64,000 nucleotides of DNA from Bordetella ansorpii (GTDB taxonomy: Bacteria > Pseudomonadota > Gammaproteobacteria > Burkholderiales > Burkholderiaceae_B), in assembly GCF_900078705.1 (NCBI RefSeq), contig NZ_FKIF01000002.1:930001-994000 (forward strand), given 5' to 3'. The translations under genes and the position numbers were made by a program. A model generated the notes under the pieces. It saw only the letters and a program-made list of their open reading frames with translations. It was not told where the DNA came from and ran no database searches. This document shows positions 1-64,000 of the stretch, one piece after another (position 1 is the first letter of the stretch; every line of letters begins with the position of its first letter).

Positions 1-2
1 CG

Positions 3-578
3 ATGGCTGGCGCTGCGGTCGGTGCTGCCGGTACGGCCGTCGCCATCGGCGCTGCGGCGACAGGTGTGGGCGGTGCGGTGATGGCCGGGGCGCGCATGGC
101 GCCTGGTGCCGCCAAGCTGGCCGGCAGCGGTGTGCGTGCCGCGACGTCGATGGCCGGCAGCGCCCGCTCGGCATTCCAGGCCGGCTCCGCTGCCGCCGGC
201 GGCGAGGCCAGGGGCGCGATGGCCGGCATGGGCAACGTGGCCAAGACCGGCGCACAGGCGGCCGGGCGCGGCGTGGCATTCCGGGCATCCGCCGCCGGCC
301 AAAGGATGGCCGACTCATTCCGCGCCGGGTGGAACGGTCTGTCGGACGATGGCGGTGCAGGCGCAGCGTTGCCTGGCGCGGCCGCACCCGGCCAGGCCGC
401 CGCAGGCGAAGCCGCGGCCGGCGCCGCCACGGCGCAGAAGCAGCAGCCCGCGTGGGCCAAGCGCCTGCATCGCCGCCAGCAGATCGCCCAGGCCGCAACG
501 ACCGCCGCGCACACGCTGCGCGGCGGCGATGGCGGCGGCTCGGGCGCCGGGCCAAGCCTGCGCGATTCCGATTCGTGA
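3..578 (+). CDS. trbL: TrbL-type conjugal transfer protein, C-terminal part
   Basis: This is the last 191 codons of a gene that begins before the window. The visible residues are very rich in Ala and Gly, with a Gln/Ala/Lys-rich tail ending near Ser-Asp-Ser. That composition is typical of the C-terminus of TrbL/VirB6-like polytopic inner-membrane proteins of P-type conjugation systems; the N-terminal membrane segments are not in view. Identity rests mainly on position, because trbF, trbG and trbI follow immediately in the order known from Tn4371/clc-type elements. A short gap of 18 bases with an AAGGAG ribosome binding site separates it from trbF. Confidence 0.75.
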   Translation: MAGAAVGAAGTAVAIGAAATGVGGAVMAGARMAPGAAKLAGSGVRAATSMAGSARSAFQAGSAAAGGEARGAMAGMGNVAKTGAQAAGRGVAFRASAAGQRMADSFRAGWNGLSDDGGAGAALPGAAAPGQAAAGEAAAGAATAQKQQPAWAKRLHRRQQIAQAATTAAHTLRGGDGGGSGAGPSLRDSDS

Positions 579-596
579 CGCTTAAGGAGAACATCC

Positions 597-1301
597 ATGC
601 GATTCAAACGACCGCGGGTGCGCTATGCCGAATCGCCGCAGCCTGCGACCCCGTACCAATCCGCCGCCCAGGTGTGGGATGAGCGTATCGGCTCGGCCCG
701 CGTGCAGGCGAAGAACTGGCGGCTGATGGCCTTCGGCTGCCTGGTGCTCGCGCTGCTGATGGCCGGCGGCCTGGTGTGGCGCTCGGCGCAGTCCCTCGTC
801 ACCCCTTATGTGGTGGAGGTGGACAAGGCCGGCCAGGTGCGCGCCGTGGGCGAAGCGGCCACGCCGTACCGGCCCGCCGATGCGCAGATCGCGCACCACC
901 TGGCGCGCTTCATCGGCCTGGTGCGCTCGCTGTCCATCGACCCGATCGTAGTGCGGCAAAACTGGCTGGATGCCTACGGCTACACGACCGACAAGGGCGC
1001 GGCCGCGCTCAACGACTACGCCCGCACCAACGATCCGTTCGCGCGTATTGGCAAGGAGTCGGTGACGGTGCAGATCACCAGCGTGGTGCGCGCCAGCGGC
1101 ACGTCGTTCAACGTGCGCTGGACCGAGCGCCGCTTTGTGGACGGCGTGGCCGCCGGGCTGGAACGGTGGACGGCCGTGGTGTCCATCGTGCTGCAAACCC
1201 CGCGTACCGAGGAGCGCCTGCGCCGCAACCCATTGGGCATCTACGTCAATGGCCTGTCGTGGAGCCGCGAACTGGATTCTTCCGATGGAGCCAAGCCATG
1301 A
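597..1301 (+). CDS. trbF: TrbF (VirB8-like) conjugal transfer protein
   Basis: The 234-residue product has a cytoplasmic N-terminus, one membrane helix at about residues 42-66, and a periplasmic VirB8/TrbF domain. The domain includes the family-typical stretch following the helix (TPYVVEVDKAGQ) and a C-terminal IYVNGLSWSREL segment. VirB8-type proteins are assembly factors of the type IV secretion channel at the inner membrane. The start is preceded by AAGGAGAACATCC. The stop overlaps the trbG start (ATGA), so the two genes are translationally coupled. Confidence 0.93.
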   Translation: MRFKRPRVRYAESPQPATPYQSAAQVWDERIGSARVQAKNWRLMAFGCLVLALLMAGGLVWRSAQSLVTPYVVEVDKAGQVRAVGEAATPYRPADAQIAHHLARFIGLVRSLSIDPIVVRQNWLDAYGYTTDKGAAALNDYARTNDPFARIGKESVTVQITSVVRASGTSFNVRWTERRFVDGVAAGLERWTAVVSIVLQTPRTEERLRRNPLGIYVNGLSWSRELDSSDGAKP

Positions 1302-2290
1302 ATGATGTTTTCCGTAAATCCGTTTTGCCGGTGGTCCTGTTTGCCCTGGCGGGCTGCGCCTCGCAGGGCAAGCCGCCTCCCGTGATCTCGCTCGATGAGC
1401 CGGTGCGGGCCCAGCCGGTGCCGGAGCCGCCCGCGCCAGTGGAGGTGGTGGCCGTGCCCGACGTGCTGCCGATGCCGGCGCAGTTAAAGCCCATGCCCGG
1501 GGGTGAGGACGGCAAGCCCGTGCCGGAGCCGGCCGACGAGCAGGTGCGCGTCTCGCGGGCCAATGCCGAGGCCCGCGTCGCGCCCACGCGCGAGGGCTAC
1601 GTCAACGCGATTCAGGTGTGGCCGTATAGCGATGGCGCGCTCTATCAAGTCTATGCGGCCGTGGGCCGCGTGACCGTGGTTTCGCTCCAGCCGGGCGAGG
1701 AACTGGTGACGGTGGCCGCCGGCGATACCGTGCGCTGGATCGTGGGCGAGACGTCCAGCGGCAGCGACGCCGAACTGCGCGTGAACGTGCTGGTCAAACC
1801 CATCCGCTCTGGCCTGAAAACCAATCTGGTCATCACCACCAGCCGCAGGACGTACCTGCTGGAGCTGACGTCAACCCAAAAGACGTGGATGGCATCGGTC
1901 TCCTGGGAGTACCCGCACGACCGGATGCGGGCCTTGCAGCGCCAGGCGCAGGCGGCCAGCGCCGCCGCGCCGGTGGACTCCGGCTTGTCGCTGGAGAACC
2001 TGCGCTTCCGCTACGCACTCAGCGGCAGCAATCCGCCATGGAAACCGCTGCGCGCCTTCGACGACGGGCGGAAGGTCTATATCCAGTTCCCCGCCGGCAT
2101 TGCACAAGGCGAGCTGCCGCCGCTTTTCGTGATCGGGCCGGAAGGCGGCGGGCAACTGGTCAATTACCGCTTCCGCTCTCCGTACTACATCGTCGATCGC
2201 CTGTTCGGCGCCGCCGAACTGCGCCTGGGCGGCGACAAGGGCGACGTGGTGCGCATCGAGCGCACGGATGGCGTGGCGCGGAGGAACTGA
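1298..2290 (+). CDS. trbG: TrbG (VirB9-like) conjugal transfer lipoprotein
   Basis: The 330-residue protein starts with a lipoprotein signal peptide and a lipobox (LFALAGC, Cys20), followed by a proline-rich linker. The C-terminal half is a VirB9/CagX/TrbG domain with the family-like segments LTSTQKTWMASVSWEYP and LRFRYALSG. VirB9-type proteins form the outer-membrane core ring of the type IV secretion apparatus together with TrbI. The start codon overlaps the trbF stop, and trbI begins 2 bases after its stop. The much longer open frame reaching back to 776 is only the shadow frame of trbF. Confidence 0.93.
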   Translation: MNDVFRKSVLPVVLFALAGCASQGKPPPVISLDEPVRAQPVPEPPAPVEVVAVPDVLPMPAQLKPMPGGEDGKPVPEPADEQVRVSRANAEARVAPTREGYVNAIQVWPYSDGALYQVYAAVGRVTVVSLQPGEELVTVAAGDTVRWIVGETSSGSDAELRVNVLVKPIRSGLKTNLVITTSRRTYLLELTSTQKTWMASVSWEYPHDRMRALQRQAQAASAAAPVDSGLSLENLRFRYALSGSNPPWKPLRAFDDGRKVYIQFPAGIAQGELPPLFVIGPEGGGQLVNYRFRSPYYIVDRLFGAAELRLGGDKGDVVRIERTDGVARRN

Positions 2291-2292
2291 CG

Positions 2293-3594
2293 ATGAGCCA
2301 GGATGACACTCCCGGCCGTGCCGCGCCGTCGGCGGGCAAGGTCGCGCCCGAGTCGGTGGCGCTGCGCGCCCAGCCGCGTCCGGTCACACGGCTGAACCGG
2401 CGCACGCTGGCCATCATTGCCGGTGGTCTGTCGGTCGCCGTGCTCGGCGCCACGATCTGGTCGCTGCAGCCGCAGCGGCGCGGGGCCGATGAACGGACCG
2501 AGCTTTACAACGTCGATCGCGTCTCGAAGTCCGAAGGGCTGGATGCGTTGCCGGCGGACTACTCCAAGCTGACGCCTGCCTCGCCGCCCGCGCCGTCCGG
2601 CGTGCCTGAACTGGGGTCGCCGTTGCCGGGCGACCTGGGGCCAGCCATCGTGAACTCGCGGCAGCCCGCCGTCGCGGCTTACGCGGCTCCTGGGCATGAC
2701 CCCGCCGATGCCTTGCGCAAGGAGGAAGACGCGGCGGCAGCTTCGCCGGTGTTCTTCCAAACCGGCAGCCAGGCCAAGGCCACCAATGCCGTGCCCGGCC
2801 CACAGGCGGCGCGGGAGGCGCCCGCCGGTCCAAGCACGCTGGCGGCCTTCGATCCGCTTGCCCTCGGGCCGGCTTCGGCGGCGGTCCAGCCGGCCGATCC
2901 CACCGCTGTGCAAAACCGGCAAGACCAGAAAGAGGCGTTCCTGAAGCGCAGCGCTACGCAAACCCGCAATTCCGGCGACTTGCACATGCCCGCTTCGCCA
3001 TACCAGGTCATGGCCGGGACCGTGATCGCGGGCGCCTTGGTGACGGGGATCAAATCGGACTTGCCGGGCGACGTGATCGCCACGGTGACCGAACCCGTCT
3101 ACGACACAGCTACGGGCCAGTTCCTGCTGATCCCGCAAGGGTCGCGCATTCTGGGCGAGTACAATAGCCAGGTCAGCTACGGGCAAAGCCGGGTTCAAGT
3201 CGTCTGGAACCGGATCATCCTGCCGGATACGTCTTCGCTGACGCTCGACAACCTGGCCGGCACCGATCCAGCCGGCTATGCCGGTCTGGAGGATGAGGTC
3301 GATTGGCACTGGGGCCGCATCTTCGCCGGTGCGGCGCTGACCACGCTGCTGGGCGTCGGCGCTGAACTGGCCGCGCCGGAAAACCGGCAGGACGGCGACC
3401 GCATCATCATCGCCGGCCGCGATAGCGCCCAGGACAGCATCAACCAGGCCGGCCAGGAGATGACCCGGCGCAACCTCAATATCCAGCCCACCTTGACGGA
3501 GCGGCCGGGCTTGCCGGTGCGCATCATCGTCAATCGCGATCTGGTGCTGCGGCCGTACCAGCCGCTTTTCTTTAATAGGGGAACCTCACGATGA
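2293..3594 (+). CDS. trbI: TrbI (VirB10-like) conjugal transfer protein
   Basis: The 433-residue protein has a short cytoplasmic N-terminus, a single membrane helix near residues 36-57, and a long Pro/Ala-rich periplasmic linker. A C-terminal VirB10/TrbI domain begins around residue 235 (SPYQVMAGTVIAGALVTGI) and includes the motif LLIPQGSRILGEY. VirB10-type proteins span the envelope and join the inner-membrane ATPases to the outer-membrane core. It is the last of the trb genes here and overlaps the DUF2274 gene by 4 bases. Confidence 0.95.
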   Translation: MSQDDTPGRAAPSAGKVAPESVALRAQPRPVTRLNRRTLAIIAGGLSVAVLGATIWSLQPQRRGADERTELYNVDRVSKSEGLDALPADYSKLTPASPPAPSGVPELGSPLPGDLGPAIVNSRQPAVAAYAAPGHDPADALRKEEDAAAASPVFFQTGSQAKATNAVPGPQAAREAPAGPSTLAAFDPLALGPASAAVQPADPTAVQNRQDQKEAFLKRSATQTRNSGDLHMPASPYQVMAGTVIAGALVTGIKSDLPGDVIATVTEPVYDTATGQFLLIPQGSRILGEYNSQVSYGQSRVQVVWNRIILPDTSSLTLDNLAGTDPAGYAGLEDEVDWHWGRIFAGAALTTLLGVGAELAAPENRQDGDRIIIAGRDSAQDSINQAGQEMTRRNLNIQPTLTERPGLPVRIIVNRDLVLRPYQPLFFNRGTSR

Positions 3595-3836
3595 GTACAA
3601 CCAGGAAACTGCGCCTGGGGCCGCTGCCCAAGACCGAAAGCGTCAAGCTGGCCTTCGCATGCCCGGTGAGTCTCAAGGCCGAACTTGACCGATACGCCGA
3701 GCTTCATGCGCAGACCTATGGGGAGGCGGTCGATGCCGCGGCGCTCATCCCGCACATGCTCGAAGCCTTCATGGCCAGGGATCGGGGATTCAGGAGCCGC
3801 AAGGCAGCCAATACCCGCTTTCCGAGGCCCGTGTAG
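3591..3836 (+). CDS. DUF2274 domain protein of the conjugation cluster
   Basis: This 81-residue basic protein overlaps the trbI stop by 4 bases and is therefore coupled to the trb operon. Its sequence (LRLGPLPKTESVKLAF near the N-terminus, then a helix with LKAELDRYAELHAQ) matches the DUF2274 family, whose members sit directly after trbI in many Tn4371-like elements. The amphipathic helices could suit a small DNA-binding or accessory protein, but its function is not known. About 100 bases without a gene separate it from the AlpA-type gene. Confidence 0.8.
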   Translation: MSTTRKLRLGPLPKTESVKLAFACPVSLKAELDRYAELHAQTYGEAVDAAALIPHMLEAFMARDRGFRSRKAANTRFPRPV

Positions 3837-3905
3837 GGCGGCGATACGGCTTTCTTTGCTCGACTACGCTACAGCAAGTGTACGTGCGGGCTTGATTAGG
3901 GCAAT

Positions 3906-3927
3906 CTGATATTGAATGAAATATCAG
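3906..3927. promoter_or_regulatory. Perfect inverted repeat in front of the AlpA-type gene
   Basis: CTGATATT and AATATCAG form perfect 8-base arms around a 6-base spacer. The repeat ends directly at the AGGAG ribosome binding site of the AlpA-type gene. It is AT-rich in a GC-rich region. It could be an operator for autoregulation, or an mRNA hairpin shielding the ribosome binding site. Confidence 0.5.
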
Positions 3928-3936
3928 GAGAGCCAC

Positions 3937-4233
3937 ATGCCTCGCACTGAGCATCCTTCGACACAGTTGATCTCCGAAGCCGAGCGCGCCACGCCGATGT
4001 TCTACCGCATGCGCGACGTGCTGCGCATGACGGCCCTGAGCCGATCCAGCTTGTATCGCCGCATTGCGGCCGGCACGTTCCCCGCGCCGGTGTCATTGGG
4101 CGGTGCGGCCAAGGGGTGGCGCCGAAGCGACTTGGAGCAGTGGGAGCAGGACCCCGGCGGCTTCAGGCTGATGGAGTCCTGCACCATCCACACTACTGCT
4201 CAGGGTGCAAAAGTGCGCCGGGTGCGCTACTGA
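3937..4233 (+). CDS. AlpA-family excision/integrase regulator
   Basis: The product (98 residues from this start) has a MerR-like winged helix of the AlpA type: FYRMRDVLRMTALSRSSLYRRIAAG, then FPAPVSLGGAAKGWRRSDLEQW. AlpA of the CP4-57 prophage activates integrase expression and excision, so a role in mobilising this element is likely. The start at 3937 is preferred over an upstream ATG at 3916 because AGGAG lies six bases before it, and the upstream ATG falls inside an inverted repeat. The gene converges on the integrase, and the last 41 bases overlap the integrase 3' end. Confidence 0.85.
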   Translation: MPRTEHPSTQLISEAERATPMFYRMRDVLRMTALSRSSLYRRIAAGTFPAPVSLGGAAKGWRRSDLEQWEQDPGGFRLMESCTIHTTAQGAKVRRVRY

Positions 4234-5584
4234 TGCGGCGGTGTACCGGCCTGGCCGGAACACCGCCGAGACCGAGGTCATCGCTGCTGCGGCTGAGGGC
4301 GGGCCGTCCGCCTGCGGTGGATGGCGTTTTGTGCTCCGCCAGCGAATCAAGGTAATCCGCCCAGGCTTGCGCCATCTCGTGGCGCTGTTCGATGAAGCGG
4401 GTCCTGTCATAGGCTTCGCCCAGTTCTTCATCGGAGACGTGCGCCAGGTGCTTCTCGATCATTTCCCTGTCCCATCCCAGTCTTTCCCGGATGAGCGTTC
4501 GCGCCATCGCCCGGAAGCCGTGGCCTGTAATGTCCGTTTGGGTGTCGTACCCCAGGGCGCGCAGGGCGCTGTTCATCGTGTTGTCCGAGATGTAGCGCGA
4601 ATAGCCGTTCTTGCCTCGCCGGCGTGACACGCTCTTGAAGACGGGGCCACTCGGCCCTGTGACTGTGTGAAGCTGGCGAAGAATGTCAACGACCTGCGTG
4701 GGTAGGGGAACGGCGTGCGGAGGCACACGTCCGCTATTTTTGTGGGCCTCTCGTGCCTTCATCATGCGCGGCGGGCAAATCCAGATGCCGGCATCGAGAT
4801 CGAGCTGCTCCCATTCCATCTTCCGTATCTGCCCAGGGCGTTGAAACACATAGGGCATGATTCGCAGCGCGCAGCAGACGATGTAGTGCCCCTTGTAGCC
4901 TCTGATGTCGCGTAACAGTTGCCCGATCTTACCGGGCTCCAGGATGGTGGCGTAGTGCTTGACGATTGGACTGCGCAGCTTGAAGTCGGCCACGCCTTTG
5001 GCCATGTAGTTCTGGCCTGGCTCCAGGAGTCCCAGTGTGACCGCCCGCGCAAAGACGCGTTGCAGGCTTTCCCGCAGCCGGATGGCGGTTTCACGGGTGC
5101 CGGCCAGCGAAACGGCTTCCAGACATTGCAGGACGTCCAGCCGGTCCAGCGAGCCGATGGGGTGGCGGCCCAGCCTTGGGAAGGCGTGCAGTTCCAGTTG
5201 CCGCAGGATCTTCTGGCTGTAGTCCTCGCTCCACTCGTGGATCTGTTTGGCGTGGGCGTGCCACTCGCGCGCTACTTTCTCGAAGGTGGCCAGCGCGTGG
5301 CGCCGCGCCTCTTGGTGGGCCGCACGCATCACTTGGCGAGGATCTTTGCCCGCCAGCAGGTTGAGGCGTTGCTGTTCGGCAGCAGTGCGGGCGGCCGCCA
5401 GCGACATGGCGGGATAAGCGCCGAGGGTCAACTTGACTCGGCGACCCGCGATGTCGGAATAGAGGAACAACCAGCTTTTCGAGCCTCTTGGCTGTATCCG
5501 GAGATACAGTCTGTCCCCGTCAGGCAGCATGTACTCTTTGTCGGCCGGCTTGGCGGCTTCCACGGTCTTCACGGTCAGTTTCAT
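4193..5584 (-). CDS. int: P4-type tyrosine integrase
   Basis: The 463-residue site-specific recombinase has an N-terminal arm-binding domain of the DUF4102 kind (LPDGDRLYLRIQPRGSKSW), a SAM-like core-binding domain, and a catalytic domain. Visible catalytic residues are Arg in FQRPGQIRKMEW, His-x-x-Arg in GHGFRAMA (about 355-358), His in EKHLAHV and the likely nucleophile Tyr392 in YDRTRFIEQR. The gene starts 175 bases from tRNA-Phe, the likely integration target. The last ~43 residues (from PSTAGGRP) look unlike the family and overlap the AlpA-type gene, as if the normal stop had been lost. Confidence 0.95.
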   Translation of the reverse strand: MKLTVKTVEAAKPADKEYMLPDGDRLYLRIQPRGSKSWLFLYSDIAGRRVKLTLGAYPAMSLAAARTAAEQQRLNLLAGKDPRQVMRAAHQEARRHALATFEKVAREWHAHAKQIHEWSEDYSQKILRQLELHAFPRLGRHPIGSLDRLDVLQCLEAVSLAGTRETAIRLRESLQRVFARAVTLGLLEPGQNYMAKGVADFKLRSPIVKHYATILEPGKIGQLLRDIRGYKGHYIVCCALRIMPYVFQRPGQIRKMEWEQLDLDAGIWICPPRMMKAREAHKNSGRVPPHAVPLPTQVVDILRQLHTVTGPSGPVFKSVSRRRGKNGYSRYISDNTMNSALRALGYDTQTDITGHGFRAMARTLIRERLGWDREMIEKHLAHVSDEELGEAYDRTRFIEQRHEMAQAWADYLDSLAEHKTPSTAGGRPALSRSSDDLGLGGVPARPVHRRISSAPGALLHPEQ

Positions 5585-5625
5585 AGCGCACCCCCAAGAG
5601 TTCCTCGGATTTCAGCGGAAATCTT

Positions 5626-5646
5626 AGGGGACTGTTTGAGGGGACT
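5626..5646. repeat. Tandem AGGGGACT repeats upstream of the integrase
   Basis: AGGGGACT occurs at 5626-5633 and again at 5639-5646, one copy every 13 bases, between the integrase start and tRNA-Phe. Short direct repeats at this place fit arm-type binding sites for the N-terminal domain of the integrase. No binding data are available, and the copy number is only two. Confidence 0.45.
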
Positions 5647-5655
5647 AAAACCCTG

Positions 5656-5671
5656 GGATTCGGCGGAATCC
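5656..5671. promoter_or_regulatory. Inverted repeat in the integrase-tRNA interval
   Basis: GGATTC and GAATCC flank a 4-base spacer (GGCG). The repeat lies in the integrase promoter region, between the AGGGGACT repeats and the tRNA. It could bind a regulator or an excisionase. This is inferred from symmetry only. Confidence 0.3.
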
Positions 5672-5759
5672 GATGAGACAGTATGGGAGAGGAATTTGAC
5701 GCAAGCCCTTGATTTCGTAGAAGAAATGGGACTTGGTGAGATCGTGCGGGACAGGCGAA

Positions 5760-5777
5760 TGGTGGCCTGGGGCGGAA
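5760..5777. other. Presumed attachment site core at the tRNA-Phe 3' end
   Basis: P4-type integrases usually recombine within the 3' part of a tRNA gene, which the element then restores. The tRNA here is complete through its encoded CCA. The core therefore probably starts at base 5760 and runs into the T-arm. The matching repeat at the far end of the element lies outside the window, so neither length nor position can be confirmed. Confidence 0.4.
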
Positions 5778-5835
5778 TCGAACCACCGACACGCGGATTT
5801 TCAATCCGCTGCTCTACCAACTGAGCTACCAGGCC
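5760..5835 (-). tRNA. tRNA-Phe (GAA)
   Basis: On the minus strand the 76 bases fold as a standard cloverleaf. The acceptor is GGCCTGG/CCAGGCC, the D-arm contains AGCTCAGTTGGTAGAGC, the anticodon loop is TTGAAAA (anticodon GAA), the T-arm is GGTTCGATTCC, and the 3' CCA is encoded. It is intact, although its 3' end borders the integrated element. It is transcribed away from hemA, toward the element. Confidence 0.97.
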
Positions 5836-6087
5836 AACGAAGACCGCAACTATACATGAATTTTTCAACGCGTGCAGGAACTGGCACCAAATTTCTTCGC
5901 CGAGTTCCATCAACACTGACCTCACCCATAGGACGCCCCCAACCCCCCATTGATGCCATCCAACAACCTCAGGGGAAACCCTGGGCGTATAATCCTGGGT
6001 TGTCCTCTGTTACATCCGTGTGTACAAGCTACCCGTACACGCCGGCGCCCAGCGCCGACACATCCCGGGTCGCACACACCTGCCACG

Positions 6088-7362
6088 ATGTCCGTCGCCG
6101 TTCTTGCCTTCGGTCTGAATCACACCTCCGCCCCGGTCTCGGTGCGCGAGCGCGTGTCCATGCCCGTCGATCTGGTGCGTCCGGCGCTGGAGGGGCTGCG
6201 CACGGCATTCGGCGGAGCGGTGCGCGAAGCCGCCATCCTCTCCACCTGTAATCGCACCGAAGTCTACTGCGCGGCCGAGCCGCAGGTGGCCGAGCAACTG
6301 CCCGCGTGGCTGGCCGAGCACAACCGCATCGAAGCCGTCTCGCTCGATCCCCACCTGTACCGCCATCGCCACGACGAAGCCGTGCGCCATGCGTTCCGCG
6401 TGGCCAGCGGGCTCGATTCCATGGTGCTGGGCGAACCGCAGATCCTGGGCCAGATGAAGGACGCCATCCGCGCCGCCGACCAGGCCGGTTCGCTGGGCAC
6501 GCTGCTGCATCAACTGTTCCAGCGCACCTTCTCGGTGGCCAAGGAAGTCCGTTCGCAAACCGCCATCGGCGCGCAGTCGGTGTCCATGGCCGCCGCCGCG
6601 GTGCGCCTGGCCGAGCGCGTGTTCGGCAAGCTGGATCAGGCGCGCGTGCTGTTCATCGGCGCGGGCGAAATGATCGAACTCTGTGCCACGCACTTCGCCG
6701 CGCAGCGTCCGCACAGCATGATGGTGGCCAATCGCACCACCGAGCGGGCCGAGACGCTGGCAAGCCGTTTTGCCGCGGGCACCATGAAGCTGGCCGAGCT
6801 GGGCGACCGCCTGTCCGAATTCGACGTGGTGGTGTCCTGTACGGCCAGTTCCCTGCCCATCCTGGGCCTGGGCATGGTCGAGCGCGCCACCAAGCTGCGG
6901 CGCCACCGGCCCATGGTGATGATCGACCTGGCCGTGCCGCGCGACATCGAACCCGAAGTCGGCCGCCTGGACGACATCTATCTGTATTCCGTCGACGACC
7001 TGGGCCGCCTGGTGCAAACCGGCACCGACGCGCGCCGCGCGGCGGTGGTGCAGGCCGAGGCCATCATCGAAACCCGCGTCCAGGGCTTCATGCACTGGAT
7101 GCAGTCGCGCGAAGTGGTGCCGGTCATCCGCGACCTGCACCAGGCCGCCGCCGACGTGCAGGCCGCCGAACTCGAGCGCGCCCGCCGCATGCTGGCGCGC
7201 GGCGATTCCCCCGAGGCCGTGCTCGAACAACTGGCGCACGGCCTGACGCAGAAATATCTGCATGGCCCGCTGGCGGCGCTCAACCGCAGCGAAGGCGACG
7301 AGCGCCGGCAACTGCTGGGCTGGATGCCGCGCCTGTTCCCCAGCCGCGACACGCGCCGTTAG
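6088..7362 (+). CDS. hemA: Glutamyl-tRNA reductase
   Basis: The 424-residue enzyme reduces glutamyl-tRNA(Glu) to glutamate-1-semialdehyde, the first committed step of tetrapyrrole synthesis by the C5 route. The N-terminal catalytic domain has the nucleophilic cysteine in [11 protein letters not shown] (Cys54) and the family motif around [16 protein letters not shown]. The NADPH-binding domain shows [12 protein letters not shown]. The C-terminal dimerisation helix contains [13 protein letters not shown]. The ATG at 6088 gives the conserved start [16 protein letters not shown]; the frame is open further upstream without homology. It heads the prfA/prmC block, an order shared with other proteobacteria. 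Confidence 0.98.
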
Positions 7363-7451
7363 CGTCCCGCCACGCGCCGCCCCTTTGCGGCGGACGTTCG
7401 CCTTGCGGGCGCCCGCCGTGCCGATTTCCCCTTTATTTGGTATTTCCGCTG

Positions 7452-8534
7452 ATGAAAGCTTCCATGCGCAGCCGGCTGGAACAGCTGGCCCATCGCCTGA
7501 TCGAGATCGACGCCTTGCTGGCCGATCCCGAGTCCGCGTCCGACATGGACCGCTTCCGCAAGCTGTCGCGCGAACGCGCCGAGGTCGAGCCGGTCGCCAT
7601 CGCCTTCAAGAGCTTCGAGGCCACCGAGGGCGACATCGCCGCGGCGCAAGAGATGCTGTCCGATCCCGACATGCGCGAGATGGCGGAAGAAGAGCTGAAG
7701 GCCGGCCGGGCCCGCCTGGAAACGCTGGAAGGCGAGCTGCAGTTGCTGCTGCTGCCGCGCGATCCCGACGATGGCCGCAGCCTGTTCCTCGAAATCCGCG
7801 CGGGCACGGGCGGCGACGAAAGCGCGCTGTTCTCGGGCGATCTGCTGCGCATGTACACGCGCTTCGCCGAAACGCGCGGCTGGCGTGTCGAGCTGATGTC
7901 GGAAAGCCCCTCGGAACTGGGCGGCTACAAGGAAGTGATCGCGCGTATCGACGGCGATGGCGCCTATGGCCGCCTGAAATTCGAGTCGGGCGCGCACCGC
8001 GTGCAGCGCGTGCCCGCCACCGAGGCGCAGGGCCGCATCCATACGTCGGCGTGCACGGTGGCGGTGATGCCCGAGGCCGACGAGATGAGCGAGATCGTCA
8101 TCAACCCCAGCGACCTGCGCATCGATACGTTCCGCGCCAGCGGCGCGGGCGGCCAGCACATCAACAAGACCGACTCGGCCGTGCGCATCACCCACTTGCC
8201 GACGGGCCTGGTGGTGGAATGCCAGGACGACCGTTCGCAGCACCGCAACAAGGACCGCGCCATGCAGGTGCTGGCCGCGCGCCTGAAGGACAAGGAACTG
8301 CGCGAGCGCCAGAGCAAGGAGGCCGCCGAGCGCAAGAGCCTGATCGGCTCGGGCGATCGTTCCGAACGCATCCGTACCTACAACTTCCCGCAGGGGCGGG
8401 TGACGGACCACCGCATCAACCTGACGCTGTACAAGCTGCAGCAGATCATGGAAGGCGACCTGGAAGAACTGACGGGCGCCCTGATCTCCGAGCACCAGGC
8501 CGAGCAATTGGCGGCGTTGGGCGACGAGGTCTGA
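7452..8534 (+). CDS. prfA: Peptide chain release factor 1
   Basis: The 360-residue protein terminates translation at UAA and UAG. The GGQ motif that triggers peptidyl-tRNA hydrolysis is at residues 233-235 ([16 protein letters not shown]), the same position as in E. coli RF1. The codon-recognition domain and the C-terminal segment [20 protein letters not shown] are also present. The length is normal for the family. The gene lies between hemA and prmC, whose product methylates the glutamine of the GGQ motif, so enzyme and substrate are encoded side by side. Confidence 0.98.
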
Positions 8535-8643
8535 CGCACTCCCGGTTTCTGGCGGGGAGATCGCGACATTCTTGCCGCGATGCGGCCCCTGGAAACCATT
8601 GCATGGCAAGCTCGCCGTCTCCGCCCATCGCTTCCGACCACCC

Positions 8644-9456
8644 ATGACGCGCATCATCGACCTGCTGCACGACTCGCGCCTGCCGCGCCTGGAGGTGCGC
8701 ATGCTGCTGGAACACGCCCTGAACAAGCCGCGTGCCTGGCTGCTGGCCCACGATACCGATCCCGCGCCCGCCATGGCCGCCGAGCTGTACCGCGCGCTGG
8801 CCGAGCGGCGCCTGGCCGGCGAGCCCATGGCCTATCTGCTGGGCGAGCGCGAGTTCATGGGGCACACATTCCGGGTGACGCCCGACGTGCTGATTCCGCG
8901 TCCCGACACCGAACTGCTGGTGGAAACCGCCATCGAGGCGATTTCCGGCAAGCCCGGCGCCACGGTGCTGGACCTGGGCACGGGCAGCGGCGCCATCGCG
9001 ATCTCGGTGGCGCTGGCGCGTCCGCAGGCCGTCGTCACCGCCACCGATTGCAGCGCCGCGGCGCTGGCCGTGGCCCTCGACAACGCCAGCCGGCTGGGCG
9101 CCCGGCTGCGCCTGTTGCACGGCGACTGGTTCGGCGCGCTGCCGATGGGCGAGCGCTTCGACCTGATCGTGTCCAACCCGCCGTATATCCACAGCGCCGA
9201 CCAGCATCTGGGTCAGGGCGACCTGCGCCACGAGCCTCGCGGCGCGTTGACGGATGGCGCCGATGGCCTGGGCGCGCTGGCGCGCATCGCCGCCGAGGCC
9301 CCCGCCTGGCTGAAGCCGGGTGGCGCCTTGTGGATGGAGCACGGCTGGGACCAGGCCGAGGCCGTGCGCGAACGGTTGCGCGCCGCCGGTTTCGGCCAGG
9401 TCGCCAGCCGCCGCGACCTGGCCGGCATCGAGCGCATTTCCGGCGGATACCTATAA
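8644..9456 (+). CDS. prmC: Release factor glutamine methyltransferase
   Basis: The 270-residue enzyme is an S-adenosylmethionine-dependent N5-glutamine methyltransferase that modifies the GGQ glutamine of release factors. The SAM-binding motif is VLDLGTGSGAIAI. The substrate-binding NPPY motif is at residues 178-181 (SNPPYIHS). The N-terminal helical domain contains EPMAYLLGEREFMG. The start at 8644 gives the usual N-terminus; the open frame upstream has no similarity. It follows prfA with a gap of 109 bases. Confidence 0.97.
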   Translation: MTRIIDLLHDSRLPRLEVRMLLEHALNKPRAWLLAHDTDPAPAMAAELYRALAERRLAGEPMAYLLGEREFMGHTFRVTPDVLIPRPDTELLVETAIEAISGKPGATVLDLGTGSGAIAISVALARPQAVVTATDCSAAALAVALDNASRLGARLRLLHGDWFGALPMGERFDLIVSNPPYIHSADQHLGQGDLRHEPRGALTDGADGLGALARIAAEAPAWLKPGGALWMEHGWDQAEAVRERLRAAGFGQVASRRDLAGIERISGGYL

Positions 9457-9537
9457 TTGACGTATTGCCGGACCATCCCCATGTAGGGACGATGGCCTGA
9501 TTCCATCCGGAACCCCCATTCCCTCAGCGAGACCACC

Positions 9538-9864
9538 ATGAGCGACGTGCAAGAATTCATCCGTGAAACCGTGACCCAGCATCCCGTGGTGCTGTTCATG
9601 AAGGGCACGGCCCAGTTTCCGCAATGCGGCTTTTCCGGCAAGGCGATCCAGATCCTGAAGGGCTGTGGCGTGAAGAAGCTGGTCACCGTCAATGTGCTGG
9701 AAGACGGCGAAGTGCGCCAGGGCATCAAGGACTTCTCGAACTGGCCCACCATTCCGCAGCTGTACGTCAGCGGCGAATTCATCGGCGGCTCGGACATCAT
9801 GAACGAGATGAACGAGAACGGCGAACTGAAGCAACTGCTGGACGCGTCCGGCGCCACGGCCTGA
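9538..9864 (+). CDS. grxD: Monothiol glutaredoxin, Grx4 family
   Basis: The 108-residue protein has the monothiol active site CGFS (Cys30 in FPQCGFSGKA) and the conserved WPTIPQLYVSGEFIGGSDI glutathione-binding region. Grx4-type proteins carry and deliver [2Fe-2S] clusters, often with BolA partners. The length and the N-terminus (VQEFIRETVTQHPVVLFMKGT) match the family. It lies between prmC and ubiX in the same orientation, and its stop is 6 bases before the ubiX start. Confidence 0.97.
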   Translation: MSDVQEFIRETVTQHPVVLFMKGTAQFPQCGFSGKAIQILKGCGVKKLVTVNVLEDGEVRQGIKDFSNWPTIPQLYVSGEFIGGSDIMNEMNENGELKQLLDASGATA

Positions 9865-9870
9865 CGCCCG

Positions 9871-10431
9871 ATGCGGCGGCTGGTCGTCGGCATCACGGGG
9901 GCCACGGGCTCGCTTTACGCGGTGCGCATGCTGCAGGTCCTGCAGGATGTGCCCGACGTGGAATCTCACCTGGTCATATCGGCCTCGGGCGTGCTGAACA
10001 TCCAGCATGAGCTCGACATCGGCCGCAACGAGGTCCAGGCGCTGGCCGATCACGTGCACAACGTGCGTGCCGTGGGCGCCACGCTGGCCAGCGGCGCGTT
10101 CCAGACGGCCGGCATGGTCATCGTGCCGTGCTCGATGCGCACGCTGGCGGCCGTGGCGCATGGCCTGTCCGACAACCTGATCACACGCGCCGCCGACGTC
10201 ACGCTCAAAGAACGGCGCCGGCTGGTGATGATGGTGCGCGAGACGCCGTTCAACCTGGCGCACCTGCGCAACATGACGGCCGTCACCGAGATGGGCGGCA
10301 TCGTCTTCCCGCCGCTGCCGGCGTTCTATCACCGGCCGAAGTCGATCGAAGAGATGGTCGACCACACCGTGGCGCGCGTGCTGGATCTGTTCGATATCCA
10401 GGTGCCGGGGCCGACGTGGGAAGGAACGTAG
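9871..10431 (+). CDS. ubiX: Flavin prenyltransferase UbiX
   Basis: The 186-residue enzyme transfers a dimethylallyl group to FMN to make prenylated FMN, the cofactor of UbiD-type decarboxylases such as that of ubiquinone synthesis. Visible features are the N-terminal [15 protein letters not shown] flavin-binding segment, [39 protein letters not shown], and [13 protein letters not shown]. The length is normal. The gene is the last of the compact core block; a truncated higA-like fragment follows. Confidence 0.96.
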
Positions 10432-10463
10432 GATTGACCAGGATTATCACCAGGAGCCGAACG

Positions 10464-10627
10464 ATGATGCATAACCCTCCGCATCCTGGCGAAGTACTCA
10501 AGGAAGATGTACTCGTTCCCCTGGGCTTGTCCGTAACCGAAGCAGCGCAGCGGCTTGCCAGTTCTCGTGTTGCGTTGCCGCGTGTCTTGAACGGCAAGGC
10601 CGGTATCAGTCCTGATCTGGCCGTCGC
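10464..10627 (+). pseudogene. Truncated HigA-type antitoxin gene
   Basis: From [17 protein letters not shown] through [14 protein letters not shown] the frame matches the N-terminal helix-turn-helix part of HigA-family antitoxins, about 54 residues. The similarity then stops at the 3' end of the convergent IclR gene, and the frame runs on through that gene's antisense strand to 10718. Roughly the last 40 residues of a normal HigA are missing. The bases just before it encode [10 protein letters not shown] in another frame, perhaps the very end of a lost higB toxin gene. It is probably a deletion remnant without function. Confidence 0.75.
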
Positions 10628-11355
10628 TACCCTACCAACCCCCGCAACCTGGCCGCCGCTGCCTGCACGGCCTTCAGGTTATCCGCCTTGTAGCGATGCG
10701 CCGGCGCCGTCAGCGTGACGGCGGCGCAGATCGTGCCATCGTCGCGCAGCACCGGCACGGTGATGCCCGCGACTTCGGCCAGGCGGTCGCCCACGGCGGC
10801 GAAGTAGCCGTCCGCGCGGATGCGCGCATACAACTCACGATCCGGTCCGTCGGCCTGGCCCAGCACGGGGTCGTAGGCCGTCAGCACGCGGCCGCCGGTG
10901 CCGCGGTTCAATGGCAGCAGGTCGCCCGCCTTGATGAAGTCGCGGATGGGGCTGGGCGAGTCCACCCGGTACAGGCATAGCCGCGCGTCGCCCTGGCGCA
11001 CGTGATAGGCGGCGCTTTCGCCGGTGGCGGCCACCAGGTCGCGCAGCACGGGCACCACCACGTGTTCCAGCGAGAACGCGGACGCGTACCGCGCGTGCAT
11101 GCGCGCGATCTCCGGCCCCAAGGCGTAGCGGCCATCGTCCAGCCGCTGGATCCAGCGCGCGTGTTCCAGCGAGGCCAGCAGGCGCAGCACGGTGCTTTTG
11201 TACAGGCGCGTGCGCTCGGCAAGGTCGGCCAATCCCAATGCCGCATCGCCCGGCCGGAACGCGGCGACCAGGCTCAGCGCGCGATCGACCGCCGCCACGC
11301 CGCCGGGCGCGGCGGCCGCGTCGGCGACGGATTCGGTGGCGGCTTTCTTGGGCAT
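10627..11355 (-). CDS. IclR-family transcriptional regulator
   Basis: The 242-residue protein has an N-terminal winged helix ([52 protein letters not shown]) and a C-terminal effector-binding IclR domain. The gene diverges from the HMG-CoA-lyase-like/CoA-transferase/Bug operon and probably controls it in response to the acid or CoA ester handled there. A 17-base inverted repeat at 11554-11570 lies between them. Its stop codon coincides with the break point of the truncated higA fragment. Confidence 0.9.
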
Positions 11356-11553
11356 GGCATTCCTTGGAAGAGGGCGGCGGCGGGAATCGGGCCGGCGCTC
11401 AGCGGGCTTTGGATTTTATGCGTCGATGGAATGGGATTGGGCGGGCATAGGCCGCGCGGACCGCGTGCCGCCGTCACTGCGCACTTGTCCGATGGCCGCG
11501 ATTGACACCACCTGGATGTCAGGCGCAGAATTCATTTCATAAGAAAGAATATA

Positions 11554-11570
11554 ATTCTATCTAATAGAAT
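11554..11570. promoter_or_regulatory. Candidate IclR operator before the lyase/CoA-transferase operon
   Basis: ATTCTAT and ATAGAAT are perfect 7-base arms around CTA. The site is AT-rich in a GC-rich background and sits 23 bases before the GTG start of the lyase gene, where a regulator would block or assist transcription. Assignment to the divergent IclR protein is inferred from position. Confidence 0.5.
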
Positions 11571-11592
11571 ATACAACCATGGAGACCTGTCC

Positions 11593-12522
11593 GTGACCCA
11601 CGACACCCCCGACGTCCTCATCAGCGAGGTCGGTCCGCGCGACGGCCTGCAGTCCGTCGGCGCCACCATGCCCACCGAGGCCAAGGGCCGCTGGATCGAT
11701 GCCCTGGTCGCCGCCGGCGTGCGCGAGATCGAGGTGGCGTCCTTCGTGCCGCCCAGGCTGTTGCCGCAGATGGCCGATGCCGCCGAGGTCGTGCGGCATG
11801 CGCTGCGCCACCCTGGCCTCACGGTGATGGCGCTGGTGCCCAATCGACGCGGCGCCGAGAACGCGCTGCGCGCGGGCGTGCACAAGCTGACCATGCCGGT
11901 ATCGGCCAGCCACGCTCACAGCCTGGCCAACGTGCGCAAGACGCCCATGGAAATGGTCGACGAGGTGCGCGCCATTGCCCGCCTGCGCGACGAGATCGCG
12001 CCGGGCGTGAAGCTGGAAGCCGGCATCTCCACCGCGTTCGGCTGCACGCTGCAGGGCGAGGTGGACGAGGACGAGGTCATCCGCCTGGCCGCCGCATGCA
12101 TCGCGGCGGGGGCGGACGAGTCCGGCCTGTCCGACACCGTGGGCTATGCGAATCCCGCGCAGGTGCGCCGCCTGTTCCGCCGCCTGCGGCAAGAGATCGG
12201 CGCGCATGCCGGCGCCGCGCACATGCACAACACGCGCGGCCTGGGGCTGGCCAATTGCCTGGCGGCCTGGGACGAGGGCGTGCGCACGTTCGACAGTTCG
12301 CTGGGCGGGCTGGGCGGTTGTCCTTATGCGCCAGGCGCCTCGGGCAACGTGGTCACGGAAGACCTGGTGTTCATGTTCGAGGCCATGGGCGTGCGCACCG
12401 GTATCGACCTGGACCGCATCGTGGCCGCGCGCGTGCCGCTGGCTGCCGGGCTGCCGGGCGAGCCGCTCTACGGCATGACGCCGGATGCCGGCTTGCCCAA
12501 GGGCTTCGCGCAGTTGGTTTGA
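11593..12522 (+). CDS. Hydroxymethylglutaryl-CoA lyase family protein
   Basis: The 309-residue TIM-barrel enzyme belongs to the HMG-CoA lyase branch of the DRE-TIM family, cleaving 3-hydroxy-3-methylacyl-CoA esters to acetyl-CoA and an oxo acid. Visible are EVGPRDGLQSVGA at the N-terminus, the metal-binding HMHNTRGLGLAN, and the flexible-loop signature LGGLGGCPYAPGASGN with the catalytic Cys243. The start is GTG at 11593 after GGAG; the ATG at 11579 is out of frame and meets a stop. The following CoA-transferase and Bug receptor suggest a substrate that is imported, activated and then cleaved. It need not be HMG itself; citramalyl-CoA-like esters are possible. Confidence 0.88.
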   Translation: MTHDTPDVLISEVGPRDGLQSVGATMPTEAKGRWIDALVAAGVREIEVASFVPPRLLPQMADAAEVVRHALRHPGLTVMALVPNRRGAENALRAGVHKLTMPVSASHAHSLANVRKTPMEMVDEVRAIARLRDEIAPGVKLEAGISTAFGCTLQGEVDEDEVIRLAAACIAAGADESGLSDTVGYANPAQVRRLFRRLRQEIGAHAGAAHMHNTRGLGLANCLAAWDEGVRTFDSSLGGLGGCPYAPGASGNVVTEDLVFMFEAMGVRTGIDLDRIVAARVPLAAGLPGEPLYGMTPDAGLPKGFAQLV

Positions 12523-12647
12523 ACAGGCCGCACTGCACGGGCGCCGTTGATGGCGTGTCTTCCGAACTCGCTGCCGCGCGGGTTCCCCCGCCGCGTGCGC
12601 GCTCGCCCCGCCGCGCGTTGTTCCACCCCATGTTTCCAAAGAAGCCC

Positions 12648-13847
12648 ATGTCCGCTGCAAACCCCTTGCCCTACGAGGGCATCCGCGTCATCGAATTCAC
12701 CCACATGGTCATGGGGCCGACCTGCGGCATGCTGCTGGGCGACCTGGGCGCCGAGGTCATCAAGATCGAGCCGGTGGGCGGCGACAGCACGCGCCGGCTG
12801 CTGGGCTCGGGCTCCGGCTTCTTCCCCATGTTCAACCGCAACAAGAAAAGCGTGGTGCTGGACCTGAAGCAGCCCGAAGGCGTGCAGGCCGCGCTGCGCC
12901 TGATCGACACGGCCGACATCGTCAGCGAAAACTTCAAGAGCGGCGTGATGGACAAGCTGGGCCTGGGCTACGAGACACTTGCGGCCCGCCATCCCGGGCT
13001 GATCTACGTCAGCCACAAGGGCTTCCTGGCGGGGCCCTACGACAACCGCACGGCGCTGGACGAAGTGGTGCAGATGATGGGCGGACTGGCGTACATGACG
13101 GGCCGGCCGGGCGATCCCGTGCGCGCGGGCACCAGCGTCAACGACATCATGGGCGGCATGTTCGGCGCCATCGGCGCGATGGCCGCGCTGGCGCAGCGCG
13201 GGAAGACGGGCCAGGGCACGCACGTCGAGGCCTCGCTGTTCGAGAACAACGTGTTCCTGATGGGCCAGCACATGCTGCAGTACGCCGCCACGGGCCGCGC
13301 GCCCGCGCCCATGCCCAGCCGCGTGGCCGCCTGGGCGGTGTACGACGTATTTACGGTGAAGGACGGGCAGCAGATCTTCCTGGCGGTGGTCAGCGACAAG
13401 CAGTGGAAGATATTCTGCCGCGCCTTCGGCATGGACGACCTGCTGGCCGACACGCGCCTGGCCACCAACAACGACCGCGTGCAGGCACGCGAATGGATGA
13501 TGCCCGAACTGCGCAGCCGGCTGGCGCAGCGCAGCGCGGCCGAGCTGGCCCAGGTGTTCGAGGCCGAGGGCCTGCCCTTCGCGCCCATCACGCGTCCCGA
13601 ACAGCTGTTCGACGATCCCCATCTGGCCGCCACCGGCGGCCTGGCGCCGATACGCATGAACGACGGCAGCACCTCGCGCGTGCCGTTGGCGCCTTTCACG
13701 CTGGGCGGCGCCCAGCCTCCCGTCCGCTTGCAGCCGCCGCGCATCGGCGAACACTCCGAGGCGCTGTTGCGGCAGGCGGGCTATGCCGACGCGGACATCG
13801 AATCCATGAAGGCAAGACGAATCACACAAGGAGACAGCACATCATGA
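12648..13847 (+). CDS. Family III CoA-transferase (CaiB/BaiF)
   Basis: The 399-residue protein has the family hallmark start GIRVIEFTHMVMGPTCGMLLGDLGAEVIKIEPVGG split over the N-terminus, and an acid-binding Asp near residue 166 (SVNDIMGGMFGA) that corresponds to the catalytic aspartate of formyl-CoA transferase. Family III enzymes move CoA between carboxylic acids. It probably makes the CoA ester cleaved by the preceding lyase. An in-frame ATG at 12630 would add six residues. Its stop overlaps the start of the Bug gene. Confidence 0.92.
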   Translation: MSAANPLPYEGIRVIEFTHMVMGPTCGMLLGDLGAEVIKIEPVGGDSTRRLLGSGSGFFPMFNRNKKSVVLDLKQPEGVQAALRLIDTADIVSENFKSGVMDKLGLGYETLAARHPGLIYVSHKGFLAGPYDNRTALDEVVQMMGGLAYMTGRPGDPVRAGTSVNDIMGGMFGAIGAMAALAQRGKTGQGTHVEASLFENNVFLMGQHMLQYAATGRAPAPMPSRVAAWAVYDVFTVKDGQQIFLAVVSDKQWKIFCRAFGMDDLLADTRLATNNDRVQAREWMMPELRSRLAQRSAAELAQVFEAEGLPFAPITRPEQLFDDPHLAATGGLAPIRMNDGSTSRVPLAPFTLGGAQPPVRLQPPRIGEHSEALLRQAGYADADIESMKARRITQGDSTS

Positions 13848-14836
13848 TTTCCCTCACTCGCCGGCAGTTGCTGGGCGCCGCGCTGGCGTCTGGCGCCTTG
13901 CCCGCCTGGACCCAGGCGTTCGCCCAGCAGTCCGAGTTTCCGGGCAAGCGTCCGATCCGCCTGGTCGTGCCCTACACGCCGGGCGGCGGCACCGATGCGA
14001 TGGCGCGACTGACCGCCGAGAAGATGGCCGCCGAGGCGGGGTGGAGCGTGGTGGTCGAGAACCGCCCCGGCGCGGGCGGCAACATCGGGCTGGACCAGGT
14101 GGCGCGTTCGCAGCCCGATGGCTACATGCTGGGCATGGGCCAGACGGCCAACCTGGCGATCAATCCGGCGCTGTTGCCCAACATGCCGTTCGACGCGGCC
14201 AGGGATTTCACGCCGGTGGCGCTGGTGGCGTCGCTGCCCGTGATCCTGGTGGTGCGGGCGAATTCGCCCTGGCAGTCCGTGCAGGACGTGGTCAAGGCCG
14301 CGCAGGCCAGGCCGGGCGAGGTCAAGCAGGCGCTGGCGGGCACCGGCACCGTCGGCCACCTGGCCGGCGAGCTGCTGGCCTACGATGCGAAGTTCAAGGT
14401 GCTGAACGTGCCGTACAAGGGCGCGGCCCCGGCGCTGAACGACCTGCTGGGCAACAACACCGACTATATGTTCTCGACGGCGCCCGCCGTCCAGGAGATG
14501 GTGCGCGGCAAGGTGCTGCGCGCGCTGGCGGTGACGTCGGGCGAGCGCCTGGCGATCCTGCCCGACGTGCCGACCGTGGCCGAATCCGGTTTTCCCGGCT
14601 TCGAGGCGCTGGACTGGAAGGTGCTGGTGGCGCCGGCCAATACGCCCAAGGACGTGGTCGAGAAGCTGAACGGCGTGATGGAAAAGGTGCTGGCCAATCC
14701 GGCCACGAAAAAGTACCTGGCCAGCGAAGGCAGCCAGCCGATGGGCGGCAGCGCCGATCATGCAAGGCAGTACCTGGCGGCCGAGCAGAAGAAGTGGGCG
14801 GGCCTGATCCAGGACGCGAAGATCACGCTGGGCTGA
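13844..14836 (+). CDS. Bug-family (TctC-like) periplasmic substrate-binding protein
   Basis: The 330-residue protein starts with a twin-arginine signal (LTRRQLLGAALASGALPAWTQAFA). The Bug fold follows, with the RLVVPYTPGGGTDAMAR loop that binds a carboxylate and the typical NVPYKGAAPALNDLLGNNTDYMF region. Bug receptors of tripartite tricarboxylate transporters capture organic acids in the periplasm. No TctA/TctB membrane genes are nearby. The 4-base overlap with the CoA-transferase gene ties it to the lyase pathway, so its ligand is probably that pathway's substrate. Confidence 0.93.
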   Translation: MISLTRRQLLGAALASGALPAWTQAFAQQSEFPGKRPIRLVVPYTPGGGTDAMARLTAEKMAAEAGWSVVVENRPGAGGNIGLDQVARSQPDGYMLGMGQTANLAINPALLPNMPFDAARDFTPVALVASLPVILVVRANSPWQSVQDVVKAAQARPGEVKQALAGTGTVGHLAGELLAYDAKFKVLNVPYKGAAPALNDLLGNNTDYMFSTAPAVQEMVRGKVLRALAVTSGERLAILPDVPTVAESGFPGFEALDWKVLVAPANTPKDVVEKLNGVMEKVLANPATKKYLASEGSQPMGGSADHARQYLAAEQKKWAGLIQDAKITLG

Positions 14837-14866
14837 CCGCGGCGTTTGCCGCGCCGCGGCGGCGGT

Positions 14867-15385
14867 TCAGGCGCGGACGCGCCGCGTGCCGCCGCTGCGC
14901 CGGCTTGCCTTCTCCGACACCAGGTTCTGCTGCGCCATCGCCAGGCCGCGTTGCTCGACGCGCGCCAGCAGCGCGCGCAGTTGCGCGACCTCATCGGACG
15001 ACAGGTCCTGAGTCAGCAGATCGTTCAGGCGCTGTACTTCAGGCATCAGCGCGCCGTAGCAGTCGTGCCCGCTGTCCGTGGCCTCGACCTGCACCACGCG
15101 CCGGTCGTCGCCCACCTGCACGCGCCGCAGCCAGCCTTTCTCGCACAGCGCGCCCAGCGTGCGCGAGGTACGCGCCAGGTCCAGCTTGGCCGTGGCGGCC
15201 AGGTCGGCCGACGCCATGGGGCCGTGTTCGACCGCACAGGCCAGCACGCGCCACTCCCTGCGGGTGATGCCGAAGCGGCCTTCGCACAGCCGCACGAAGA
15301 CCGGGCTGGACTGGAACCACGCCTGGTACAGGCGGTACATCAGCATGTCGTCCAGCGTGGCCTGGCCGGCATGGGGGTGGGACAT
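14867..15385 (-). CDS. MarR-family transcriptional regulator
   Basis: The 172-residue protein has a winged helix in the middle (ITRREWRVLACAVEHGPMASADLAATAKLDLARTSRTLGALCEKGWLRRVQVGDDRRVVQVEAT) flanked by dimerisation helices, as in MarR proteins. It is transcribed away from the Bug-sulfatase operon, with 127 bases between, and is the likely regulator of that operon. The basic tail (SRRSGGTRRVRA) is longer than usual. The ligand is unknown. Confidence 0.9.
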   Translation of the reverse strand: MSHPHAGQATLDDMLMYRLYQAWFQSSPVFVRLCEGRFGITRREWRVLACAVEHGPMASADLAATAKLDLARTSRTLGALCEKGWLRRVQVGDDRRVVQVEATDSGHDCYGALMPEVQRLNDLLTQDLSSDEVAQLRALLARVEQRGLAMAQQNLVSEKASRRSGGTRRVRA

Positions 15386-15435
15386 GTTGCCTCCTTCCGG
15401 CCGTCTTATAGGGTCATGGGCTTATGCCGGATACT

Positions 15436-15454
15436 GGATTAGATCAATAAATCC
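15436..15454. promoter_or_regulatory. Weak inverted repeat between the MarR and Bug genes
   Basis: GGATT and AATCC flank nine AT-rich bases. The spacing fits a MarR-type operator between the two divergent genes. The arms are short, so chance occurrence is possible. Confidence 0.25.
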
Positions 15455-15512
15455 CCGTGTTGCTAAATTCATTTCTCCTATTTCCTACAACGATAGACAA
15501 GGGAGACATGAC

Positions 15513-16487
15513 ATGCGTACCTGGATGATGGCCGCGCTGGCGGCCTGGGCGCTGCTTGCCGCGGCGCCCGCCGCCGTGGGGCAGGAGGCGGGCAAGCCGC
15601 TGACGATCCTGGTCGGTTATCCGCCCGGCGGCAGTTCCGACCGCGTGGCACGCCTGGTGGCGGATCGGCTGAAGGACAAGCTGCGCACCTCGGTGATCGT
15701 GGAGAACAAGACGGGGGCGGGCGGACGCATTGCGGCGCAGTACCTGCGCAATGCGCATGAGGACGTGGCGCGCGGCACGCTGATGCTGGCCAACCCGGCC
15801 GTGATGGTGGTGGCGCCGCTGGTGTATGCCCAGCCTGGCTACGACGCGGCGCGCGACTTCCAGCCCGTGTCGCTGGTCAGCAGCTATCACTTCGCGCTGG
15901 CGGTATCGGCCAGTTCGCCCATCCATGACGTGGCCGCGCTGCGCAAGTGGGTGAAGGAGCATCCCAGGCAATTCACCGTGGGGGTGCCCGCCACCGGCAG
16001 CCTGCCGCATTTCTTCGCGCTGATGTTCGGCCAGCAGATCGGACAGCAGCCCGAGGTGGTGGGCTATCGTGGTTCGGCGCCGCTGACGTCCGAGCTGATC
16101 GGCGGCATCCTGCCACAGGCCATCGACACGCTGGATACGCTGCTGCCGCAGCACCAGGGCGGCAAGATCCGCATTCTGGCGATCTCCGCCGACAAACGCG
16201 ATCCGGCCCTGCCCGACGTGCCCACCTTCCGTGAAAGCGGCATCGACCTGTCCGCCGACGGCTGGAACGCATTCTTCGCCTCGTCGGCCATGCCGAAGGA
16301 GCAGGCGGACAGGCTGGGCAAGGAGATCGAGGCGGTGATGCGCGAGCCCGCCCTGCAGCAGGCCATCCGTGCCGTGAACCTGGAGCCCGTGGTGGCCGAC
16401 GCGGCCGAGACCGCCCGCCGCCTGCAGGCCTACAGGCAGCAATGGGAACCGCCCGTGCGCGCTTCCGGCTTCACCGCCACGCAGTAA
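15513..16487 (+). CDS. Bug-family periplasmic substrate-binding protein
   Basis: The 324-residue protein has a Sec-type signal peptide (MRTWMMAALAAWALLAAAPAAVG) and the Bug ligand loop LVGYPPGGSSDRVARLVA. GGGTD of most homologues is replaced by GGSSD. A conserved C-terminal part (LAISADKRDPALPDVPTFRESG) follows. The start at 15513 has GGGAG eight bases upstream. The gene is 10 bases before the sulfatase gene, so the bound ligand may be the sulfatase substrate or product. Confidence 0.92.
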   Translation: MRTWMMAALAAWALLAAAPAAVGQEAGKPLTILVGYPPGGSSDRVARLVADRLKDKLRTSVIVENKTGAGGRIAAQYLRNAHEDVARGTLMLANPAVMVVAPLVYAQPGYDAARDFQPVSLVSSYHFALAVSASSPIHDVAALRKWVKEHPRQFTVGVPATGSLPHFFALMFGQQIGQQPEVVGYRGSAPLTSELIGGILPQAIDTLDTLLPQHQGGKIRILAISADKRDPALPDVPTFRESGIDLSADGWNAFFASSAMPKEQADRLGKEIEAVMREPALQQAIRAVNLEPVVADAAETARRLQAYRQQWEPPVRASGFTATQ

Positions 16488-16497
16488 GGAGCCGGCG

Positions 16498-18063
16498 ATG
16501 GGCAAGATACGCAACGTGCTTTTCATCATGGCGGACCAGCTGCGCGCCGACCACCTGGGCTGTTACGGCCATCCCTATCTGCGCACGCCGAACCTGGATG
16601 CGCTGGCCGCGCGCGGCGTGCGCTTCACACGGGCCTTCGTCAACTCGGGCGTGTGCGGGCCGTCGCGCATGAGCTACTACACGGGCCGCTATCCCTCCAG
16701 CCACGGCACGACCTGGAACCGCGTTCCCTTGTCGGTGGGCGAGGTGACGCTGGGCGAATACCTGGCCGGCGGCGGCCACAAGCTGGCGCTGGCGGGCAAG
16801 ACCCACGTCATCCCGGACAAGGACGGCATGGCGCGGCTGGCGATCGACGGCGGTTCGGAACTGGGCGAGCTGCTGGCGCGCGGCGGCTTCGTCGAACTGG
16901 ACCGCTACGACGGCCATCACGAGCCGGGCGAGGAAAGCGGCTATCCCGCCTTCCTGCGGCGCCATGGCTACGATTCGGCGGACCCCTGGACCGACTATGT
17001 CATCGCCGGCATCGACGAGCAGGGCCAGGTGGTCAGCGGCTGGCACATGCGCAACACGCACCTGCCTTCGCGCGTGCAGGAGGCGCATTCCGAGACCGCC
17101 TACATGACCGACCAGGCGCTGGACTTCATGCGCCGGCGCGGCGACCAGCCCTGGGTGCTGCACCTGAGCTACGTGAAGCCGCATTGGCCGTACATGGCGC
17201 CCGCCCCCTATCACCGCCTGTACACGCCAGACCAATGCCTGCCCGTGTCGCGCAACGTGCGGGAGTTGCAGCAGGCGCATCCTGCCTTGCAGGCCTATCG
17301 GCAGCACGAGGAAAGCCAGAGCTTCGCGATGGACGAGTGCGTGCGCAGGGTGCGCCCCGCTTACCAGGGCCTGATCCATCAGCTGGACGACCATCTCGGG
17401 CGCCTGTTCGACGACATGGAAGGCGCGGGCCGCATGGACGATACGCTCATCGTGTTCACGGCCGATCACGGCGATTTCCTGGGCGATCACTGGCTGGGCG
17501 AGAAGGAGCTGTTCTACGACACCGTGCAGCGAGTGCCCTTCATCGTGATGGATCCCAGCCGCGAGGCCGACGCCACGCGCGGACAGGCGCTGCACGACAT
17601 GGTGGAAAGCGTCGACGTGGTGCCCACGGTGTTGCAGGCGCTGGACCTGCCCGTGCCCGCGCACCGTATCGAAGGCCGTGCCTTGCAGACGCTGCTGCAT
17701 GGCCGCGGCGAGGCCTCGTGGCGGGACTGCGTGTTCTCGGAGCTGGACTACAGCTTCCGGCAGGCGCGACTGCTGTTGGGCAAGACGCCGCAGAATGCGC
17801 GGGCCTGGTCGGTGCGCACCGATCGGTGGCGCTACGTGTACTGGCTGGACGAGCCTGAACAGCTGTACGACCTGCAGGCCGATCCCGGCGAGTTCCAGGA
17901 TCTTGGCCGCAGCGCCGCGCACGAGGCCGTGCGCGTGCAGCTGCGCAGGGGATTGCTGGACTGGGCCGCGCGCCGCAAGCGCCGCACCACCCTCAGCGAC
18001 GAGGCCGTGGCGCAGGCCACCAACGCGCACAAGCGGGCGGGGGTGTTCTTCGGGCAGTGGTGA
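16498..18063 (+). CDS. Sulfatase / arylsulfatase-like hydrolase
   Basis: The 521-residue protein belongs to the alkaline-phosphatase superfamily. It starts with NVLFIMADQLRADHLGCYG, supplying metal-binding Asp residues, and carries the C-x-P-S-R sulfatase signature with Cys53 (VCGPSRMSYYTGR), the residue normally converted to formylglycine. A second metal site is visible in VFTADHGDFLGDHWLGEKE. No signal peptide is seen, so it should act in the cytoplasm. Related members are phosphonate monoester or phosphodiester hydrolases, and this alternative cannot be excluded. It is paired with the upstream Bug receptor. Confidence 0.88.
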   Translation: MGKIRNVLFIMADQLRADHLGCYGHPYLRTPNLDALAARGVRFTRAFVNSGVCGPSRMSYYTGRYPSSHGTTWNRVPLSVGEVTLGEYLAGGGHKLALAGKTHVIPDKDGMARLAIDGGSELGELLARGGFVELDRYDGHHEPGEESGYPAFLRRHGYDSADPWTDYVIAGIDEQGQVVSGWHMRNTHLPSRVQEAHSETAYMTDQALDFMRRRGDQPWVLHLSYVKPHWPYMAPAPYHRLYTPDQCLPVSRNVRELQQAHPALQAYRQHEESQSFAMDECVRRVRPAYQGLIHQLDDHLGRLFDDMEGAGRMDDTLIVFTADHGDFLGDHWLGEKELFYDTVQRVPFIVMDPSREADATRGQALHDMVESVDVVPTVLQALDLPVPAHRIEGRALQTLLHGRGEASWRDCVFSELDYSFRQARLLLGKTPQNARAWSVRTDRWRYVYWLDEPEQLYDLQADPGEFQDLGRSAAHEAVRVQLRRGLLDWAARRKRRTTLSDEAVAQATNAHKRAGVFFGQW

Positions 18064-18114
18064 GCGCCCGCCCGGTTCGCCCGTGTCCCAGGGCCTTTTA
18101 GCGTCAACAGCCTG

Positions 18115-18918
18115 CTAGGCGTACTTGCCGGTCAGGCCGCCGTCGACCACCAATTCCGTGCCGGTGATGTACGAGGCCGCGTCGGAAGCCAGGAAAGCCA
18201 CGGCATTGGCCACTTCCCACGGTGTGCCCATGCGCTGCATCGGGACCTGCCGGTCCCGGGCCGCGCGCGCGGCGTCGAGATCGGTGGCGTCGAACATGCG
18301 CGCCACGTTTGCCGCCACGCGAGGTGTGTCGATCAGGCCGGGCACCACGGTGTTCACTCTGATGCCATCGGCAGCGTACTGTTGCGCCGCCATGCGCGCA
18401 AAATGGATGACGGCCGCCTTGGTCACGCTGTAGGCCAGGTGAGGATAGCCCACGTATCTGAGGCCCGCGACGGAAGAGACCGTCACGATCGCGCCGCCGC
18501 CCTGCCGGCGCATGATGGGGACGACCAGCCGCGTGGCAATCAGCAGGCTGGTGACATTGACCTGCTGGATGCGTTCCCAATCGGACAGCTCGGTGTCCTC
18601 GATGCCGCCCACCTTGCCGATCCCCGCATTGGCCTGCAGGATGTCGATCCGCTCATAGCGGGCCAGGGCCGCGTTCACCGCGGCCTGCATGGCCTGGGGG
18701 TCGGCCACGTCCGCCTGGACGGCCAGGGCCTGGCCGCCGGCTTGCGACACGGCCTGGGCAGCGTCCCGCGCGGCCTGCGGGTCGTGATCCAGCGCCACCA
18801 CGGCCGCGCCCTGGCGCGCCAGCGTCACGCAACTGGCCTTGCCGATGCTCCAGCCGGGCGCCGAGCTGCCAGCGCCGGCCACCAGCGCCACCTTGCCGGA
18901 CAGCGGTCCGCCGTTCAT
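18115..18918 (-). CDS. Short-chain dehydrogenase/reductase
   Basis: The 267-residue protein has a Rossmann-type nucleotide site of the form [12 protein letters not shown], in which the usual GxxxGxG is extended by extra residues. It also has NAG (QANAGIG) and the catalytic Tyr-x-x-x-Lys in [14 protein letters not shown]. The C-terminus ends in the SDR-typical [17 protein letters not shown]. It is the last gene of the Bug-ligase-lyase operon, 55 bases after the lyase, and converges with the sulfatase gene. It probably oxidises or reduces a pathway intermediate; the substrate is unknown. Confidence 0.9.
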
Positions 18919-18973
18919 GGCAGGCCCCCGCGCCGGCGGGCCGCGACGGCCTTTCGGGCGTGCGGCGTTGCGC

Positions 18974-19768
18974 TCATGTCGCGCTCCGGTCTTGCTGGTG
19001 CGAGACGCCTGCGCCGACGTAGGGGATCGCTTCGTCGATGGTTTCCCAGATGAACCGGCCCGAGGGACTTTGCTGCTCTTCCGCGACGTGCGACACGAGG
19101 CCGGCCGCGCGCGAGATCACCGCGAAGCCACGCATCAGGGCAGTGGGTACGCCGATCTCGCCCAACAGGGCCGCGACGGCGCCCGTTGCGTTGATGGTGA
19201 TGTGCTTGCCGTAGGCCTGGTCGATGGCGTCCGCCAGCAGGCGCAGGGCGCGCAGCCAGTCTCCGGGCAGGTCGGATTCCGCTTCGGCCAGCGCAAGCAG
19301 TTTCACCGCGCGCGGATCGTCGGGTTTGTGCAGATGGTGGCCGAAGCCCGGCAGCGCGTGCCGTGATTGCCGGTACTCCTGGGCGATGGCCCGGGCCTCG
19401 GCGGGCGCGTCGGCGGCTTGGCGGATGCGCGCCAGCAATCCGGAGCAGTTCTCCATGGTGCCGACGAACCGGCTGCCGACGGCCATCAGCCCCGACGCGA
19501 CCGCGCCCTGCAGGTTTTCGGGGGCGCTCATGTAGACCACCCGGGTGGCGATGGCGCTGGGAGTCAGGCCGTGCTCCATCAACGTCACCAGCACGGCATC
19601 GACGATCCGCAGATCCACGGGGCGGGCCGGCCGTCCCAGGATCTGCATGACCATGACTTCGGTGAACGTCTTCTTTCCGATCAGGTCCTCGACCAGATCG
19701 GCGTCACGGTAGTACATGCCCGTCAGATGGTGGGCACAAAGCCGGGTTTCAGGCGAGGGGGGACTCAT
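18974..19768 (-). CDS. Citryl-CoA lyase-like protein (citrate synthase fold)
   Basis: The 264-residue protein resembles the citryl-CoA lyase domain of ATP-citrate lyase and short citrate-synthase-like lyases: [18 protein letters not shown] near 93-110, and [14 protein letters not shown] with the CoA/oxaloacetate-site His144. Such enzymes cleave citryl-CoA to acetyl-CoA and oxaloacetate. At the place of the catalytic aspartate in the NVDG-type motif, this protein appears to have NATG (residues 193-196). The chemistry or substrate may therefore differ. Its start overlaps the stop of the CoA ligase gene by 4 bases, which supports a ligate-then-cleave pathway. Confidence 0.82.
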
Positions 19769-21270
19769 GCGATCTCCTTCAGCGCGGTTTCCCGCACGGC
19801 GTTCTTCAACACCTTGCCCACCGACGATTTCGGCAGGCTCTGGTGAACATGGATGTGCTTGGGCGTGTGCACGGGACCGAGCAGGCCGCGCACGTGTTCC
19901 TGCAACGCCTGGGCGTCGGCGCTGCAGCCGGGATGGAACTGCACCGCCGCGTGCACGGCCTCGCCCCATTTCTCGTCGGGCAGTCCGAACACCGCGCATT
20001 CGTAGACGGCGGGGTGCGAGGACAGGGCATTCTCGACATCCACCGGATAGACGTTGAACCCGCCGGTGATGATCACGTCGCGCAGGCGGTCTTTCAGGAA
20101 CAGGAATCCGCGTTCGTCCACCAGGCCCACGTCGCCCGTGTGCAGCCAGCCGTCCACCAGCGTTTCGGCAGTCTTGTCCGGCAGCCGCCAATAGCCCGTC
20201 ATGACCAGGTCGCCGCGGACCACGACTTCCCCCATTTCGCCGGCGGGCAGCAGCTTGCCGTCGGGCGCCCTGATGGCCAGTTCGGAGTACCAGGTGCAGC
20301 GGCCCACCGACCCACGGTTGGCGGGATCTTCCAGCTCGCCGGGCGGCAGCACGGTGACGATCTGCGGGGCCTCGGTCTGGCCATAAGTGGTGCCCAGGAC
20401 CGGCCCGAAGAACGCGCGGGCACGGTCGATCAGCTCGGGCGGCATGGGCGCCCCGCCGTAGATCAGGTTGCGCAGGCGGGGAAAGTCGGCGCGCGAGACG
20501 CCTTCCTGCGCCATCAACATGTAGATCAGGGTCGGCGGCATGAAACTCATCGTGCCGCCGCGTTCGCGGAAGGCCTGCGTCACGGCGGCGGGGCCGCTGC
20601 CGTCCAGCAGGAGGTGCGTGCCCCCCTGCGCCAGCACGGGCAGCAGGTAGGTGCCCGTTCCGTGGGTGATGGGGGCGCAGACCACGTAGCGGTCTTCGCA
20701 CGTCAGTTTCCAGTGGGCGATCTGGTTGACGATGCCCGCGTTCCAGGCGCGGTAGGGCTGCATCACCCCCTTGGGCAATCCGGTGGTGCCACCGGTGAAC
20801 TTGATGGCCTGCGTGGCGTCGCGCGACAGGTCGTGCCGTGCCGGCTGCTGGCCCGCATGCCTGTGCAGCAGCGATGCCAGCGTGGGCGAGCCAGGGGCGT
20901 CGTGCAGGTGTACCCTTCCCGCGGCAGGGGGGCCCAGCAACGGCAGCCCGCTTTCATCGCCGATGATGATGCTGGGCTGCGTGGCGTCGAGGATGCGGCC
21001 GATCTCGCGTTCGGTGCTGCGGTAGTTCAGCGGCACCCAGATCTTGCCGCTGGCCAGTACGGCCAGCAGGGCCAGGATGTGTTCGGCGGTGTTGCCTGCG
21101 CACAGGGCGACGCGGCTTTGCGGCTCGGGATCCAGCGCCTGCAGCGCGGCCGCCAGGGCGCGGACCTGGGCGGCCAGCTCGGCGTAGCAAAGACTGCCTT
21201 GCGGCCCGGACAGCGCAATGCGCTCGGGATGGCGCTGCGCGGCGCGGAAGAAGAAATCGATGGGATACAC
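19765..21270 (-). CDS. AMP-forming acyl-CoA synthetase
   Basis: The 501-residue member of the ANL superfamily has the phosphate-binding loop KFTGGTTGLPKGVMQ, the ATP motif TYGQTEAP, the HTGDVG hinge-side motif (DGWLHTGDVGLVDERGF) and the C-terminal lysine segment LPKSSVGKVLKNAVRE. It should activate a carboxylic acid with ATP and CoA. Placed between a Bug receptor gene and a citryl-CoA-lyase-like gene, it probably supplies the CoA ester for that lyase. Annotation as a long-chain fatty acid ligase would be misleading here; the context suggests a small polar acid. Confidence 0.92.
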   Translation of the reverse strand: MYPIDFFFRAAQRHPERIALSGPQGSLCYAELAAQVRALAAALQALDPEPQSRVALCAGNTAEHILALLAVLASGKIWVPLNYRSTEREIGRILDATQPSIIIGDESGLPLLGPPAAGRVHLHDAPGSPTLASLLHRHAGQQPARHDLSRDATQAIKFTGGTTGLPKGVMQPYRAWNAGIVNQIAHWKLTCEDRYVVCAPITHGTGTYLLPVLAQGGTHLLLDGSGPAAVTQAFRERGGTMSFMPPTLIYMLMAQEGVSRADFPRLRNLIYGGAPMPPELIDRARAFFGPVLGTTYGQTEAPQIVTVLPPGELEDPANRGSVGRCTWYSELAIRAPDGKLLPAGEMGEVVVRGDLVMTGYWRLPDKTAETLVDGWLHTGDVGLVDERGFLFLKDRLRDVIITGGFNVYPVDVENALSSHPAVYECAVFGLPDEKWGEAVHAAVQFHPGCSADAQALQEHVRGLLGPVHTPKHIHVHQSLPKSSVGKVLKNAVRETALKEIA

Positions 21271-21285
21271 CTGGGACTCCTCGGG

Positions 21286-22272
21286 TCAGTTGGCCTTGAG
21301 GTTCGCGGCTCGGACCACCTTGCCCCATTTGTCGATCTCGCTGGCGACCCATGCGGCAAAGTCCGAACGTCCGTTGGGCGGTGGCGGGGCCCAGAAACCC
21401 GATTTTTCGTAGGCCTGCTTGATCTGCGCGGTGGCGAGTGCCTTGTTGACGGCCTCGTTCAGCCGGTTCAGGATGGGTTGGGGCGTACCGGCCGGGGCCA
21501 TCAGCCCGAACCAGGACTGCACCTCGAAACCCTTCAGGCCGCTCTCGTTCAACGTGGGCACGTCTGGCAGGGAAGCCAGCCGGCTGCCCGAGGTCACGCC
21601 GATGGCGCGCAGTTTGCCTGCCTGCACGTGCGGCAGCGAGGAGGGCAGGTTGTCGAACATGGAGTCCACCTGGCCGCCCAGGAGGTCGGCCACGGCCGGG
21701 CCGCTGCCGCGGTAGGGCACGTGAAGAATGTCCACTGCGGTCTGCATCTTGAACAGTTCGCACGACAGGTGGATCGACGAGCCGTTGCCGGACGAGGCGC
21801 AGGTCAGCTTGCCTGGGTGTTCCCTGGCGTAATGGATGTACTCCTGCACCGTCTTGACCGGCACCTTGGGATTGACCACCAGGACGTTCGGAATGGTGGC
21901 CAGCATCGCGATGGGGGCGAAGTCCTTCACGAAGTCGTAGTTCAGCTGCGAATAGAGCGTGCGGTTGATCGTGTTGGCGATCGACCCCACGTAGAGCGTG
22001 TAGCCGTCGGGTTGGGCGCGCGCCACGATCTCGGCTCCGATGTTGCTGTTGGCGCCCGTCTTGTTCTCGACCACGACGGTCTGGCCCAGCACGTCGGACA
22101 GCGATTTGGCCATCAGCCGCGCGACGATATCGGTGGCGCCGCCCGCGGCGTAGCCGACGACCAGCGTGATGGGACGTTGAGGATAGGTTTCGGCGGCCGT
22201 CGCGGCATGGGCCGTGAACAGGGTGCTGGCCGAGACGAGCGCGGCGCGAATGAGCCTGGGAAGCGACACCAT
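21286..22272 (-). CDS. Bug-family periplasmic substrate-binding protein
   Basis: The 328-residue receptor has a Sec signal peptide (LIRAALVSASTLFTAHAATAA), the ligand loop TLVVGYAAGGATDIVARLMA and the family-typical VPYRGSGPAVADLLGGQVDSMF. It is the first gene of a four-gene operon (Bug, acyl-CoA synthetase, citryl-CoA-lyase-like, SDR) divergent from an IclR gene. The start at 22272 gives the usual N-terminus; the frame is open for some distance upstream. A tricarboxylate or related hydroxy acid is a plausible ligand, since some Bug proteins bind citrate. Confidence 0.93.
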   Translation of the reverse strand: MVSLPRLIRAALVSASTLFTAHAATAAETYPQRPITLVVGYAAGGATDIVARLMAKSLSDVLGQTVVVENKTGANSNIGAEIVARAQPDGYTLYVGSIANTINRTLYSQLNYDFVKDFAPIAMLATIPNVLVVNPKVPVKTVQEYIHYAREHPGKLTCASSGNGSSIHLSCELFKMQTAVDILHVPYRGSGPAVADLLGGQVDSMFDNLPSSLPHVQAGKLRAIGVTSGSRLASLPDVPTLNESGLKGFEVQSWFGLMAPAGTPQPILNRLNEAVNKALATAQIKQAYEKSGFWAPPPPNGRSDFAAWVASEIDKWGKVVRAANLKAN

Positions 22273-22289
22273 GGGTTGTCTCCTGATTT

Positions 22290-22306
22290 TGTCTAATATT
22301 TGGACA
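22290..22306. promoter_or_regulatory. Candidate IclR operator, copy 1
   Basis: Read on the minus strand this 17-base site is TGTCCAAATATTAGACA, with TGTC/GACA ends. It shares its first ten bases (TGTCCAAATA) with the site at 22364-22380, in inverted orientation. It lies 18 bases before the Bug start, in the space between the Bug operon and the divergent IclR gene. Confidence 0.55.
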
Positions 22307-22363
22307 GATCTGTGCCTGTCGAGACCTATATTCAGGTGCAATGCCCGCATCGCCAACGGTACT

Positions 22364-22380
22364 TGTCCAAATAATGAACA
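22364..22380. promoter_or_regulatory. Candidate IclR operator, copy 2
   Basis: TGTCCAAATAATGAACA on the plus strand repeats the ten-base core of the site at 22290-22306 and ends in a TGTC.../...ACA type symmetry. It overlaps the ATG at 22374, one of two possible starts of the IclR gene. Binding here would repress that gene directly. Confidence 0.5.
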
Positions 22381-23132
22381 ACGAAACCTCTGCCGAGAGT
22401 GGCCCGCGCGTCCTGCGGCGCGGCCTGCGGATCCTGCGCGTGCTCAGGGAGGCGGGGGCGGGCGGCCTGCACGTGGTCGAGATCGCCCGGCGCGTGGGGA
22501 TGCAGCGATCCACGGTGTATCGCTACCTGGACGTGCTGGTGGAAGAGGGGTACGTGGTACGTGAACCGGACGCCGTGCGCTGGCGCACCGCCGAAACGGC
22601 CGCGCTGATGGCTGCGGACCCGCATGCCGAAGCCGTGCGGCGCCTGCGGCCCGCGATGCGGCGGATCAGCGATGCCAGCGGCGATTCGTCCTTTCTGATC
22701 GTGCGCGCGGGCGGCGACTCGCTGTGCCTGCATCGCGAGCTCGGCAATTACGCCGTGCAGGTCCTGGCCGTCACGGTGGGCCACCGCCAGCCGCTGGGAG
22801 TGGGGGCCGCCGGGCTGGCGTTGCTGTCGGCGCTGCCGGACGCCGAGGCGCGGGAGGTCATTGCGCAGAACGCCGGGGCGCTGCGCGCCTACGGCGGAAT
22901 GACGGTCGAGCAGATGCGGCGGCTGGTGAGCAACACGCGCGATCGCGGCTGGGCCGTGGTGGGAAACTCGGCCGTTCCGGGAGTGCTGGGCGTGGGCGCG
23001 GCGCTTTGCGACGCGGGCGGCTATCCGCGCGTGGCGGTCAGCGTATCCAGCCTGATCGACCGGATGCCGGCCGGGCGCCAGCGCGCCATTGCGCAGCAGA
23101 TCCGAACCCAGCTGGCACAGGCGCCCTTATGA
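22374..23132 (+). CDS. IclR-family transcriptional regulator
   Basis: The product (252 residues from this start) has the winged helix VLRRGLRILRVLREAGAGGLHVVEIARRVGMQRSTVYRYLDVLVEEGYV and a C-terminal IclR effector domain. An in-frame ATG at 22341 would add 11 residues. The start at 22374 is preferred because the added residues look unlike the family and a putative operator overlaps this region. It is divergent from the Bug/ligase/lyase/SDR operon and is the likely regulator, with two 17-base sites between them. Confidence 0.88.
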   Translation: MNNETSAESGPRVLRRGLRILRVLREAGAGGLHVVEIARRVGMQRSTVYRYLDVLVEEGYVVREPDAVRWRTAETAALMAADPHAEAVRRLRPAMRRISDASGDSSFLIVRAGGDSLCLHRELGNYAVQVLAVTVGHRQPLGVGAAGLALLSALPDAEAREVIAQNAGALRAYGGMTVEQMRRLVSNTRDRGWAVVGNSAVPGVLGVGAALCDAGGYPRVAVSVSSLIDRMPAGRQRAIAQQIRTQLAQAPL

Positions 23133-23191
23133 AGGCCGGGGGGCGCCGCCGCCCGCCAGGCGGGATGGCGACGCCACTCTGTCGGGCGGCC

Positions 23192-23725
23192 TCAGGCGGC
23201 CGGCGCCCGATACGTCTTCTGGTAGTGCACGCTGAAGGTCTTGAACGCGGCCAGCGCCTTGTGCGGATCGTGGCCCGGCTTGACCAGGAAGCTGTCGAAG
23301 CCGACGCGCGCCTGGTAGTGGATGGTGTCGATCATCACGTCGCCCACCGCGCGCAGTTCGCCGGTGTAGCCGTAACGCGTGCGCAGCAACTGCGCCAGCG
23401 AATAGCCGCGGCCATCGGTGTAGGCCGGGAACTCGATGGCGATCAGCGCGATGCCGGTGGTGTCCAGCGTGCCGCCATCGCCGCCCAGCAGGTCGGTCAG
23501 GTCGGTGTCCGGCGGCAGCAGCACGCCTACCGGGTGCTGGCGCGCGCGCAACACGTCGCGCGCGGCCTTCCAGGTGGCCAGCGGCACGACCCAACCGGGT
23601 TCGTCGGCGGGCACGGCGTCAGCCGCGGCACCGTCTTCCGGCACGTAGTTGCGCCACGTGTCGGCCTGCAGCGCGCCGTGGTGGATCAGGTGGGCAGTGC
23701 TCAGGTCCAGGGTGGCGTCAGGCAT
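23192..23725 (-). CDS. DUF934 protein linked to sulfite reductase
   Basis: The 177-residue protein has the DUF934 core: GVLLPPDTDLTDLL, IAIEFPAYTDGRGYSLAQLLRTRYGYTGELRAVGDV and FDSFLVKPG. DUF934 genes almost always follow the nitrite/sulfite reductase gene in beta-proteobacteria and are thought to assist assimilatory sulfate reduction; the mechanism is not established. It overlaps the reductase gene by 8 bases, showing translational coupling. No cysH or cysDN follows; the next gene is the convergent IclR regulator. Confidence 0.9.
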   Translation of the reverse strand: MPDATLDLSTAHLIHHGALQADTWRNYVPEDGAAADAVPADEPGWVVPLATWKAARDVLRARQHPVGVLLPPDTDLTDLLGGDGGTLDTTGIALIAIEFPAYTDGRGYSLAQLLRTRYGYTGELRAVGDVMIDTIHYQARVGFDSFLVKPGHDPHKALAAFKTFSVHYQKTYRAPAA

Positions 23726-25451
23726 CCGCGGTCTCCTCGGGCTTGACGATCTCGGGATCGCTGTACACGTCTTTCTTGAACGGATCGATGCCCAGGCGGT
23801 CGACCACGTCGATGAAGCGCTCGTCCTCGCTGTCGCGCAGGCTGAGGTAGGTGCGGATCAGGCGGTCGACCACCACCGGCACGGTCGCGCGCGCGAACGA
23901 GGGGCCGATGATGCGGCCGATGGCCGCGCCGCCGCCACGCTGCGACTCCAGGTCGGGCAGCGGCTTGGCCGCGCCGTTCTGGCGGCCGCCGATGGTGACC
24001 TGATACCACTCTTCGCCGGCCTTGTCGACGCCCAGGATGCCGATGTGGCCCACGTGGTGATGGCCGCAGGCGTTGATGCAGCCCGAGATGTTCAGGTCGA
24101 GTTCGCCGATTTCGAACAGGTAGTCCAGGTCGTCGAAGCGGCGCTGGATGGACTCGGCCACGGGAATGGAGACGGCATTGGCCAGCGAGCAGAAGTCTCC
24201 GCCCGGACAGGCGATGATGTTGGTCAACAGGCCGATGTTGGCGGTGGCCAGGCCCAGGGCGCGCAGCTCTTGCCAGAGCTCGTGCAACTGCGAGCGGCGC
24301 ACGTCGGCCAGGATCAGGTTCTGCTCGTGCGAGACGCGCAGTTCGCCGAAGCCATAGCGTTCCGACAGGTCGGCCACGGCGTCCATCTGGTCGGCCGTGA
24401 TGTCGCCCGGCGGCACGCCGGTGGGCTTGAGCGACACGGTGACGGCGGCGTAGCCGGCCACCTTGTGGTCCTTCACGTTGCGGCGCAGCCAGTGCGCGAA
24501 GGCGGGATTCAGCGCGGCATGCCCGGCCGTGGTGTCGGCGTCGTTGGCGGCCTGCGCGTCGTACTGCGGCCACGTGAAGCGGCTGGCGATCGTGTCGACG
24601 AACTGCTGCGTGATCGTGTCGGGGCCGTCCTTGATGCGCTGCCACTCTTCATCGACCTGCCGGGCGTACTCCTCGGGCGTCAGGTCCTTCACCAGGATCT
24701 TGATGCGCGCCTTGTACTTGTTGTCGCGGCGGCCGTGCAGGTTGTAGACGCGCAGCGCGGCTTGCAGGTAGGTCAGCAGGTGCTGCCATTCGACGAACGG
24801 GTTGATCAGGTGGCCGACCATGGGCGTGCGGCCCAGGCCGCCGCCGATCCACACCCGGAAACCCATCCTGCCGTCACGTTCGACCGCTTGCAGGCCGATG
24901 TCGTGCACGCCCACGGCGGCTCGGTCCTCGACGGCGCCGCTGACGGCGATCTTGAACTTGCGCGGCAGGAAGGCGAATTCGGGGTGCAGCGTGGACCACT
25001 GGCGGATGATCTCGCACCACACCAGCGGGTTGACCAGCTCGTCGGGCGCGATGCCGGCGAAGTGGTCGGTGGTGGTGTTGCGGATACAGTTGCCGCTGGT
25101 CTGGATGGCGTGCATCTGCACCTTGGCCAGTTCGGCCAGGATGGCGGGCACGTCTTCCAGGCGCGGCCAGTTGAACTGGATGTTCTGGCGCGTGGAAAAG
25201 TGGCCGTAGCCGCGATCCCAGGTGCGGGCGATGTGGGCCAGTGTGCGCAACTGGCGCGCGGCCAGCATGCCGTAGGGGATGGCCACGCGCAGCATCGGCG
25301 CATGGCGCTGCACGTACAGGCCGTTCTGCAGGCGCAGGACGCGGAATTCGTCTTCGGTCAGCTGGCCGTCGAGGAACCGGCGCGTCTGGTCGGTGAACTG
25401 CGCCACGCGCTCGTCGACCAGTTGCTGGTCGACCGGATCGTAGACATACAT
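23718..25451 (-). CDS. cysI: Ferredoxin-type nitrite/sulfite reductase
   Basis: The 577-residue protein has the two-fold repeated nitrite/sulfite reductase ferredoxin-like and catalytic domains. The cysteines that ligate the [4Fe-4S]-siroheme centre are in ACPGGDFCSLANA and SGCINACGHHHVGHIGI, a C-x5-C...C-x3-C pattern. It reduces sulfite to sulfide (or nitrite to ammonia) in the cytoplasm. Coupling to a DUF934 gene favours the assimilatory sulfite role. The start MYVYDPVDQQLVDERVAQF at 25451 is the usual N-terminus of this subfamily. Confidence 0.93.
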   Translation of the reverse strand: MYVYDPVDQQLVDERVAQFTDQTRRFLDGQLTEDEFRVLRLQNGLYVQRHAPMLRVAIPYGMLAARQLRTLAHIARTWDRGYGHFSTRQNIQFNWPRLEDVPAILAELAKVQMHAIQTSGNCIRNTTTDHFAGIAPDELVNPLVWCEIIRQWSTLHPEFAFLPRKFKIAVSGAVEDRAAVGVHDIGLQAVERDGRMGFRVWIGGGLGRTPMVGHLINPFVEWQHLLTYLQAALRVYNLHGRRDNKYKARIKILVKDLTPEEYARQVDEEWQRIKDGPDTITQQFVDTIASRFTWPQYDAQAANDADTTAGHAALNPAFAHWLRRNVKDHKVAGYAAVTVSLKPTGVPPGDITADQMDAVADLSERYGFGELRVSHEQNLILADVRRSQLHELWQELRALGLATANIGLLTNIIACPGGDFCSLANAVSIPVAESIQRRFDDLDYLFEIGELDLNISGCINACGHHHVGHIGILGVDKAGEEWYQVTIGGRQNGAAKPLPDLESQRGGGAAIGRIIGPSFARATVPVVVDRLIRTYLSLRDSEDERFIDVVDRLGIDPFKKDVYSDPEIVKPEETADA

Positions 25452-25757
25452 GATGGTTGTCTGTTGCGTTGGAATCTGTTGTCGGGCGAAGCAGGGCGGT
25501 TGTCCTGCCGCCGGACCGCGGGCATCGCAGGAAGCATGCGGGGCGGTCTTTCGGGGTCTCATAACCGTAACAGCAGACAATGCGGCGGGTCTAAGTCTTT
25601 CTGGTAATAAGAAAGGAGCGCCCGGTTGTGAAGGCGGCGTGACGGCAGGCCGCCGTCCGCGGCGTTACGTGCCTGCCGCAGGACATGCCCGCGATCCGGC
25701 ATGCCAAAGGCCGGATGCTATAAAAGACCCGTGGTGTCTTTTGCAGGGGCTGTACAG
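25452..25757. other. Intergenic region between cysI and a lipoprotein gene
   Basis: About 305 bases separate the divergent cysI and lipoprotein genes. No protein gene could be supported. The region holds one AT-rich inverted repeat (25597-25615) and a possible hairpin (AAAAGAC at 25722-25728 paired with GTCTTTT at 25736-25742) in the leader of the lipoprotein gene. It probably contains both promoters. Confidence 0.6.
25597..25615. promoter_or_regulatory. Inverted repeat upstream of cysI
   Basis: CTTTCT and AGAAAG flank GGTAATA. The site lies about 146 bases before the cysI start and could bind a sulfur regulator such as CysB. This rests on symmetry and position only. Confidence 0.3.
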
Positions 25758-25979
25758 ATGTCGTTTCACATATTGGGCCGATGCGGCGCCGCGCTGGTGC
25801 TGGCCGCAACCCTCGCGGGCTGCTCGTCCAGCCGGCCGGACGAGCCGAAACGCAGCAGCGATTGCAGCTGGTGGCGCAGCTGCATGTATGAAGGCCAGTA
25901 CGAGCCTGGCGAGCGCGATTACGCCGAGGAAGAGGCCGCGCGCCTGAACCGGCAGCAGTCCAGGCGGATGGGCAACTAG
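25758..25979 (+). CDS. Small predicted lipoprotein
   Basis: The 73-residue product starts with a signal peptide and lipobox (LVLAATLAGC). The mature part of about 50 residues is hydrophilic, with a Ser/Arg-rich start, a Cys/Trp cluster (SDCSWWRSCMYEG) and an acidic-then-basic tail (EEEAARLNRQQSRRMGN). The start at 25758 is preferred because it directly precedes the signal peptide. I do not recognise a family. Two cysteines six residues apart could form a disulfide in the periplasm. It converges with the carbonic anhydrase gene. Confidence 0.7.
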   Translation: MSFHILGRCGAALVLAATLAGCSSSRPDEPKRSSDCSWWRSCMYEGQYEPGERDYAEEEAARLNRQQSRRMGN

Positions 25980-25999
25980 GTTCTCCGGCCGGCTTTTGA

Positions 26000-26647
26000 T
26001 CAGCCCGCCGGGTTTTCCAGGCAGGGCGCGAATTGGCCGCTGGCCGGATCGCGCACGAACAGCACGCCCGTGGCCACGCCGAAATAGGCGCCGTGCAGCA
26101 CCAGCTCGCCGGCGTCGACGCGGCGGCGGATCGACGGGAAGGTCAGCAGGTTGGCCAGGCTCTGCTCGATGACGGCCAGCTCGAGGCGCTTCAGGTCGGT
26201 GGCGCGGTCGCCGGTCGACCCGCCCAGGCGCGCGGCCACGGGGCTGATCTGCGACATCCATTTGCCGATGAAGTCCATCTTGGACAGCGGCTCGGCGTCG
26301 TCGTAGAAAGCGCGGATGCCACCGCACGAGGCGTGGCCCAGCACCACGATGTTCTTGACCTTCAGGCCGTTGACTGCGAACTCGATGGCCGCGCTGGTGC
26401 CGTGGTAGGAGGATTCCGAATCGGTTTCGGCCGGCGGGACCAGGTTGGCCACGTTGCGGATGACGAACAGTTCGCCAGGACCGACGTCGAAGATGACTTC
26501 GGGCGACACGCGCGAGTCGCAACAGCCGATGATGAGCGTTTCGGGGCTTTGGCCAGTTTCGCCCAGAGCCTGGTACCGGCTGCTTTCGCCGGGAAAGCGG
26601 CCCTTCAGGAACGACTGGTAGCCTTCGGTAAGTCTTTTGGGGAACAT
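26000..26647 (-). CDS. Beta-class carbonic anhydrase
   Basis: The 215-residue enzyme interconverts CO2 and bicarbonate. Zinc-ligand and catalytic motifs are visible: CCDSRVSPE (the Cys and the Asp-Arg dyad) and GHASCGGIRAF (His and Cys ligands). The conserved FVIRNVANLVPP lies between them. The length is normal, and the product is cytoplasmic. It stands alone, converging with a small lipoprotein gene and diverging from a PsiF-like gene. Confidence 0.95.
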   Translation of the reverse strand: MFPKRLTEGYQSFLKGRFPGESSRYQALGETGQSPETLIIGCCDSRVSPEVIFDVGPGELFVIRNVANLVPPAETDSESSYHGTSAAIEFAVNGLKVKNIVVLGHASCGGIRAFYDDAEPLSKMDFIGKWMSQISPVAARLGGSTGDRATDLKRLELAVIEQSLANLLTFPSIRRRVDAGELVLHGAYFGVATGVLFVRDPASGQFAPCLENPAG

Positions 26648-26909
26648 GTTTTTCTTCCTTGAGTTCTGGCGCGTCCGGCGCCGTGGCGCGGCCCTGGATC
26701 GGGGCCACGCGGCGCGCGGGCACCCCGGATTTTCCCATATCGGCCCGGCGGCCGCCCGCCAGATTTTTCAGGTTGCAGACAGTTCGGCGCGCTTGCTTGC
26801 GCCACGGCTTTTGCCGGATGATGGCTTGCCGGCCTTTCCGGGGCCGAGCACGCGCTGGCCCTGTTTGTCCGTGCATTCCGTCCGGACGGGGCGCGCCCAG
26901 GAGGAACTC

Positions 26910-27242
26910 ATGGCTTCATTCACCCGTGAACTGACGGCAGCCGCCATGCTGGCGGTGTTCTGCGCCGCGCCCGCCTGGGCGCAGCAGACCGCCCCCGCGC
27001 CCGCCAAGACGCCCACGCCGCAGCAGCAGCGCATGGCCGACTGCAACAAGGCCGCCGCCGACAAGAAGGGCGACGAGCGCAAGGCTTACATGAGCAGTTG
27101 CCTCAAGGGCGAGGCGCCCGCCAAGGCCGCGACGCCGCAGCAGCAGCGCATGAAGGACTGCAACGCGCGGGCGTCCTCGCAGTCGCTGATGGGCGACAAG
27201 CGCCGTGCGTTCATGAAGACCTGCCTCAGCAGCAAGCCCTGA
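26910..27242 (+). CDS. psiF: PsiF-repeat periplasmic protein
   Basis: The 110-residue protein has a signal peptide (ELTAAAMLAVFCAAPAWAQQ) followed by two PsiF repeats, each with PQQQRM-x-DCN and a closing Cys (SSCLKGE and KTCLSSK). The pairs of cysteines suggest one disulfide per repeat. PsiF of E. coli is phosphate-starvation inducible; no Pho box was looked for successfully here, so induction is unproven. GAGGA precedes the start. The function of the family is unknown. Confidence 0.88.
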   Translation: MASFTRELTAAAMLAVFCAAPAWAQQTAPAPAKTPTPQQQRMADCNKAAADKKGDERKAYMSSCLKGEAPAKAATPQQQRMKDCNARASSQSLMGDKRRAFMKTCLSSKP

Positions 27243-27287
27243 TGACCGCGTTGCCATGCCGGTGCAAGGCCGGCACGGCGCGCGCCG

Positions 27288-27623
27288 TCATTCGGCCTTG
27301 ACGTCGACGGCGGTGAAGCGGCTGAAGGCCAGCGGCGTGGTCGCCAGCAGTTCCCAGGAGGCGCCTGGCGGCAGCGGCGATTCGGCGCGTTGCGAGACGC
27401 GGCCGATTTCGGCGCCGTTGGCGTCGTACAACGCGAAGACGATGGAGGGCGACGGCAGCAGCTTGTCGCCATTGTTGGTGACCGTGCCGGTGATGGTGGT
27501 CTGGCCCATCGTGGTGTCGCGGGTGGCTTGCAGATGGGATACCGACACGCCGTAGGACAGGCTTTGGGCAGTGGCCGAGCCGGCGGCCAGGGCCAGCAGC
27601 AAGGCGGCGATTCGCATTTTCAT
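27288..27623 (-). CDS. Exported FxLYD-like domain protein
   Basis: The 111-residue protein has a cleavable signal peptide (MRIAALLLALAAGSATAQS) and one small beta-sandwich domain with the features ITGTVTNNGDKLLPSPSIVFALYDANGAEIG split over the strands. This pattern is typical of FxLYD domains, which occur in exported proteins. The role is unknown. It is encoded alone between a convergent psiF-like gene and the cyclase gene. Confidence 0.78.
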   Translation of the reverse strand: MKMRIAALLLALAAGSATAQSLSYGVSVSHLQATRDTTMGQTTITGTVTNNGDKLLPSPSIVFALYDANGAEIGRVSQRAESPLPPGASWELLATTPLAFSRFTAVDVKAE

Positions 27624-27737
27624 GGGCGACTCCGAAAGCGGCGCGGGGCGCCGATGCCCATCACCATAAGCGGGCAGATGTGACAGCGCGGTGCGCAGTC
27701 GTGTCGGTTTGTTCACGGCGCGTCGCGTCGGCCGCCG

Positions 27738-28778
27738 TCAGACCGTCGCGACCGGGGTGGCCGGCGAGCCGATGGCGTGCGGCAACCGCAGCGGGGGCGC
27801 GGTCAGCATGAAGCGATGGCGGCCGTTGGCGTGCAGCCACTCGGCCAGGTCCTTCATGTACCAGAGTTCGGCCAGCGGCAGCCCCAGCTTGAACAGGCAG
27901 TGATGGTGCAGCGGCAACATCGGGCGCTGCCCGCTGGTGGCGCGCGAGGGATAGGCTTCCACCGCGTAGTTGTCCGCGCACAGCGCCGCGATGCCGCTGT
28001 CGGTGATCCACTGCAGCAGCGCCGCGTCGGTGCCGTCCAGCGCCGCGCCATAGTGATGCAGCACGTCGCCGTCGGGCTTGCCGTTCATCTCGACCACTTT
28101 CTCGGCGTAGCCGGTGCGCAGGCACAGCATGTCGCCGGATTCGATCTCGATGCCGTCCGCGTCCATCGCCTGCCGCAGCTCGCGCAGGCCGATCAGGGTG
28201 CGGCCGGTGCCGAAGTGGCGTGCCAGGTCGATCAGCACGCCGCGGCCCTGCATGCCTTTCTCGGCCAGGTTCTCCACGCCCAGGCGCAGCGCGGCCGAGG
28301 GCCCGCCGCTGTTGCAGCCGCAGCCGGTATGGTCGCCGTCGGCGGGCCCGACCACGTCCACGCCCGCGCGAAAGCCGTTGTAGTAGCACAGCTCGGCCGT
28401 GCCGTCGCCATCGGCGTCGAACAGCGCGCCCACGTGCGCCAGCGAATCCCACTGCGTCGAATACTGCGTGGACAACAGCACCTGGTCGTCGCTGAGCACG
28501 TCGACCGCATCGGGATTGATGTTGCGCAGCGGGAAATTCAGGTAGGGCGTGCCTTGCAGACGGGTGGGGCTGAGCTGCGGCGGATGGCGGCGCGGGTTCA
28601 GCACGTTGCCGCCCGGCAGGTTCAGCGGCAGCGACAGGCAGAACGTCTTGCCCACGCGGATTTCGCGCGCGCCGTTCAGCACCTGCGCTTCCTGGATCAG
28701 GTTCAGGCGGCCCAGTTGGTCGTCCGGCCCGAAGTCGCCCCAGTTCGAGCCTTCCGGCCGTTGCTTCCAGCGTTGCAT
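27738..28778 (-). CDS. Cyclase-family (kynurenine formamidase-like) hydrolase
   Basis: The 346-residue protein starts with RPEGSNWGDFGPDDQLGRLNLI, typical of the longer members of the cyclase/COG1878 family. The metal-site region reads STQWDSLAHVGALFDADGDG, and a later GVLIDLARHFG fits the family. Members hydrolyse amides or lactones with a bound divalent metal. It is the last gene of the beta-ketoadipate-type operon, 5 bases after the enol-lactonase gene, so a lactone or ring-cleavage product is a plausible substrate. The exact reaction is unknown. Confidence 0.85.
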   Translation of the reverse strand: MQRWKQRPEGSNWGDFGPDDQLGRLNLIQEAQVLNGAREIRVGKTFCLSLPLNLPGGNVLNPRRHPPQLSPTRLQGTPYLNFPLRNINPDAVDVLSDDQVLLSTQYSTQWDSLAHVGALFDADGDGTAELCYYNGFRAGVDVVGPADGDHTGCGCNSGGPSAALRLGVENLAEKGMQGRGVLIDLARHFGTGRTLIGLRELRQAMDADGIEIESGDMLCLRTGYAEKVVEMNGKPDGDVLHHYGAALDGTDAALLQWITDSGIAALCADNYAVEAYPSRATSGQRPMLPLHHHCLFKLGLPLAELWYMKDLAEWLHANGRHRFMLTAPPLRLPHAIGSPATPVATV

Positions 28779-28783
28779 GGCGG

Positions 28784-29566
28784 TCAGTCCTCTTGCAGGA
28801 AATCCAGCACGGCGCGCGTGAAGGCTTCGGGCTGTTCCCAGTTGGAGATGTGCGAGGTGTCCAGTTCCAGGTAGCGCGCGCCGGCGATGGCGTCGGCCAG
28901 TTCGCGGCCCTGCTTCGGCGTGGCGGCCACGTCGTGCGTGCTGGCGATGACCAGGGTACGCGCGCGGATGGCGTGCGCCTGCTCGCGCAGGTCATTGTCG
29001 CGCAGCGCGGCGCAATTGGCGATGTAGCCGGCGTCTGGCGTGCGGCGCAGCATGTCGACCAGCACCTGGGTCAGGCCGGGCTGCGCGGCGCGGTAGGCGG
29101 GCGTCAGCCAGCGTTCGACCAGCGTGGGCGCCATGTTCGACACGCTGTCCTGCGCGATGGCGGTCATGCGCGTGCTCCAGCTTTCCACCGATCCCAGGCG
29201 CGCCGCGGTATTGCACAGCACCAGGCGGTCCACGCGTTGCGGGTGCTTCAGCGCCAGCGTCATGCCGGTGGGGCCGCCCATCGACAGGCCGCAGAAATGC
29301 GCGTGTCCGATGCCGACGTGGTCCATCAGCTCGCGCACGTCCTCGGCCAGTTCGTCGAAGGTGTATTCGCCGCCGGGCACGGAGGAACGGCCATGGCCAC
29401 GCGTGTCGTAGCGCAGCACGCGGAAATGCCTGGCCAGCTCCGGAATCTGTTGCGACCACATGTCGGCGCTGGAACCCAGGGAGTTGGAGAGCACCAGCGC
29501 GGGGGCGTCGTCGGCGCCGTCGATCACGTAGTACAGCGTGGCGTGGCTGAGTTTGGCGTAGGGCAT
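28784..29566 (-). CDS. pcaD: 3-oxoadipate enol-lactonase
   Basis: The 260-residue alpha/beta hydrolase has the nucleophile elbow GLSMGGPTG (Ser), the oxyanion region SNSLGSSADMW and a C-terminal His in DTSHISNWEQPEAF. It matches PcaD/CatD, which hydrolyses 3-oxoadipate enol-lactone to 3-oxoadipate. The start at 29566 gives the family N-terminus. Next to a muconolactone isomerase gene and CoA-transferase genes, the beta-ketoadipate role is well supported. Confidence 0.92.
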   Translation of the reverse strand: MPYAKLSHATLYYVIDGADDAPALVLSNSLGSSADMWSQQIPELARHFRVLRYDTRGHGRSSVPGGEYTFDELAEDVRELMDHVGIGHAHFCGLSMGGPTGMTLALKHPQRVDRLVLCNTAARLGSVESWSTRMTAIAQDSVSNMAPTLVERWLTPAYRAAQPGLTQVLVDMLRRTPDAGYIANCAALRDNDLREQAHAIRARTLVIASTHDVAATPKQGRELADAIAGARYLELDTSHISNWEQPEAFTRAVLDFLQED

Positions 29567-29699
29567 GGTGAGAAGCTCGTGTGAGGCATGGGGCGGGGCG
29601 TGCCGCCCCGCACGGATGAAAAAGGGAGGGCGTGCCGCGCCATTGGCCGGCACGTATCCTCGTGCCGGCGCGTCAAGGGGGCAGCGCGCCGTCCCCGCT

Positions 29700-29996
29700 C
29701 TACAGATAGGACGTGCCGTCCACGTAGGCCTTGCGCCAGCGCGTCAGCGTGACGCGTTCGAACAGGCCGGCCTGGTGGAAGGGATCGGCGGCGATGAAGC
29801 GCTCGGCTTGCTCGCGCGTGTCCAGCGCCACCACGTACAGGCCGCCGCCGGCATCGCTGCCGTCGTCGTTCAGCTTGGCGCCGCAGGCCAGCAGCAGGTG
29901 CTTGTGCTCGTCCAGGAACTTCAGGTGTTCCGGACGATGCTGCTGGCGTACGGCCTGGTGGTCGGGCTTGTCGAAGGTTTCGATGATGAAGGGCAT
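29700..29996 (-). CDS. YciI-family protein
   Basis: The 98-residue protein has the YciI ferredoxin-like fold: HLKFLDEHKHLLLACG, then GLYVVALDTREQAERFIAADPFHQAGLFERVTLTRWR with the family Asp-Pro-His segment. Some YciI members are lactone- or dehalogenation-related enzymes; most are uncharacterised. It lies between catC and pcaD in one transcription unit, so it may act on muconolactone-like intermediates, perhaps substituted ones. That is inference from location. Confidence 0.88.
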   Translation of the reverse strand: MPFIIETFDKPDHQAVRQQHRPEHLKFLDEHKHLLLACGAKLNDDGSDAGGGLYVVALDTREQAERFIAADPFHQAGLFERVTLTRWRKAYVDGTSYL

Positions 29997-30011
29997 GGCG
30001 GACCCCGGGGG

Positions 30012-30287
30012 TCAGATGGCCGAGCCGTGACGCGCCAGGGCGGTCACCTGCACGTCCATGTACGGGAACAGCGGCAGCGAGAACAGCAGGGCGTTCAGTT
30101 CGTCGTGGTCGGCCACGTCGAACACGCTGACGTTGGCGTAGCGGCCCGCCACGCGCCACAGGTGTAGCCACTTGCCTTCGCGTTGCAGCTTCTGCGCCAG
30201 GGCCTTCTCGTCGGCCTTCAGGCGGTCGGCTTTTTCAGTGGGCAGGTCGTGCGGCAGGTTGACCTGCATTTGCACCATGTACAGCAT
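30012..30287 (-). CDS. catC: Muconolactone Delta-isomerase
   Basis: The 91-residue protein matches CatC closely in length and in motifs: VQMQVNLPHDLPTEKADRLKADEKA, LQREGKWLHLWRVAGRYANVSVFDV and PLFPYMDVQVTALARHGS. It converts muconolactone to 3-oxoadipate enol-lactone. It is 15 bases before the YciI gene and separated from the CoA-transferase B gene by a short hairpin. No catA or catB is found in the window, so muconate must be made elsewhere. Confidence 0.94.
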   Translation of the reverse strand: MLYMVQMQVNLPHDLPTEKADRLKADEKALAQKLQREGKWLHLWRVAGRYANVSVFDVADHDELNALLFSLPLFPYMDVQVTALARHGSAI

Positions 30288-30307
30288 GGGAAGTCTCCAG
30301 AAGAGGC

Positions 30308-30329
30308 GCGGCGCCCCTGGGGGCGCCGC
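30308..30329. repeat. Intercistronic hairpin between pcaJ and catC
   Basis: GCGGCGCCCC and GGGGCGCCGC form a perfect 10-base stem with a 2-base loop. No T-run follows on the minus strand, so it is probably not a terminator. It may stabilise mRNA ends or tune the ratio of upstream to downstream genes. Confidence 0.5.
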
Positions 30330-30334
30330 TTGGA

Positions 30335-30979
30335 TCAGCGCTCGAACGTCAGCGGCAGGCCCGTCAGCGCCAGCAAGCCTTCCGGCGTGGCGTCGCCGAA
30401 CAGGTCGATCACGGTGACCTTGCCGTCGCGCAGGTCGAACACGGCCATGTCGGTGTAGACGCGCGACACGCAGCGCACGCCCGTCAGCGGATAGCTGCAG
30501 GCCTCGACCAGTTTGCTCTGGCCTTCGCGCGTGGTCAGTTCCATCATCACGTAGACGTCCTTGGCGCCGATGGCCAGGTCCATCGCGCCGCCCACGGCGG
30601 GAATCGCGTCGGGCGCGCCGGTATGCCAGTTGGCCAGGTCGCCGTGGCGCGACACCTGGAAGGCGCCCAGCACGCAGATGTCCAGGTGGCCGCCGCGCAT
30701 CATGGCGAACGAGTCGGCGTGGTGGAAGAAGGCGCAGCCGGGCAGTTCCGTCACGGGCTGCTTGCCGGCGTTGATCAGGTCGTAGTCTTCCTTGCCCTTT
30801 TCCGGCGCGGGGCCCATGCCCAGCATGCCGTTCTCGGTGTGCAGCAGCACTTCGCGGTCGGCGGGCAGGTGGTTGGCCACCAGCGTGGGCAGGCCGATGC
30901 CCAGGTTGACGTAGGCGCCTTCGGGAATGTCGCGGGCCACGCGCGCGGCGATCTGGTCGCGGTTCAGACGGTTGCTCAT
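30335..30979 (-). CDS. pcaJ: 3-oxoacid (3-oxoadipate) CoA-transferase, subunit B
   Basis: The 214-residue subunit carries the catalytic glutamate in LLHTENGMLGMGPAP and the family segments VNLGIGLPTLVANHL and GGAMDLAIGAKDVYV. With subunit A it moves CoA from succinyl-CoA to a 3-oxo acid. The neighbouring catC and pcaD favour 3-oxoadipate; acetoacetate is the alternative. The start follows the subunit A gene after 2 bases. Confidence 0.92.
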   Translation of the reverse strand: MSNRLNRDQIAARVARDIPEGAYVNLGIGLPTLVANHLPADREVLLHTENGMLGMGPAPEKGKEDYDLINAGKQPVTELPGCAFFHHADSFAMMRGGHLDICVLGAFQVSRHGDLANWHTGAPDAIPAVGGAMDLAIGAKDVYVMMELTTREGQSKLVEACSYPLTGVRCVSRVYTDMAVFDLRDGKVTVIDLFGDATPEGLLALTGLPLTFER

Positions 30980-30981
30980 GA

Positions 30982-31665
30982 TTACTCCTGGACGCCGCGC
31001 GGGGCGTCGATCTGCACGACACGCTGGACGAAGATGCCGGGGGTGACGATGGCCTCGGGATCGAGTTCGCCCAGTTCCACCGTCTGGCGCACTTGCGCCA
31101 CGGCCACGCGGGCGGCGCTGGCCATGATGGGACCGAAGTTGCGCGCGGTCTTGCGGTAGACCAGGTTGCCCCAGCGGTCGCCGCGTTCGGCCTTGATCAG
31201 CGCGTAGTCGGCGTGCAGCGGATACTCCAGCACATAATGGCGGCCATTGATCTCGCGCGTTTCCTTGCCTTCGGCCAGGGGCGTGCCGTAGCCGGTGGGC
31301 GAGAAGAACGCGCCGATGCCGGCGCCGGCGGCGCGGATGCGCTCGGCCAGGTTGCCCTGCGGCACCAGTTCAAGCTCGATCTTGCCGCTGCGGTAAAGCC
31401 CGTCGAAGATCTGCGAATCGGCCTGCCGGGGGAACGAGCAGACGATCTTGCGCACGCGGTTGGCGCCCAGCAGGGCGGCCAGGCCGGTGGTGCCGTTGCC
31501 GGCGTTGTTGTTGATGATGACCAGGTCTTTCGCGCCTTGCTCGAGCAGGGCGTCGATCAGTTCCATGGGCTGGCCCGCGGTGCCGAAGCCGCCGATCATG
31601 ATGGTGGCGCCGTCCGGCACGTCCGCGAGCGCGTCGGCGGCACTGGATACGAGTTTGGAGATCAT
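30982..31665 (-). CDS. pcaI: 3-oxoacid (3-oxoadipate) CoA-transferase, subunit A
   Basis: The 227-residue subunit shows the CoA-binding motif IMIGGFGTAGQPMELIDALLEQG, NNNAGNGTTGLAALLGA and the family GVGTPLAEG-like stretch (SPTGYGTPLAEGKETREINGRHYVLE). It is the first gene of a six-gene operon (pcaI, pcaJ, catC, yciI-like, pcaD, cyclase). A composite operator-like element lies 30 bases upstream, shared with the divergent IclR regulator gene. Confidence 0.92.
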   Translation of the reverse strand: MISKLVSSAADALADVPDGATIMIGGFGTAGQPMELIDALLEQGAKDLVIINNNAGNGTTGLAALLGANRVRKIVCSFPRQADSQIFDGLYRSGKIELELVPQGNLAERIRAAGAGIGAFFSPTGYGTPLAEGKETREINGRHYVLEYPLHADYALIKAERGDRWGNLVYRKTARNFGPIMASAARVAVAQVRQTVELGELDPEAIVTPGIFVQRVVQIDAPRGVQE

Positions 31666-31695
31666 GGGTGTCTTGGAGGGAGGGATGTCTTATTT

Positions 31696-31732
31696 GTTCT
31701 ATAGTCGAACATTCGTTCTTTTATAGAACATC
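31696..31732. promoter_or_regulatory. Composite PcaR/PobR-type operator, copy A
   Basis: The element holds GTTC-N7-GAAC twice: GTTCTATAGTCGAAC (31696-31710) and GTTCTTTTATAGAAC (31715-31729). The outer parts GTTCTATA and TATAGAAC are inverted copies. Three half-sites in one element recall operators of PobR/PcaU-type IclR proteins. A very similar element at 35871-35907 stands before the hbd operon. Confidence 0.7.
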
Positions 31733-31761
31733 GTTTCATGACGGGTAGGAGGTGTCAATAC

Positions 31762-32544
31762 ATGGACGAGCAAGCACACCGGCCGCCCAGTGACAGCTAC
31801 GTGCAGTCCTTCGCGCGCGGCCTGTCGGTGATCCGCGCCTTCGGTCCGCAACGGCCGCGCATGACGCTGACCGAAGTGGCGGCCGCCACCGGGCTGACGC
31901 GCGCGGGCGCGCGCCGCATCCTGTTGACGCTGGTGCAACTGGGCTACGTCGAGGCCGACGAGCGCCGTTTCGCGCTGACGCCGCGCATTCTCGAACTCGG
32001 CTATGCGTACCTCTCGGCCACGCCCCTGTGGGACCTGGCCCTGCCGTACATGGAAGAGGTGGCCGAGACCACGCGCGAATCGTGTTCGGTCTCGGTGCTG
32101 GACGGCACCGACATCGTCTACATCCTGCGCCTGTCCACGCACAAGGTGATGACCATCAACCTGGCCGTGGGCAGCCGCCTGCCCGCGTGGGCCACCTCGA
32201 TGGGCCGCGTGCTGCTGGCCGGCCTGCCCGAGCCCGAGCAGGACCGCCTGCTGGACGCCAGCCAGATCCAGGCCTATACACCGTCCACCCTTACCGACCG
32301 CACGGCGCTCAAGCGCGCGCTGGCCGAGGTGCGCGCGCAGGGCTATGCCTGCGTGGTGCAGGAGCTGGAACCGGGCCTGCAGTCGGTCGCCGTGCCCATC
32401 GTGGACCGCAGCGGCCGCGTGACCGGCGCGATGAACGTCAGCGGGCACGCCAACCGTTACTCGCGCGAACAGATGCTCGATGCCTTCCTGCCGCCGCTGC
32501 GGCGCGCGGCAGGGCACATCAACCAGGCCCTGCAGCGGCGCTGA
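31762..32544 (+). CDS. IclR-family regulator of PcaR/PobR type
   Basis: The product (260 residues from this start) has the PcaR-like N-terminus SYVQSFARGLSVIRAFG, a winged helix (MTLTEVAAATGLTRAGARRILLTLVQLGYV) and an effector domain with VYILRLSTHKVMTINLAVGSRLPAW. PcaR/PobR proteins activate aromatic-acid catabolism in response to pathway acids. AGGAGG eleven bases upstream supports the ATG at 31762 over an in-frame ATG at 31738. It is divergent from the beta-ketoadipate-type operon. The second copy of the operator element suggests that it also controls the hbd-AtoE-SDR operon. Confidence 0.92.
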   Translation: MDEQAHRPPSDSYVQSFARGLSVIRAFGPQRPRMTLTEVAAATGLTRAGARRILLTLVQLGYVEADERRFALTPRILELGYAYLSATPLWDLALPYMEEVAETTRESCSVSVLDGTDIVYILRLSTHKVMTINLAVGSRLPAWATSMGRVLLAGLPEPEQDRLLDASQIQAYTPSTLTDRTALKRALAEVRAQGYACVVQELEPGLQSVAVPIVDRSGRVTGAMNVSGHANRYSREQMLDAFLPPLRRAAGHINQALQRR

Positions 32545-32630
32545 CGCCGCGCGCGCGCCGGCCCGCCTCGCGGGGGCGGCGTGGGGCATGGGGCGGCTGG
32601 TCGCGCGGGACATGGCGGCGGCGTGCGGAA

Positions 32631-33356
32631 TCAGATGGGCGCCACGCCCAGCGTGGTGCCGCCGCAGACGTACAGCACCTGGCCCGTGACGAAACCGTTG
32701 TCCGGCGACAGGAAGAACATCGCGGCGCGCGCCACGTCCTCGGGCGTGCCCAGGCGCTTGACGACGATGCTGTCGATGATGCGCCTGGTCTGGGGCGCGC
32801 CTTCCGGATTGCTCTTCATGAACAGGTCGGTGGCGATGGGGCCCGGGCCGATGGCGTTGACGGTGATGCCGTCGCCGCCCAGTTCCATGGCCAGCGTGCG
32901 CGTCATGCCGATCAGGCCGGCCTTGGTGGCCGAGTACACCACGCGCTCGGGCTTGCCCAGCGCGGCGCGCGAGGACATGTTCACGATGCGGCCGAAGCCC
33001 GCCGCGCGCATGTCCGGCAGCGCCGCCTGGATCAGGATCATGGCCGTGCGCAGGTGCAGGTTCACGACGTAGTCGAGGTCGGCCAGCGTGGCCGTGTCGG
33101 CGGTGCCGGGGCGCGTGGCGCCGGCGTTGTTCACCAGGCCCACGATGGCGTGCGACTGCACCGCCTGCTGCGCGGCGGCCCGCGCCTGGTCCGGATCGGT
33201 CAGGTCGGCCTGGATCGAGACCATGCCTTCGGGCGGGTTCCCGGGCAGGCGGTAGTCGATGTTGATCACGCGCTGGCCCGCGTCCAGCAAGGCGCGCGCG
33301 ATGGCGGCGCCGATGCCGGCGCTGGCGCCGGTGACCAGATAGGCGGTGGGTTTCAT
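32631..33356 (-). CDS. Short-chain dehydrogenase/reductase
   Basis: The 241-residue SDR has the cofactor motif TGASAGIG, NNAGATRPG, a catalytic Ser in IVNMSSRAALG and Tyr-x-x-x-Lys in YSATKAGLIGMTRTLAMELG. The C-terminus has VTGQVLYVCGGTTLG. It is the last gene of the hbd-AtoE-SDR operon. Its substrate is unknown, but a 3-hydroxyacyl or hydroxy-acid intermediate would suit its neighbours. It converges with the PcaR-type gene. Confidence 0.92.
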   Translation of the reverse strand: MKPTAYLVTGASAGIGAAIARALLDAGQRVINIDYRLPGNPPEGMVSIQADLTDPDQARAAAQQAVQSHAIVGLVNNAGATRPGTADTATLADLDYVVNLHLRTAMILIQAALPDMRAAGFGRIVNMSSRAALGKPERVVYSATKAGLIGMTRTLAMELGGDGITVNAIGPGPIATDLFMKSNPEGAPQTRRIIDSIVVKRLGTPEDVARAAMFFLSPDNGFVTGQVLYVCGGTTLGVAPI

Positions 33357-33382
33357 GTGAGGTGGCTCCCGGGCGGAAAAGG

Positions 33383-34714
33383 TCAGGCCATGTGGCCCCA
33401 GATCAAGACGGTGGCGATGTGCAGGATGCCGACCCAGACCATCATGATCACGGTGTAGCCCATCACGTCGCGCAGCTTCAGCTTGGACAGCGCCAGCGCG
33501 GGCAGGATCCAGAAAGGCTGCACCAGGTCGTTCCAGGCGTTGCCCAGCATCACCGACATCGCGGTCTGGTTGATGGGGCTGCCGATTTCCTTGGCGGCCT
33601 CGATCATGAACGGACCCTGGATGACCCAGTGGCCGCCGCCCGAGGGCGCGAAGAAGTTGATGACGAACGAGCTGATCAGGCCCCAGAAGGGCAGCGTGGA
33701 CGGCGTGGCGACGTCGACGAACACTTCCGAGATGGTGTTCACCAGGCCCGAGCCCGCCATGATGGCCATGATGCCGGCGTAGAACGGGTACTGCAGGATG
33801 ATGCCCGAGATGGTCTTGATGCCTTCGGACAGCTTGGCCACGTAGGCGGCCGGCGTGCCCAGCAGCAGGATGCCAAGGAACAGGATCACGAAGTTGATCA
33901 GGTTCAGGTCCAGCGAACCGCCGTCGGCGATGTGGAAGACCACGTAGGCCACGCCCAGCAGTCCGACCAGCAGGCTCAGGATGCGGCTGTTGTTCAGGCG
34001 CGAGGCCAGCGTGCGGCCGTCCTCGTCATCGGCGACGGGAGCCTTCGTGGCCTGGTCGATGGCGGGATCGATCTCGGACACTTTCTGGCCGGCCTTGGGA
34101 TGCAGCCAGGCGTTGAGCAGCGGCAGCGTCACCAGGATGACCAGGCTCAGGATCAGCATGGGCGGCGAGAAGATGGTTTCCGACAGCGGGACCACGCCCA
34201 TCTGCTGTGCCATCGGGTGGCCCGGCGTGGCGATCAGCACCGGGATGCTGGCCGACAGGCCCAGGCCGTACATGGTGAAGCCGCTGTAGGCCGCGGCGAT
34301 GATCAGCGGGTAGTGCACGCCCTTGACGCGCTTGGCCAGCTTCTTGGCGACGATGCCGCCGATCACCAGGCCGAAGCCCCAGTTCAGGTAGCTGCCGACC
34401 GAGCCGACCAGCGTGGCCACGATGATGGCGGTGTGCGGCTTGTGCACGGCGCCGACGATGCGGTCCAGCAGGCGCTCGGTCAGGGGCGCGGTGGCCAGCA
34501 CGTAGCCCATGGCCAGGATCACGGCCATCTGCGTGGTGAAGGCCAGCAGGCTCCAGAAACCCTTGCCCCATTCGCGGGTGATGGCGCCGAATCCCTGGCC
34601 TTCCACCGCCATGGCCAGCACCACGGACAGCAAGGTCAGGCCGAGGGCGAATACGAAGGGGTCGGGCAGATACTTGCGCATCAGCTCCGTGAAGAAATTG
34701 GCAAGGCGATTCAT
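33383..34714 (-). CDS. atoE: Short-chain fatty acid transporter, AtoE family
   Basis: The 443-residue polytopic membrane protein has many hydrophobic helices from residue 17 on and the AtoE-type segments SYLNWGFGLVIGGIVAKKLAKRVKGVHYP, ITREWGKGFWSLLAFTTQMA and FFAPSGGGHWVIQGPF. AtoE proteins import short-chain acids such as acetoacetate and butyrate. It lies between a hydroxyacyl-CoA dehydrogenase and an SDR gene. The operon may therefore take up and oxidise a short hydroxy or keto acid. Confidence 0.93.
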   Translation of the reverse strand: MNRLANFFTELMRKYLPDPFVFALGLTLLSVVLAMAVEGQGFGAITREWGKGFWSLLAFTTQMAVILAMGYVLATAPLTERLLDRIVGAVHKPHTAIIVATLVGSVGSYLNWGFGLVIGGIVAKKLAKRVKGVHYPLIIAAAYSGFTMYGLGLSASIPVLIATPGHPMAQQMGVVPLSETIFSPPMLILSLVILVTLPLLNAWLHPKAGQKVSEIDPAIDQATKAPVADDEDGRTLASRLNNSRILSLLVGLLGVAYVVFHIADGGSLDLNLINFVILFLGILLLGTPAAYVAKLSEGIKTISGIILQYPFYAGIMAIMAGSGLVNTISEVFVDVATPSTLPFWGLISSFVINFFAPSGGGHWVIQGPFMIEAAKEIGSPINQTAMSVMLGNAWNDLVQPFWILPALALSKLKLRDVMGYTVIMMVWVGILHIATVLIWGHMA

Positions 34715-34816
34715 GCGTGTCTCCAGCTTATCTCGATCAGGTGAGGCTTGTATGTGCGTGGGAGCGAGGCATATCCGGAGTTGCCGGCGCGCCGCGAGCC
34801 CTGCGCGAAAAGGCAA

Positions 34817-35752
34817 TCAGGCCGGCGGGCGTTCGTTCAGCCACCGCACCAGTTGGGCCAGCGCGGCGCTCTTGTCGCGCAGCACGCGTTCGCGGCGTTC
34901 GGGCGGCCAGGCGTAGAAGCCCTGGCCGCTCTTGGCGCCCAGCTCGCCCGCGCGCACCTTGCTGCGCAGCAGGTCCGAGGGCTCGGTGCGGTTCTCCAGG
35001 TCGGCATACAGATACTCGGCGATGGCCAGGTGCACATCCAGGCCGTTCATGTCGCGCTGCTCCAGCGGGCCGGACAGGGCCAGGCGGATGCCCAGGCTCC
35101 ACTTCACGACTTCGTCGATGTCCTCGGCGCTGGCCACGCCGGACTCCAGCAGGGACATGGCTTCGCGGGCCAGGGCGTGCTGGATGCGGTTGGCGATGAA
35201 GCCAGGGATGTCGCGCTTGACCAGCACGGGCCGCTTGCCCACGTGGCGCAGCGTGTCCATCACCTGGGCGACGGCGTGGTCGGAGGTGCCGTCGTTGCGC
35301 ACCACCTCGACCAGGGGGATGACGTCGGCCGGCGTGAAGAAGTGCGTGCCGACGAAGCGGTCGCGGCGCGTGACGGCCTGCGCGATGGCGTTGATCGACA
35401 GGCCCGAGGTGTTGGTGGCCAGGATGGTGGCCGGGCCGCACAGGCTGTCCAGGCGCGAGAAGATGTCGCGCTTGAGTTCCAGTTTCTCGGGCACCGCCTC
35501 GATCACCAGCGCCGCGTTGCAGGCGGCTTCCAGGCCCGCGTCGTAGCGGATGCGTTGCATGGCGGGGGCGATGTCGCCGCCGGCCAGCAGCACGTGGAGC
35601 TGCCGTTCGATGTTGGCTTCGGCGCGCGGCAGCGCGCCCTCCATGGGATCGATCAGCACGACGTCGACGCCGCGTGCCGCGAAGAGGGCGGCGATGCCGC
35701 TGCCCATGGCGCCCGCGCCGATGACGGCGACGGGAGAGAGAAGAGAAGTCAT
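34817..35752 (-). CDS. 3-hydroxyacyl-CoA dehydrogenase family protein
   Basis: The 311-residue protein has a Rossmann motif (VAVIGAGAMGSGIAALFAARG), the catalytic-region NTSGLSINAIA and THFFTPADVIPLVEVV, and the C-terminal dimerisation domain with IPGFIANRIQHALAREAMSLLESG. It resembles 3-hydroxybutyryl-CoA dehydrogenase; L-gulonate 3-dehydrogenase/lambda-crystallin is a close alternative. The start at 35752 gives the expected N-terminus; longer open frame upstream has no similarity. It leads the AtoE/SDR operon, and an operator-like element lies 119 bases upstream. Confidence 0.9.
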   Translation of the reverse strand: MTSLLSPVAVIGAGAMGSGIAALFAARGVDVVLIDPMEGALPRAEANIERQLHVLLAGGDIAPAMQRIRYDAGLEAACNAALVIEAVPEKLELKRDIFSRLDSLCGPATILATNTSGLSINAIAQAVTRRDRFVGTHFFTPADVIPLVEVVRNDGTSDHAVAQVMDTLRHVGKRPVLVKRDIPGFIANRIQHALAREAMSLLESGVASAEDIDEVVKWSLGIRLALSGPLEQRDMNGLDVHLAIAEYLYADLENRTEPSDLLRSKVRAGELGAKSGQGFYAWPPERRERVLRDKSAALAQLVRWLNERPPA

Positions 35753-35870
35753 GTCGGGACCCGCTGCTCGTGGCCGTGGCTGGCGTAGGCGTGCCCGTGT
35801 GGGGCCGTCCGGGGTTCCGGGCGTCTCATCCGTGGTGCCTTTCCGTGCCGTGGCCGGAAAAATCATTGTT

Positions 35871-35907
35871 GTTCTATATACGAACAAGTGTGCGCATATA
35901 GAATTTC
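35871..35907. promoter_or_regulatory. Composite PcaR/PobR-type operator, copy B
   Basis: GTTCTATATACGAAC (35871-35885) followed by TATAGAA repeats the layout of copy A at 31696-31732. GTTCTATA, CGAACA and TATAGAA occur at the same spacing over 37 bases, and most spacer bases differ. It precedes the hbd-AtoE-SDR operon. Same layout and different spacers point to one regulator rather than to recent duplication. Confidence 0.65.
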
Positions 35908-35995
35908 CAGCACGGTACTCTCGAATTGCAGCCCATGGACATACCGGATTTCCTATGTGTCCATCCGATGGACGAGTTTATGTCGCAACCGCCCG

Positions 35996-36931
35996 TCATC
36001 GCCGGCCGCCGCGCACCTTGAACTCCGCCATTTCTCGCTGCATGAACTCGCTGGCGTATTGGGAAAACACGTCCACCAGGCGGGTGCGCTGCTGGTAGGG
36101 CGGATAGAGCAGGGCGGCGACCACCGGCACGGCGGGGGCGAACGGCCGCAGTTCGATGCCCGTGCTGTGCTGTTCCTCGCGCGCGGCCAGCGGGTTGATC
36201 AGGCTCACGCCCATGCCCATGCCGACCAGGGCGCAGATGGAGGCGCCCAACCCGGCCTCGGCGGCGATGCGGCGTTCCACGCCGGCCTGCGTGAAGATGC
36301 GGTCGATGCGTTCGCGGATGGCCGTTCCGGCGGGAAAGGACACGAAGGGCTCGTCCGCGAAGTGCGCGGGCCGCAGGCGCGGCAGCGCGGCCAGGCGGTG
36401 GCCCTTGGGCAGCACTGCCGTGCAATGCATGGTCAGCACCGGTTCGATCTGCACGCCCGGCTCGTCGTCGTAGAGCAGGGCCATGCCGGCATCGCAGAAG
36501 CCCGAGGCCAGCCATTCGCGCACCGCGCCGCCGTTGCCCGAGTGGATGGACACCATGATGTCCGGATAGTCCTGCTTCAGGCGCGCCACGATGCGTGCCA
36601 GCAGTCCTCCCGCCAGGCGCGGCATGGCCGCCACGCTCAGGCGGCCGGCGCTGAAGGCGCGGATGCCGGCCGCGGCGGTTTCCAGGCCGGCCAGGCCGCT
36701 GAAGGTCTTCTCCACTTCCTGGTAGAAGCGCAGGCCGTCCTGCGTGGGCGCCAGCCGGCTGCCGTTGCGCTCGAACAGCGGGAATTGCGTCAGCGTTTCG
36801 AGTTGCGCGATCAGCCGGCTGATCTGCGGCTGCGAGGTATGCACGCGGCGCGCGGCCGCGGTCATCGACCCGGCCTGCATCACGGCGCGGAAGGCCTCGA
36901 TGTGGCGCAGGTGCATGCGAGGATTTGCCAT
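35996..36931 (-). CDS. LysR-family transcriptional regulator
   Basis: The 311-residue protein has an N-terminal helix-turn-helix (HLRHIEAFRAVMQAGSMTAAARRVHTSQPQISRLIAQLE) and a periplasmic-binding-like effector domain. It diverges from the glutamate/aspartate-type ABC transporter/threonine aldolase operon, with 140 bases between, and may control it. A GTAT-N6-ATAC repeat lies 10 bases before its start. The co-inducer is unknown. Confidence 0.9.
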   Translation of the reverse strand: MANPRMHLRHIEAFRAVMQAGSMTAAARRVHTSQPQISRLIAQLETLTQFPLFERNGSRLAPTQDGLRFYQEVEKTFSGLAGLETAAAGIRAFSAGRLSVAAMPRLAGGLLARIVARLKQDYPDIMVSIHSGNGGAVREWLASGFCDAGMALLYDDEPGVQIEPVLTMHCTAVLPKGHRLAALPRLRPAHFADEPFVSFPAGTAIRERIDRIFTQAGVERRIAAEAGLGASICALVGMGMGVSLINPLAAREEQHSTGIELRPFAPAVPVVAALLYPPYQQRTRLVDVFSQYASEFMQREMAEFKVRGGRR

Positions 36932-36940
36932 ATCAGAATT

Positions 36941-36954
36941 GTATGAATGAATAC
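36941..36954. promoter_or_regulatory. Short inverted repeat between the LysR and transporter genes
   Basis: GTAT and ATAC flank GAATGA. The site sits just before the LysR start. It might be part of a LysR binding region, but the arms are only four bases. Confidence 0.25.
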
Positions 36955-37071
36955 TCAGTTGGAATTGGCAAAAAAAATAACGCTAATCCATACTTTGTGC
37001 CAGCCGTGCTGGATCGCGGCATATCAATCGAAAACGCGTGCCGCCACCGGCGGGCGCCAAGGGGAAGTGAA

Positions 37072-37980
37072 ATGAAAAAGACTGCCGCCCTGCTGGGCGT
37101 CACGTTGATGGCCGCCGCATGCGCCGCACAGGCCGCGGGCGACAGCCGCCTGGACAAGATCCGCGAAACCGGGTCGATCACGCTGGGCCATCCGGAATCG
37201 TCGGTGCCCTTCGCCTACCTGGACGGCAACCAGAAGCCCATCGGCTACTCGGTGGAAATCTGCGAGCACGTGGTGAAGGCCGTGCAGCAGGCGCTGAAAC
37301 TGCCCAAGCTGGACGTGCGCTACAACCCGACGACCTCGGCCACGCGCATCCCGCTGCTGGCCAACGGCACGATCGACCTGGAATGCGGCAACACGACCAA
37401 CCTGCCGGACCGCCACAAGTTCGTCTCCTTCGCGCCCACGACGTTCGTGGCGCAGGTGGTGCTGCTGGCGCGCAAGGATGGCGGCGTCGACGTGAACGAC
37501 CTGGCGTCGTTCCGCGGCAAGTCCATCGCGGCGCAGGCGGGCGGGCAGACCTTCAAGCTGGTCACCCAGCTCAATGCCAGGAACGACTACGGCATCACCA
37601 TGATGCCGGCCAAGGACACGGCCGAGACCTTCCTGATGGTGCAGAACGGCCGTGCCGCCGGGTCGGCCAACGATGACGGCCTGGCCTACGGCGCGGTGGC
37701 TTCCTCCAAGAATCCCGACGACTTCATCATCAGCAGCAAGGGCCTGGAAGTGGCGCCCTACGGCATCGTCGAGCCCAAGGACGATCCCGCGTTCAAGAAG
37801 GTCGTGGACGACGCCGTGATCGCCCTGATGAAGGACGGCACGGTGGCCAGGCTGTACGACAAGTACTTCAACTCGCCCATCCCGCCGCGCGGCATCAACC
37901 TGCGCTACCCCATGAGCGACGTGCTGAAGAGGGCCCTGGCGAACCCGACCGATTCGGGCGATCCGGACGTCTATCGCTGA
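37072..37980 (+). CDS. gltI: Glutamate/aspartate-type ABC transporter substrate-binding protein
   Basis: The 302-residue protein has a signal peptide (MKKTAALLGVTLMAAACAAQAA) and a family 3 solute-binding domain with LDKIRETGSITLGHPESSVPFAYLD and LDVRYNPTTSATRIPLLANGTIDLECGNTTNL. These are like GltI/AatJ. It captures acidic amino acids in the periplasm. It is the first gene of a five-gene operon with two permeases, an ATPase and threonine aldolase. GGGGAAGTGA precedes the start. Confidence 0.92.
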   Translation: MKKTAALLGVTLMAAACAAQAAGDSRLDKIRETGSITLGHPESSVPFAYLDGNQKPIGYSVEICEHVVKAVQQALKLPKLDVRYNPTTSATRIPLLANGTIDLECGNTTNLPDRHKFVSFAPTTFVAQVVLLARKDGGVDVNDLASFRGKSIAAQAGGQTFKLVTQLNARNDYGITMMPAKDTAETFLMVQNGRAAGSANDDGLAYGAVASSKNPDDFIISSKGLEVAPYGIVEPKDDPAFKKVVDDAVIALMKDGTVARLYDKYFNSPIPPRGINLRYPMSDVLKRALANPTDSGDPDVYR

Positions 37981-37996
37981 CACGCCGGACGGCAGC

Positions 37997-38743
37997 ATGA
38001 AATACGACTGGAGTTGGGGCATCTTCCTGGAGATGTCCCCCGACGGGCTGCATACCTATCTGCAGACCCTGTTGATCGGCGCGGGCTGGACGCTGGCCCT
38101 GGCCTTGTCGGCCTGGGTCTACGCCCTGTTGCTGGGATCGGTGGTGGGTGTGTTGCGAACGGCGCAGTCGCGCTGGGCCAATTTCGCGGGCGCCTGCTAC
38201 GTCGAACTGTTCCGCAACATCCCGCTGCTGGTGCAGATGTTCCTGTGGTACTTCGTGCTGCCCGAGGTCCTGCCGCATGCGTGGGGCGTGGCCATCAAGC
38301 AGATGCCGCAGCCCTGGGGCCAGTTCGTCCCGGCGCTGCTGTGCCTGGGCTTCTACGGCGCGGCGCGTGTCGCGGAACAGCTGCGCGCCGGCATCCAGTC
38401 GCTGCCGCGCGGCCAGATGCAGGCGGCCACCGCCATCGGCTTGACCCCGGTGCAGGCGTATCGCTACGTCATCCTGCCCGAGGCCTACCGCATCGTGCTG
38501 CCGCCGCTGACGTCCGAGTTCATGGGCACGATCAAGTATTCGTCGGTGGCGCTGACCATCGGCCTGCTCGAACTCACCGGCCAGGCGCGTTCCATGCAGG
38601 AATTCAGCTTCCATATCTTCGAGGCCTTCAGTGCGGCCACGCTGATCTACCTGCTGATCAACGGCGTGGTGGTGCTGGGCATGCGGGCGCTGGAGCGCCG
38701 CGTGGCCGTCCCCGGCCTGATCGGCAGCGATCGCAAGGCTTGA
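37997..38743 (+). CDS. gltJ: Amino-acid ABC transporter permease (GltJ-like)
   Basis: The 248-residue membrane protein has about five hydrophobic helices and the His/Glu/Gln permease signature with the EAA loop AEQLRAGIQSLPRGQMQAATAIGLTPVQAYRYVILPEA. The segment YVELFRNIPLLVQMFLWYFVLPE is typical of GltJ. It forms the membrane channel with GltK. It is 16 bases after gltI. Confidence 0.93.
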   Translation: MKYDWSWGIFLEMSPDGLHTYLQTLLIGAGWTLALALSAWVYALLLGSVVGVLRTAQSRWANFAGACYVELFRNIPLLVQMFLWYFVLPEVLPHAWGVAIKQMPQPWGQFVPALLCLGFYGAARVAEQLRAGIQSLPRGQMQAATAIGLTPVQAYRYVILPEAYRIVLPPLTSEFMGTIKYSSVALTIGLLELTGQARSMQEFSFHIFEAFSAATLIYLLINGVVVLGMRALERRVAVPGLIGSDRKA

Positions 38744-38761
38744 ACGCGGAGGCGGAGCAAC

Positions 38762-39451
38762 GTGGGTAATTTCGATTTCGGGGCCATCGCGGACGCGGCG
38801 CCCTATCTGCTTCAGACCGGCATGTCCTTCACGCTGACGCTGACCGTGCTGGCCGCGGTCATGGGCCTGGCGCTGGGCACGCTGCTGGCGATGATGCGGC
38901 TGTCGCGCCACCGCTGGCTGTCGGTGCCGGCGGGCCTCTACGTGAACGTCATGCGTTCGGTGCCGCTGCTGCTGGTGATCTTCTGGTTCTACTTCCTGAT
39001 GCCGTACATCGGCGCATGGCTGACGGGGGCGTCGCGGCCCATCCAGGTGGGGGCGTTCCGTTCGGCGGTCATCACGTTCACGCTGTTCGAGGCCGCGTAC
39101 TTCTGCGAGATCATGCGCGCCGGCATCCAGTCCATCTCGCGCGGACAGGTCTCGGCCAGCCTGGCCCTGGGCCTGACGCCGGGGCAGTCGATGCGCTACG
39201 TGGTGCTGCCGCAGGCCGTGCGCAACATGGTGCCCGCGCTGCTGACGCGCGTGATCATCCTGTTCCAGGACACCTCGCTGGTGTACGTGCTGTCGCTGAC
39301 GGACTTCCTGGGCGCGGCCGCCAAGGTGGGCCAGCGCGACGGACGCCTGGTGGAGCTCTACCTGTTCGTGGCGGTGGTGTATTTCGTGATCTGCTTCTGC
39401 GCCTCCCGCGTGGTCAAGCGGCTGGAGCGGCGGGCGCGCGTCGTGCGCTAG
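38762..39451 (+). CDS. gltK: Amino-acid ABC transporter permease (GltK-like)
   Basis: The 229-residue permease starts with GTG at 38762 after GGCGGAGC. It has the segments [22 protein letters not shown] and the EAA loop [42 protein letters not shown] split over its middle. It is the partner of GltJ. The next gene encodes the ATPase. Confidence 0.93.
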
Positions 39452-39476
39452 ACCTTATTTACGCGAGTGTATCGGC

Positions 39477-40211
39477 ATGATTGAGATCAAACAGGTCAGC
39501 AAGTGGTACGGCGACTTCCAGGTGCTGGACAACTGCACCACGACGGTGGCCAAGGGCGAGGTCGTGGTGGTGTGCGGACCGTCGGGCTCGGGCAAGTCCA
39601 CCCTGATCAAGACGGTGAATGCGCTGGAGCCCTTCCAGGGGGGCGAGATCCACGTCAACGGCATTTCCGTGGGCGACCCGCGCACCAACCTGCCCAAGCT
39701 GCGCGCCGTGGCGGGCATGGTGTTCCAGCACTTCGAGCTGTTCCCGCACCTGTCGGTCACCGACAACCTGTGCCTGGGCCAGATGAAGGTGCTGGGCCGC
39801 CCGCGCGACGAGGCACGGGCGCGCGCCCATGCGCTGCTGGATCGCGTGGGCCTGCTGGCGCACAAGGACAAGCATCCCGGCGCGTTGTCGGGCGGCCAGC
39901 AGCAGCGCGTGGCCATTGCCCGCGCGCTGTCGATGGACCCCGTCGTCATGCTGTTCGACGAGCCGACCTCGGCGCTGGACCCCGAAATGGTCAACGAGGT
40001 GCTGGACGTGATGACGGACCTGGCGCGCGAGGGCATGACCATGATGGTGGTGACCCATGAGATGGGCTTCGCGCGGCGCGTGGCCGATCGCGTCATCTTC
40101 ATGGACGGCGGCCGCATCGTCGAGGACTGCGAGAAGCAGACCTTCTTCGGCGACCCCGAGGCACGCACGCCGCGAGCCCGCCAGTTCCTCTCGAAAATTC
40201 TGCAGCACTGA
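39477..40211 (+). CDS. gltL: Amino-acid ABC transporter ATP-binding protein (GltL-like)
   Basis: The 244-residue ATPase has Walker A GPSGSGKS, the Q-loop in [13 protein letters not shown], the signature [15 protein letters not shown], Walker [15 protein letters not shown] and the switch His in [15 protein letters not shown]. It powers the GltIJK transporter. The stop is 7 bases before the threonine aldolase gene. Confidence 0.96.
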
Positions 40212-40218
40212 GCACACC

Positions 40219-41265
40219 ATGCCCGATATTCTGGAAACTTCCGTGGACCTGCGCAGCGACACGGTGACCCGGCCTACGCCCGGGATGTACGCGCGCATGC
40301 AGTCCGCCCCCGTCGGCGACGATGGCCTGGACGGCGATCCCAGCGTACGGCAGCTGGAAGCCGAGACGGCCGCCATGCTGGGCAAGGAGGCGGGCCTGTT
40401 CGTGCCCAGCTGCACCATGGCCAATCTGCTGGCCGTGCTGGCGCAGGCCCGGCGCACCGAGCAGGTGGCGCTGGAGGGCGAGGCGCACATGTACACCTCG
40501 GAGCGCGGCGCGGCCACGTTCACCGGCGTTTTCTACCTCGGCCTGCGCGGGACGGCCGGCGCCATGGACCTGAATCTGCTGCGGGACACGCTGAAAGCCT
40601 CCGGCCACAGGCTGCGCACCACGCTGGTGGCGCTGGAGACCTCGCACAACAACGCGGGCGGCACGGTGCTGCCGCTGGACCACATGCGCGATGCCCATGC
40701 CCTGGCCGCGCAGGCCGGCGCCGCCGTGCACCTGGACGGCGCGCGGCTGTGCAATGCGGCCGTGGCATTGGGCGTGGCGCCTGCCGACGTCGCATGCCAT
40801 GCCGATACGGTGTCGCTGTGCCTGTCCAAGGGCCTGAGCGCGCCGGTGGGCGCGGTGCTGGCGGGCGATCGGGCCTTGATCGCGCGCGCGCGCAGCCTGC
40901 GCCGCATGCTGGGCGGCACGCAGCGGCAGGCCGGCATCATGGCCGCAGCCGGGCTGGAGGGCGTGCAGAACATGGTGGCGCGCCTGGGAGAGGACCATGC
41001 GCGCGCGCGGCGCTTGAGCCAGGGATTGCGCCAGTTCGCGCCACTGACGCCCAGCGACCCGCAGACCAACATCGTGCAGGTCGACGTGTCGGCCACCGGG
41101 CGCGGCAGCGAGTTCTGGGTGGCCGCGCTGGAGCAGGCCGGCCTGCGCACGCGGCCGTGGGGAGCCACGCGCCTGCGTTGCGTCACCCACCGGCACATCG
41201 ACGACGCGGCGATCGACCGCGCCGTGCAGGCCTTCGGCCAGGTGCTGCAGTCGCTGGCGGCCTGA
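40219..41265 (+). CDS. ltaE: L-threonine aldolase (low-specificity type)
   Basis: The 348-residue PLP enzyme has VDLRSDTVTRPTPGMYARM at the N-terminus, the cofactor Asp/Arg region AAVHLDGARLCNAAVALG, and the PLP lysine K204 in SLCLSKGLSAPVGAVLAG. It cleaves threonine or allo-threonine (and related beta-hydroxy amino acids) to glycine and an aldehyde. Its inclusion in an acidic amino-acid ABC transporter operon is unusual. The transporter might carry a beta-hydroxy amino acid such as 3-hydroxyaspartate; this is inference. Confidence 0.92.
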   Translation: MPDILETSVDLRSDTVTRPTPGMYARMQSAPVGDDGLDGDPSVRQLEAETAAMLGKEAGLFVPSCTMANLLAVLAQARRTEQVALEGEAHMYTSERGAATFTGVFYLGLRGTAGAMDLNLLRDTLKASGHRLRTTLVALETSHNNAGGTVLPLDHMRDAHALAAQAGAAVHLDGARLCNAAVALGVAPADVACHADTVSLCLSKGLSAPVGAVLAGDRALIARARSLRRMLGGTQRQAGIMAAAGLEGVQNMVARLGEDHARARRLSQGLRQFAPLTPSDPQTNIVQVDVSATGRGSEFWVAALEQAGLRTRPWGATRLRCVTHRHIDDAAIDRAVQAFGQVLQSLAA

Positions 41266-41278
41266 GCCGCCCTGGACG

Positions 41279-44131
41279 TCAGCCCGAGTTGCGCAAGCCC
41301 GCCGCGATGCCGTTGATGGTCAGGTGGATGGCGCTCTGGATGCGCGGGTCCGGCTCCTCGGCGCCTTTCTCCTGCAGGGCGCGATGGCGCTTGATCAGTT
41401 CGACCTGCAGGTAGTTCAGCGGGTCGATGTAGGCGAAGCGTTCGCGCAGCGACGCCTGCAGGGCCGGATTGTCGGCCAGCAGGTCGCGCTGCGTCAGTTG
41501 CTTCAGCATGGCCACGGTGCGGCCATGCTCGTCCCGGATCTGGCCGAAGATGCGCTCGCGCACGCCGCGCCTGGGCACCAGCTGCGCGTAGCGCGCGGCG
41601 ATGGACAGGTCGGACTTGGCCAGCACCATTTCCATGTTGGACAGCAGCGTGCGCAGCGCGGGCCAGTGTTCGGCCATCTCGCGCAATTGATCCAGGCGCG
41701 CGCGGCGCGTGCGCGGGCCGCCGCGCGCGCCGTTCTCCAGATAGGCTTCCATGGCCGACCCCACGCCGTACCAGCCCGTCAGCATCAGCCGGCATTGCGC
41801 CCACGAGAAGCCCCACGGAATGGCGCGCAGGTCTTCGATACGCTGTCCCTGCTTGCGCGAGGCCGGGCGTGAGCCGATGTTCAGCCCCGCGATCTCGCTG
41901 ACCGGCGTGGCGGCGAAGAAATAGTCGGTGAATCCCGGGGTGTCGTACACCAGCTTGCGGTAGGTGCGCTGCGCATGCTCGGACAGGAAGTCCATGGCCG
42001 CGCCGTGCTCGGCCATGTGGGCGTCTTCCGCGCTGGCGGCCTCGGCGCGCGGCGCCAGCGAGGACTCCAGCGTGGCGGCCACCAGCAGCTCCAGGTGCCA
42101 GCGGCCCACTTCGGCGTCCTTGTACTTGCTCTGGATGACTTCGCCCTGCTCGGTCAGGCGCAACTGGCCGGCCACCGTGCCCGGCGGCTGTGCCAGGATG
42201 GCGTCGAAGCTGGAGCCGCCGCCACGGCCCACCGAGCCGCCACGGCCGTGGAACAGGCGCAGCCGCACGCCGGCCCGGCTGAACACGTCCACCAGCGCGC
42301 GTTCGGCCTGGTACAGCGACCAGTTCGACGTGAGGAAACCGCCGTCCTTGTTGCTGTCCGAATAACCCAGCATCACCTCCTGCACGTCGGCCTGCGCCAG
42401 CTTCACGCGCTGGCGCACCTCGGGGATGGCCAGCCATTCGGCCATGATGCCCGGACCGCGCTGCAGGTCGGGAATGGTTTCGAACAGGGGCACCACCATC
42501 AGGCCATCGCCTTCGGCCAGCGGTTCGCCGGCGGCGGCGATCAGGCCGGCTTCCTTCTGCAGCACCAGCACTTCCAGCAGGTCGCTCAGCGTCTCGGTGT
42601 GCGACACGATGGTCTGGCGCACGGCTTGCTTGCCGTAACGCGCGCGGGCCGCGGCGGCGGCGCGCAGGATGGCCAGTTCGCGCGCGGTCTCGTCGCTGTA
42701 GTGCAGCCAGGGCGAGGACAGCGGGCGGGCATGGGCCAGCTCGGCGCGCAGCAGCGCCACGCGTTCGTTCTCGTCCAGCGCGGCATAGTCCACCGGCACG
42801 CCGCGCCAGTGCGCGCCCGCCCGCGTGAACAGCTCGGCCAGCGCGCGCTCGTGCACGTCCGAACTCTGGCGCAGGTCGACCGTGGCCAGATGGAAGCCGA
42901 ACACCTCGATGGCCTGGCGCAGGCCGGTCAGGCGCAGGCGAGCGATGGGGGCGCCGTGGTGCTCGGACAACGAGGTGGCGATCAGGGCCAGGTCGGCGGC
43001 GAAGTCCTGTGGCGCGGCGTAGGGCTCGGCGGGGTAGGTGGAACGGCGCGCCAGGTCCTGTCCGGTCAGTTGCCGTGCCGTGGCGGCCAGGCGCGCATAG
43101 ATGCCGACCAGCGCGCGGCGGTAGGGTTCGTCGCGGCGGTGCGGCGAATCGTCGCCGCCGGAATCGGCCAGTTGGCGCAGCGCGGGCTCCACGCCGATCA
43201 GCAGCGTGGTGATCGACAGCTCGGCGCCCAGCGTGTGCACCTCCTGCAGATAGTGCTCGAACAGCACCGTGGCCTGGCGCAGCAGCGCGCGCTCCAGCGT
43301 GCCGGCGTCGACGTTGGGATTGCCGTCGCGGTCGCCGCCGATCCAGCTGCCCATGCGCAGGAAAGGTTGCAGCGGCTCGGCCGGCGCGGCGAAGGGGCGC
43401 TGCGTGCCGTCGGGATGCAGCAGCTTGCCCAGGTCGGTGTACAGCCGCGGCACGACCGACAGAAACGTGCTGCGGTAGTACGACAGCGCGTTCTCGATCT
43501 CGTCGGCCACGGTGAGGCGCGTGTAGCGCAGCATGCGTGTCTGCCACAGCGTGGCCACGCGGCCCAGCAGGGCCAGGTCCAGTTCGGCGCGCTCTTCTTC
43601 CGTCTGCGGCTGTTCGCGCTGCGCCACCAGCGCGGCGATCTCGCGGTGCGCGTCCAGCGTGCTCTTGCGCTGGACTTCTGTGGGGTGCGCCGTCAGCACC
43701 GGCATCACGCAGGCATCGGCCAGCAGGCGGCGCACGCGGGCCGGGCCCACGCCCTGCGCCTTCAGGCGCGCCAGGGCATCGCGCAGGCTGCCGCGCGGCG
43801 GTTCGGCGCTGGCCAGCAACTGTTCGCGCTGCGCGCGGTTCTGGTCCCGGTCTTCGGCGATGTTGGCCAGATGCAGGAAATAGCTGAAGGCGCGGGCCAC
43901 TGCATTGGGATCGTTGCCGCGCAGGCGCTTGACGCGCTGCTCCAGCACCTTGCTGTCTTCCGTCCGGCCCTCGCGGCGAAATCGCACCGCGGTGCGCCGC
44001 AGCGTCTCGATGGTGTCGAACACCCGTTCCCCTTCTGTGGCCTCGATCACCTCGCCCAGCATTCGCCCCAGCAGGCGTATGGTGTGGCGAGAGTTCTCTG
44101 CGGAATCGGACTGCGGACGTACGACTTTCAT
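41279..44131 (-). CDS. ppc: Phosphoenolpyruvate carboxylase
   Basis: The 950-residue enzyme carboxylates phosphoenolpyruvate to oxaloacetate to refill the TCA cycle. Visible are the catalytic His in [22 protein letters not shown], the lysine region [11 protein letters not shown] and the glycine-rich [15 protein letters not shown] loop. The C-terminus RNSG is a typical end of the family (NTG/NSG). The length is slightly above the E. coli enzyme. It is encoded alone, convergent with the aldolase operon and divergent from queC. Confidence 0.97.
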
Positions 44132-44253
44132 GGGCTACGGATCCGTCTGAAGAAGGGAGGGGAGAAAGCGGTTCGGTGTGCTGCGCTGATGCTCGATTTG
44201 CGATGCGGGCATTGTACGCAGCCGGGCCGGCCGGCCTGGGTTAAAGTGCCGGC

Positions 44254-44994
44254 ATGTCTACCCCCATGCTTGCCCCCACGCCGGATACGCGCCGCGCCCT
44301 GGTCCTGTTTTCCGGCGGCCAGGATTCCACCACCTGCCTGGCCTGGGCCCTGGACCGCTATGCCCACGTCGAAACCGTGGCGTTCGACTATGGCCAGCGT
44401 CATCGCATCGAGCTCGACGCGCGGCTGAACGTGCTGCGCGAGCTGCGTGCCGGGTATCCGCAATGGACGGCCAGGCTGGGCGAAGACCATCTGCTGGACC
44501 TGTCCGTGCTGGGCCAGGTGGGCGACACGGCGCTGACCTCCGATCGCCAGATCGAGATGCAGGAAAACGGCCTGCCCAATACCTTCGTGCCCGGCCGCAA
44601 CCTGCTGTTCCTGACGCTGGCCGCCGCCCTGGGTTACCGCCGCCAGCTGGACGTGCTGGTGGGCGGCATGTGCGAGACCGATTTCTCGGGCTATCCCGAC
44701 TGCCGCGACGACACCATCAAGGCGCAGCAGGTGGCGCTCAGCCTCGGGCTGGGATCGCGCGTCACCATCGAGACGCCGCTGATGTGGCGCGACAAGGCGC
44801 AGACCTGGGACCTGGCGCGCGCCCTGGGCGGGCTGGCGCTGGTCGACCTGATCGTCGAGCACAGCCACACGTGTTATCTGGGCGAGCGGGGCGCGCGCCA
44901 TGATTGGGGTTATGGCTGCGGCACGTGCCCCGCGTGCGAACTGCGCGCGGCGGGATGGCTGCGCTGGAAGGCGGGACAGTACGCGGCGGTCTGA
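44254..44994 (+). CDS. queC: 7-cyano-7-deazaguanine synthase
   Basis: The 246-residue enzyme makes preQ0 from 7-carboxy-7-deazaguanine in queuosine synthesis. It has the ATP-pyrophosphatase P-loop [18 protein letters not shown] and a C-terminal zinc site with cysteines in CYLGERG and [13 protein letters not shown]. The length is normal, although a slightly longer C-terminal stretch follows the usual core. The other que genes are not in the window. Confidence 0.95.
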
Positions 44995-45006
44995 GCCGCG
45001 GCGGGC

Positions 45007-45561
45007 TCAGCGCGCGGCCGTGTCCGGTGGCGTGCGGTCTGCGTCGCCCAACTCGCGCTGCATCAGCACCGTATCGCGCCATTCCCCGTGTTTGAATCCC
45101 ACCGAGCGCAGCGTGCCGACGGGATGGAACCCGTTTCGCGCATGCAGCGCCAGTGATCCTCCATTGCGGCTGTCGCCCACCACCGCCAGCATCTGGCGCC
45201 AGCCAGCCGCCCGGCAGCGTTCGATCAGCATCGCCAGCAGCAGGTTGCCGATGCCGCGGCCATTCCACCCGTGCTCCACGTACACCGAGTCTTCGACGGT
45301 ATGGCGATAGGCTGGCCGTGGCCGGTAGGCCGTGACGTATGCGTAGCCCCGCACCACGCCGTCTATCTCCGCGACCAGGAAGGGCATGCCGCGCGTGGCG
45401 ATATCGGCGCGGCGTTCGCGCATCTGGTCGACCGTGGGAGGATCCAGCTCGAACGACGCCGTGCCATGCAGGACGTGGTGCGCGTAGATCTGCTGGATGC
45501 TGGCGATGTCTGCTTCAGTGGCATCGCGAAGCTGGATGGACGGGGAATCGATCGGGCTCAT
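45007..45561 (-). CDS. GNAT N-acetyltransferase (phosphinothricin-type)
   Basis: The 184-residue protein has the PAT-type start [34 protein letters not shown] and the acetyl-CoA site [22 protein letters not shown] (Q/RxxGxG/A). The later segment [27 protein letters not shown] is also characteristic. Such enzymes acetylate phosphinothricin, methionine sulfoximine or related compounds; the natural substrate here is unknown. The open frame extends upstream without similarity, so the start at 45561 is preferred. It converges with queC. Confidence 0.88.
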
Positions 45562-45764
45562 GTTGGAAACGGGGGGCGGCGAAAGAGCGCCAGTTTGCCT
45601 GTGCGGCAGCGATAGGGGAAGCGCGCGTTCCCCTTGTATCCGGCCCGGGCCCGGCCGCGTCTGCGGCCCCGTGCTTCCGTGCATCTCCGCGGAACGGCGT
45701 ATTATCTGGAGTTTTGCCGAATTTCCTCTTCGGAATCGACCCCGCCCGCCAGAGAGCCACCGCC

Positions 45765-47624
45765 ATGCCGCACTACCGTTCCCGCACTTCCACCCACGGC
45801 CGCAACATGGCCGGCGCACGTGCCCTGTGGCGCGCCACCGGCATGAAGGACGGCGATTTCGGCAAGCCCATCATCGCGGTGGTGAACTCGTTCACCCAGT
45901 TCGTGCCGGGCCACGTGCACCTGCGCGACCTGGGCGCGCTGGTCGCCAGGCAGATCGAGGGCGCCGGCGGCGTCGCGAAAGAATTCAACACCATCGCCGT
46001 GGACGACGGCATCGCCATGGGCCACGGCGGCATGCTGTACTCGCTGCCCTCGCGCGAATTGATCGCCGACTCGGTCGAGTACATGGTCAACGCGCACTGC
46101 GCCGACGCCATGGTCTGCATCTCGAACTGCGACAAGATCACCCCGGGCATGCTGATGGCCGCCATGCGCCTGAACATCCCCTGCGTGTTCGTGTCCGGCG
46201 GCCCGATGGAAGCCGGCAAGATCCTGTCGCCCACCGACGGCAAGGTCATCGCCAAGATCGACCTGATCGACGCCATGATCAAGGCGGCCGATCCCAAGGT
46301 GTCCGACGCAGAGGCCGAAGAGGTCGAGCGCAGCGCCTGCCCCACGTGCGGTTCCTGTTCGGGCATGTTCACCGCCAACTCGATGAACTGCCTGACCGAA
46401 GCCATCGGCCTGGCCCTGCCGGGCAACGGCACCATCGTCGCCACGCACGCGTGGCGCCGCGGTCTGTTCGAGCAGGCCGGCCGCCTGGTCGTCGACCTGT
46501 GCCGCCGCTACTACGAGCAGGAAGACGCCTCGGTGCTGCCGCGCGCCATCGCCACCAAGAGCGCGTTCGAGAACGCCATGACGCTGGACGTGGCGATGGG
46601 CGGCTCGACCAACACCGTGCTGCACCTGCTGGCCGCTGCGCAAGAAGCCGGCGTCGACTTCACCATGGCCGACATCGACCGCATCTCGCGCCGCACGCCC
46701 TGCCTGTGCAAGGCCGCGCCGGCCACCGACAAGTACCACATCGAAGACGTGCACCGCGCGGGCGGCATCCTGGGCATCCTGGGTGAACTGGGCCGCGCCG
46801 ACCTGCTGGACCTGTCCTGCGGCAACGTGCACAGCGGCACGCTGGGCAACGCCATCGCGCAATGGGACATCGCGGGCGGCGCCGGCGAAGCCGCGCAGAA
46901 GTTCTACCGCGCGGCCCCCGGCGGCATTCCCACCACCGTGGCGTTCAGCCAGGAAGCCACCTTCCTGACGCTGGATGCCGACCGCAAGACCGGCTGCATC
47001 CGCAGCAAGGAACACGCCTATTCGCAGGACGGCGGCCTGGCCGTGCTGTACGGCAACCTGGCCGAGAAGGGCTGCATCGTCAAGACGGCTGGCGTCGATG
47101 AATCGCAGTGGGTCTTCACGGGCCGCGCCCGCGTGTTCGAAAGCCAGGAAGACGCCGTCGAAGGCATCCTGGGCGACCGGATCGTGGCGGGCGACGTCGT
47201 TATCATCCGCTACGAAGGCCCCAAGGGCGGCCCCGGCATGCAGGAAATGCTGTATCCCACGTCCTACCTGAAGTCCAAGGGCCTGGGCAAGACCTGCGCG
47301 CTGTTCACCGACGGCCGCTTCTCGGGCGGTTCGTCGGGCCTGGTGATCGGCCACGCCTCGCCGGAAGCCGCCGAGGGCGGCACGGTCGGCCTGGTGGAAG
47401 ACGGCGACATCATCGAGATCGACATCCCCAATCGCCGCATGCACCTGGCCGTGGACGACGCCGAACTGGCGCGCCGCCGCGCCGCCATGGAGGCGCGCGG
47501 CGACAAGGCCTGGCAGCCGGTCGACCGCGAACGCACGGTCTCGCTGGCGCTGCAGGCCTACGCCGCGCTGGCCACCTCGGCCGACCGCGGCGCCGTGCGC
47601 GACCTGTCGCAGCTCAAGCGCTGA
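45765..47624 (+). CDS. ilvD: Dihydroxy-acid dehydratase
   Basis: The 619-residue enzyme dehydrates 2,3-dihydroxy acids to 2-keto acids in isoleucine and valine synthesis. Iron-sulfur cysteines are in [12 protein letters not shown] and [18 protein letters not shown], and [23 protein letters not shown] is visible near the C-terminus. The start [19 protein letters not shown] is the usual one; the frame is open further upstream without similarity. It stands alone, with a clear terminator 51 bases after the stop. Confidence 0.97.
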
Positions 47625-47674
47625 GTTCGCGCTTATCCACAGGCGCCGAGAGCGGCGCCTGACCGGAGCAGAAG

Positions 47675-47699
47675 AACCCGGCCCTGGCGCCGGGTTTTT
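47675..47699 (+). terminator. Rho-independent terminator after ilvD
   Basis: AACCCGGC (47675-47682) pairs with GCCGGGTT (47689-47696) around a 6-base loop, and the stem runs into a TTTTT tract. The position just after ilvD fits its transcription end. Confidence 0.85.
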
Positions 47700-47768
47700 C
47701 ATGCGTGCTCGGTTGCCGTGCGGGCCGGCCAGCCTTCGCCTGCATCGAGGCGCCAGGGCGGCTGGCCG

Positions 47769-48524
47769 TCAGATATGGAAGCCGCCGCTCACGTCCAGCA
47801 CGCCGCCCGTGATGTAGCCGGTGTCCGGCCCCGCCAGGAAGCACACCGCCGCCGCGACTTCTTCGACGGTGGCGATGCGGCGGATCGCGTGCAGGTCCAT
47901 GATCGCGTCCGGCAGGTTGCCGGCCACGGCCGCCGCCATGTCGGTGGGCATGATGCCGGGCTGCACCACGTTCACCGTGATGCGGCGCGGGCCCAGGTCG
48001 CGCCCGACGCCCTTCGCATAACCCACGATCGCCGCCTTCGTGCCGGCATAGTCCGCCACGCCGGGGAAGGGAACCCGGCTGCCCAGGCCCGAGCCGATGA
48101 AGACGATGCGTCCGTCATCCGAGATCCGCTGCGCGGCGGCGCGGGTCGTGGCCACCACGCCCAGCACGTTGATGCGCCATTGGCGGTCCAGGCCATCGGT
48201 GTCCAGTCCGGGGTCGTCGGTGGCCTTGCCCTGTACGGCGATCGCCGCGTTGTTCACCAGGATGTCCAGCTTGCCGAACTGGGCGATGACCGCGTCGATC
48301 AGCGGCCTGGCGGCCGACGGATCTTCCTGGTCGCTCTGGATGGCCGCCGCGCGCACGCCCTTGGCCCGCAGCGCCTCCGCGACCGCCTGCGCCTTCTCGG
48401 CCGAGGCGGCGTAGCTGATCGCCACGTCCGCGCCCCGCTCCGCCAGGGCCAGTGCCGTCGCCGCGCCCAATCCACGCGACCCGCCGGTCACCAGCGCCAC
48501 CTTGCCTGCCAATGTCTTGTCCAT
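47769..48524 (-). CDS. Short-chain dehydrogenase/reductase
   Basis: The 251-residue SDR has the cofactor motif TGGSRGLGAA, NNAAIAVQG, a catalytic Ser region VFIGSGLGSR and Tyr-x-x-x-Lys in YAGTKAAIVGYAKGVGRDLG. It resembles FabG-like reductases; the substrate is unknown. It is divergent from a TetR-family gene, and repeats of a CATAAC-N4-GTTATG type lie between them. It is probably induced when that regulator is released. Confidence 0.93.
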   Translation of the reverse strand: MDKTLAGKVALVTGGSRGLGAATALALAERGADVAISYAASAEKAQAVAEALRAKGVRAAAIQSDQEDPSAARPLIDAVIAQFGKLDILVNNAAIAVQGKATDDPGLDTDGLDRQWRINVLGVVATTRAAAQRISDDGRIVFIGSGLGSRVPFPGVADYAGTKAAIVGYAKGVGRDLGPRRITVNVVQPGIMPTDMAAAVAGNLPDAIMDLHAIRRIATVEEVAAAVCFLAGPDTGYITGGVLDVSGGFHI

Positions 48525-48577
48525 GAAAAGCCTTCCCTTTCAAGGCGGGACAGAAGCGTCCCGCGCGTTCGTTTATT

Positions 48578-48608
48578 CATAACAATCGTTATGATAACGA
48601 ACGGTATG
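48578..48608. promoter_or_regulatory. TetR-type operator pair between SDR and tetR
   Basis: CATAAC-AATC-GTTATG (48578-48593) has perfect 6-base arms. Directly after it, sharing one base, GATAAC-GAAC-GGTATG (48593-48608) is a copy with two arm mismatches. The nine bases ATCGTTATG recur at 48645-48653, just before the TetR start. Such paired sites are usual for autoregulated TetR proteins. Confidence 0.65.
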
Positions 48609-48670
48609 GAATTAGACAGCCGCTGTCAAGGAGGTTTAATATCGATCGTTATGAAAAAAGAGGCGATCTG

Positions 48671-49282
48671 ATGGGACGTCATCGTGAGTTCGACGTGGAT
48701 CAGGCCCTGGACGCGGCGCTTTGCGTGTTCTGGCGCAAAGGCTACGAGGGCGCGTCCTATACCGACCTGACACAGGCAACCGGGGTCGAGCGGCCCGCGC
48801 TGTATTCGGCGTTCGGCAACAAGGAAGCGCTGTTCCGCCTGGCGCTGGCCCGCTACTCCGAGCGCTATCTGGATTTCTTCCCGGCGGCGCTGCTGCAGCC
48901 CACGTCACGGGACGTCGCGGCCCACATCATGCGCGGCGCGGTCGAATTGAACACCCGCTATCCCGACCACACCGGATGCCTGGGCATCAATGGTGCGCTG
49001 GCGGTCTCGGACGAATCCGAACCCATCCGCCAGGCCCTGATCGACGCGCGGGCGGACGGGGAGGCCTCGTTGCGTGAACGCTTCGAGCGCGCGCGGCGGG
49101 AGGGGGATCTGCCCGAGACGGCCAATTGCGCCGCGCTGGCCGCCTACGTGTGCGCCGTGGTGCATGGCATCGCGGTGCAGGCCAAGGCCGGCTACAGCCG
49201 CGAGATGCTGGAGGCGGTCGTCGCGCAGGCGCTATCCACCTGGCCTTCCGGGCACCGCGCCGCGCCGGAGGAAGCGGCCTGA
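48671..49282 (+). CDS. TetR-family transcriptional regulator
   Basis: The 203-residue protein has an N-terminal helix-turn-helix (FDVDQALDAALCVFWRKGYEGASYTDLTQATGVERPALYSAFGNKEALF) and an AcrR/YcdC-like ligand domain with HTGCLGINGALAVSDES. The ATG at 48671 is used; an upstream ATG at 48651 meets a stop after six codons. It is divergent from the SDR gene, which it probably represses. Confidence 0.92.
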   Translation: MGRHREFDVDQALDAALCVFWRKGYEGASYTDLTQATGVERPALYSAFGNKEALFRLALARYSERYLDFFPAALLQPTSRDVAAHIMRGAVELNTRYPDHTGCLGINGALAVSDESEPIRQALIDARADGEASLRERFERARREGDLPETANCAALAAYVCAVVHGIAVQAKAGYSREMLEAVVAQALSTWPSGHRAAPEEAA

Positions 49283-49325
49283 ACGCGCGGCGGGCAACGT
49301 CCGGAAATGTCCGTGGCGAAGGCCG

Positions 49326-50489
49326 CTATCGCGCGTCGGCGCGCACCAGGTGGGCAGGCAGGATGCCTTCGGTGGACACCACGCCCAGCAGGCCCATGTC
49401 GCGCTTCACTTCCTCCACGATCAGCCGGATGGCGTGCGCCACGCCCGCCGGCCCGGCCACCGCCGCGGCATAGTTGAAGGGCCGCCCCACGAACACGCAC
49501 TTCGCGCCCAGCGCCAGGGCCTTGAGCACGTCGGTGCCGCGCCGCACGCCGCTGTCCAGCATGATCTCCAGGCCCGGCGCGGCATCCACGATGGCCGGCA
49601 GCATCTGCAGGGGCGCTGCCGTGCCGTCCAGTTGCCGTCCGCCATGGTTGGACACGATGACGCCGTCCATGCCTTTCTGGCGCGCCAGCGCCGCGTCACG
49701 GGGATTCAGGATGCCCTTGATGATCATGCGGCCCTGCCAGCGTCTGCGGATCGCTTCGACGTGCGTCCAGTTCAGGTGGCCGCGGTCGGAGAAATCGCGC
49801 TGCACGTTGGGCGACACGATGGGTGCGCCGCGCGTGGCGTAGTTGTTCTCGAAGTGCGGCATGCCGTGCTTGAACAGCGTGCGCAGGAAAGTGCCGAACA
49901 GCCACCGCGGATGCGTGATCCCCTGCCATGCCAGCGACAGGTTGGGGCGCAGCGGCGTGGAGAAACCGGCGCGCAGGTTGTTCTCGCGGTTGGCCGCCAC
50001 GGGCGTGTCCACCGTCAGCACCAGCGTCTGCACGCCGGCATCGGCCACGCGATCGATCAGGGCGCGGATCTGCGCCTCGTCGCCCGGCAGGTAGGCCTGG
50101 AACCACGTGCGCGGCGCGGCTTCCATCACGTCTTCCAGGCGGATCAGCGACGAGCCGCTCATGATGCAGGGGATGCCGGCGTCGTCCGCGGCGCGCGCCA
50201 GCACGATGTCGCCGCGATAGCTGGACAGGGCCGAGATGCCCATGGGGGCGATGCCGACCGGCGCGGCATAGGCATGGCCCATCACGGTGGCGGCGGTGCT
50301 GCGCCGGGACACGTCGACCAGGACGTCCGGCACGAGCGCATATTGCGCGAAGGCATCGCGGTTGGCGCGCGCCGACAGTCCGTCCTCCACCGCGCCGGAC
50401 ACATAGGCGTAGATCGGCTTGGGCAGCACGCGCGCGGCCGCTGCCTCGAAATCCTGCAGGTTAAGAATGTGGCGCAAGGAAGAGGACAT
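49326..50489 (-). CDS. FMN-dependent alpha-hydroxy-acid dehydrogenase/oxidase
   Basis: The 387-residue TIM-barrel flavoenzyme has the active-site motif VSNHGGRQLDG with the catalytic His282, substrate Arg285, IIKGILNPRDA with the FMN-binding Lys, and LDSGVRRGTDVLKALALGA. It is of the L-lactate dehydrogenase/glycolate oxidase/mandelate dehydrogenase family; which 2-hydroxy acid is oxidised is unknown. It is divergent from a LysR gene, and a 34-base inverted repeat stands 81 bases upstream. Confidence 0.93.
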   Translation of the reverse strand: MSSSLRHILNLQDFEAAAARVLPKPIYAYVSGAVEDGLSARANRDAFAQYALVPDVLVDVSRRSTAATVMGHAYAAPVGIAPMGISALSSYRGDIVLARAADDAGIPCIMSGSSLIRLEDVMEAAPRTWFQAYLPGDEAQIRALIDRVADAGVQTLVLTVDTPVAANRENNLRAGFSTPLRPNLSLAWQGITHPRWLFGTFLRTLFKHGMPHFENNYATRGAPIVSPNVQRDFSDRGHLNWTHVEAIRRRWQGRMIIKGILNPRDAALARQKGMDGVIVSNHGGRQLDGTAAPLQMLPAIVDAAPGLEIMLDSGVRRGTDVLKALALGAKCVFVGRPFNYAAAVAGPAGVAHAIRLIVEEVKRDMGLLGVVSTEGILPAHLVRADAR

Positions 50490-50569
50490 GGTCTCGTTTT
50501 TCTTGGACGGGAAATGCGCGGCGGTGCCGGCCGCATCGGCAGATGATAGGAGTGCGGGTCCTTTGGAAT

Positions 50570-50603
50570 AAAGCGAGTTTATTGATATAAAACACTTCGC
50601 TTT
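50570..50603. promoter_or_regulatory. 34-base LysR-type operator, copy A
   Basis: AAAGCGA (50570-50576) and TCGCTTT (50597-50603) flank exactly 20 bases. The symmetry extends outward (GAATAAAGCGA against GAATAAAAGCGA). It lies between the divergent hydroxy-acid oxidase and LysR genes. The same arms with the same spacing occur at 51553-51586. Confidence 0.7.
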
Positions 50604-50623
50604 TATTCACTGTATGCCGCGCC

Positions 50624-51523
50624 ATGACTCTCAAGCAACTCGAAGCCTTCTACTGGGCGGCCACGTGCCGCAGCTTCGCCATCGCGGCCAGCCGGCTCAA
50701 CATCTCGGTGTCGTCGCTGTCCAAGCGGCTGGCCGAACTGGAAAGCGTGATCGGCTCCGAGCTGTTCAGCCGCAGCGCGCGCAATGCCATCCTGACGCCG
50801 CTGGGTGAACAATTGCTGCCGCATGCGCGGGACCTGCTGCGTTCGGCCGATGACTTCCTGCAACGCGCGGCCGACAGCGTGCCGCTGGCGGGCCGCTGCC
50901 GCTTCGGCGTGGGCGAGCTCAGTTCCATGACGTGGATGCCGCGGCTGATCGCCGATATCCGCCGCGAGTACCCCAACCTGTTGGTCGAGCCGCGCGTCGG
51001 CGTGGGCGAAGAGGTCGAGCTGGGCCTGGAGGATGGCGAGCTGGATTTCGGCATCATCGGCGGGCCGTCCACGCGGGCGTCGATCACCTCCGTGCTGATC
51101 GGACAGGCCGAGTTCGAATGGGTCGCCAGTCCCGGGGCCGCGCGCGACGCGCGTTGGCTGCCGCCCGCCGCGCTGCGCGACCATACGCTGGTGGCCTTGC
51201 CCAACAGTTCGGGCGTGATCCGCATCGTGGACGACTGGATGACCGCGCAAGGCGTGTCGCCGGGCCGCAATCTGCGCTGCAATGGCTGGGGCGCGGTGGC
51301 CGGCATGCTGCGCGAGGGACTGGGCATCGGCATCCTGCCCACGGCCTGGGCACGCGTGCTGGTCGAACGCGGCGAACTGGCGTTCCTGGAGCAGTTCCCG
51401 GCCCCGCAGCCGCTCAGCTACACCATCCAGTGGCGCCGCGACGACACCCGGCCGTTGCTGGCCTGCATGCGCGACCTGGCGCAGCGCTGCATCGACTTCC
51501 ATGCGCCGTGCTGCCTGATGTGA
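50624..51523 (+). CDS. LysR-family transcriptional regulator
   Basis: The 299-residue protein has the helix-turn-helix MTLKQLEAFYWAATCRSFAIAASRLNISVSSLSKRLAELE, in which the recognition helix has VSSLSKR in place of the usual QPAVSRQ, and a normal effector domain. It lies between the hydroxy-acid oxidase gene (divergent) and the D-2-hydroxyacid dehydrogenase/Bug genes (same direction). Matching 34-base repeats stand before both, so it probably regulates both units. Confidence 0.92.
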   Translation: MTLKQLEAFYWAATCRSFAIAASRLNISVSSLSKRLAELESVIGSELFSRSARNAILTPLGEQLLPHARDLLRSADDFLQRAADSVPLAGRCRFGVGELSSMTWMPRLIADIRREYPNLLVEPRVGVGEEVELGLEDGELDFGIIGGPSTRASITSVLIGQAEFEWVASPGAARDARWLPPAALRDHTLVALPNSSGVIRIVDDWMTAQGVSPGRNLRCNGWGAVAGMLREGLGIGILPTAWARVLVERGELAFLEQFPAPQPLSYTIQWRRDDTRPLLACMRDLAQRCIDFHAPCCLM

Positions 51524-51552
51524 TGGCAGTGCAGCATGCGCGCTATTTCGAA

Positions 51553-51586
51553 AAAGCGAAATTCGAACTGGAAAATAATTCGCTTT
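51553..51586. promoter_or_regulatory. 34-base LysR-type operator, copy B
   Basis: AAAGCGA (51553-51559) and TCGCTTT (51580-51586) again flank 20 bases. The outer symmetry is CGAAAAAGCGAA against CGATAAAGCGAA. The spacer differs from copy A apart from AT-richness. It lies after the LysR gene and 158 bases before the D-2-hydroxyacid dehydrogenase start. Confidence 0.68.
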
Positions 51587-51744
51587 ATCGAAATCTTTGG
51601 CGGAGATAGAGTGGTTGCCTACAACAATCATTCCGGCTGGAGACGCCCGTTCCCGCGTGATGCCGGCTTGCCCGCGTGGCATGGGCACGTCCGGGCCCTG
51701 CCGCGAGGGCGGCGCCGATCCGGGGATGGGTACGAAGGAAACGC

Positions 51745-52773
51745 ATGACGTCCGCAAAACGCCTGGTCCGCCTCGATCTGTGGCTGGACCCCATTTTCGA
51801 CAAGCTGATCGCCGAACACGCGAATGTCGCGCTGACCGTGGCGCCCGCGCGCGACGGCGATCCCGCTGCGCGGGATGCCTTGCGCCGCGCGCACGGCTAT
51901 CTGGTGACCGCCGCCAAGGACGAACTGCCGTCCAGCGGGTTCGTCACGGCCGAGCTGATCGCGCAATGCCCCGAGTTGGTCTGCGTGGCCACCACCGGGG
52001 CCGGCTATGACACGGTGGACGTGGCGGCATGCACGGCCGCCGGCATCGCGGTGGTGAACCAGGCGGGAGGCAATGCCGACTCGGTGGCGGAACATACCTA
52101 CGCGCTGCTGCTGGCCGTGCGCCGCCGCATCGTCGAATCGCATCAGCGCCTGCGCCACGACAGCGGCTTCACGCGCGAGCACCTGATGGGCCACCAGATC
52201 CGCGGCAACATCATCGGCCTCGTCGGACTGGGCCAGATCGGTTCCCGGGCGGCGCGCATCGCGCAGGGCTTCGGCATGCGCGTGCTGGCCCACGACCCCT
52301 ATCTGCCGCCGGAAAGCCTGCGCGCGCTGGGCGCCGAGCCGGTCTCCCTGGACGACCTGCTGGCGCAGTCGGACATCGTGTCGCTGCATTGCCCGCTGAG
52401 CGCCGAGACGCGCGGCATGATGGACGCAGCCGCCTTCGCCCGCATGAAACCGGGCTCGGTCTTCATCACCACCGCGCGCGGCGGCGTGCACGACGAGGCC
52501 GCGCTGTACGACGCCCTGCAAAGCGGCCATCTGGCCGGCGCGGGCCTGGACGTCTGGAAGCAGGAGCCGCCTGGCAACGACGCGCCCCTGCTGCAATTGC
52601 CCAATGTCGTGGGCACCTATCACACGGCGGGCGTCACGCACGAGGCCCGCCGCAACGTGGCGCGGTCCGCGGCCGAGCAGTTGCTGGCCATGCTGGCCGG
52701 CCAGCGTCCGCCGAATCTCGTCAACCCGCAGGCCTGGCCGGCCGCGCTGGAGCGCATCGCCCGGCTGGCATAA
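51745..52773 (+). CDS. D-2-hydroxyacid dehydrogenase (NAD-dependent)
   Basis: The 342-residue protein has the NAD motif IIGLVGLGQIGSRAARIAQ, the catalytic Arg in ITTARGGVHDE and the catalytic His in YHTAGVTHEARRN. It is a member of the D-isomer-specific family that includes glyoxylate/hydroxypyruvate reductases and phosphoglycerate dehydrogenase; specificity is not clear. GAAGGAAACGC precedes the ATG at 51745. It is followed by a Bug gene, and the matching operator copies suggest a link to the nearby hydroxy-acid oxidase. Confidence 0.92.
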   Translation: MTSAKRLVRLDLWLDPIFDKLIAEHANVALTVAPARDGDPAARDALRRAHGYLVTAAKDELPSSGFVTAELIAQCPELVCVATTGAGYDTVDVAACTAAGIAVVNQAGGNADSVAEHTYALLLAVRRRIVESHQRLRHDSGFTREHLMGHQIRGNIIGLVGLGQIGSRAARIAQGFGMRVLAHDPYLPPESLRALGAEPVSLDDLLAQSDIVSLHCPLSAETRGMMDAAAFARMKPGSVFITTARGGVHDEAALYDALQSGHLAGAGLDVWKQEPPGNDAPLLQLPNVVGTYHTAGVTHEARRNVARSAAEQLLAMLAGQRPPNLVNPQAWPAALERIARLA

Positions 52774-52811
52774 CGATACGCGGCAAAACGCCGCATCAGG
52801 AGACAACCACC

Positions 52812-53807
52812 ATGCAGCAATCCCACAAGCGCCGCACTCTGGGCCGGCTTGCCGGCGCCGCGCTGTTCTGCGCCGCCGCCGCGCTGCCCGCCGCCGGCAT
52901 GGCCGCGGACTATCCGTCGCATCCCATCAACATGATCGTGTCGTACGGTCCCGGCGGCGGCACCGATCTGGTCGCCCGCATGATGGCGCCGTTCCTGCAG
53001 AAGTACCTGGGCAACGACGCGCGCATCGTGGTGCTGAACCGCCCGGGCGCGGGCGGCGCCATCGGCTTTGGCGAAATCGCGCGCGCCACGCCCGATGGCT
53101 ACACCATCGGGTTCATCAATACGCCCAACATGCTGACCATTCCCATCGAGCGATCGGCCAATTTCACGTGGCGCAGCTTCGACCTGATCGGCAACCTGAT
53201 CGACGATCCGGATTCGTTCACGGTGCGGGAAGACAGTCCCATCAAGACGCTGGCGGACCTGGCCGAGTATGCGAAGAAGCATCCGGGCGCCGTCACCGTG
53301 GGCACCACGGGCACGGGGTCGGACGACCACCTGGCGATGCTGCGCTTCCAGGCCGCCTCGGGCACCAGGCTGAACCACGTGCCGTACAAGGGCGCGGGCG
53401 AGGTGCGCAGCGCAATGGCCAGCGGCGAGATCATGGTGGGTGCCATCAACATCGGCGAGGCGCTGCAGTACCAGAAGGGCGGCACGCCGCTGCGCATCCT
53501 GGGCCAGATGTCCAGGACGCGCTCGCCGGCGCTGCCCGACGTGCCGACTTTCAAGGAGCAGGGCTACGACTTCGAGTTGTCCTCGTTGCGCGGCCTGGCC
53601 GCGCCCAAGGGACTGCCCGACGCAGTGCGCACCAAGCTGGTGGATGCCGTGAAGAAGACCTACGACGATCCCGGGTTCCAGGCCAAGGCCCGCGAGTTGT
53701 TCGCGCCGCTGCGCTACCTGGCGCCCGCCGATTACGCCCGGGTGCTGGAGCAGGGCGAGGCCGAGTTCCGCGCGCAGTGGAAGCAGTCGCCCTGGATCGA
53801 CAAGTGA
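52812..53807 (+). CDS. Bug-family periplasmic substrate-binding protein
   Basis: The 331-residue receptor has a signal peptide with KRRTLGRLAGAALFCAAA, perhaps twin-arginine type, the loop MIVSYGPGGGTDLVARMMA and the family region HVPYKGAGEVRSAMASGEIM. It lies 38 bases after the D-2-hydroxyacid dehydrogenase gene in the same orientation. It probably captures the hydroxy or keto acid handled by that enzyme. No TctAB partner genes are near. Confidence 0.93.
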   Translation: MQQSHKRRTLGRLAGAALFCAAAALPAAGMAADYPSHPINMIVSYGPGGGTDLVARMMAPFLQKYLGNDARIVVLNRPGAGGAIGFGEIARATPDGYTIGFINTPNMLTIPIERSANFTWRSFDLIGNLIDDPDSFTVREDSPIKTLADLAEYAKKHPGAVTVGTTGTGSDDHLAMLRFQAASGTRLNHVPYKGAGEVRSAMASGEIMVGAINIGEALQYQKGGTPLRILGQMSRTRSPALPDVPTFKEQGYDFELSSLRGLAAPKGLPDAVRTKLVDAVKKTYDDPGFQAKARELFAPLRYLAPADYARVLEQGEAEFRAQWKQSPWIDK

Positions 53808-53840
53808 TTGGGGATGGCGGCGCATCCGCCATCGCGGGGA

Positions 53841-55019
53841 TTACATCGCGGCCATGGCCGGCGCAGTCTTGTTCCTGCGGTCCAGGCGCCAGCTAAGGAT
53901 CGCCACCAGCAAGCCGCTGGCCGTGACCGCCGCGGCCACCAGCGGGGTGCTGCCCAGTCCCGGGCCATGATCGATGGTCAGGCCGCCCAGCCAGGCGCCG
54001 ATGGCGTTGCCCAGGTTGAACGCGGCGATGTTGAAGGCCGAGGCCAGGTTGGGGGCGCCGCCGGCCTGCTCCAGCACGCGCATCTGCAGCGGGGGCACGG
54101 TGGCGAACGCGGCCGCGCCCAGCACGCCGACGGTGATGACGGCCAGTATCCTGTCGTGCACGGTGAAGGCGAACAGCACCAGCACCACGGCCAGGATGGC
54201 CAGGCTGCCCACCAGCGTCGGCATCAGGCGCCGGTCCGCCATGCGGCCGCCGAAGGTGTTGCCGGCCACCAGGCCCACGCCGAACAGCAGCAGGATGGGC
54301 GAGACCGCGCTTTCCGGGAAGCCCGTCAGTTGGGTCAGCAGCGGCGAGATGTAGGTGAAGGCCGTGAACACGCCGCCGAAGCCCAGCACGGTCATCAGGA
54401 AGCCCAGCATCACCTGCGGGCGGGCCAGCGCGCGCAGTTCGCCCCGCAGATTGCCTCGATGCGTGCCGCGGCTGGCCGGCACCAGGGCGGCGATGGCGAT
54501 GAAGGCCGCCACGCCGATGGCCGTCACGGCCCAGAACGTCGAGCGCCAGCCCCAGGCCTGGCCCAGCCAGGTGCCGAAGGGCACGCCCAGCACGTTGGCC
54601 AGCGTCAGGCCGGTGAACATCAAGGCGATGGCCGAGGCTTGCTTGTCGGCGCGCACCAGGCTGGTGGCGACCACCGATCCCACGCCGAAGAAGGCGCCAT
54701 GCGCCAGCGAGGTCAGCACGCGCGCGCCCATCAGCCAGCCGTAGTCGGGCGCCAGCGCACACGCCAGGTTGCCTGCGATGAAGATCACCATCAGCGCCAG
54801 CAGCAGCGTCTTGCGCGGCAGGTGGGTGGTCAGGATCGCCACGGGCGGCGCGCCCACGGTGACGCCCAGGGCGTAGCCGGTCACCAGCAGGCCGGCGCTG
54901 GACAGGGTGACGTCGAGGCTGGCCCCGACCTGGGGCAGCAGCCCCATGATGACGAATTCCGTGGTGCCGATGCCGAAGGCCCCCACGGCAAGCGCCCAAA
55001 GCGCGACGGGCATGATCAA
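53841..55019 (-). CDS. MFS efflux transporter, DHA1 type
   Basis: The 392-residue protein has about twelve hydrophobic helices. The N-terminal ALWALAVGAFGIGTTEFVIMGLLPQV and the motif-C-like LANVLGVPFGTWLGQAWGWRSTFW are typical of the AraJ/YdhP-like drug-proton antiporter branch. The substrate is unknown. It is divergent from a LysR gene with 97 bases between, so efflux is probably induced by that regulator. Confidence 0.92.
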   Translation of the reverse strand: MIMPVALWALAVGAFGIGTTEFVIMGLLPQVGASLDVTLSSAGLLVTGYALGVTVGAPPVAILTTHLPRKTLLLALMVIFIAGNLACALAPDYGWLMGARVLTSLAHGAFFGVGSVVATSLVRADKQASAIALMFTGLTLANVLGVPFGTWLGQAWGWRSTFWAVTAIGVAAFIAIAALVPASRGTHRGNLRGELRALARPQVMLGFLMTVLGFGGVFTAFTYISPLLTQLTGFPESAVSPILLLFGVGLVAGNTFGGRMADRRLMPTLVGSLAILAVVLVLFAFTVHDRILAVITVGVLGAAAFATVPPLQMRVLEQAGGAPNLASAFNIAAFNLGNAIGAWLGGLTIDHGPGLGSTPLVAAAVTASGLLVAILSWRLDRRNKTAPAMAAM

Positions 55020-55116
55020 GACTCCAGGTAAGGGATCGAATGCCCGGCATTGTGCGCCGCGGAATCTTTGAGAAAAAGCACTCTAAAATCACAGGACTTG
55101 TGTTCTGGAGGCAAAG

Positions 55117-55998
55117 ATGGCGCTCAATTCGGATGCCTTGCGGGTTTTTCTGGCGGTGGTCGACTCCGGCAGCATGAGCGCGGCGGCCGAGTCCCTGGGA
55201 CAGACGGCCTCGGGCGTCAGCCGGGCGCTGGCGCGGCTGGAGGAGCAACTGGGCGTGACGCTGCTGACGCGCACCACGCGCCGCATGGAGCTGACCGAGG
55301 AAGGCCTGCAGTTCCAGCAGAGGGCGCGCGGCATCGTGGGCGCGCTGGACGAGGCCGAGGAGTGCATGCGCATCCGCCACCAGCAGCCGGCGGGCAAGCT
55401 GCGCGTGGATGCCTCGGCGCCGGTGATCCTGCATTGCATCGTGCCGCACGTGGCCGCTTTCCATGAGCGCTATCCCGCCATCCAGCTGGAGCTGACCAGC
55501 AACGACCGCATCGTCGATCTGGTCGAGCACCGCACCGACCTGGCGATCCGTGCCGGCCCGCTGGTGGATTCATCGCTGCATGCGCGGCCGTTCCGTCCGT
55601 CGCGGCTGTACCTGGTGGCCAGCCCTGCCTATATCGAGAAGCATGGCCGCCCGCGCAACGTGGCCGCGCTGGCCCAGCACATGAAGATCGGCTTCACGCA
55701 GCCCGAGTCGCTGAACAACTGGCCGGTGCGGCACGAGGGCGGCAACACCTATCCCATCGTGCCGGACATGGCGGCCTCCAGCGGCGAGACCATCCGTGGG
55801 CTGGCGCTGGCGGGGCTGGGCATCGCCTGCCTGTCAGCGTTCATGACGCGCGCGGATCTGGAGGCGGGGCGCCTGGTGAAGGTGCTGGATTCGGCCGACA
55901 ACGGGTACCGGCAGCCGCTGCATGCGGTGTATTACCGGAACACGCAGTTGGCGCGGCGCATTGCGTGCTTCCTGGATTTTCTGTCGGAACGGATCTAG
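55117..55998 (+). CDS. LysR-family transcriptional regulator
   Basis: The 293-residue protein has the helix-turn-helix LNSDALRVFLAVVDSGSMSAAAESLGQTASGVSRALARLEEQLG and an effector domain of the CrgA-like branch (LAIRAGPLVDSSLHARPF, LYLVASPAYIEKHGRP). It is divergent from the MFS transporter gene and probably controls it. No clear operator symmetry was found between the two. A decayed toxin-antitoxin locus follows. Confidence 0.92.
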   Translation: MALNSDALRVFLAVVDSGSMSAAAESLGQTASGVSRALARLEEQLGVTLLTRTTRRMELTEEGLQFQQRARGIVGALDEAEECMRIRHQQPAGKLRVDASAPVILHCIVPHVAAFHERYPAIQLELTSNDRIVDLVEHRTDLAIRAGPLVDSSLHARPFRPSRLYLVASPAYIEKHGRPRNVAALAQHMKIGFTQPESLNNWPVRHEGGNTYPIVPDMAASSGETIRGLALAGLGIACLSAFMTRADLEAGRLVKVLDSADNGYRQPLHAVYYRNTQLARRIACFLDFLSERI

Positions 55999-56008
55999 CG
56001 GCCGGGAC

Positions 56009-56288
56009 TCAGCGATTGAACCCGTCTTGATGCGCGATCGAGGCCAGATCGCGCGCGCCGCGCAGTCCCCGCGGGATGATGACCGCGGTCTCGGTTGGTT
56101 GGTGGCAAATGGCTATGCCCCATGGAATACGACTCGTACTCCTGGGCCGAGCAGAGGTCTTTCGGGGTGCGCCGACGGAAATGCGGTCAGCCGTTCACAG
56201 GTGGTCAGCAACTTTCGGATGAACTTGCTGGCGACCGATTCGGATGATGCGCGTGCAATGTACGACCAGATCTCCAGTAGATCGCGGT
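56009..56288 (-). pseudogene. parE-type toxin remnant with frameshift
   Basis: Minus-strand translation gives RDLLEIWSYIARASSES, then FIRKLLTTCERLTAFPSAHPERPLLGPGVRVVFHGA in pieces. One base seems to be missing, because the match continues in another frame with ICHQPTETAVII and GARDLASIAHQDGFNR to the stop at 56009. These are ParE/RelE-family signatures. The first ~15 residues are missing and the sequence is joined directly to the antitoxin frame. The toxin cannot be made as a whole protein. Confidence 0.75.
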
Positions 56289-56450
56289 CAGCTCATTCAA
56301 CATCAACTCGCGGCGAATTTTCCATTCGCGCACCGCTTCTCGGACAACTTCACTGGTCGAGGCATAGTCTCCTTCATCCACGGTCTGTTTGATGCTGGCG
56401 GCCATTTCAGGGGGCATGGTGATGGTCAGGCGTTCCAGAGTCGTGGACAT
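56205..56450 (-). pseudogene. parD-type antitoxin gene fused to toxin remnant
   Basis: The first ~57 residues (LERLTITMPPEMAASIKQTVDEGDYASTSEVVREAVREWKIRREL in parts) form a ribbon-helix-helix ParD-type domain. After MLNELTA the frame leaves the family and reads through the parE remnant in the wrong frame to SSSESC. An internal deletion has removed the antitoxin C-terminus, which normally binds the toxin. The DNA-binding part could still be made and bind the old operator. Confidence 0.72.
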
Positions 56451-56519
56451 GCGCCATCCTCTCGATAAGAGGATTCATACTTCACCATACTGATTTCTCG
56501 CCGCCGACTGAAAGGGGGG

Positions 56520-56543
56520 GGCGCCCGATCTCCACCGGGCGCC
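56520..56543 (-). terminator. Possible hairpin after the SAF oxidoreductase gene
   Basis: GGCGCCCG and CGGGCGCC pair around eight bases, 12 bases after the stop of the oxidoreductase gene on the minus strand. A run of C and then TTT follows, not a proper T-tract. It may end or stabilise the transcript. Confidence 0.35.
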
Positions 56544-56555
56544 TCCCTTGGCCGT

Positions 56556-57893
56556 TCACCCGAACGTCTGCTCCATCTCCCGCCTGAACCGCACCGCCAT
56601 CGCGTCGTCGTCGAACTCGACGTCCTCCCAGCGCACGGCCTGGCCTTCCTTCACGGCGCGCTTCAACTGCACCTTGTGCGCCAGTCCCAGCGGCAGATAG
56701 CCATCCGCCACCGACACGCGCGCCGGCACCAACTGCCCGTACACCGTATAGCCGCCTTCGCCGTCCAGCATCTGTCCGGCCTGCAGGTTGCGCTTGGCGG
56801 TGGCGACGACGTCGCCGTGCCAGCCGGCCGGCGAGCCAGTGGGCTCGCGCCGCAATCCGACGCTGGCCACGCTGATGCCCAGTTCCAGTCCGATCAGGTG
56901 ATAGGGCTTGTACATGGCCGTGTAGTTGCCGCTGGGGTCGGTGACCAGGCCGTACTCGTTGAAGCAGCGCCGCACGTAGTCGCTGTCGCCGGCCAGCGTG
57001 ACGTACACGCCCCAGCGCAAATCGCGGAACACCGGGCGTCCGTCGCGTTCCAGCGACGAGATCACCTCGACCTGGCCGCGATGATGCAGGATGCCGCCGT
57101 CCTCGCGCGGCCGCAGCACGCGCGCCAGGTCGTCCACGCCGCAAGGCGGGAAATGCAGGCCGGTGGGCGAGGGCGCCAGGCCGGTGGCGTTGGATACCGC
57201 GGCCATCTCGATGGCGCTCTTGGTGCCGTCCAGGAAGCTGTTGAACATCTGCGCGTTGAAGTCGCCCGCGGCCACCATTTCGTCGGTGAAGCCGTAGTAC
57301 GGCCATACGGTGTCGGGCGTGGACGTATGGAACTCGGGCAGGTACTTGGTGCCCTTGCCGGCGGCCACGACCTCGAAGCCGCTGGTGCGGGCCCAGTCGA
57401 CCATCTCGCAGATCAGCGCGGGCTGGTCGCCGTAGGCCAGCGAATACACGATGCCCGCTTCGCGCGCGCGCTTGGCCAGCAACGGCCCGGCCAGGGCATC
57501 GGCTTCCACGTTGACCATGATGATGTGCTTGCCATGCTCGCAGCAGGCCAGCACGTGGCGGATGCCGGCGGCCGGCTGGCCGGTGGCGTCGATGACGATC
57601 TCGACGCCGGGATCGGCAATGACCGACAGCGCATCGTCGCTGAAATACACCTTGCGGGACTTCACGGCCTCGTGGATGCTGCCCGCGTTCAGCGCGGCGG
57701 CGGGCCAGCCCACCTTGGTCAGCGCGGCGCGCGCGCGGTCGGGGGCCAGGTCGGCCACGGCCACCAGCCGGATGCCGGGCGTGCGCTGCGCCTGGCTGAG
57801 AAACATCGATCCGAACTTGCCGGCGCCGATCAGGGCCACGCGCAGCGGCTTGTCGTCGGCTTCGCGCTGCTTGAGCATGCGGTGCAGATTCAT
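56556..57893 (-). CDS. NAD(P)-dependent oxidoreductase with SAF domain
   Basis: The 445-residue protein has an N-terminal Gfo/Idh-type Rossmann domain (LRVALIGAGKFGSMFLSQAQ), a middle catalytic-like domain, and a C-terminal SAF domain (AKRNLQAGQMLDGEGGYTVYGQL). This combination occurs in oxidoreductases annotated vaguely as homoserine-dehydrogenase-like; the substrate is unknown to me. Its start overlaps the stop of the PhyH-type dioxygenase gene by 4 bases (ATGA), so the two enzymes probably act in sequence. The divergence from other window pathways suggests a separate catabolic route. Confidence 0.85.
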   Translation of the reverse strand: MNLHRMLKQREADDKPLRVALIGAGKFGSMFLSQAQRTPGIRLVAVADLAPDRARAALTKVGWPAAALNAGSIHEAVKSRKVYFSDDALSVIADPGVEIVIDATGQPAAGIRHVLACCEHGKHIIMVNVEADALAGPLLAKRAREAGIVYSLAYGDQPALICEMVDWARTSGFEVVAAGKGTKYLPEFHTSTPDTVWPYYGFTDEMVAAGDFNAQMFNSFLDGTKSAIEMAAVSNATGLAPSPTGLHFPPCGVDDLARVLRPREDGGILHHRGQVEVISSLERDGRPVFRDLRWGVYVTLAGDSDYVRRCFNEYGLVTDPSGNYTAMYKPYHLIGLELGISVASVGLRREPTGSPAGWHGDVVATAKRNLQAGQMLDGEGGYTVYGQLVPARVSVADGYLPLGLAHKVQLKRAVKEGQAVRWEDVEFDDDAMAVRFRREMEQTFG

Positions 57894-58765
57894 TGAACGG
57901 CCTCCTCGAGGGGTTCCAACGATGTGCGCGCGGCCGCCGGGGGCGTGCCGTGCTGCCAGGGCAGTTCCACAGGATAGTCCTTTCGCAGGCAGTCGTCCGG
58001 CAGGCATTCGATGGGCGCGAAATCACGGTGCGCGATCCATTCCACGCGCTTGTGCCGGCGGATGTGGTTCGAGACCGCGCACAGGCTCAGGTAGACGCTG
58101 ACGCGGTTCCACGGGCTGAGATTCGACGTGGACGCGTGCACCAGACACGAATGGAACAGCAGCATCGACCCCGCCGGCCCCTTGGGCGCGACGATGCCGC
58201 CGTCGCGCCCGCCGGCCTTGTCGACCAGCGTGCGGATATTGTCGTTGTTGATGGTCCACAGCGGATAGCTGGTGGTGGTCAGGTCGTGGCCGGCCTCCAG
58301 CACGCCCATGCGGTGGCTGCCGGGAATGAACATCAGCGGGCCATTGAACTCGTTGACCTCGTCCAGGAAGATCGCCACGTTCATGGCGCGCGGCGTGGGC
58401 ATCAGGTCGTCGTTCAGCCAGGTGCCGTAGTCCTGGTGCCATTGCCACACGTCGCCGTCGAAGGCGTTCTTGCCGTTGATCTTGAACTGGTGCATGTAGA
58501 CCTGTTCGCCGAACAACTGCTCGACCGGCCGCACCATGCGCGGATGGCGCGCCAGCCGCGCGAAGGGCCCGCTGTACAGGTGCGCGGCGAAGTTGGTGCG
58601 CACCGCGCCGCCGTGTTTCTCCCGCACATTCTCGGGGCGGTCCTGGGCGTACAGGCGGGGCACCTCGTCGGTCAGCCTGGCGATTTCCTCGGGGGAAAAC
58701 AGGGCGGGAAAGAACAGGAATCCGTCCCGGTCGAACTGTTCGAGTTGCGCTTGGCTCAGTTGCAT
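57890..58765 (-). CDS. PhyH-family Fe(II)/2-oxoglutarate dioxygenase
   Basis: The 291-residue protein has the iron-binding His-x-Asp at 110-112 (WQWHQDYGTW), a distal His210 (SCLVHAS) and Arg221 eleven residues later for 2-oxoglutarate, all as in phytanoyl-CoA/ectoine hydroxylases. It would hydroxylate or oxidatively cleave a small substrate. The start at 58765 gives MQLSQAQLEQFDRDGFLFFP, the typical PhyH N-terminus. It is the first gene of a two-gene unit with the SAF oxidoreductase. A GntR gene lies upstream in the same direction. Confidence 0.92.
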   Translation of the reverse strand: MQLSQAQLEQFDRDGFLFFPALFSPEEIARLTDEVPRLYAQDRPENVREKHGGAVRTNFAAHLYSGPFARLARHPRMVRPVEQLFGEQVYMHQFKINGKNAFDGDVWQWHQDYGTWLNDDLMPTPRAMNVAIFLDEVNEFNGPLMFIPGSHRMGVLEAGHDLTTTSYPLWTINNDNIRTLVDKAGGRDGGIVAPKGPAGSMLLFHSCLVHASTSNLSPWNRVSVYLSLCAVSNHIRRHKRVEWIAHRDFAPIECLPDDCLRKDYPVELPWQHGTPPAAARTSLEPLEEAVQ

Positions 58766-59032
58766 CGTCGTCTCCGTATGACAGGCCGGCTGGCGCCGGC
58801 TTCTGAAAGCGCCGGCACAGGGGCCGGCAGATGGGATGCTGTCTGCTGCGGGGAACTGCAAAGCTGCGATGTCGCGGTGCTGTACGGCCGGATGCCGCTT
58901 GATGGGAACTGCGGTGGTCTTGCCGCGATGCGCTGCGACCCGATGCCGTGTGGAAGTCAGTGTTGCGTGTTCAGTGGTGCTGCCGCGGCGCCATCCTTGT
59001 GGGGACGCGGCGGCGGTCTCGTTGCGTGTCCA

Positions 59033-59707
59033 TCACGCCGCCGCGCGCTGCGCCAGTCTGGGCAGCAGGCCTTCCGCGGCACGGATGGCATGATGGCGGG
59101 CCAGCGTCGCCGCGAGACCGGCGTCGCCGGCATTGATGGCCGCCACGATGGCGGCGTGTTCATCCCACAGCCCGGCGCGCACCGCCGCAGGCTTCAGCAC
59201 GGCCGACATCACGCGTTCCAGGTGGCCCCATTGCGGCTCCATCAGCGCGGCCAGCAGGCGGTTGCCCGAGGCTTCGTAGATGGCGCGGTGCAGTTGGGTA
59301 TCGGCCGCGATCAGCGCCGGCATGCGCGCGCGCCGCAAGGCCGCCAGGCCCCGCTCGACCAGCGAATCCGGCAGCGGCTCGGCCACGCCCGCGTGGATGC
59401 GTTCGGCGGCCAGCCGCGCGGCCAGCGCATCGATCTCGGCGCGAAGCTGATAGAACTCGTGCACCACCTGTGGATCGAGCGGGGCCACCTGCAAGGTGCC
59501 GCGCCCATCGGCGCGCACGGCAAGGCCGTCGCGCTCCAGCTGCGCCAGGGCCTGCAGCACGGGTTGCCGCGAGATGCCGAAACGCGCCGCCAGGTCCTCC
59601 TGGCCCAGGCGCGACCCAGGCGCCAGCGAGCCGCCGATGACGGCTTCCCGCAGTTCGAGATAGACGGTTTGCACCAGGTCTCCCGGTGCGGGCAGAGGTT
59701 TCAGCAT
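59033..59707 (-). CDS. GntR-family (FCD domain) regulator
   Basis: The 224-residue protein has an N-terminal winged helix (LREAVIGGSLAPGSRLGQEDLAARFGISRQPVLQALAQLERDGL) and an FCD ligand domain with the metal-binding Asp/His set (DTQLHRAIYEASGN, HAAIVAAI). It precedes the PhyH/SAF genes, with 267 bases between, and is their likely regulator. A perfect 15-base palindrome stands 22 bases before its own start, suggesting autoregulation. Confidence 0.9.
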   Translation of the reverse strand: MLKPLPAPGDLVQTVYLELREAVIGGSLAPGSRLGQEDLAARFGISRQPVLQALAQLERDGLAVRADGRGTLQVAPLDPQVVHEFYQLRAEIDALAARLAAERIHAGVAEPLPDSLVERGLAALRRARMPALIAADTQLHRAIYEASGNRLLAALMEPQWGHLERVMSAVLKPAAVRAGLWDEHAAIVAAINAGDAGLAATLARHHAIRAAEGLLPRLAQRAAA

Positions 59708-59728
59708 GGCGGTCCTTCGGCCGGTTTC

Positions 59729-59743
59729 TGTATTCAGAATACA
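59729..59743. promoter_or_regulatory. Palindromic operator of the GntR gene
   Basis: TGTATTC-A-GAATACA is a perfect 15-base palindrome in the promoter region of the GntR gene. Size and AT-richness fit FadR/FCD-type operators. No second copy was seen before the PhyH gene. Confidence 0.65.
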
Positions 59744-59799
59744 GAACTGGGCATGCCGCGTCACGCTGCGGCGCGTCATGCCCCGGCGCGATCGAGCGA

Positions 59800-60360
59800 T
59801 CAGCCGTCCGATGCGTACAGTTCGCCCGCCAGCACGTTGCGCCAGTTGCTCCATGTCAGGCGGGGGCGGCCGGTTTCGTGGCGGTTGTAGGGCGCGTCAT
59901 AGAGGATGTGGCGCCAGCGCGGCCGCGCGGCGCCTTCGATGCGCGGCTTGTCGTCGATCAGCAGATCGCCTTGCACCAGCGTCTTGTCGCGCGTCAGGAT
60001 CAGGCGCTCGGTGGCGGGACGCCCCAGGTGGCGTTCGATCCACTGGTATTTCTCGGCCACGCAGTTTTCGTACTGCCGCAGCGGCGACGAGCAGATGCGC
60101 ACGTCCATGCCCAGGGCTTGCAGCTCGCGGAATGCCTCGACGGCGCCGGGCACGGGCGGCAGGCTGCTGATGAAACCGGGGGCGGTGTAGAGGGCCTCGG
60201 CCTGCGCGCGCAGTTCGGGGGGATAGTCTTCCAGCAGATGGAAGGACTTGCGATTCTCGAAATCCACGGGGGCGATCTCGGGGTAGCGCTGGCGCCACGC
60301 CGCGAGAAACGCATGTTCGAAATCGGCCAGCACGCCGTCCTGGTCCAGCAATATCAGCAT
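59800..60360 (-). CDS. 5'(3')-deoxyribonucleotidase-type HAD phosphatase
   Basis: The 186-residue protein has the HAD nucleophile motif LILLDQDGVLADF, with Asp-x-Asp-Gly, the Ser of motif II in VRICSSPL, Lys in motif III (LTRDKTLV) and LLIDDKPRIEG in motif IV. It matches the NT5C family, which dephosphorylates nucleoside monophosphates. The open frame upstream has no similarity, so the start at 60360 is used. It is encoded alone, divergent from fecI. Confidence 0.88.
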   Translation of the reverse strand: MLILLDQDGVLADFEHAFLAAWRQRYPEIAPVDFENRKSFHLLEDYPPELRAQAEALYTAPGFISSLPPVPGAVEAFRELQALGMDVRICSSPLRQYENCVAEKYQWIERHLGRPATERLILTRDKTLVQGDLLIDDKPRIEGAARPRWRHILYDAPYNRHETGRPRLTWSNWRNVLAGELYASDG

Positions 60361-60465
60361 GATCGAAACCCTGGGAAGTCGTGGCGATTGTGCCACGCCG
60401 CCGAGGCGGGCACGGCTGTGAAAGTCCATTGCTGATCCGGCCCTTTAAAAAGCGCCAGCGTTTAA

Positions 60466-60486
60466 GAATGCTTATTGCTATCATTC
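60466..60486. promoter_or_regulatory. Possible Fur box before fecI
   Basis: GAATGCTTATTGCTATCATTC has GAATG/CATTC ends and an AT-rich core, resembling a Fur site. It lies 67 bases before the fecI start, where iron repression of fecIR would be expected. The match is partial. Confidence 0.45.
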
Positions 60487-60552
60487 GCCGTTTCGGCTCG
60501 TACCCGGCCGTCACCGGGCCACTGGCCCAGTCCTGACCGCCCCGAGGACGCC

Positions 60553-61059
60553 GTGTCTTCCTTTTCCGCTCCCGCCACATCAGTGCAGGCCTTGTACGAA
60601 GGCAATCATGGTTGGCTGCACCAATGGCTGCGCCGCCGGCTGGCGTGCAGCGACGACGCGGCCGACCTGGCGCAGGACACGTTCGTGCGCGTCCTGCAGA
60701 AGCCCGAGGAACTGCCCAGCCTGCGCGAGCCGCGCGCGTATCTGGTCACCATCGCGCGGGGCCTGGTCAACGACCTGTGGCGCCGCCGTTCGCTGGAAAG
60801 CGCCTGGCTGGAAGCCCTGGCCGCGCTGCCCGGGCAGGCCGCGCCGTCCCCCGAAGAACAACTGGCCATGTGGCAGGCGCTGCAGGAACTCGACCGCATG
60901 CTGGCCGGCCTGGCGCCCAAGGCACGCGAGGTCTTCGTGCTGTCGCAACTGGAGGGTTTGAGCTACGCGCAGATCGCCGAACGCCTGGGCTTGAGCGACC
61001 GCACCATCAAGCGCTACATGGCGCAGGCCTTCGAGCACTGCCTGGTGGTGATGGACTGA
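60553..61059 (+). CDS. fecI: FecI-type ECF sigma factor
   Basis: The 168-residue sigma factor has region 2 (DDAADLAQDTFVRVLQKPEELPSLREPRAYLVTIARGLVNDLWRR) and region 4 (REVFVLSQLEGLSYAQIAERLGLSDRTIKRYMAQAFEHC) in the standard FecI arrangement. GTG at 60553 is chosen as start, giving the usual length. The stop is followed at once by the fecR ATG (TGAATG). It should direct transcription of the fecA-type receptor gene when FecR signals. Confidence 0.92.
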   Translation: MSSFSAPATSVQALYEGNHGWLHQWLRRRLACSDDAADLAQDTFVRVLQKPEELPSLREPRAYLVTIARGLVNDLWRRRSLESAWLEALAALPGQAAPSPEEQLAMWQALQELDRMLAGLAPKAREVFVLSQLEGLSYAQIAERLGLSDRTIKRYMAQAFEHCLVVMD

Positions 61060-62076
61060 ATGCGCACGATGCACCGTCAGACCGCGCCGGCCATGGACCC
61101 TGGCGTGATCCGCCAGGCGGCCCGCTGGCTGGCCCTGCTGCATTCGGGGCAGGCGGCGCAGGCGGATCACGATGCCTGCCGGCGCTGGCGGCAGGCCGAT
61201 GCCGCCCATGAGCAGGCGTGGCAGAAGGCCGAGCGCCTGAGCCTGCAGTTCGGCGCCGTGCCCGCCTCGGTGGGCGTGCCCGTGCTGGCGCGCCAGGCAC
61301 GCGTCAACCGCCGGGCGGCGTTGAAGACGCTGGCGCTGCTGGGCGGCACGGTGTCCGCTGGCGCGCTGGGATGGCGCCTGGCGTCCTGGGGACACCTGGC
61401 GTCCGACTACCGTACCGCTACGGGCGAAAGCCGCGACCTGCTGCTGGACGATGGCAGCAAGCTGGCCCTGAACACCGGCACGGCGCTGGACGTGCGCTAT
61501 TCCAACGAGGAAAGACTGATCCGGCTGCAGCAAGGCGAGATCTATGTGCAGACCGCGCCCGATGCCGCCGGGCGCGCGCGTCCCTTCCTGGTGCAGACCC
61601 GGCATGGCCGCCTGCGTGCCCTCGGCACCCGTTTCGTCGTCCGGCAAGTGGGCGGAGAGCAGGACGCGACCTGTCTCGAGGTGCTGGAGCATCGCGTGGA
61701 GATCTCGCCGCAGGGCGGGGCGGCGCCGGTGGTGCTGGCGGCCGGCCAACGCGCCTGTTTCACGTCGGCGTCCATCGAGGCGCCGCGTGCCGTGGCGCCT
61801 GCCCCGGCCGTGGGCGTCGAACCCGGCGCGGCGCCTGGCTGGACGCGCGGCGTGCTGTATGCCGACCGCACCCGCCTGGCGGACTTCCTGCAGGAACTGT
61901 CGCGCTATCGCCCGGGCATCGTGCGGTGCGATCCGGCGGTGGCGGGCCTGCGCCTGTCGGGCGTATTCCAGCTGGCCGATACCGACCGGGTGCTGGACAT
62001 CGTGCAGCAGACGCTGCCGGTGCGGGTGGTGCGCCGCACGCCCTACTGGATCACCGTGGCGCCGGCCGCCGGCTGA
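61060..62076 (+). CDS. fecR: FecR-type anti-sigma/signal transducer
   Basis: The 338-residue protein has an N-terminal DUF4880 cytoplasmic domain (DHDACRRWRQADAAHEQAWQKAERL), one membrane helix near 88-104 preceded by Arg84-Arg85 (NRRAALKTLALLGG), and a periplasmic FecR domain (YRTATGESRDLLLDDGSKLALNTGTALDV). A C-terminal domain like the secretin/TonB short N-terminal type is also present. It relays receptor occupancy to FecI. The paired arginines before the helix fit twin-arginine export reported for some FecR proteins; this is inference. Confidence 0.93.
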   Translation: MRTMHRQTAPAMDPGVIRQAARWLALLHSGQAAQADHDACRRWRQADAAHEQAWQKAERLSLQFGAVPASVGVPVLARQARVNRRAALKTLALLGGTVSAGALGWRLASWGHLASDYRTATGESRDLLLDDGSKLALNTGTALDVRYSNEERLIRLQQGEIYVQTAPDAAGRARPFLVQTRHGRLRALGTRFVVRQVGGEQDATCLEVLEHRVEISPQGGAAPVVLAAGQRACFTSASIEAPRAVAPAPAVGVEPGAAPGWTRGVLYADRTRLADFLQELSRYRPGIVRCDPAVAGLRLSGVFQLADTDRVLDIVQQTLPVRVVRRTPYWITVAPAAG

Positions 62077-62145
62077 TTTTTACAATTTCCCCTGTCCCTT
62101 TCGATGCCGCTCGTTCGGCATGGCATCCGAACGAAGCAACCGCGC

Positions 62146-64000
62146 ATGCAAAGGAAAGGGAAAGTGGCATTGCAATCCAAGCAGATCACCGGGCCGAGGG
62201 CGACGCGCCTGGCCGTGGCCGCCGCGTTGGCGCTGTCAGCCGCCGGATACGCATCCGGCGCCGTGGCGCAGCAAGCATCGGCTGCGCAGCAGGCCCAGGC
62301 CCGCAGCTATGCCATTGCCGCGGGCCCCTTGTCCGACGCTTTGTCCGCCTTTGCCGGCCAGGCCGGCATCACGCTGTCGTTCCGTCCGGAGCAGACCGAT
62401 GGCCGCGCCAGCCCGGGGCTGCGCGGCAGCTTCACCGTGGAAGAGGGGCTGGCGCAGCTGCTGCAAGGCAGCGGACTGCGCGCGGTGCCACACACCGACA
62501 ACGGCTATGTCCTGCAAGGCAATGTGCCTGCCACGGCGCCGGCCGTGCCGGTCGGGACAAGTAGCGGCCCCGCCACGCTGGAGGCCATCCAGGTCAGCGG
62601 CAGCTGGCTGGGCACTGGCCTGCAGAACAGCGTGCGCAGCTTCGGCGGCGCGCGCACGCTGGTGCAGTTCAACGAGATCGAGCAAAGCGGCGCCACCAAC
62701 GTGTCCGACGTGCTGCGGCGCGTGCCCGGCGTGCAGATCAACGGCAGCACCAGCGCCGCGGGCAGCTCGGTCGGCCTGCACGTGGGCGTGCGCGGCCTGT
62801 CGGGCCGCAATTCGTCGCGCTCGACAATGCTGATCGACGGCATTCCGCTGGCCATGGCGCCGTATGGCCAGCCGAATCTGGTGATGGCGCCGGTCAGCCT
62901 GGCCAACATCGAATCCATCGACGTGGTGCGCGGCGGTGGCGCGGTGCGCTACGGTCCGCAGAACGTGGGCGGCATCATCAACTTCAAGACGCGCGCCATT
63001 CCCGCCGAACCGGGCCTGACGGGCGACGCGACGCTGCGCTACAACCTGTTCGGGGAAGGCGGCGGCAACGCGCAGTACAGCACCTTCATCGGCAGCCAGT
63101 TGGACAACGGTTTCGGCCTGGCGGTGCTGTATTCGGGCATGGATGGCAAGCAGTGGCGCGACGGCAGCGACGACACCTACAACGACCTGGCGCTGAAGTG
63201 GCGCCATGAAGTGACGCCGACGTCGGAGGTGTACGGCAAGTTCTCGTACTACGACGTGAAGTCGATGACGCCGGGTGGCCTGACGCAGGCGGAATACCGC
63301 GACGATCCGTTCCAGAACACGCGTCCCACCGATTACTGGAAGGGCGAGCGCAAGGGCCTGGACGTCGGCTACCTGAACACGATCTCGGACACGCAGGAGT
63401 TCGAGGTGCGGGCCTACCACTACAACAGTTCGCGCGAGAGTTCGCTGATCAACGTGGCGGCGGGCCGCAACGACTTCCAGCCGCGCAGCAACCAGGTGAC
63501 GGGCATCGAGCCACGCTATACGCAGCGCTTCGAGGCGGGCCCGACCACGCACGACGTCACCGTGGGCTACCGGTTCATCCGTGAAACCGGCGAGGACAAG
63601 CGCTACAACACCTTGCTGTCCAATGGCCGCGCCAGCGCCGCCACGGTGTTCGTCAACGGCACGCGCGCCCATTCGGTCTACATCGACGATCGTATCGCCT
63701 ATGGCGATTGGCGCGTGACGCCGGGCGTGCGCTACGAGCGCATCGACAGCGACCGGCATCAGCAGGGCACGTCGGACGAACCGTTCGAGCAACGCAACCG
63801 CAAGGCGCTGCCATCGCTGAACATCGCCTACCTGGTCAATCCCAATCTGACGCTGTACACCAACTACAACACTTCGTTCGGCGCGGTGCAGTACACGCAG
63901 CTCAATTCGATGTCGGCCACGAACCCGCTGCGTCCCGAGATCGCCAAGACGGTGGAGGCGGGCACGCGCTGGTCCGGCAAGCAGATGCGCGCCGAGTTCA
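62146..64000 (+). CDS. fecA: FecA-like TonB-dependent receptor, cut by window end
   Basis: The visible 618 residues have a signal peptide (cleavage probably after AVA near 41), an N-terminal signalling STN domain (about 52-125), a plug domain and part of the beta-barrel. The segments APYGQPNLVMAPVSLANI, VVRGGGAVRYGPQNVGGIINF, PGGLTQAEYRDDPFQNTRP and TGIEPRYTQRF are close to E. coli FecA, the ferric dicitrate receptor. The STN domain and the fecIR genes before it make a complete surface-signalling system. The 3' end is outside the window. An alternative start is GTG at 62164. Confidence 0.92.
   Translation, partial: MQRKGKVALQSKQITGPRATRLAVAAALALSAAGYASGAVAQQASAAQQAQARSYAIAAGPLSDALSAFAGQAGITLSFRPEQTDGRASPGLRGSFTVEEGLAQLLQGSGLRAVPHTDNGYVLQGNVPATAPAVPVGTSSGPATLEAIQVSGSWLGTGLQNSVRSFGGARTLVQFNEIEQSGATNVSDVLRRVPGVQINGSTSAAGSSVGLHVGVRGLSGRNSSRSTMLIDGIPLAMAPYGQPNLVMAPVSLANIESIDVVRGGGAVRYGPQNVGGIINFKTRAIPAEPGLTGDATLRYNLFGEGGGNAQYSTFIGSQLDNGFGLAVLYSGMDGKQWRDGSDDTYNDLALKWRHEVTPTSEVYGKFSYYDVKSMTPGGLTQAEYRDDPFQNTRPTDYWKGERKGLDVGYLNTISDTQEFEVRAYHYNSSRESSLINVAAGRNDFQPRSNQVTGIEPRYTQRFEAGPTTHDVTVGYRFIRETGEDKRYNTLLSNGRASAATVFVNGTRAHSVYIDDRIAYGDWRVTPGVRYERIDSDRHQQGTSDEPFEQRNRKALPSLNIAYLVNPNLTLYTNYNTSFGAVQYTQLNSMSATNPLRPEIAKTVEAGTRWSGKQMRAEF

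Follow-up and report, generated by a model that had tools for sequence, protein, structure and literature searches.

Which reaction can a protein of the citrate-synthase fold carry out when the catalytic Asp is missing? This question is raised by an operon of Bordetella ansorpii, located in a stretch of 64,000 nucleotides (hereafter the window), in which the gene of such a protein follows that of an AMP-forming acyl-CoA ligase. The genes and sites considered here are, in plain words:

21286-22272, minus strand: Bug/TctC periplasmic solute-binding protein (Pfam PF03401)
19765-21270, minus strand: AMP-forming acyl-CoA ligase with GTG start (PF00501 243.6 bits, PF13193 65.7 bits)
18974-19768, minus strand: Asp-less citrate-synthase-fold protein of 264 residues (PF00285 2.9e-25; citryl-CoA lyase by its NCBIfam NF004867 name)
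19181-19192, minus strand: NATG codons, Asn193-Ala-Thr-Gly196, the altered catalytic motif (counted from 19768 and by alignment)
18115-18918, minus strand: SDR dehydrogenase, accessory (Pfam)
22273-22373, no strand: divergent intergenic region of 101 bases between the Bug and IclR genes, putative control region (from the gene ends)
22374-23132, plus strand: IclR-family regulator, divergent from the operon (Pfam)

Composition and conservation of the operon

The original prediction had the coordinates and the order of the Bug, ligase, lyase and SDR genes right, all of them on the minus strand, and the Pfam assignments agree for these four and for the IclR gene. The ligase exceeds the cut-offs of both PF00501 and PF13193, and its stop shares four bases with the start of the lyase gene. 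The IclR-type regulator, which lies outside the range considered earlier, is a member of the unit, and judged by its position the region 22273-22373 is likely the control region.

An orthologue of the lyase at at least 69% identity is found in 82 of the 268 genomes of the window's family, its own genome and two partial matches counted in. In 80 of 80 orthologous loci the ligase adjoins the lyase, with the aligned parts 0-108 bases apart, and the predicted CoA activation beside the lyase is supported. The Bug gene is located upstream of the ligase in 75 of these loci, and the IclR gene is in the same place in 66. An SDR orthologue is found downstream in 62 loci at a threshold of 45% (61 at 50%). 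No SDR of either type is present downstream in 17 of the 80 loci, three of which (L053, L060, L079) carry only 0.5-1.1 kb past the lyase, where the contig may stop short of an SDR gene; the clear absences, each with at least 2.5 kb of room, are 14. An SDR as a fixed redox step is thereby ruled out for the orthologue set as a whole, and the redox step that had been read from the gene set does not hold as stated. The core defined by synteny is the ligase next to the lyase, and the SDR is optional.

The Bug protein is an orphan, because none of the five TctA matches of the genome lies in the window and the genome encodes 135 Bug homologues versus these five TctA. Of a tripartite tricarboxylate transporter the PF03401 binding protein is present and the membrane subunits are not; in a related Ponticoccus cluster TctB and a TTT permease follow. 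Since the Bug protein is an orphan, import is not supported in the form in which it had been claimed, and we can only infer it. Known Bug/TctC proteins such as the terephthalate-binding TBP (8hka) and BugD (2f5x) have PF03401 in common with it and match it strongly in sequence, but the scores reveal no ligand and the operon here has neither TctA nor TctB. For both the Bug protein and the ligase, the closest solved structures score alike although they differ in ligand or substrate, and therefore nothing was inferred about ligand or substrate from their homology.

The altered active site and its distribution

The protein has the citrate-synthase fold at the usual length of about 260 residues, as had been proposed. 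In addition to the PF00285 match, the solved structure nearest to its single-chain predicted model is the citryl-CoA lyase 6hxp, in Foldseek (E 3.4e-9) and also as top match of VIA-align (Z 20.1, rmsd 3.4 over 224 residues). The mean pLDDT of the model is 74.7, with weak loops at residues 71-100 (block means 52-53).

The triad of citrate synthase consists of His274, His320 and Asp375 according to PMC5518231, and one of the three is retained in the window protein. Thr195 occupies the position of the Asp of citrate synthase (Asp375) and ATP-citrate lyase, and Phe101 that of His274. His144 is present in GFGHHLHK as predicted, and His66, Arg153, Asn193 and Arg220 are retained as well. The predicted NATG at 193-196 aligns without gaps (HMMER) to the NVDG of the Chlorobium ATP-citrate lyase and to that of the Hydrogenobacter citryl-CoA lyase 6hxp. 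Neither NATG nor GFGHHLHK varies in any of 41 aligned orthologues (window protein counted), which rules out a sequencing error and, together with the 67 Asp-less rows described below, a local oddity.

Our alignment of relatives comprises 88 rows, 67 without and 21 with the Asp, and a single branch with support 100/99 splits the two groups. In a tree built without the switching columns from 38 chosen rows of the 88, two citrate synthases serving as outgroup, the split has an SH-aLRT support of 89, below the mark of 95. The His274 equivalent at position 101 is present in all 21 Asp rows and absent from all 67 Asp-less rows, which have a hydrophobic or aromatic residue there. Position 145 is Arg or Lys throughout the 21 Asp rows and in none of the 67 Asp-less rows, the window protein having His. 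His66, His144, Arg153, Asn193, Arg220 and others are conserved at 90% or more in each group; His144 is found in 66 of 67 Asp-less rows, with Gln in L115 as the exception. The altered active site on a citrate-synthase fold is thus borne out, and the alteration is not special to this operon. The loss of the His274 equivalent (Phe101), the extent of both losses across the clade and the variable presence of the SDR had been overlooked in the original prediction.

An acidic residue, Asp or Glu, in the catalytic position had been named as evidence that would count against an altered site; it was sought by alignment, and none appeared at 195 in the 67 Asp-less rows. We also searched for compensating acids, defined as an Asp or Glu that all Asp-less rows share and no Asp row has. 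Two candidates were rejected, neither of them at the lost position. Glu65 is found in 65 of 67 Asp-less rows, with Asp instead in all 21 Asp rows, and the second citrate synthase of the genome also has Glu there. Glu231 is found in 67 of 67, yet is Glu in three of the 21 Asp rows including 6hxp. The lyase gene has the lowest dN/dS among the operon genes compared in eight of eight comparisons (0.07-0.19) and is therefore not decaying; with the motif conservation in 41 of 41 orthologues this rules out a decaying pseudoenzyme.

Possible reactions of the Asp-less proteins

We examined 50 other Asp-less loci, which are the best-scoring matches and include several near-copies of each other. A CoA-activating gene lies within 4 kb in 39 of them by tblastn, a family III CoA-transferase in 29 and an AMP ligase in 10, and none was seen at this distance in the other 11. 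About 7% would be expected by chance, given that the window's genome of 6.2 Mb has 23 and 34 matches of these kinds; this level counts matches per base by Pfam models instead of tblastn and holds for this genome, while others may differ. Some Asp-less genes elsewhere adjoin acyl-CoA dehydrogenase, MaoC or enoyl-CoA hydratase genes, as would be expected if the lyase closes a pathway of CoA thioesters, and an ATP-grasp protein with citrate-binding domain is encoded beside the 6hxp-like, Asp-type L198. The Pfam neighbour survey of 60 loci is missing seven in which no lyase was called (L119, L122, L127, L179, L193, L200, L205) and took 74 of 78 neighbours, leaving out four of the near-orthologue L192; a second set took 55 of 56, leaving out one of L194, a locus wrongly filed under the Asp type. 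In the neighbour alignments A2 and A3 unrelated sequences stand together; they were used only as lists.

The reading that we prefer, and to which we give an even chance, is a module of import, CoA activation and cleavage for a 3-hydroxy or 3-oxo acid other than citrate, operating without the canonical Asp/His pair. In this IclR-controlled catabolic module a small carboxylic acid would be bound outside the cell by the Bug protein and converted by the ligase to its CoA thioester, which the citrate-synthase-fold protein would cleave to a carbonyl compound and an acyl-CoA, with acetyl-CoA as the likeliest candidate. An SDR, where present, may oxidise or reduce a hydroxyl or keto group of substrate or product. 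The acid should carry its 3-hydroxy or 3-oxo group beforehand, because the core holds neither a hydratase nor an acyl-CoA dehydrogenase. As Arg153 and Arg220 are retained, they probably still hold one carboxylate or carbonyl group in the way of citrate synthase, while His144 and His66 might polarise the oxygen; the Gln of L115 implies that the role suggested for His144 does not extend to every relative. Because the enolate-handling His274 and Asp375 are replaced by Phe101 and Thr195, the leaving carbon would have to be protonated from water or by a His relay, and citrate would be an unlikely substrate. The gene context points strongly to a CoA thioester as substrate, the family lends moderate support to a putative C-C cleavage, and the substrate class, a 3-hydroxy or 3-oxo acid, is weakly indicated. 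We likewise give even odds to the broader reading that the Asp-less proteins altogether are a catalytic class of their own, widespread within the citrate-synthase superfamily, and that they cleave or otherwise convert CoA thioesters of acids other than citrate with no enolising Asp/His pair.

The loss of Asp and His would also fit hydrolysis or another reaction of a CoA ester. Citrate synthase itself hydrolyses citryl-CoA, and its His274/Asp375-type pair makes and holds the enolate. Exactly these two residues are lost, position 101 is hydrophobic or aromatic, the remaining His/Arg site would fit a hydrolase, and CoA-activating genes are close by. Thus, the protein could be a thioesterase, an isomerase or an enzyme of hydration or dehydration that cleaves no C-C bond. 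We consider this rather unlikely: a thioesterase acting straight after the ligase would only undo its work, and the 17 loci mentioned, of which 14 have room of 2.5 kb or more, show no downstream SDR that could act between the two.

It is improbable that the protein is an ordinary citryl-CoA lyase in which another group stands in for the Asp. With 464.9 bits it exceeds the cut-off of 409 of the NCBIfam citryl-CoA lyase equivalog NF004867 (PRK06224.1-4) and is a member, which also speaks against the module proposed above. Wei et al. 2023 (PMC10115795) make the case that human ATP-citrate lyase does not use Asp1026 as its catalytic residue and that cleavage takes place in the ligase half, in which case the Asp need not be essential. 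However, according to the same paper D1026A, unlike the wild type, showed no time-dependent acetyl-CoA formation and accumulated citryl-CoA. In the Asp-less group no acid takes position 195, and the only clade-specific candidates, Glu65 and Glu231, occur outside the clade as well. In addition, the partner of a citryl-CoA lyase is a citryl-CoA synthetase of the succinyl-CoA-synthetase/ATP-grasp type, as with the citrate-binding protein beside L198, whereas the ligase is AMP-forming in 80 of 80 loci.

There is also little chance that the protein is a non-catalytic CoA-handling partner which loads CoA, unloads product or controls the ligase. The invariable pairing with the ligase and the loss of two catalytic residues would suit such a role, and for ATP-citrate lyase PMC10115795 offers an allosteric model in which its citrate-synthase half plays such a part. 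But the two unrelated activators found in the other loci argue for a shared kind of metabolite and not for a protein partner, which moreover would not need His144, Arg153 and Arg220. A lyase of the citramalyl-CoA or 3-hydroxy-3-methylglutaryl-CoA type, acting on a citrate look-alike minus one carboxylate, is very doubtful: it would explain the switch at position 145 from Arg/Lys, and the MaoC and acyl-CoA dehydrogenase neighbours of some relatives resemble methylsuccinate/itaconate-type routes, but the second citrate synthase of the genome has Pro at 145, so that the loss need not mean a missing carboxylate, and the Asp loss and a use for the SDRs would be left unexplained.

The citryl-CoA lyase name and known systems

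Of the features that mark a citryl-CoA lyase, the window protein has the His320 equivalent (His144) and neither the Asp of N-x-D-G nor the His274 equivalent. The NF004867 function name has no active-site support in this protein or across the whole clade, and it is probably wrong. If the Asp-less proteins do form a separate class, a large set of bacterial citryl-CoA lyase names would carry a wrong function, and several routes of carboxylic-acid degradation would be hidden behind them. The conserved operon points to a well-conserved pathway, and many bacteria of soil and water share the cluster. The open-access literature yielded no characterised pathway with this gene combination, in agreement with the original prediction, and no experiment on an Asp-less or NF004867 member, which is weak evidence of absence as subscription papers are mostly outside it. 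The idea of a vanilloyl-acetate cleavage found no lead there. There is open dispute over what the active-site Asp does in the citrate-synthase-like half of ATP-citrate lyase (PMC10115795), and a natural, highly conserved clade of stand-alone relatives without it and without the His274 equivalent offers a way to test directly what this scaffold is capable of in their absence.

Among known systems the stand-alone citryl-CoA lyase of Hydrogenobacter thermophilus (6hxp) is closest, with the same fold and length, 29-31% identity and equivalents of His66, His144, Arg153, Asn193 and Arg220. However, its residues at 101, 145 and 195 are His, Arg and Asp, those of the window protein Phe, His and Thr, and the partner here is an AMP-forming ligase. 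The citryl-CoA lyase module of ATP-citrate lyase (6hxn, 6qcl, 6hxk) has the same fold at 12-18% identity, but is fused to a ligase half that is missing here, and its NVDG Asp is Thr in the window protein. Citrate synthase and 2-methylcitrate synthase share with it the match to the C-terminal PF00285 domain, the His320-type residue and the Arg residues, whereas the window protein lacks the equivalents of His274 and Asp375 and has a shorter N-terminus.

The operon and its conservation

The lyase is encoded in an operon of four genes on the reverse strand, listed here with the divergent regulator:

21286-22272, minus strand, Bug/TctC binding protein, first gene in transcription order
19765-21270, minus strand, AMP-forming acyl-CoA ligase, second gene
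18974-19768, minus strand, citrate-synthase-fold protein of 264 residues (the lyase), third gene
18115-18918, minus strand, SDR, fourth gene
22374-23132, plus strand, IclR-type regulator, divergent from the operon

The start of the lyase overlaps the stop of the ligase by four bases, and the NCBIfam equivalog NF004867 'citryl-CoA lyase' includes the lyase with 464.9 bits against a cut-off of 409. With a lyase 98% identical to that of locus L005, the window's genome is near Bordetella ansorpii. The lyase is a working gene. Compared with eight other genomes, two of them without the SDR, its dN/dS is 0.07-0.19 and the lowest among the compared genes in all eight cases. One orthologous gene (G097:C20:15028-15804) contains an in-frame TGA and is a broken or misassembled copy.

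Synteny was compared in 80 loci retained from a genome scan, of 206 confirmed, with neighbour counts that vary with the basic gene caller used and with the similarity cut-offs chosen. An orthologue of the ligase directly precedes the lyase in every locus (aligned parts 0-108 bases apart), Bug lies upstream of the ligase in 75, and IclR beyond Bug in 66, with some contigs stopping short. An SDR resembling that of the window follows the lyase in 62 loci and a second SDR type in 20, and neither type was found within 2.5 kb downstream in 17 loci; in 14 of these the sequence continues for 2.5 kb or more past the lyase. Based on these counts, the core consists of ligase and lyase, usually with Bug, and the SDR is accessory. 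By rough gene calling, no additional gene cluster appeared in more than five of 36 loci. Near the operon there are also two more Bug genes (13865-14824 and 15528-16376), a CoA-transferase III gene (about 12675-13757), and a convergent sulfatase-family gene (PF00884, 16498-18063, plus strand), whose best NCBIfam model, PehA, scores well under its cut-off.

Active-site residues of the lyase and its relatives

In a gap-free phmmer alignment, NATG (193-196) faces the NVDG of both 6hxp, the stand-alone citryl-CoA lyase of Hydrogenobacter thermophilus, and Chlorobium ATP-citrate lyase, which puts Thr195 at the place of the catalytic Asp, as the original prediction had proposed. The predicted model (mean pLDDT 74.7, weak around residues 71-100) has 6hxp as top match with both Foldseek (E 3.4e-9) and VIA-align (Z 20.1, rmsd 3.4 over 224 residues). 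Neither GFGHHLHK nor NATG varies among the 41 aligned orthologues (the window protein plus 40 at 70-88% identity).

A wider alignment of 88 rows comprises the window protein, 13 near-orthologues, 60 family or phylum genome stretches, 13 plasmid-borne relatives, and the 6hxp fragment. In these rows, which are best-scoring matches and no random sample, position 195 is Asp in 21, Thr in 50, Ser in 10, Asn in 6, and Ala in 1. Position 101 is His in all 21 Asp rows and in none of the 67 Asp-less rows, which have Phe (49), Ile (10), Val (6), or Tyr (2). It corresponds to His274 of citrate synthase, which according to PMC5518231 uses His274, His320, and Asp375, and both citrate synthases of the window's genome have His there. 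Position 145 is Arg (20) or Lys (1) in the Asp rows and neither in any Asp-less row, a change that is less telling because the second citrate synthase of this genome has Pro there. His66, His144, Arg153, Asn193, and Arg220 are present in 90% or more of the rows of each group. In the tree of the 88 rows a single branch splits the two groups (support 100/99). A tree of 38 rows chosen from the 88, with this genome's two citrate synthases as outgroup and the three switching columns omitted, still sets 28 Asp-less rows apart from 12 with Asp, a count that takes in the outgroup, at 89 SH-aLRT, below the 95 mark. Because the outgroup carries Asp, its loss is the derived state.

The NCBIfam model NF004868 covers both types: 17 of 398 Pseudomonadota genomes are above its cut-off, and one of these (G268) has a protein of the Asp type. 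This protein (G268:C7:5674-6357; L151, L198) shows that one model name spans two active-site types. A 56% relative (L115 in G074, lyase at about 4989-5789), surrounded by ligase, Bug, and SDR, has Gln at the place of His144 (GFGQHMHK) with the adjacent His retained. Therefore, the last classical catalytic His can also be lost.

Possible reactions

In citrate synthase, Asp375 and His274 handle the enolate, and His320 together with Arg residues holds the oxo-acid. The Asp-less clade keeps the oxo-acid-holding half and loses the enolate-handling half. Its members would thus be CoA-thioester enzymes that dispense with the canonical enolate pair, and most likely C-C lyases acting on an acid other than citrate, because the ligase-lyase pair requires no further step in the core. 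Hydrolysis is possible, as is a non-catalytic role. Ordinary citryl-CoA cleavage is possible too. Wei et al. 2023 (PMC10115795) report that the D1026A variant of human ATP-citrate lyase accumulates citryl-CoA and forms no acetyl-CoA in a time-dependent manner, yet they argue for an allosteric role of the Asp and for cleavage in the other half of the enzyme. By this argument, loss of the Asp alone leaves cleavage by a stand-alone enzyme possible, which makes the Asp-less clade a useful natural test.

Gene neighbourhoods of other relatives

Within 4 kb of 50 other Asp-less loci, several of which are near-copies and hence not independent, we found a family III CoA-transferase at 29 and an AMP ligase at 10, together 39; the 4-kb test found no CoA activator at the remaining 11. 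Given the 23 CoA-transferase III and 34 AMP-binding matches in the window's genome (6.2 Mb), the chance of a CoA activator in an 8-kb stretch is about 7%. Bug is in the neighbourhood of 26 of the 50 loci, a weaker signal because Bug genes abound in the window's genome, whose 135 matches give about 17% when calculated in the same way. Some Asp-less relatives adjoin acyl-CoA dehydrogenase, MaoC, or enoyl-CoA hydratase genes. Asp-type loci have a CoA-transferase in 12 of 20 cases and an AMP ligase in none. Judged by these 50 and 20 loci, proximity to CoA activation is common to both types, and in this sample AMP ligases occur only with the Asp-less one. The 6hxp-like, Asp-type L198 adjoins an ATP-grasp/citrate-binding protein, which is what a true citryl-CoA system should have.

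A set of 55 neighbours of Asp-type loci (L199-L217) includes CoA-transferase III (10), TctA (4), HPPD-N (4), AP_endonuc_2 (4), and shikimate-dehydrogenase-like proteins (2), which suggests that a citrate-like acid arising in quinate/shikimate-type or aromatic degradation is handled by a route of CoA-transferase and lyase. The 6.2-Mb genome of the window has 135 Bug/TctC matches versus five to TctA, a membrane subunit of the tripartite tricarboxylate transporter. It also encodes a second Asp-less paralogue with an NVSA motif (C6:1140474-1141232; L004, L180), whose immediate neighbours are a Bug gene and a gene for a CoA-transferase III.
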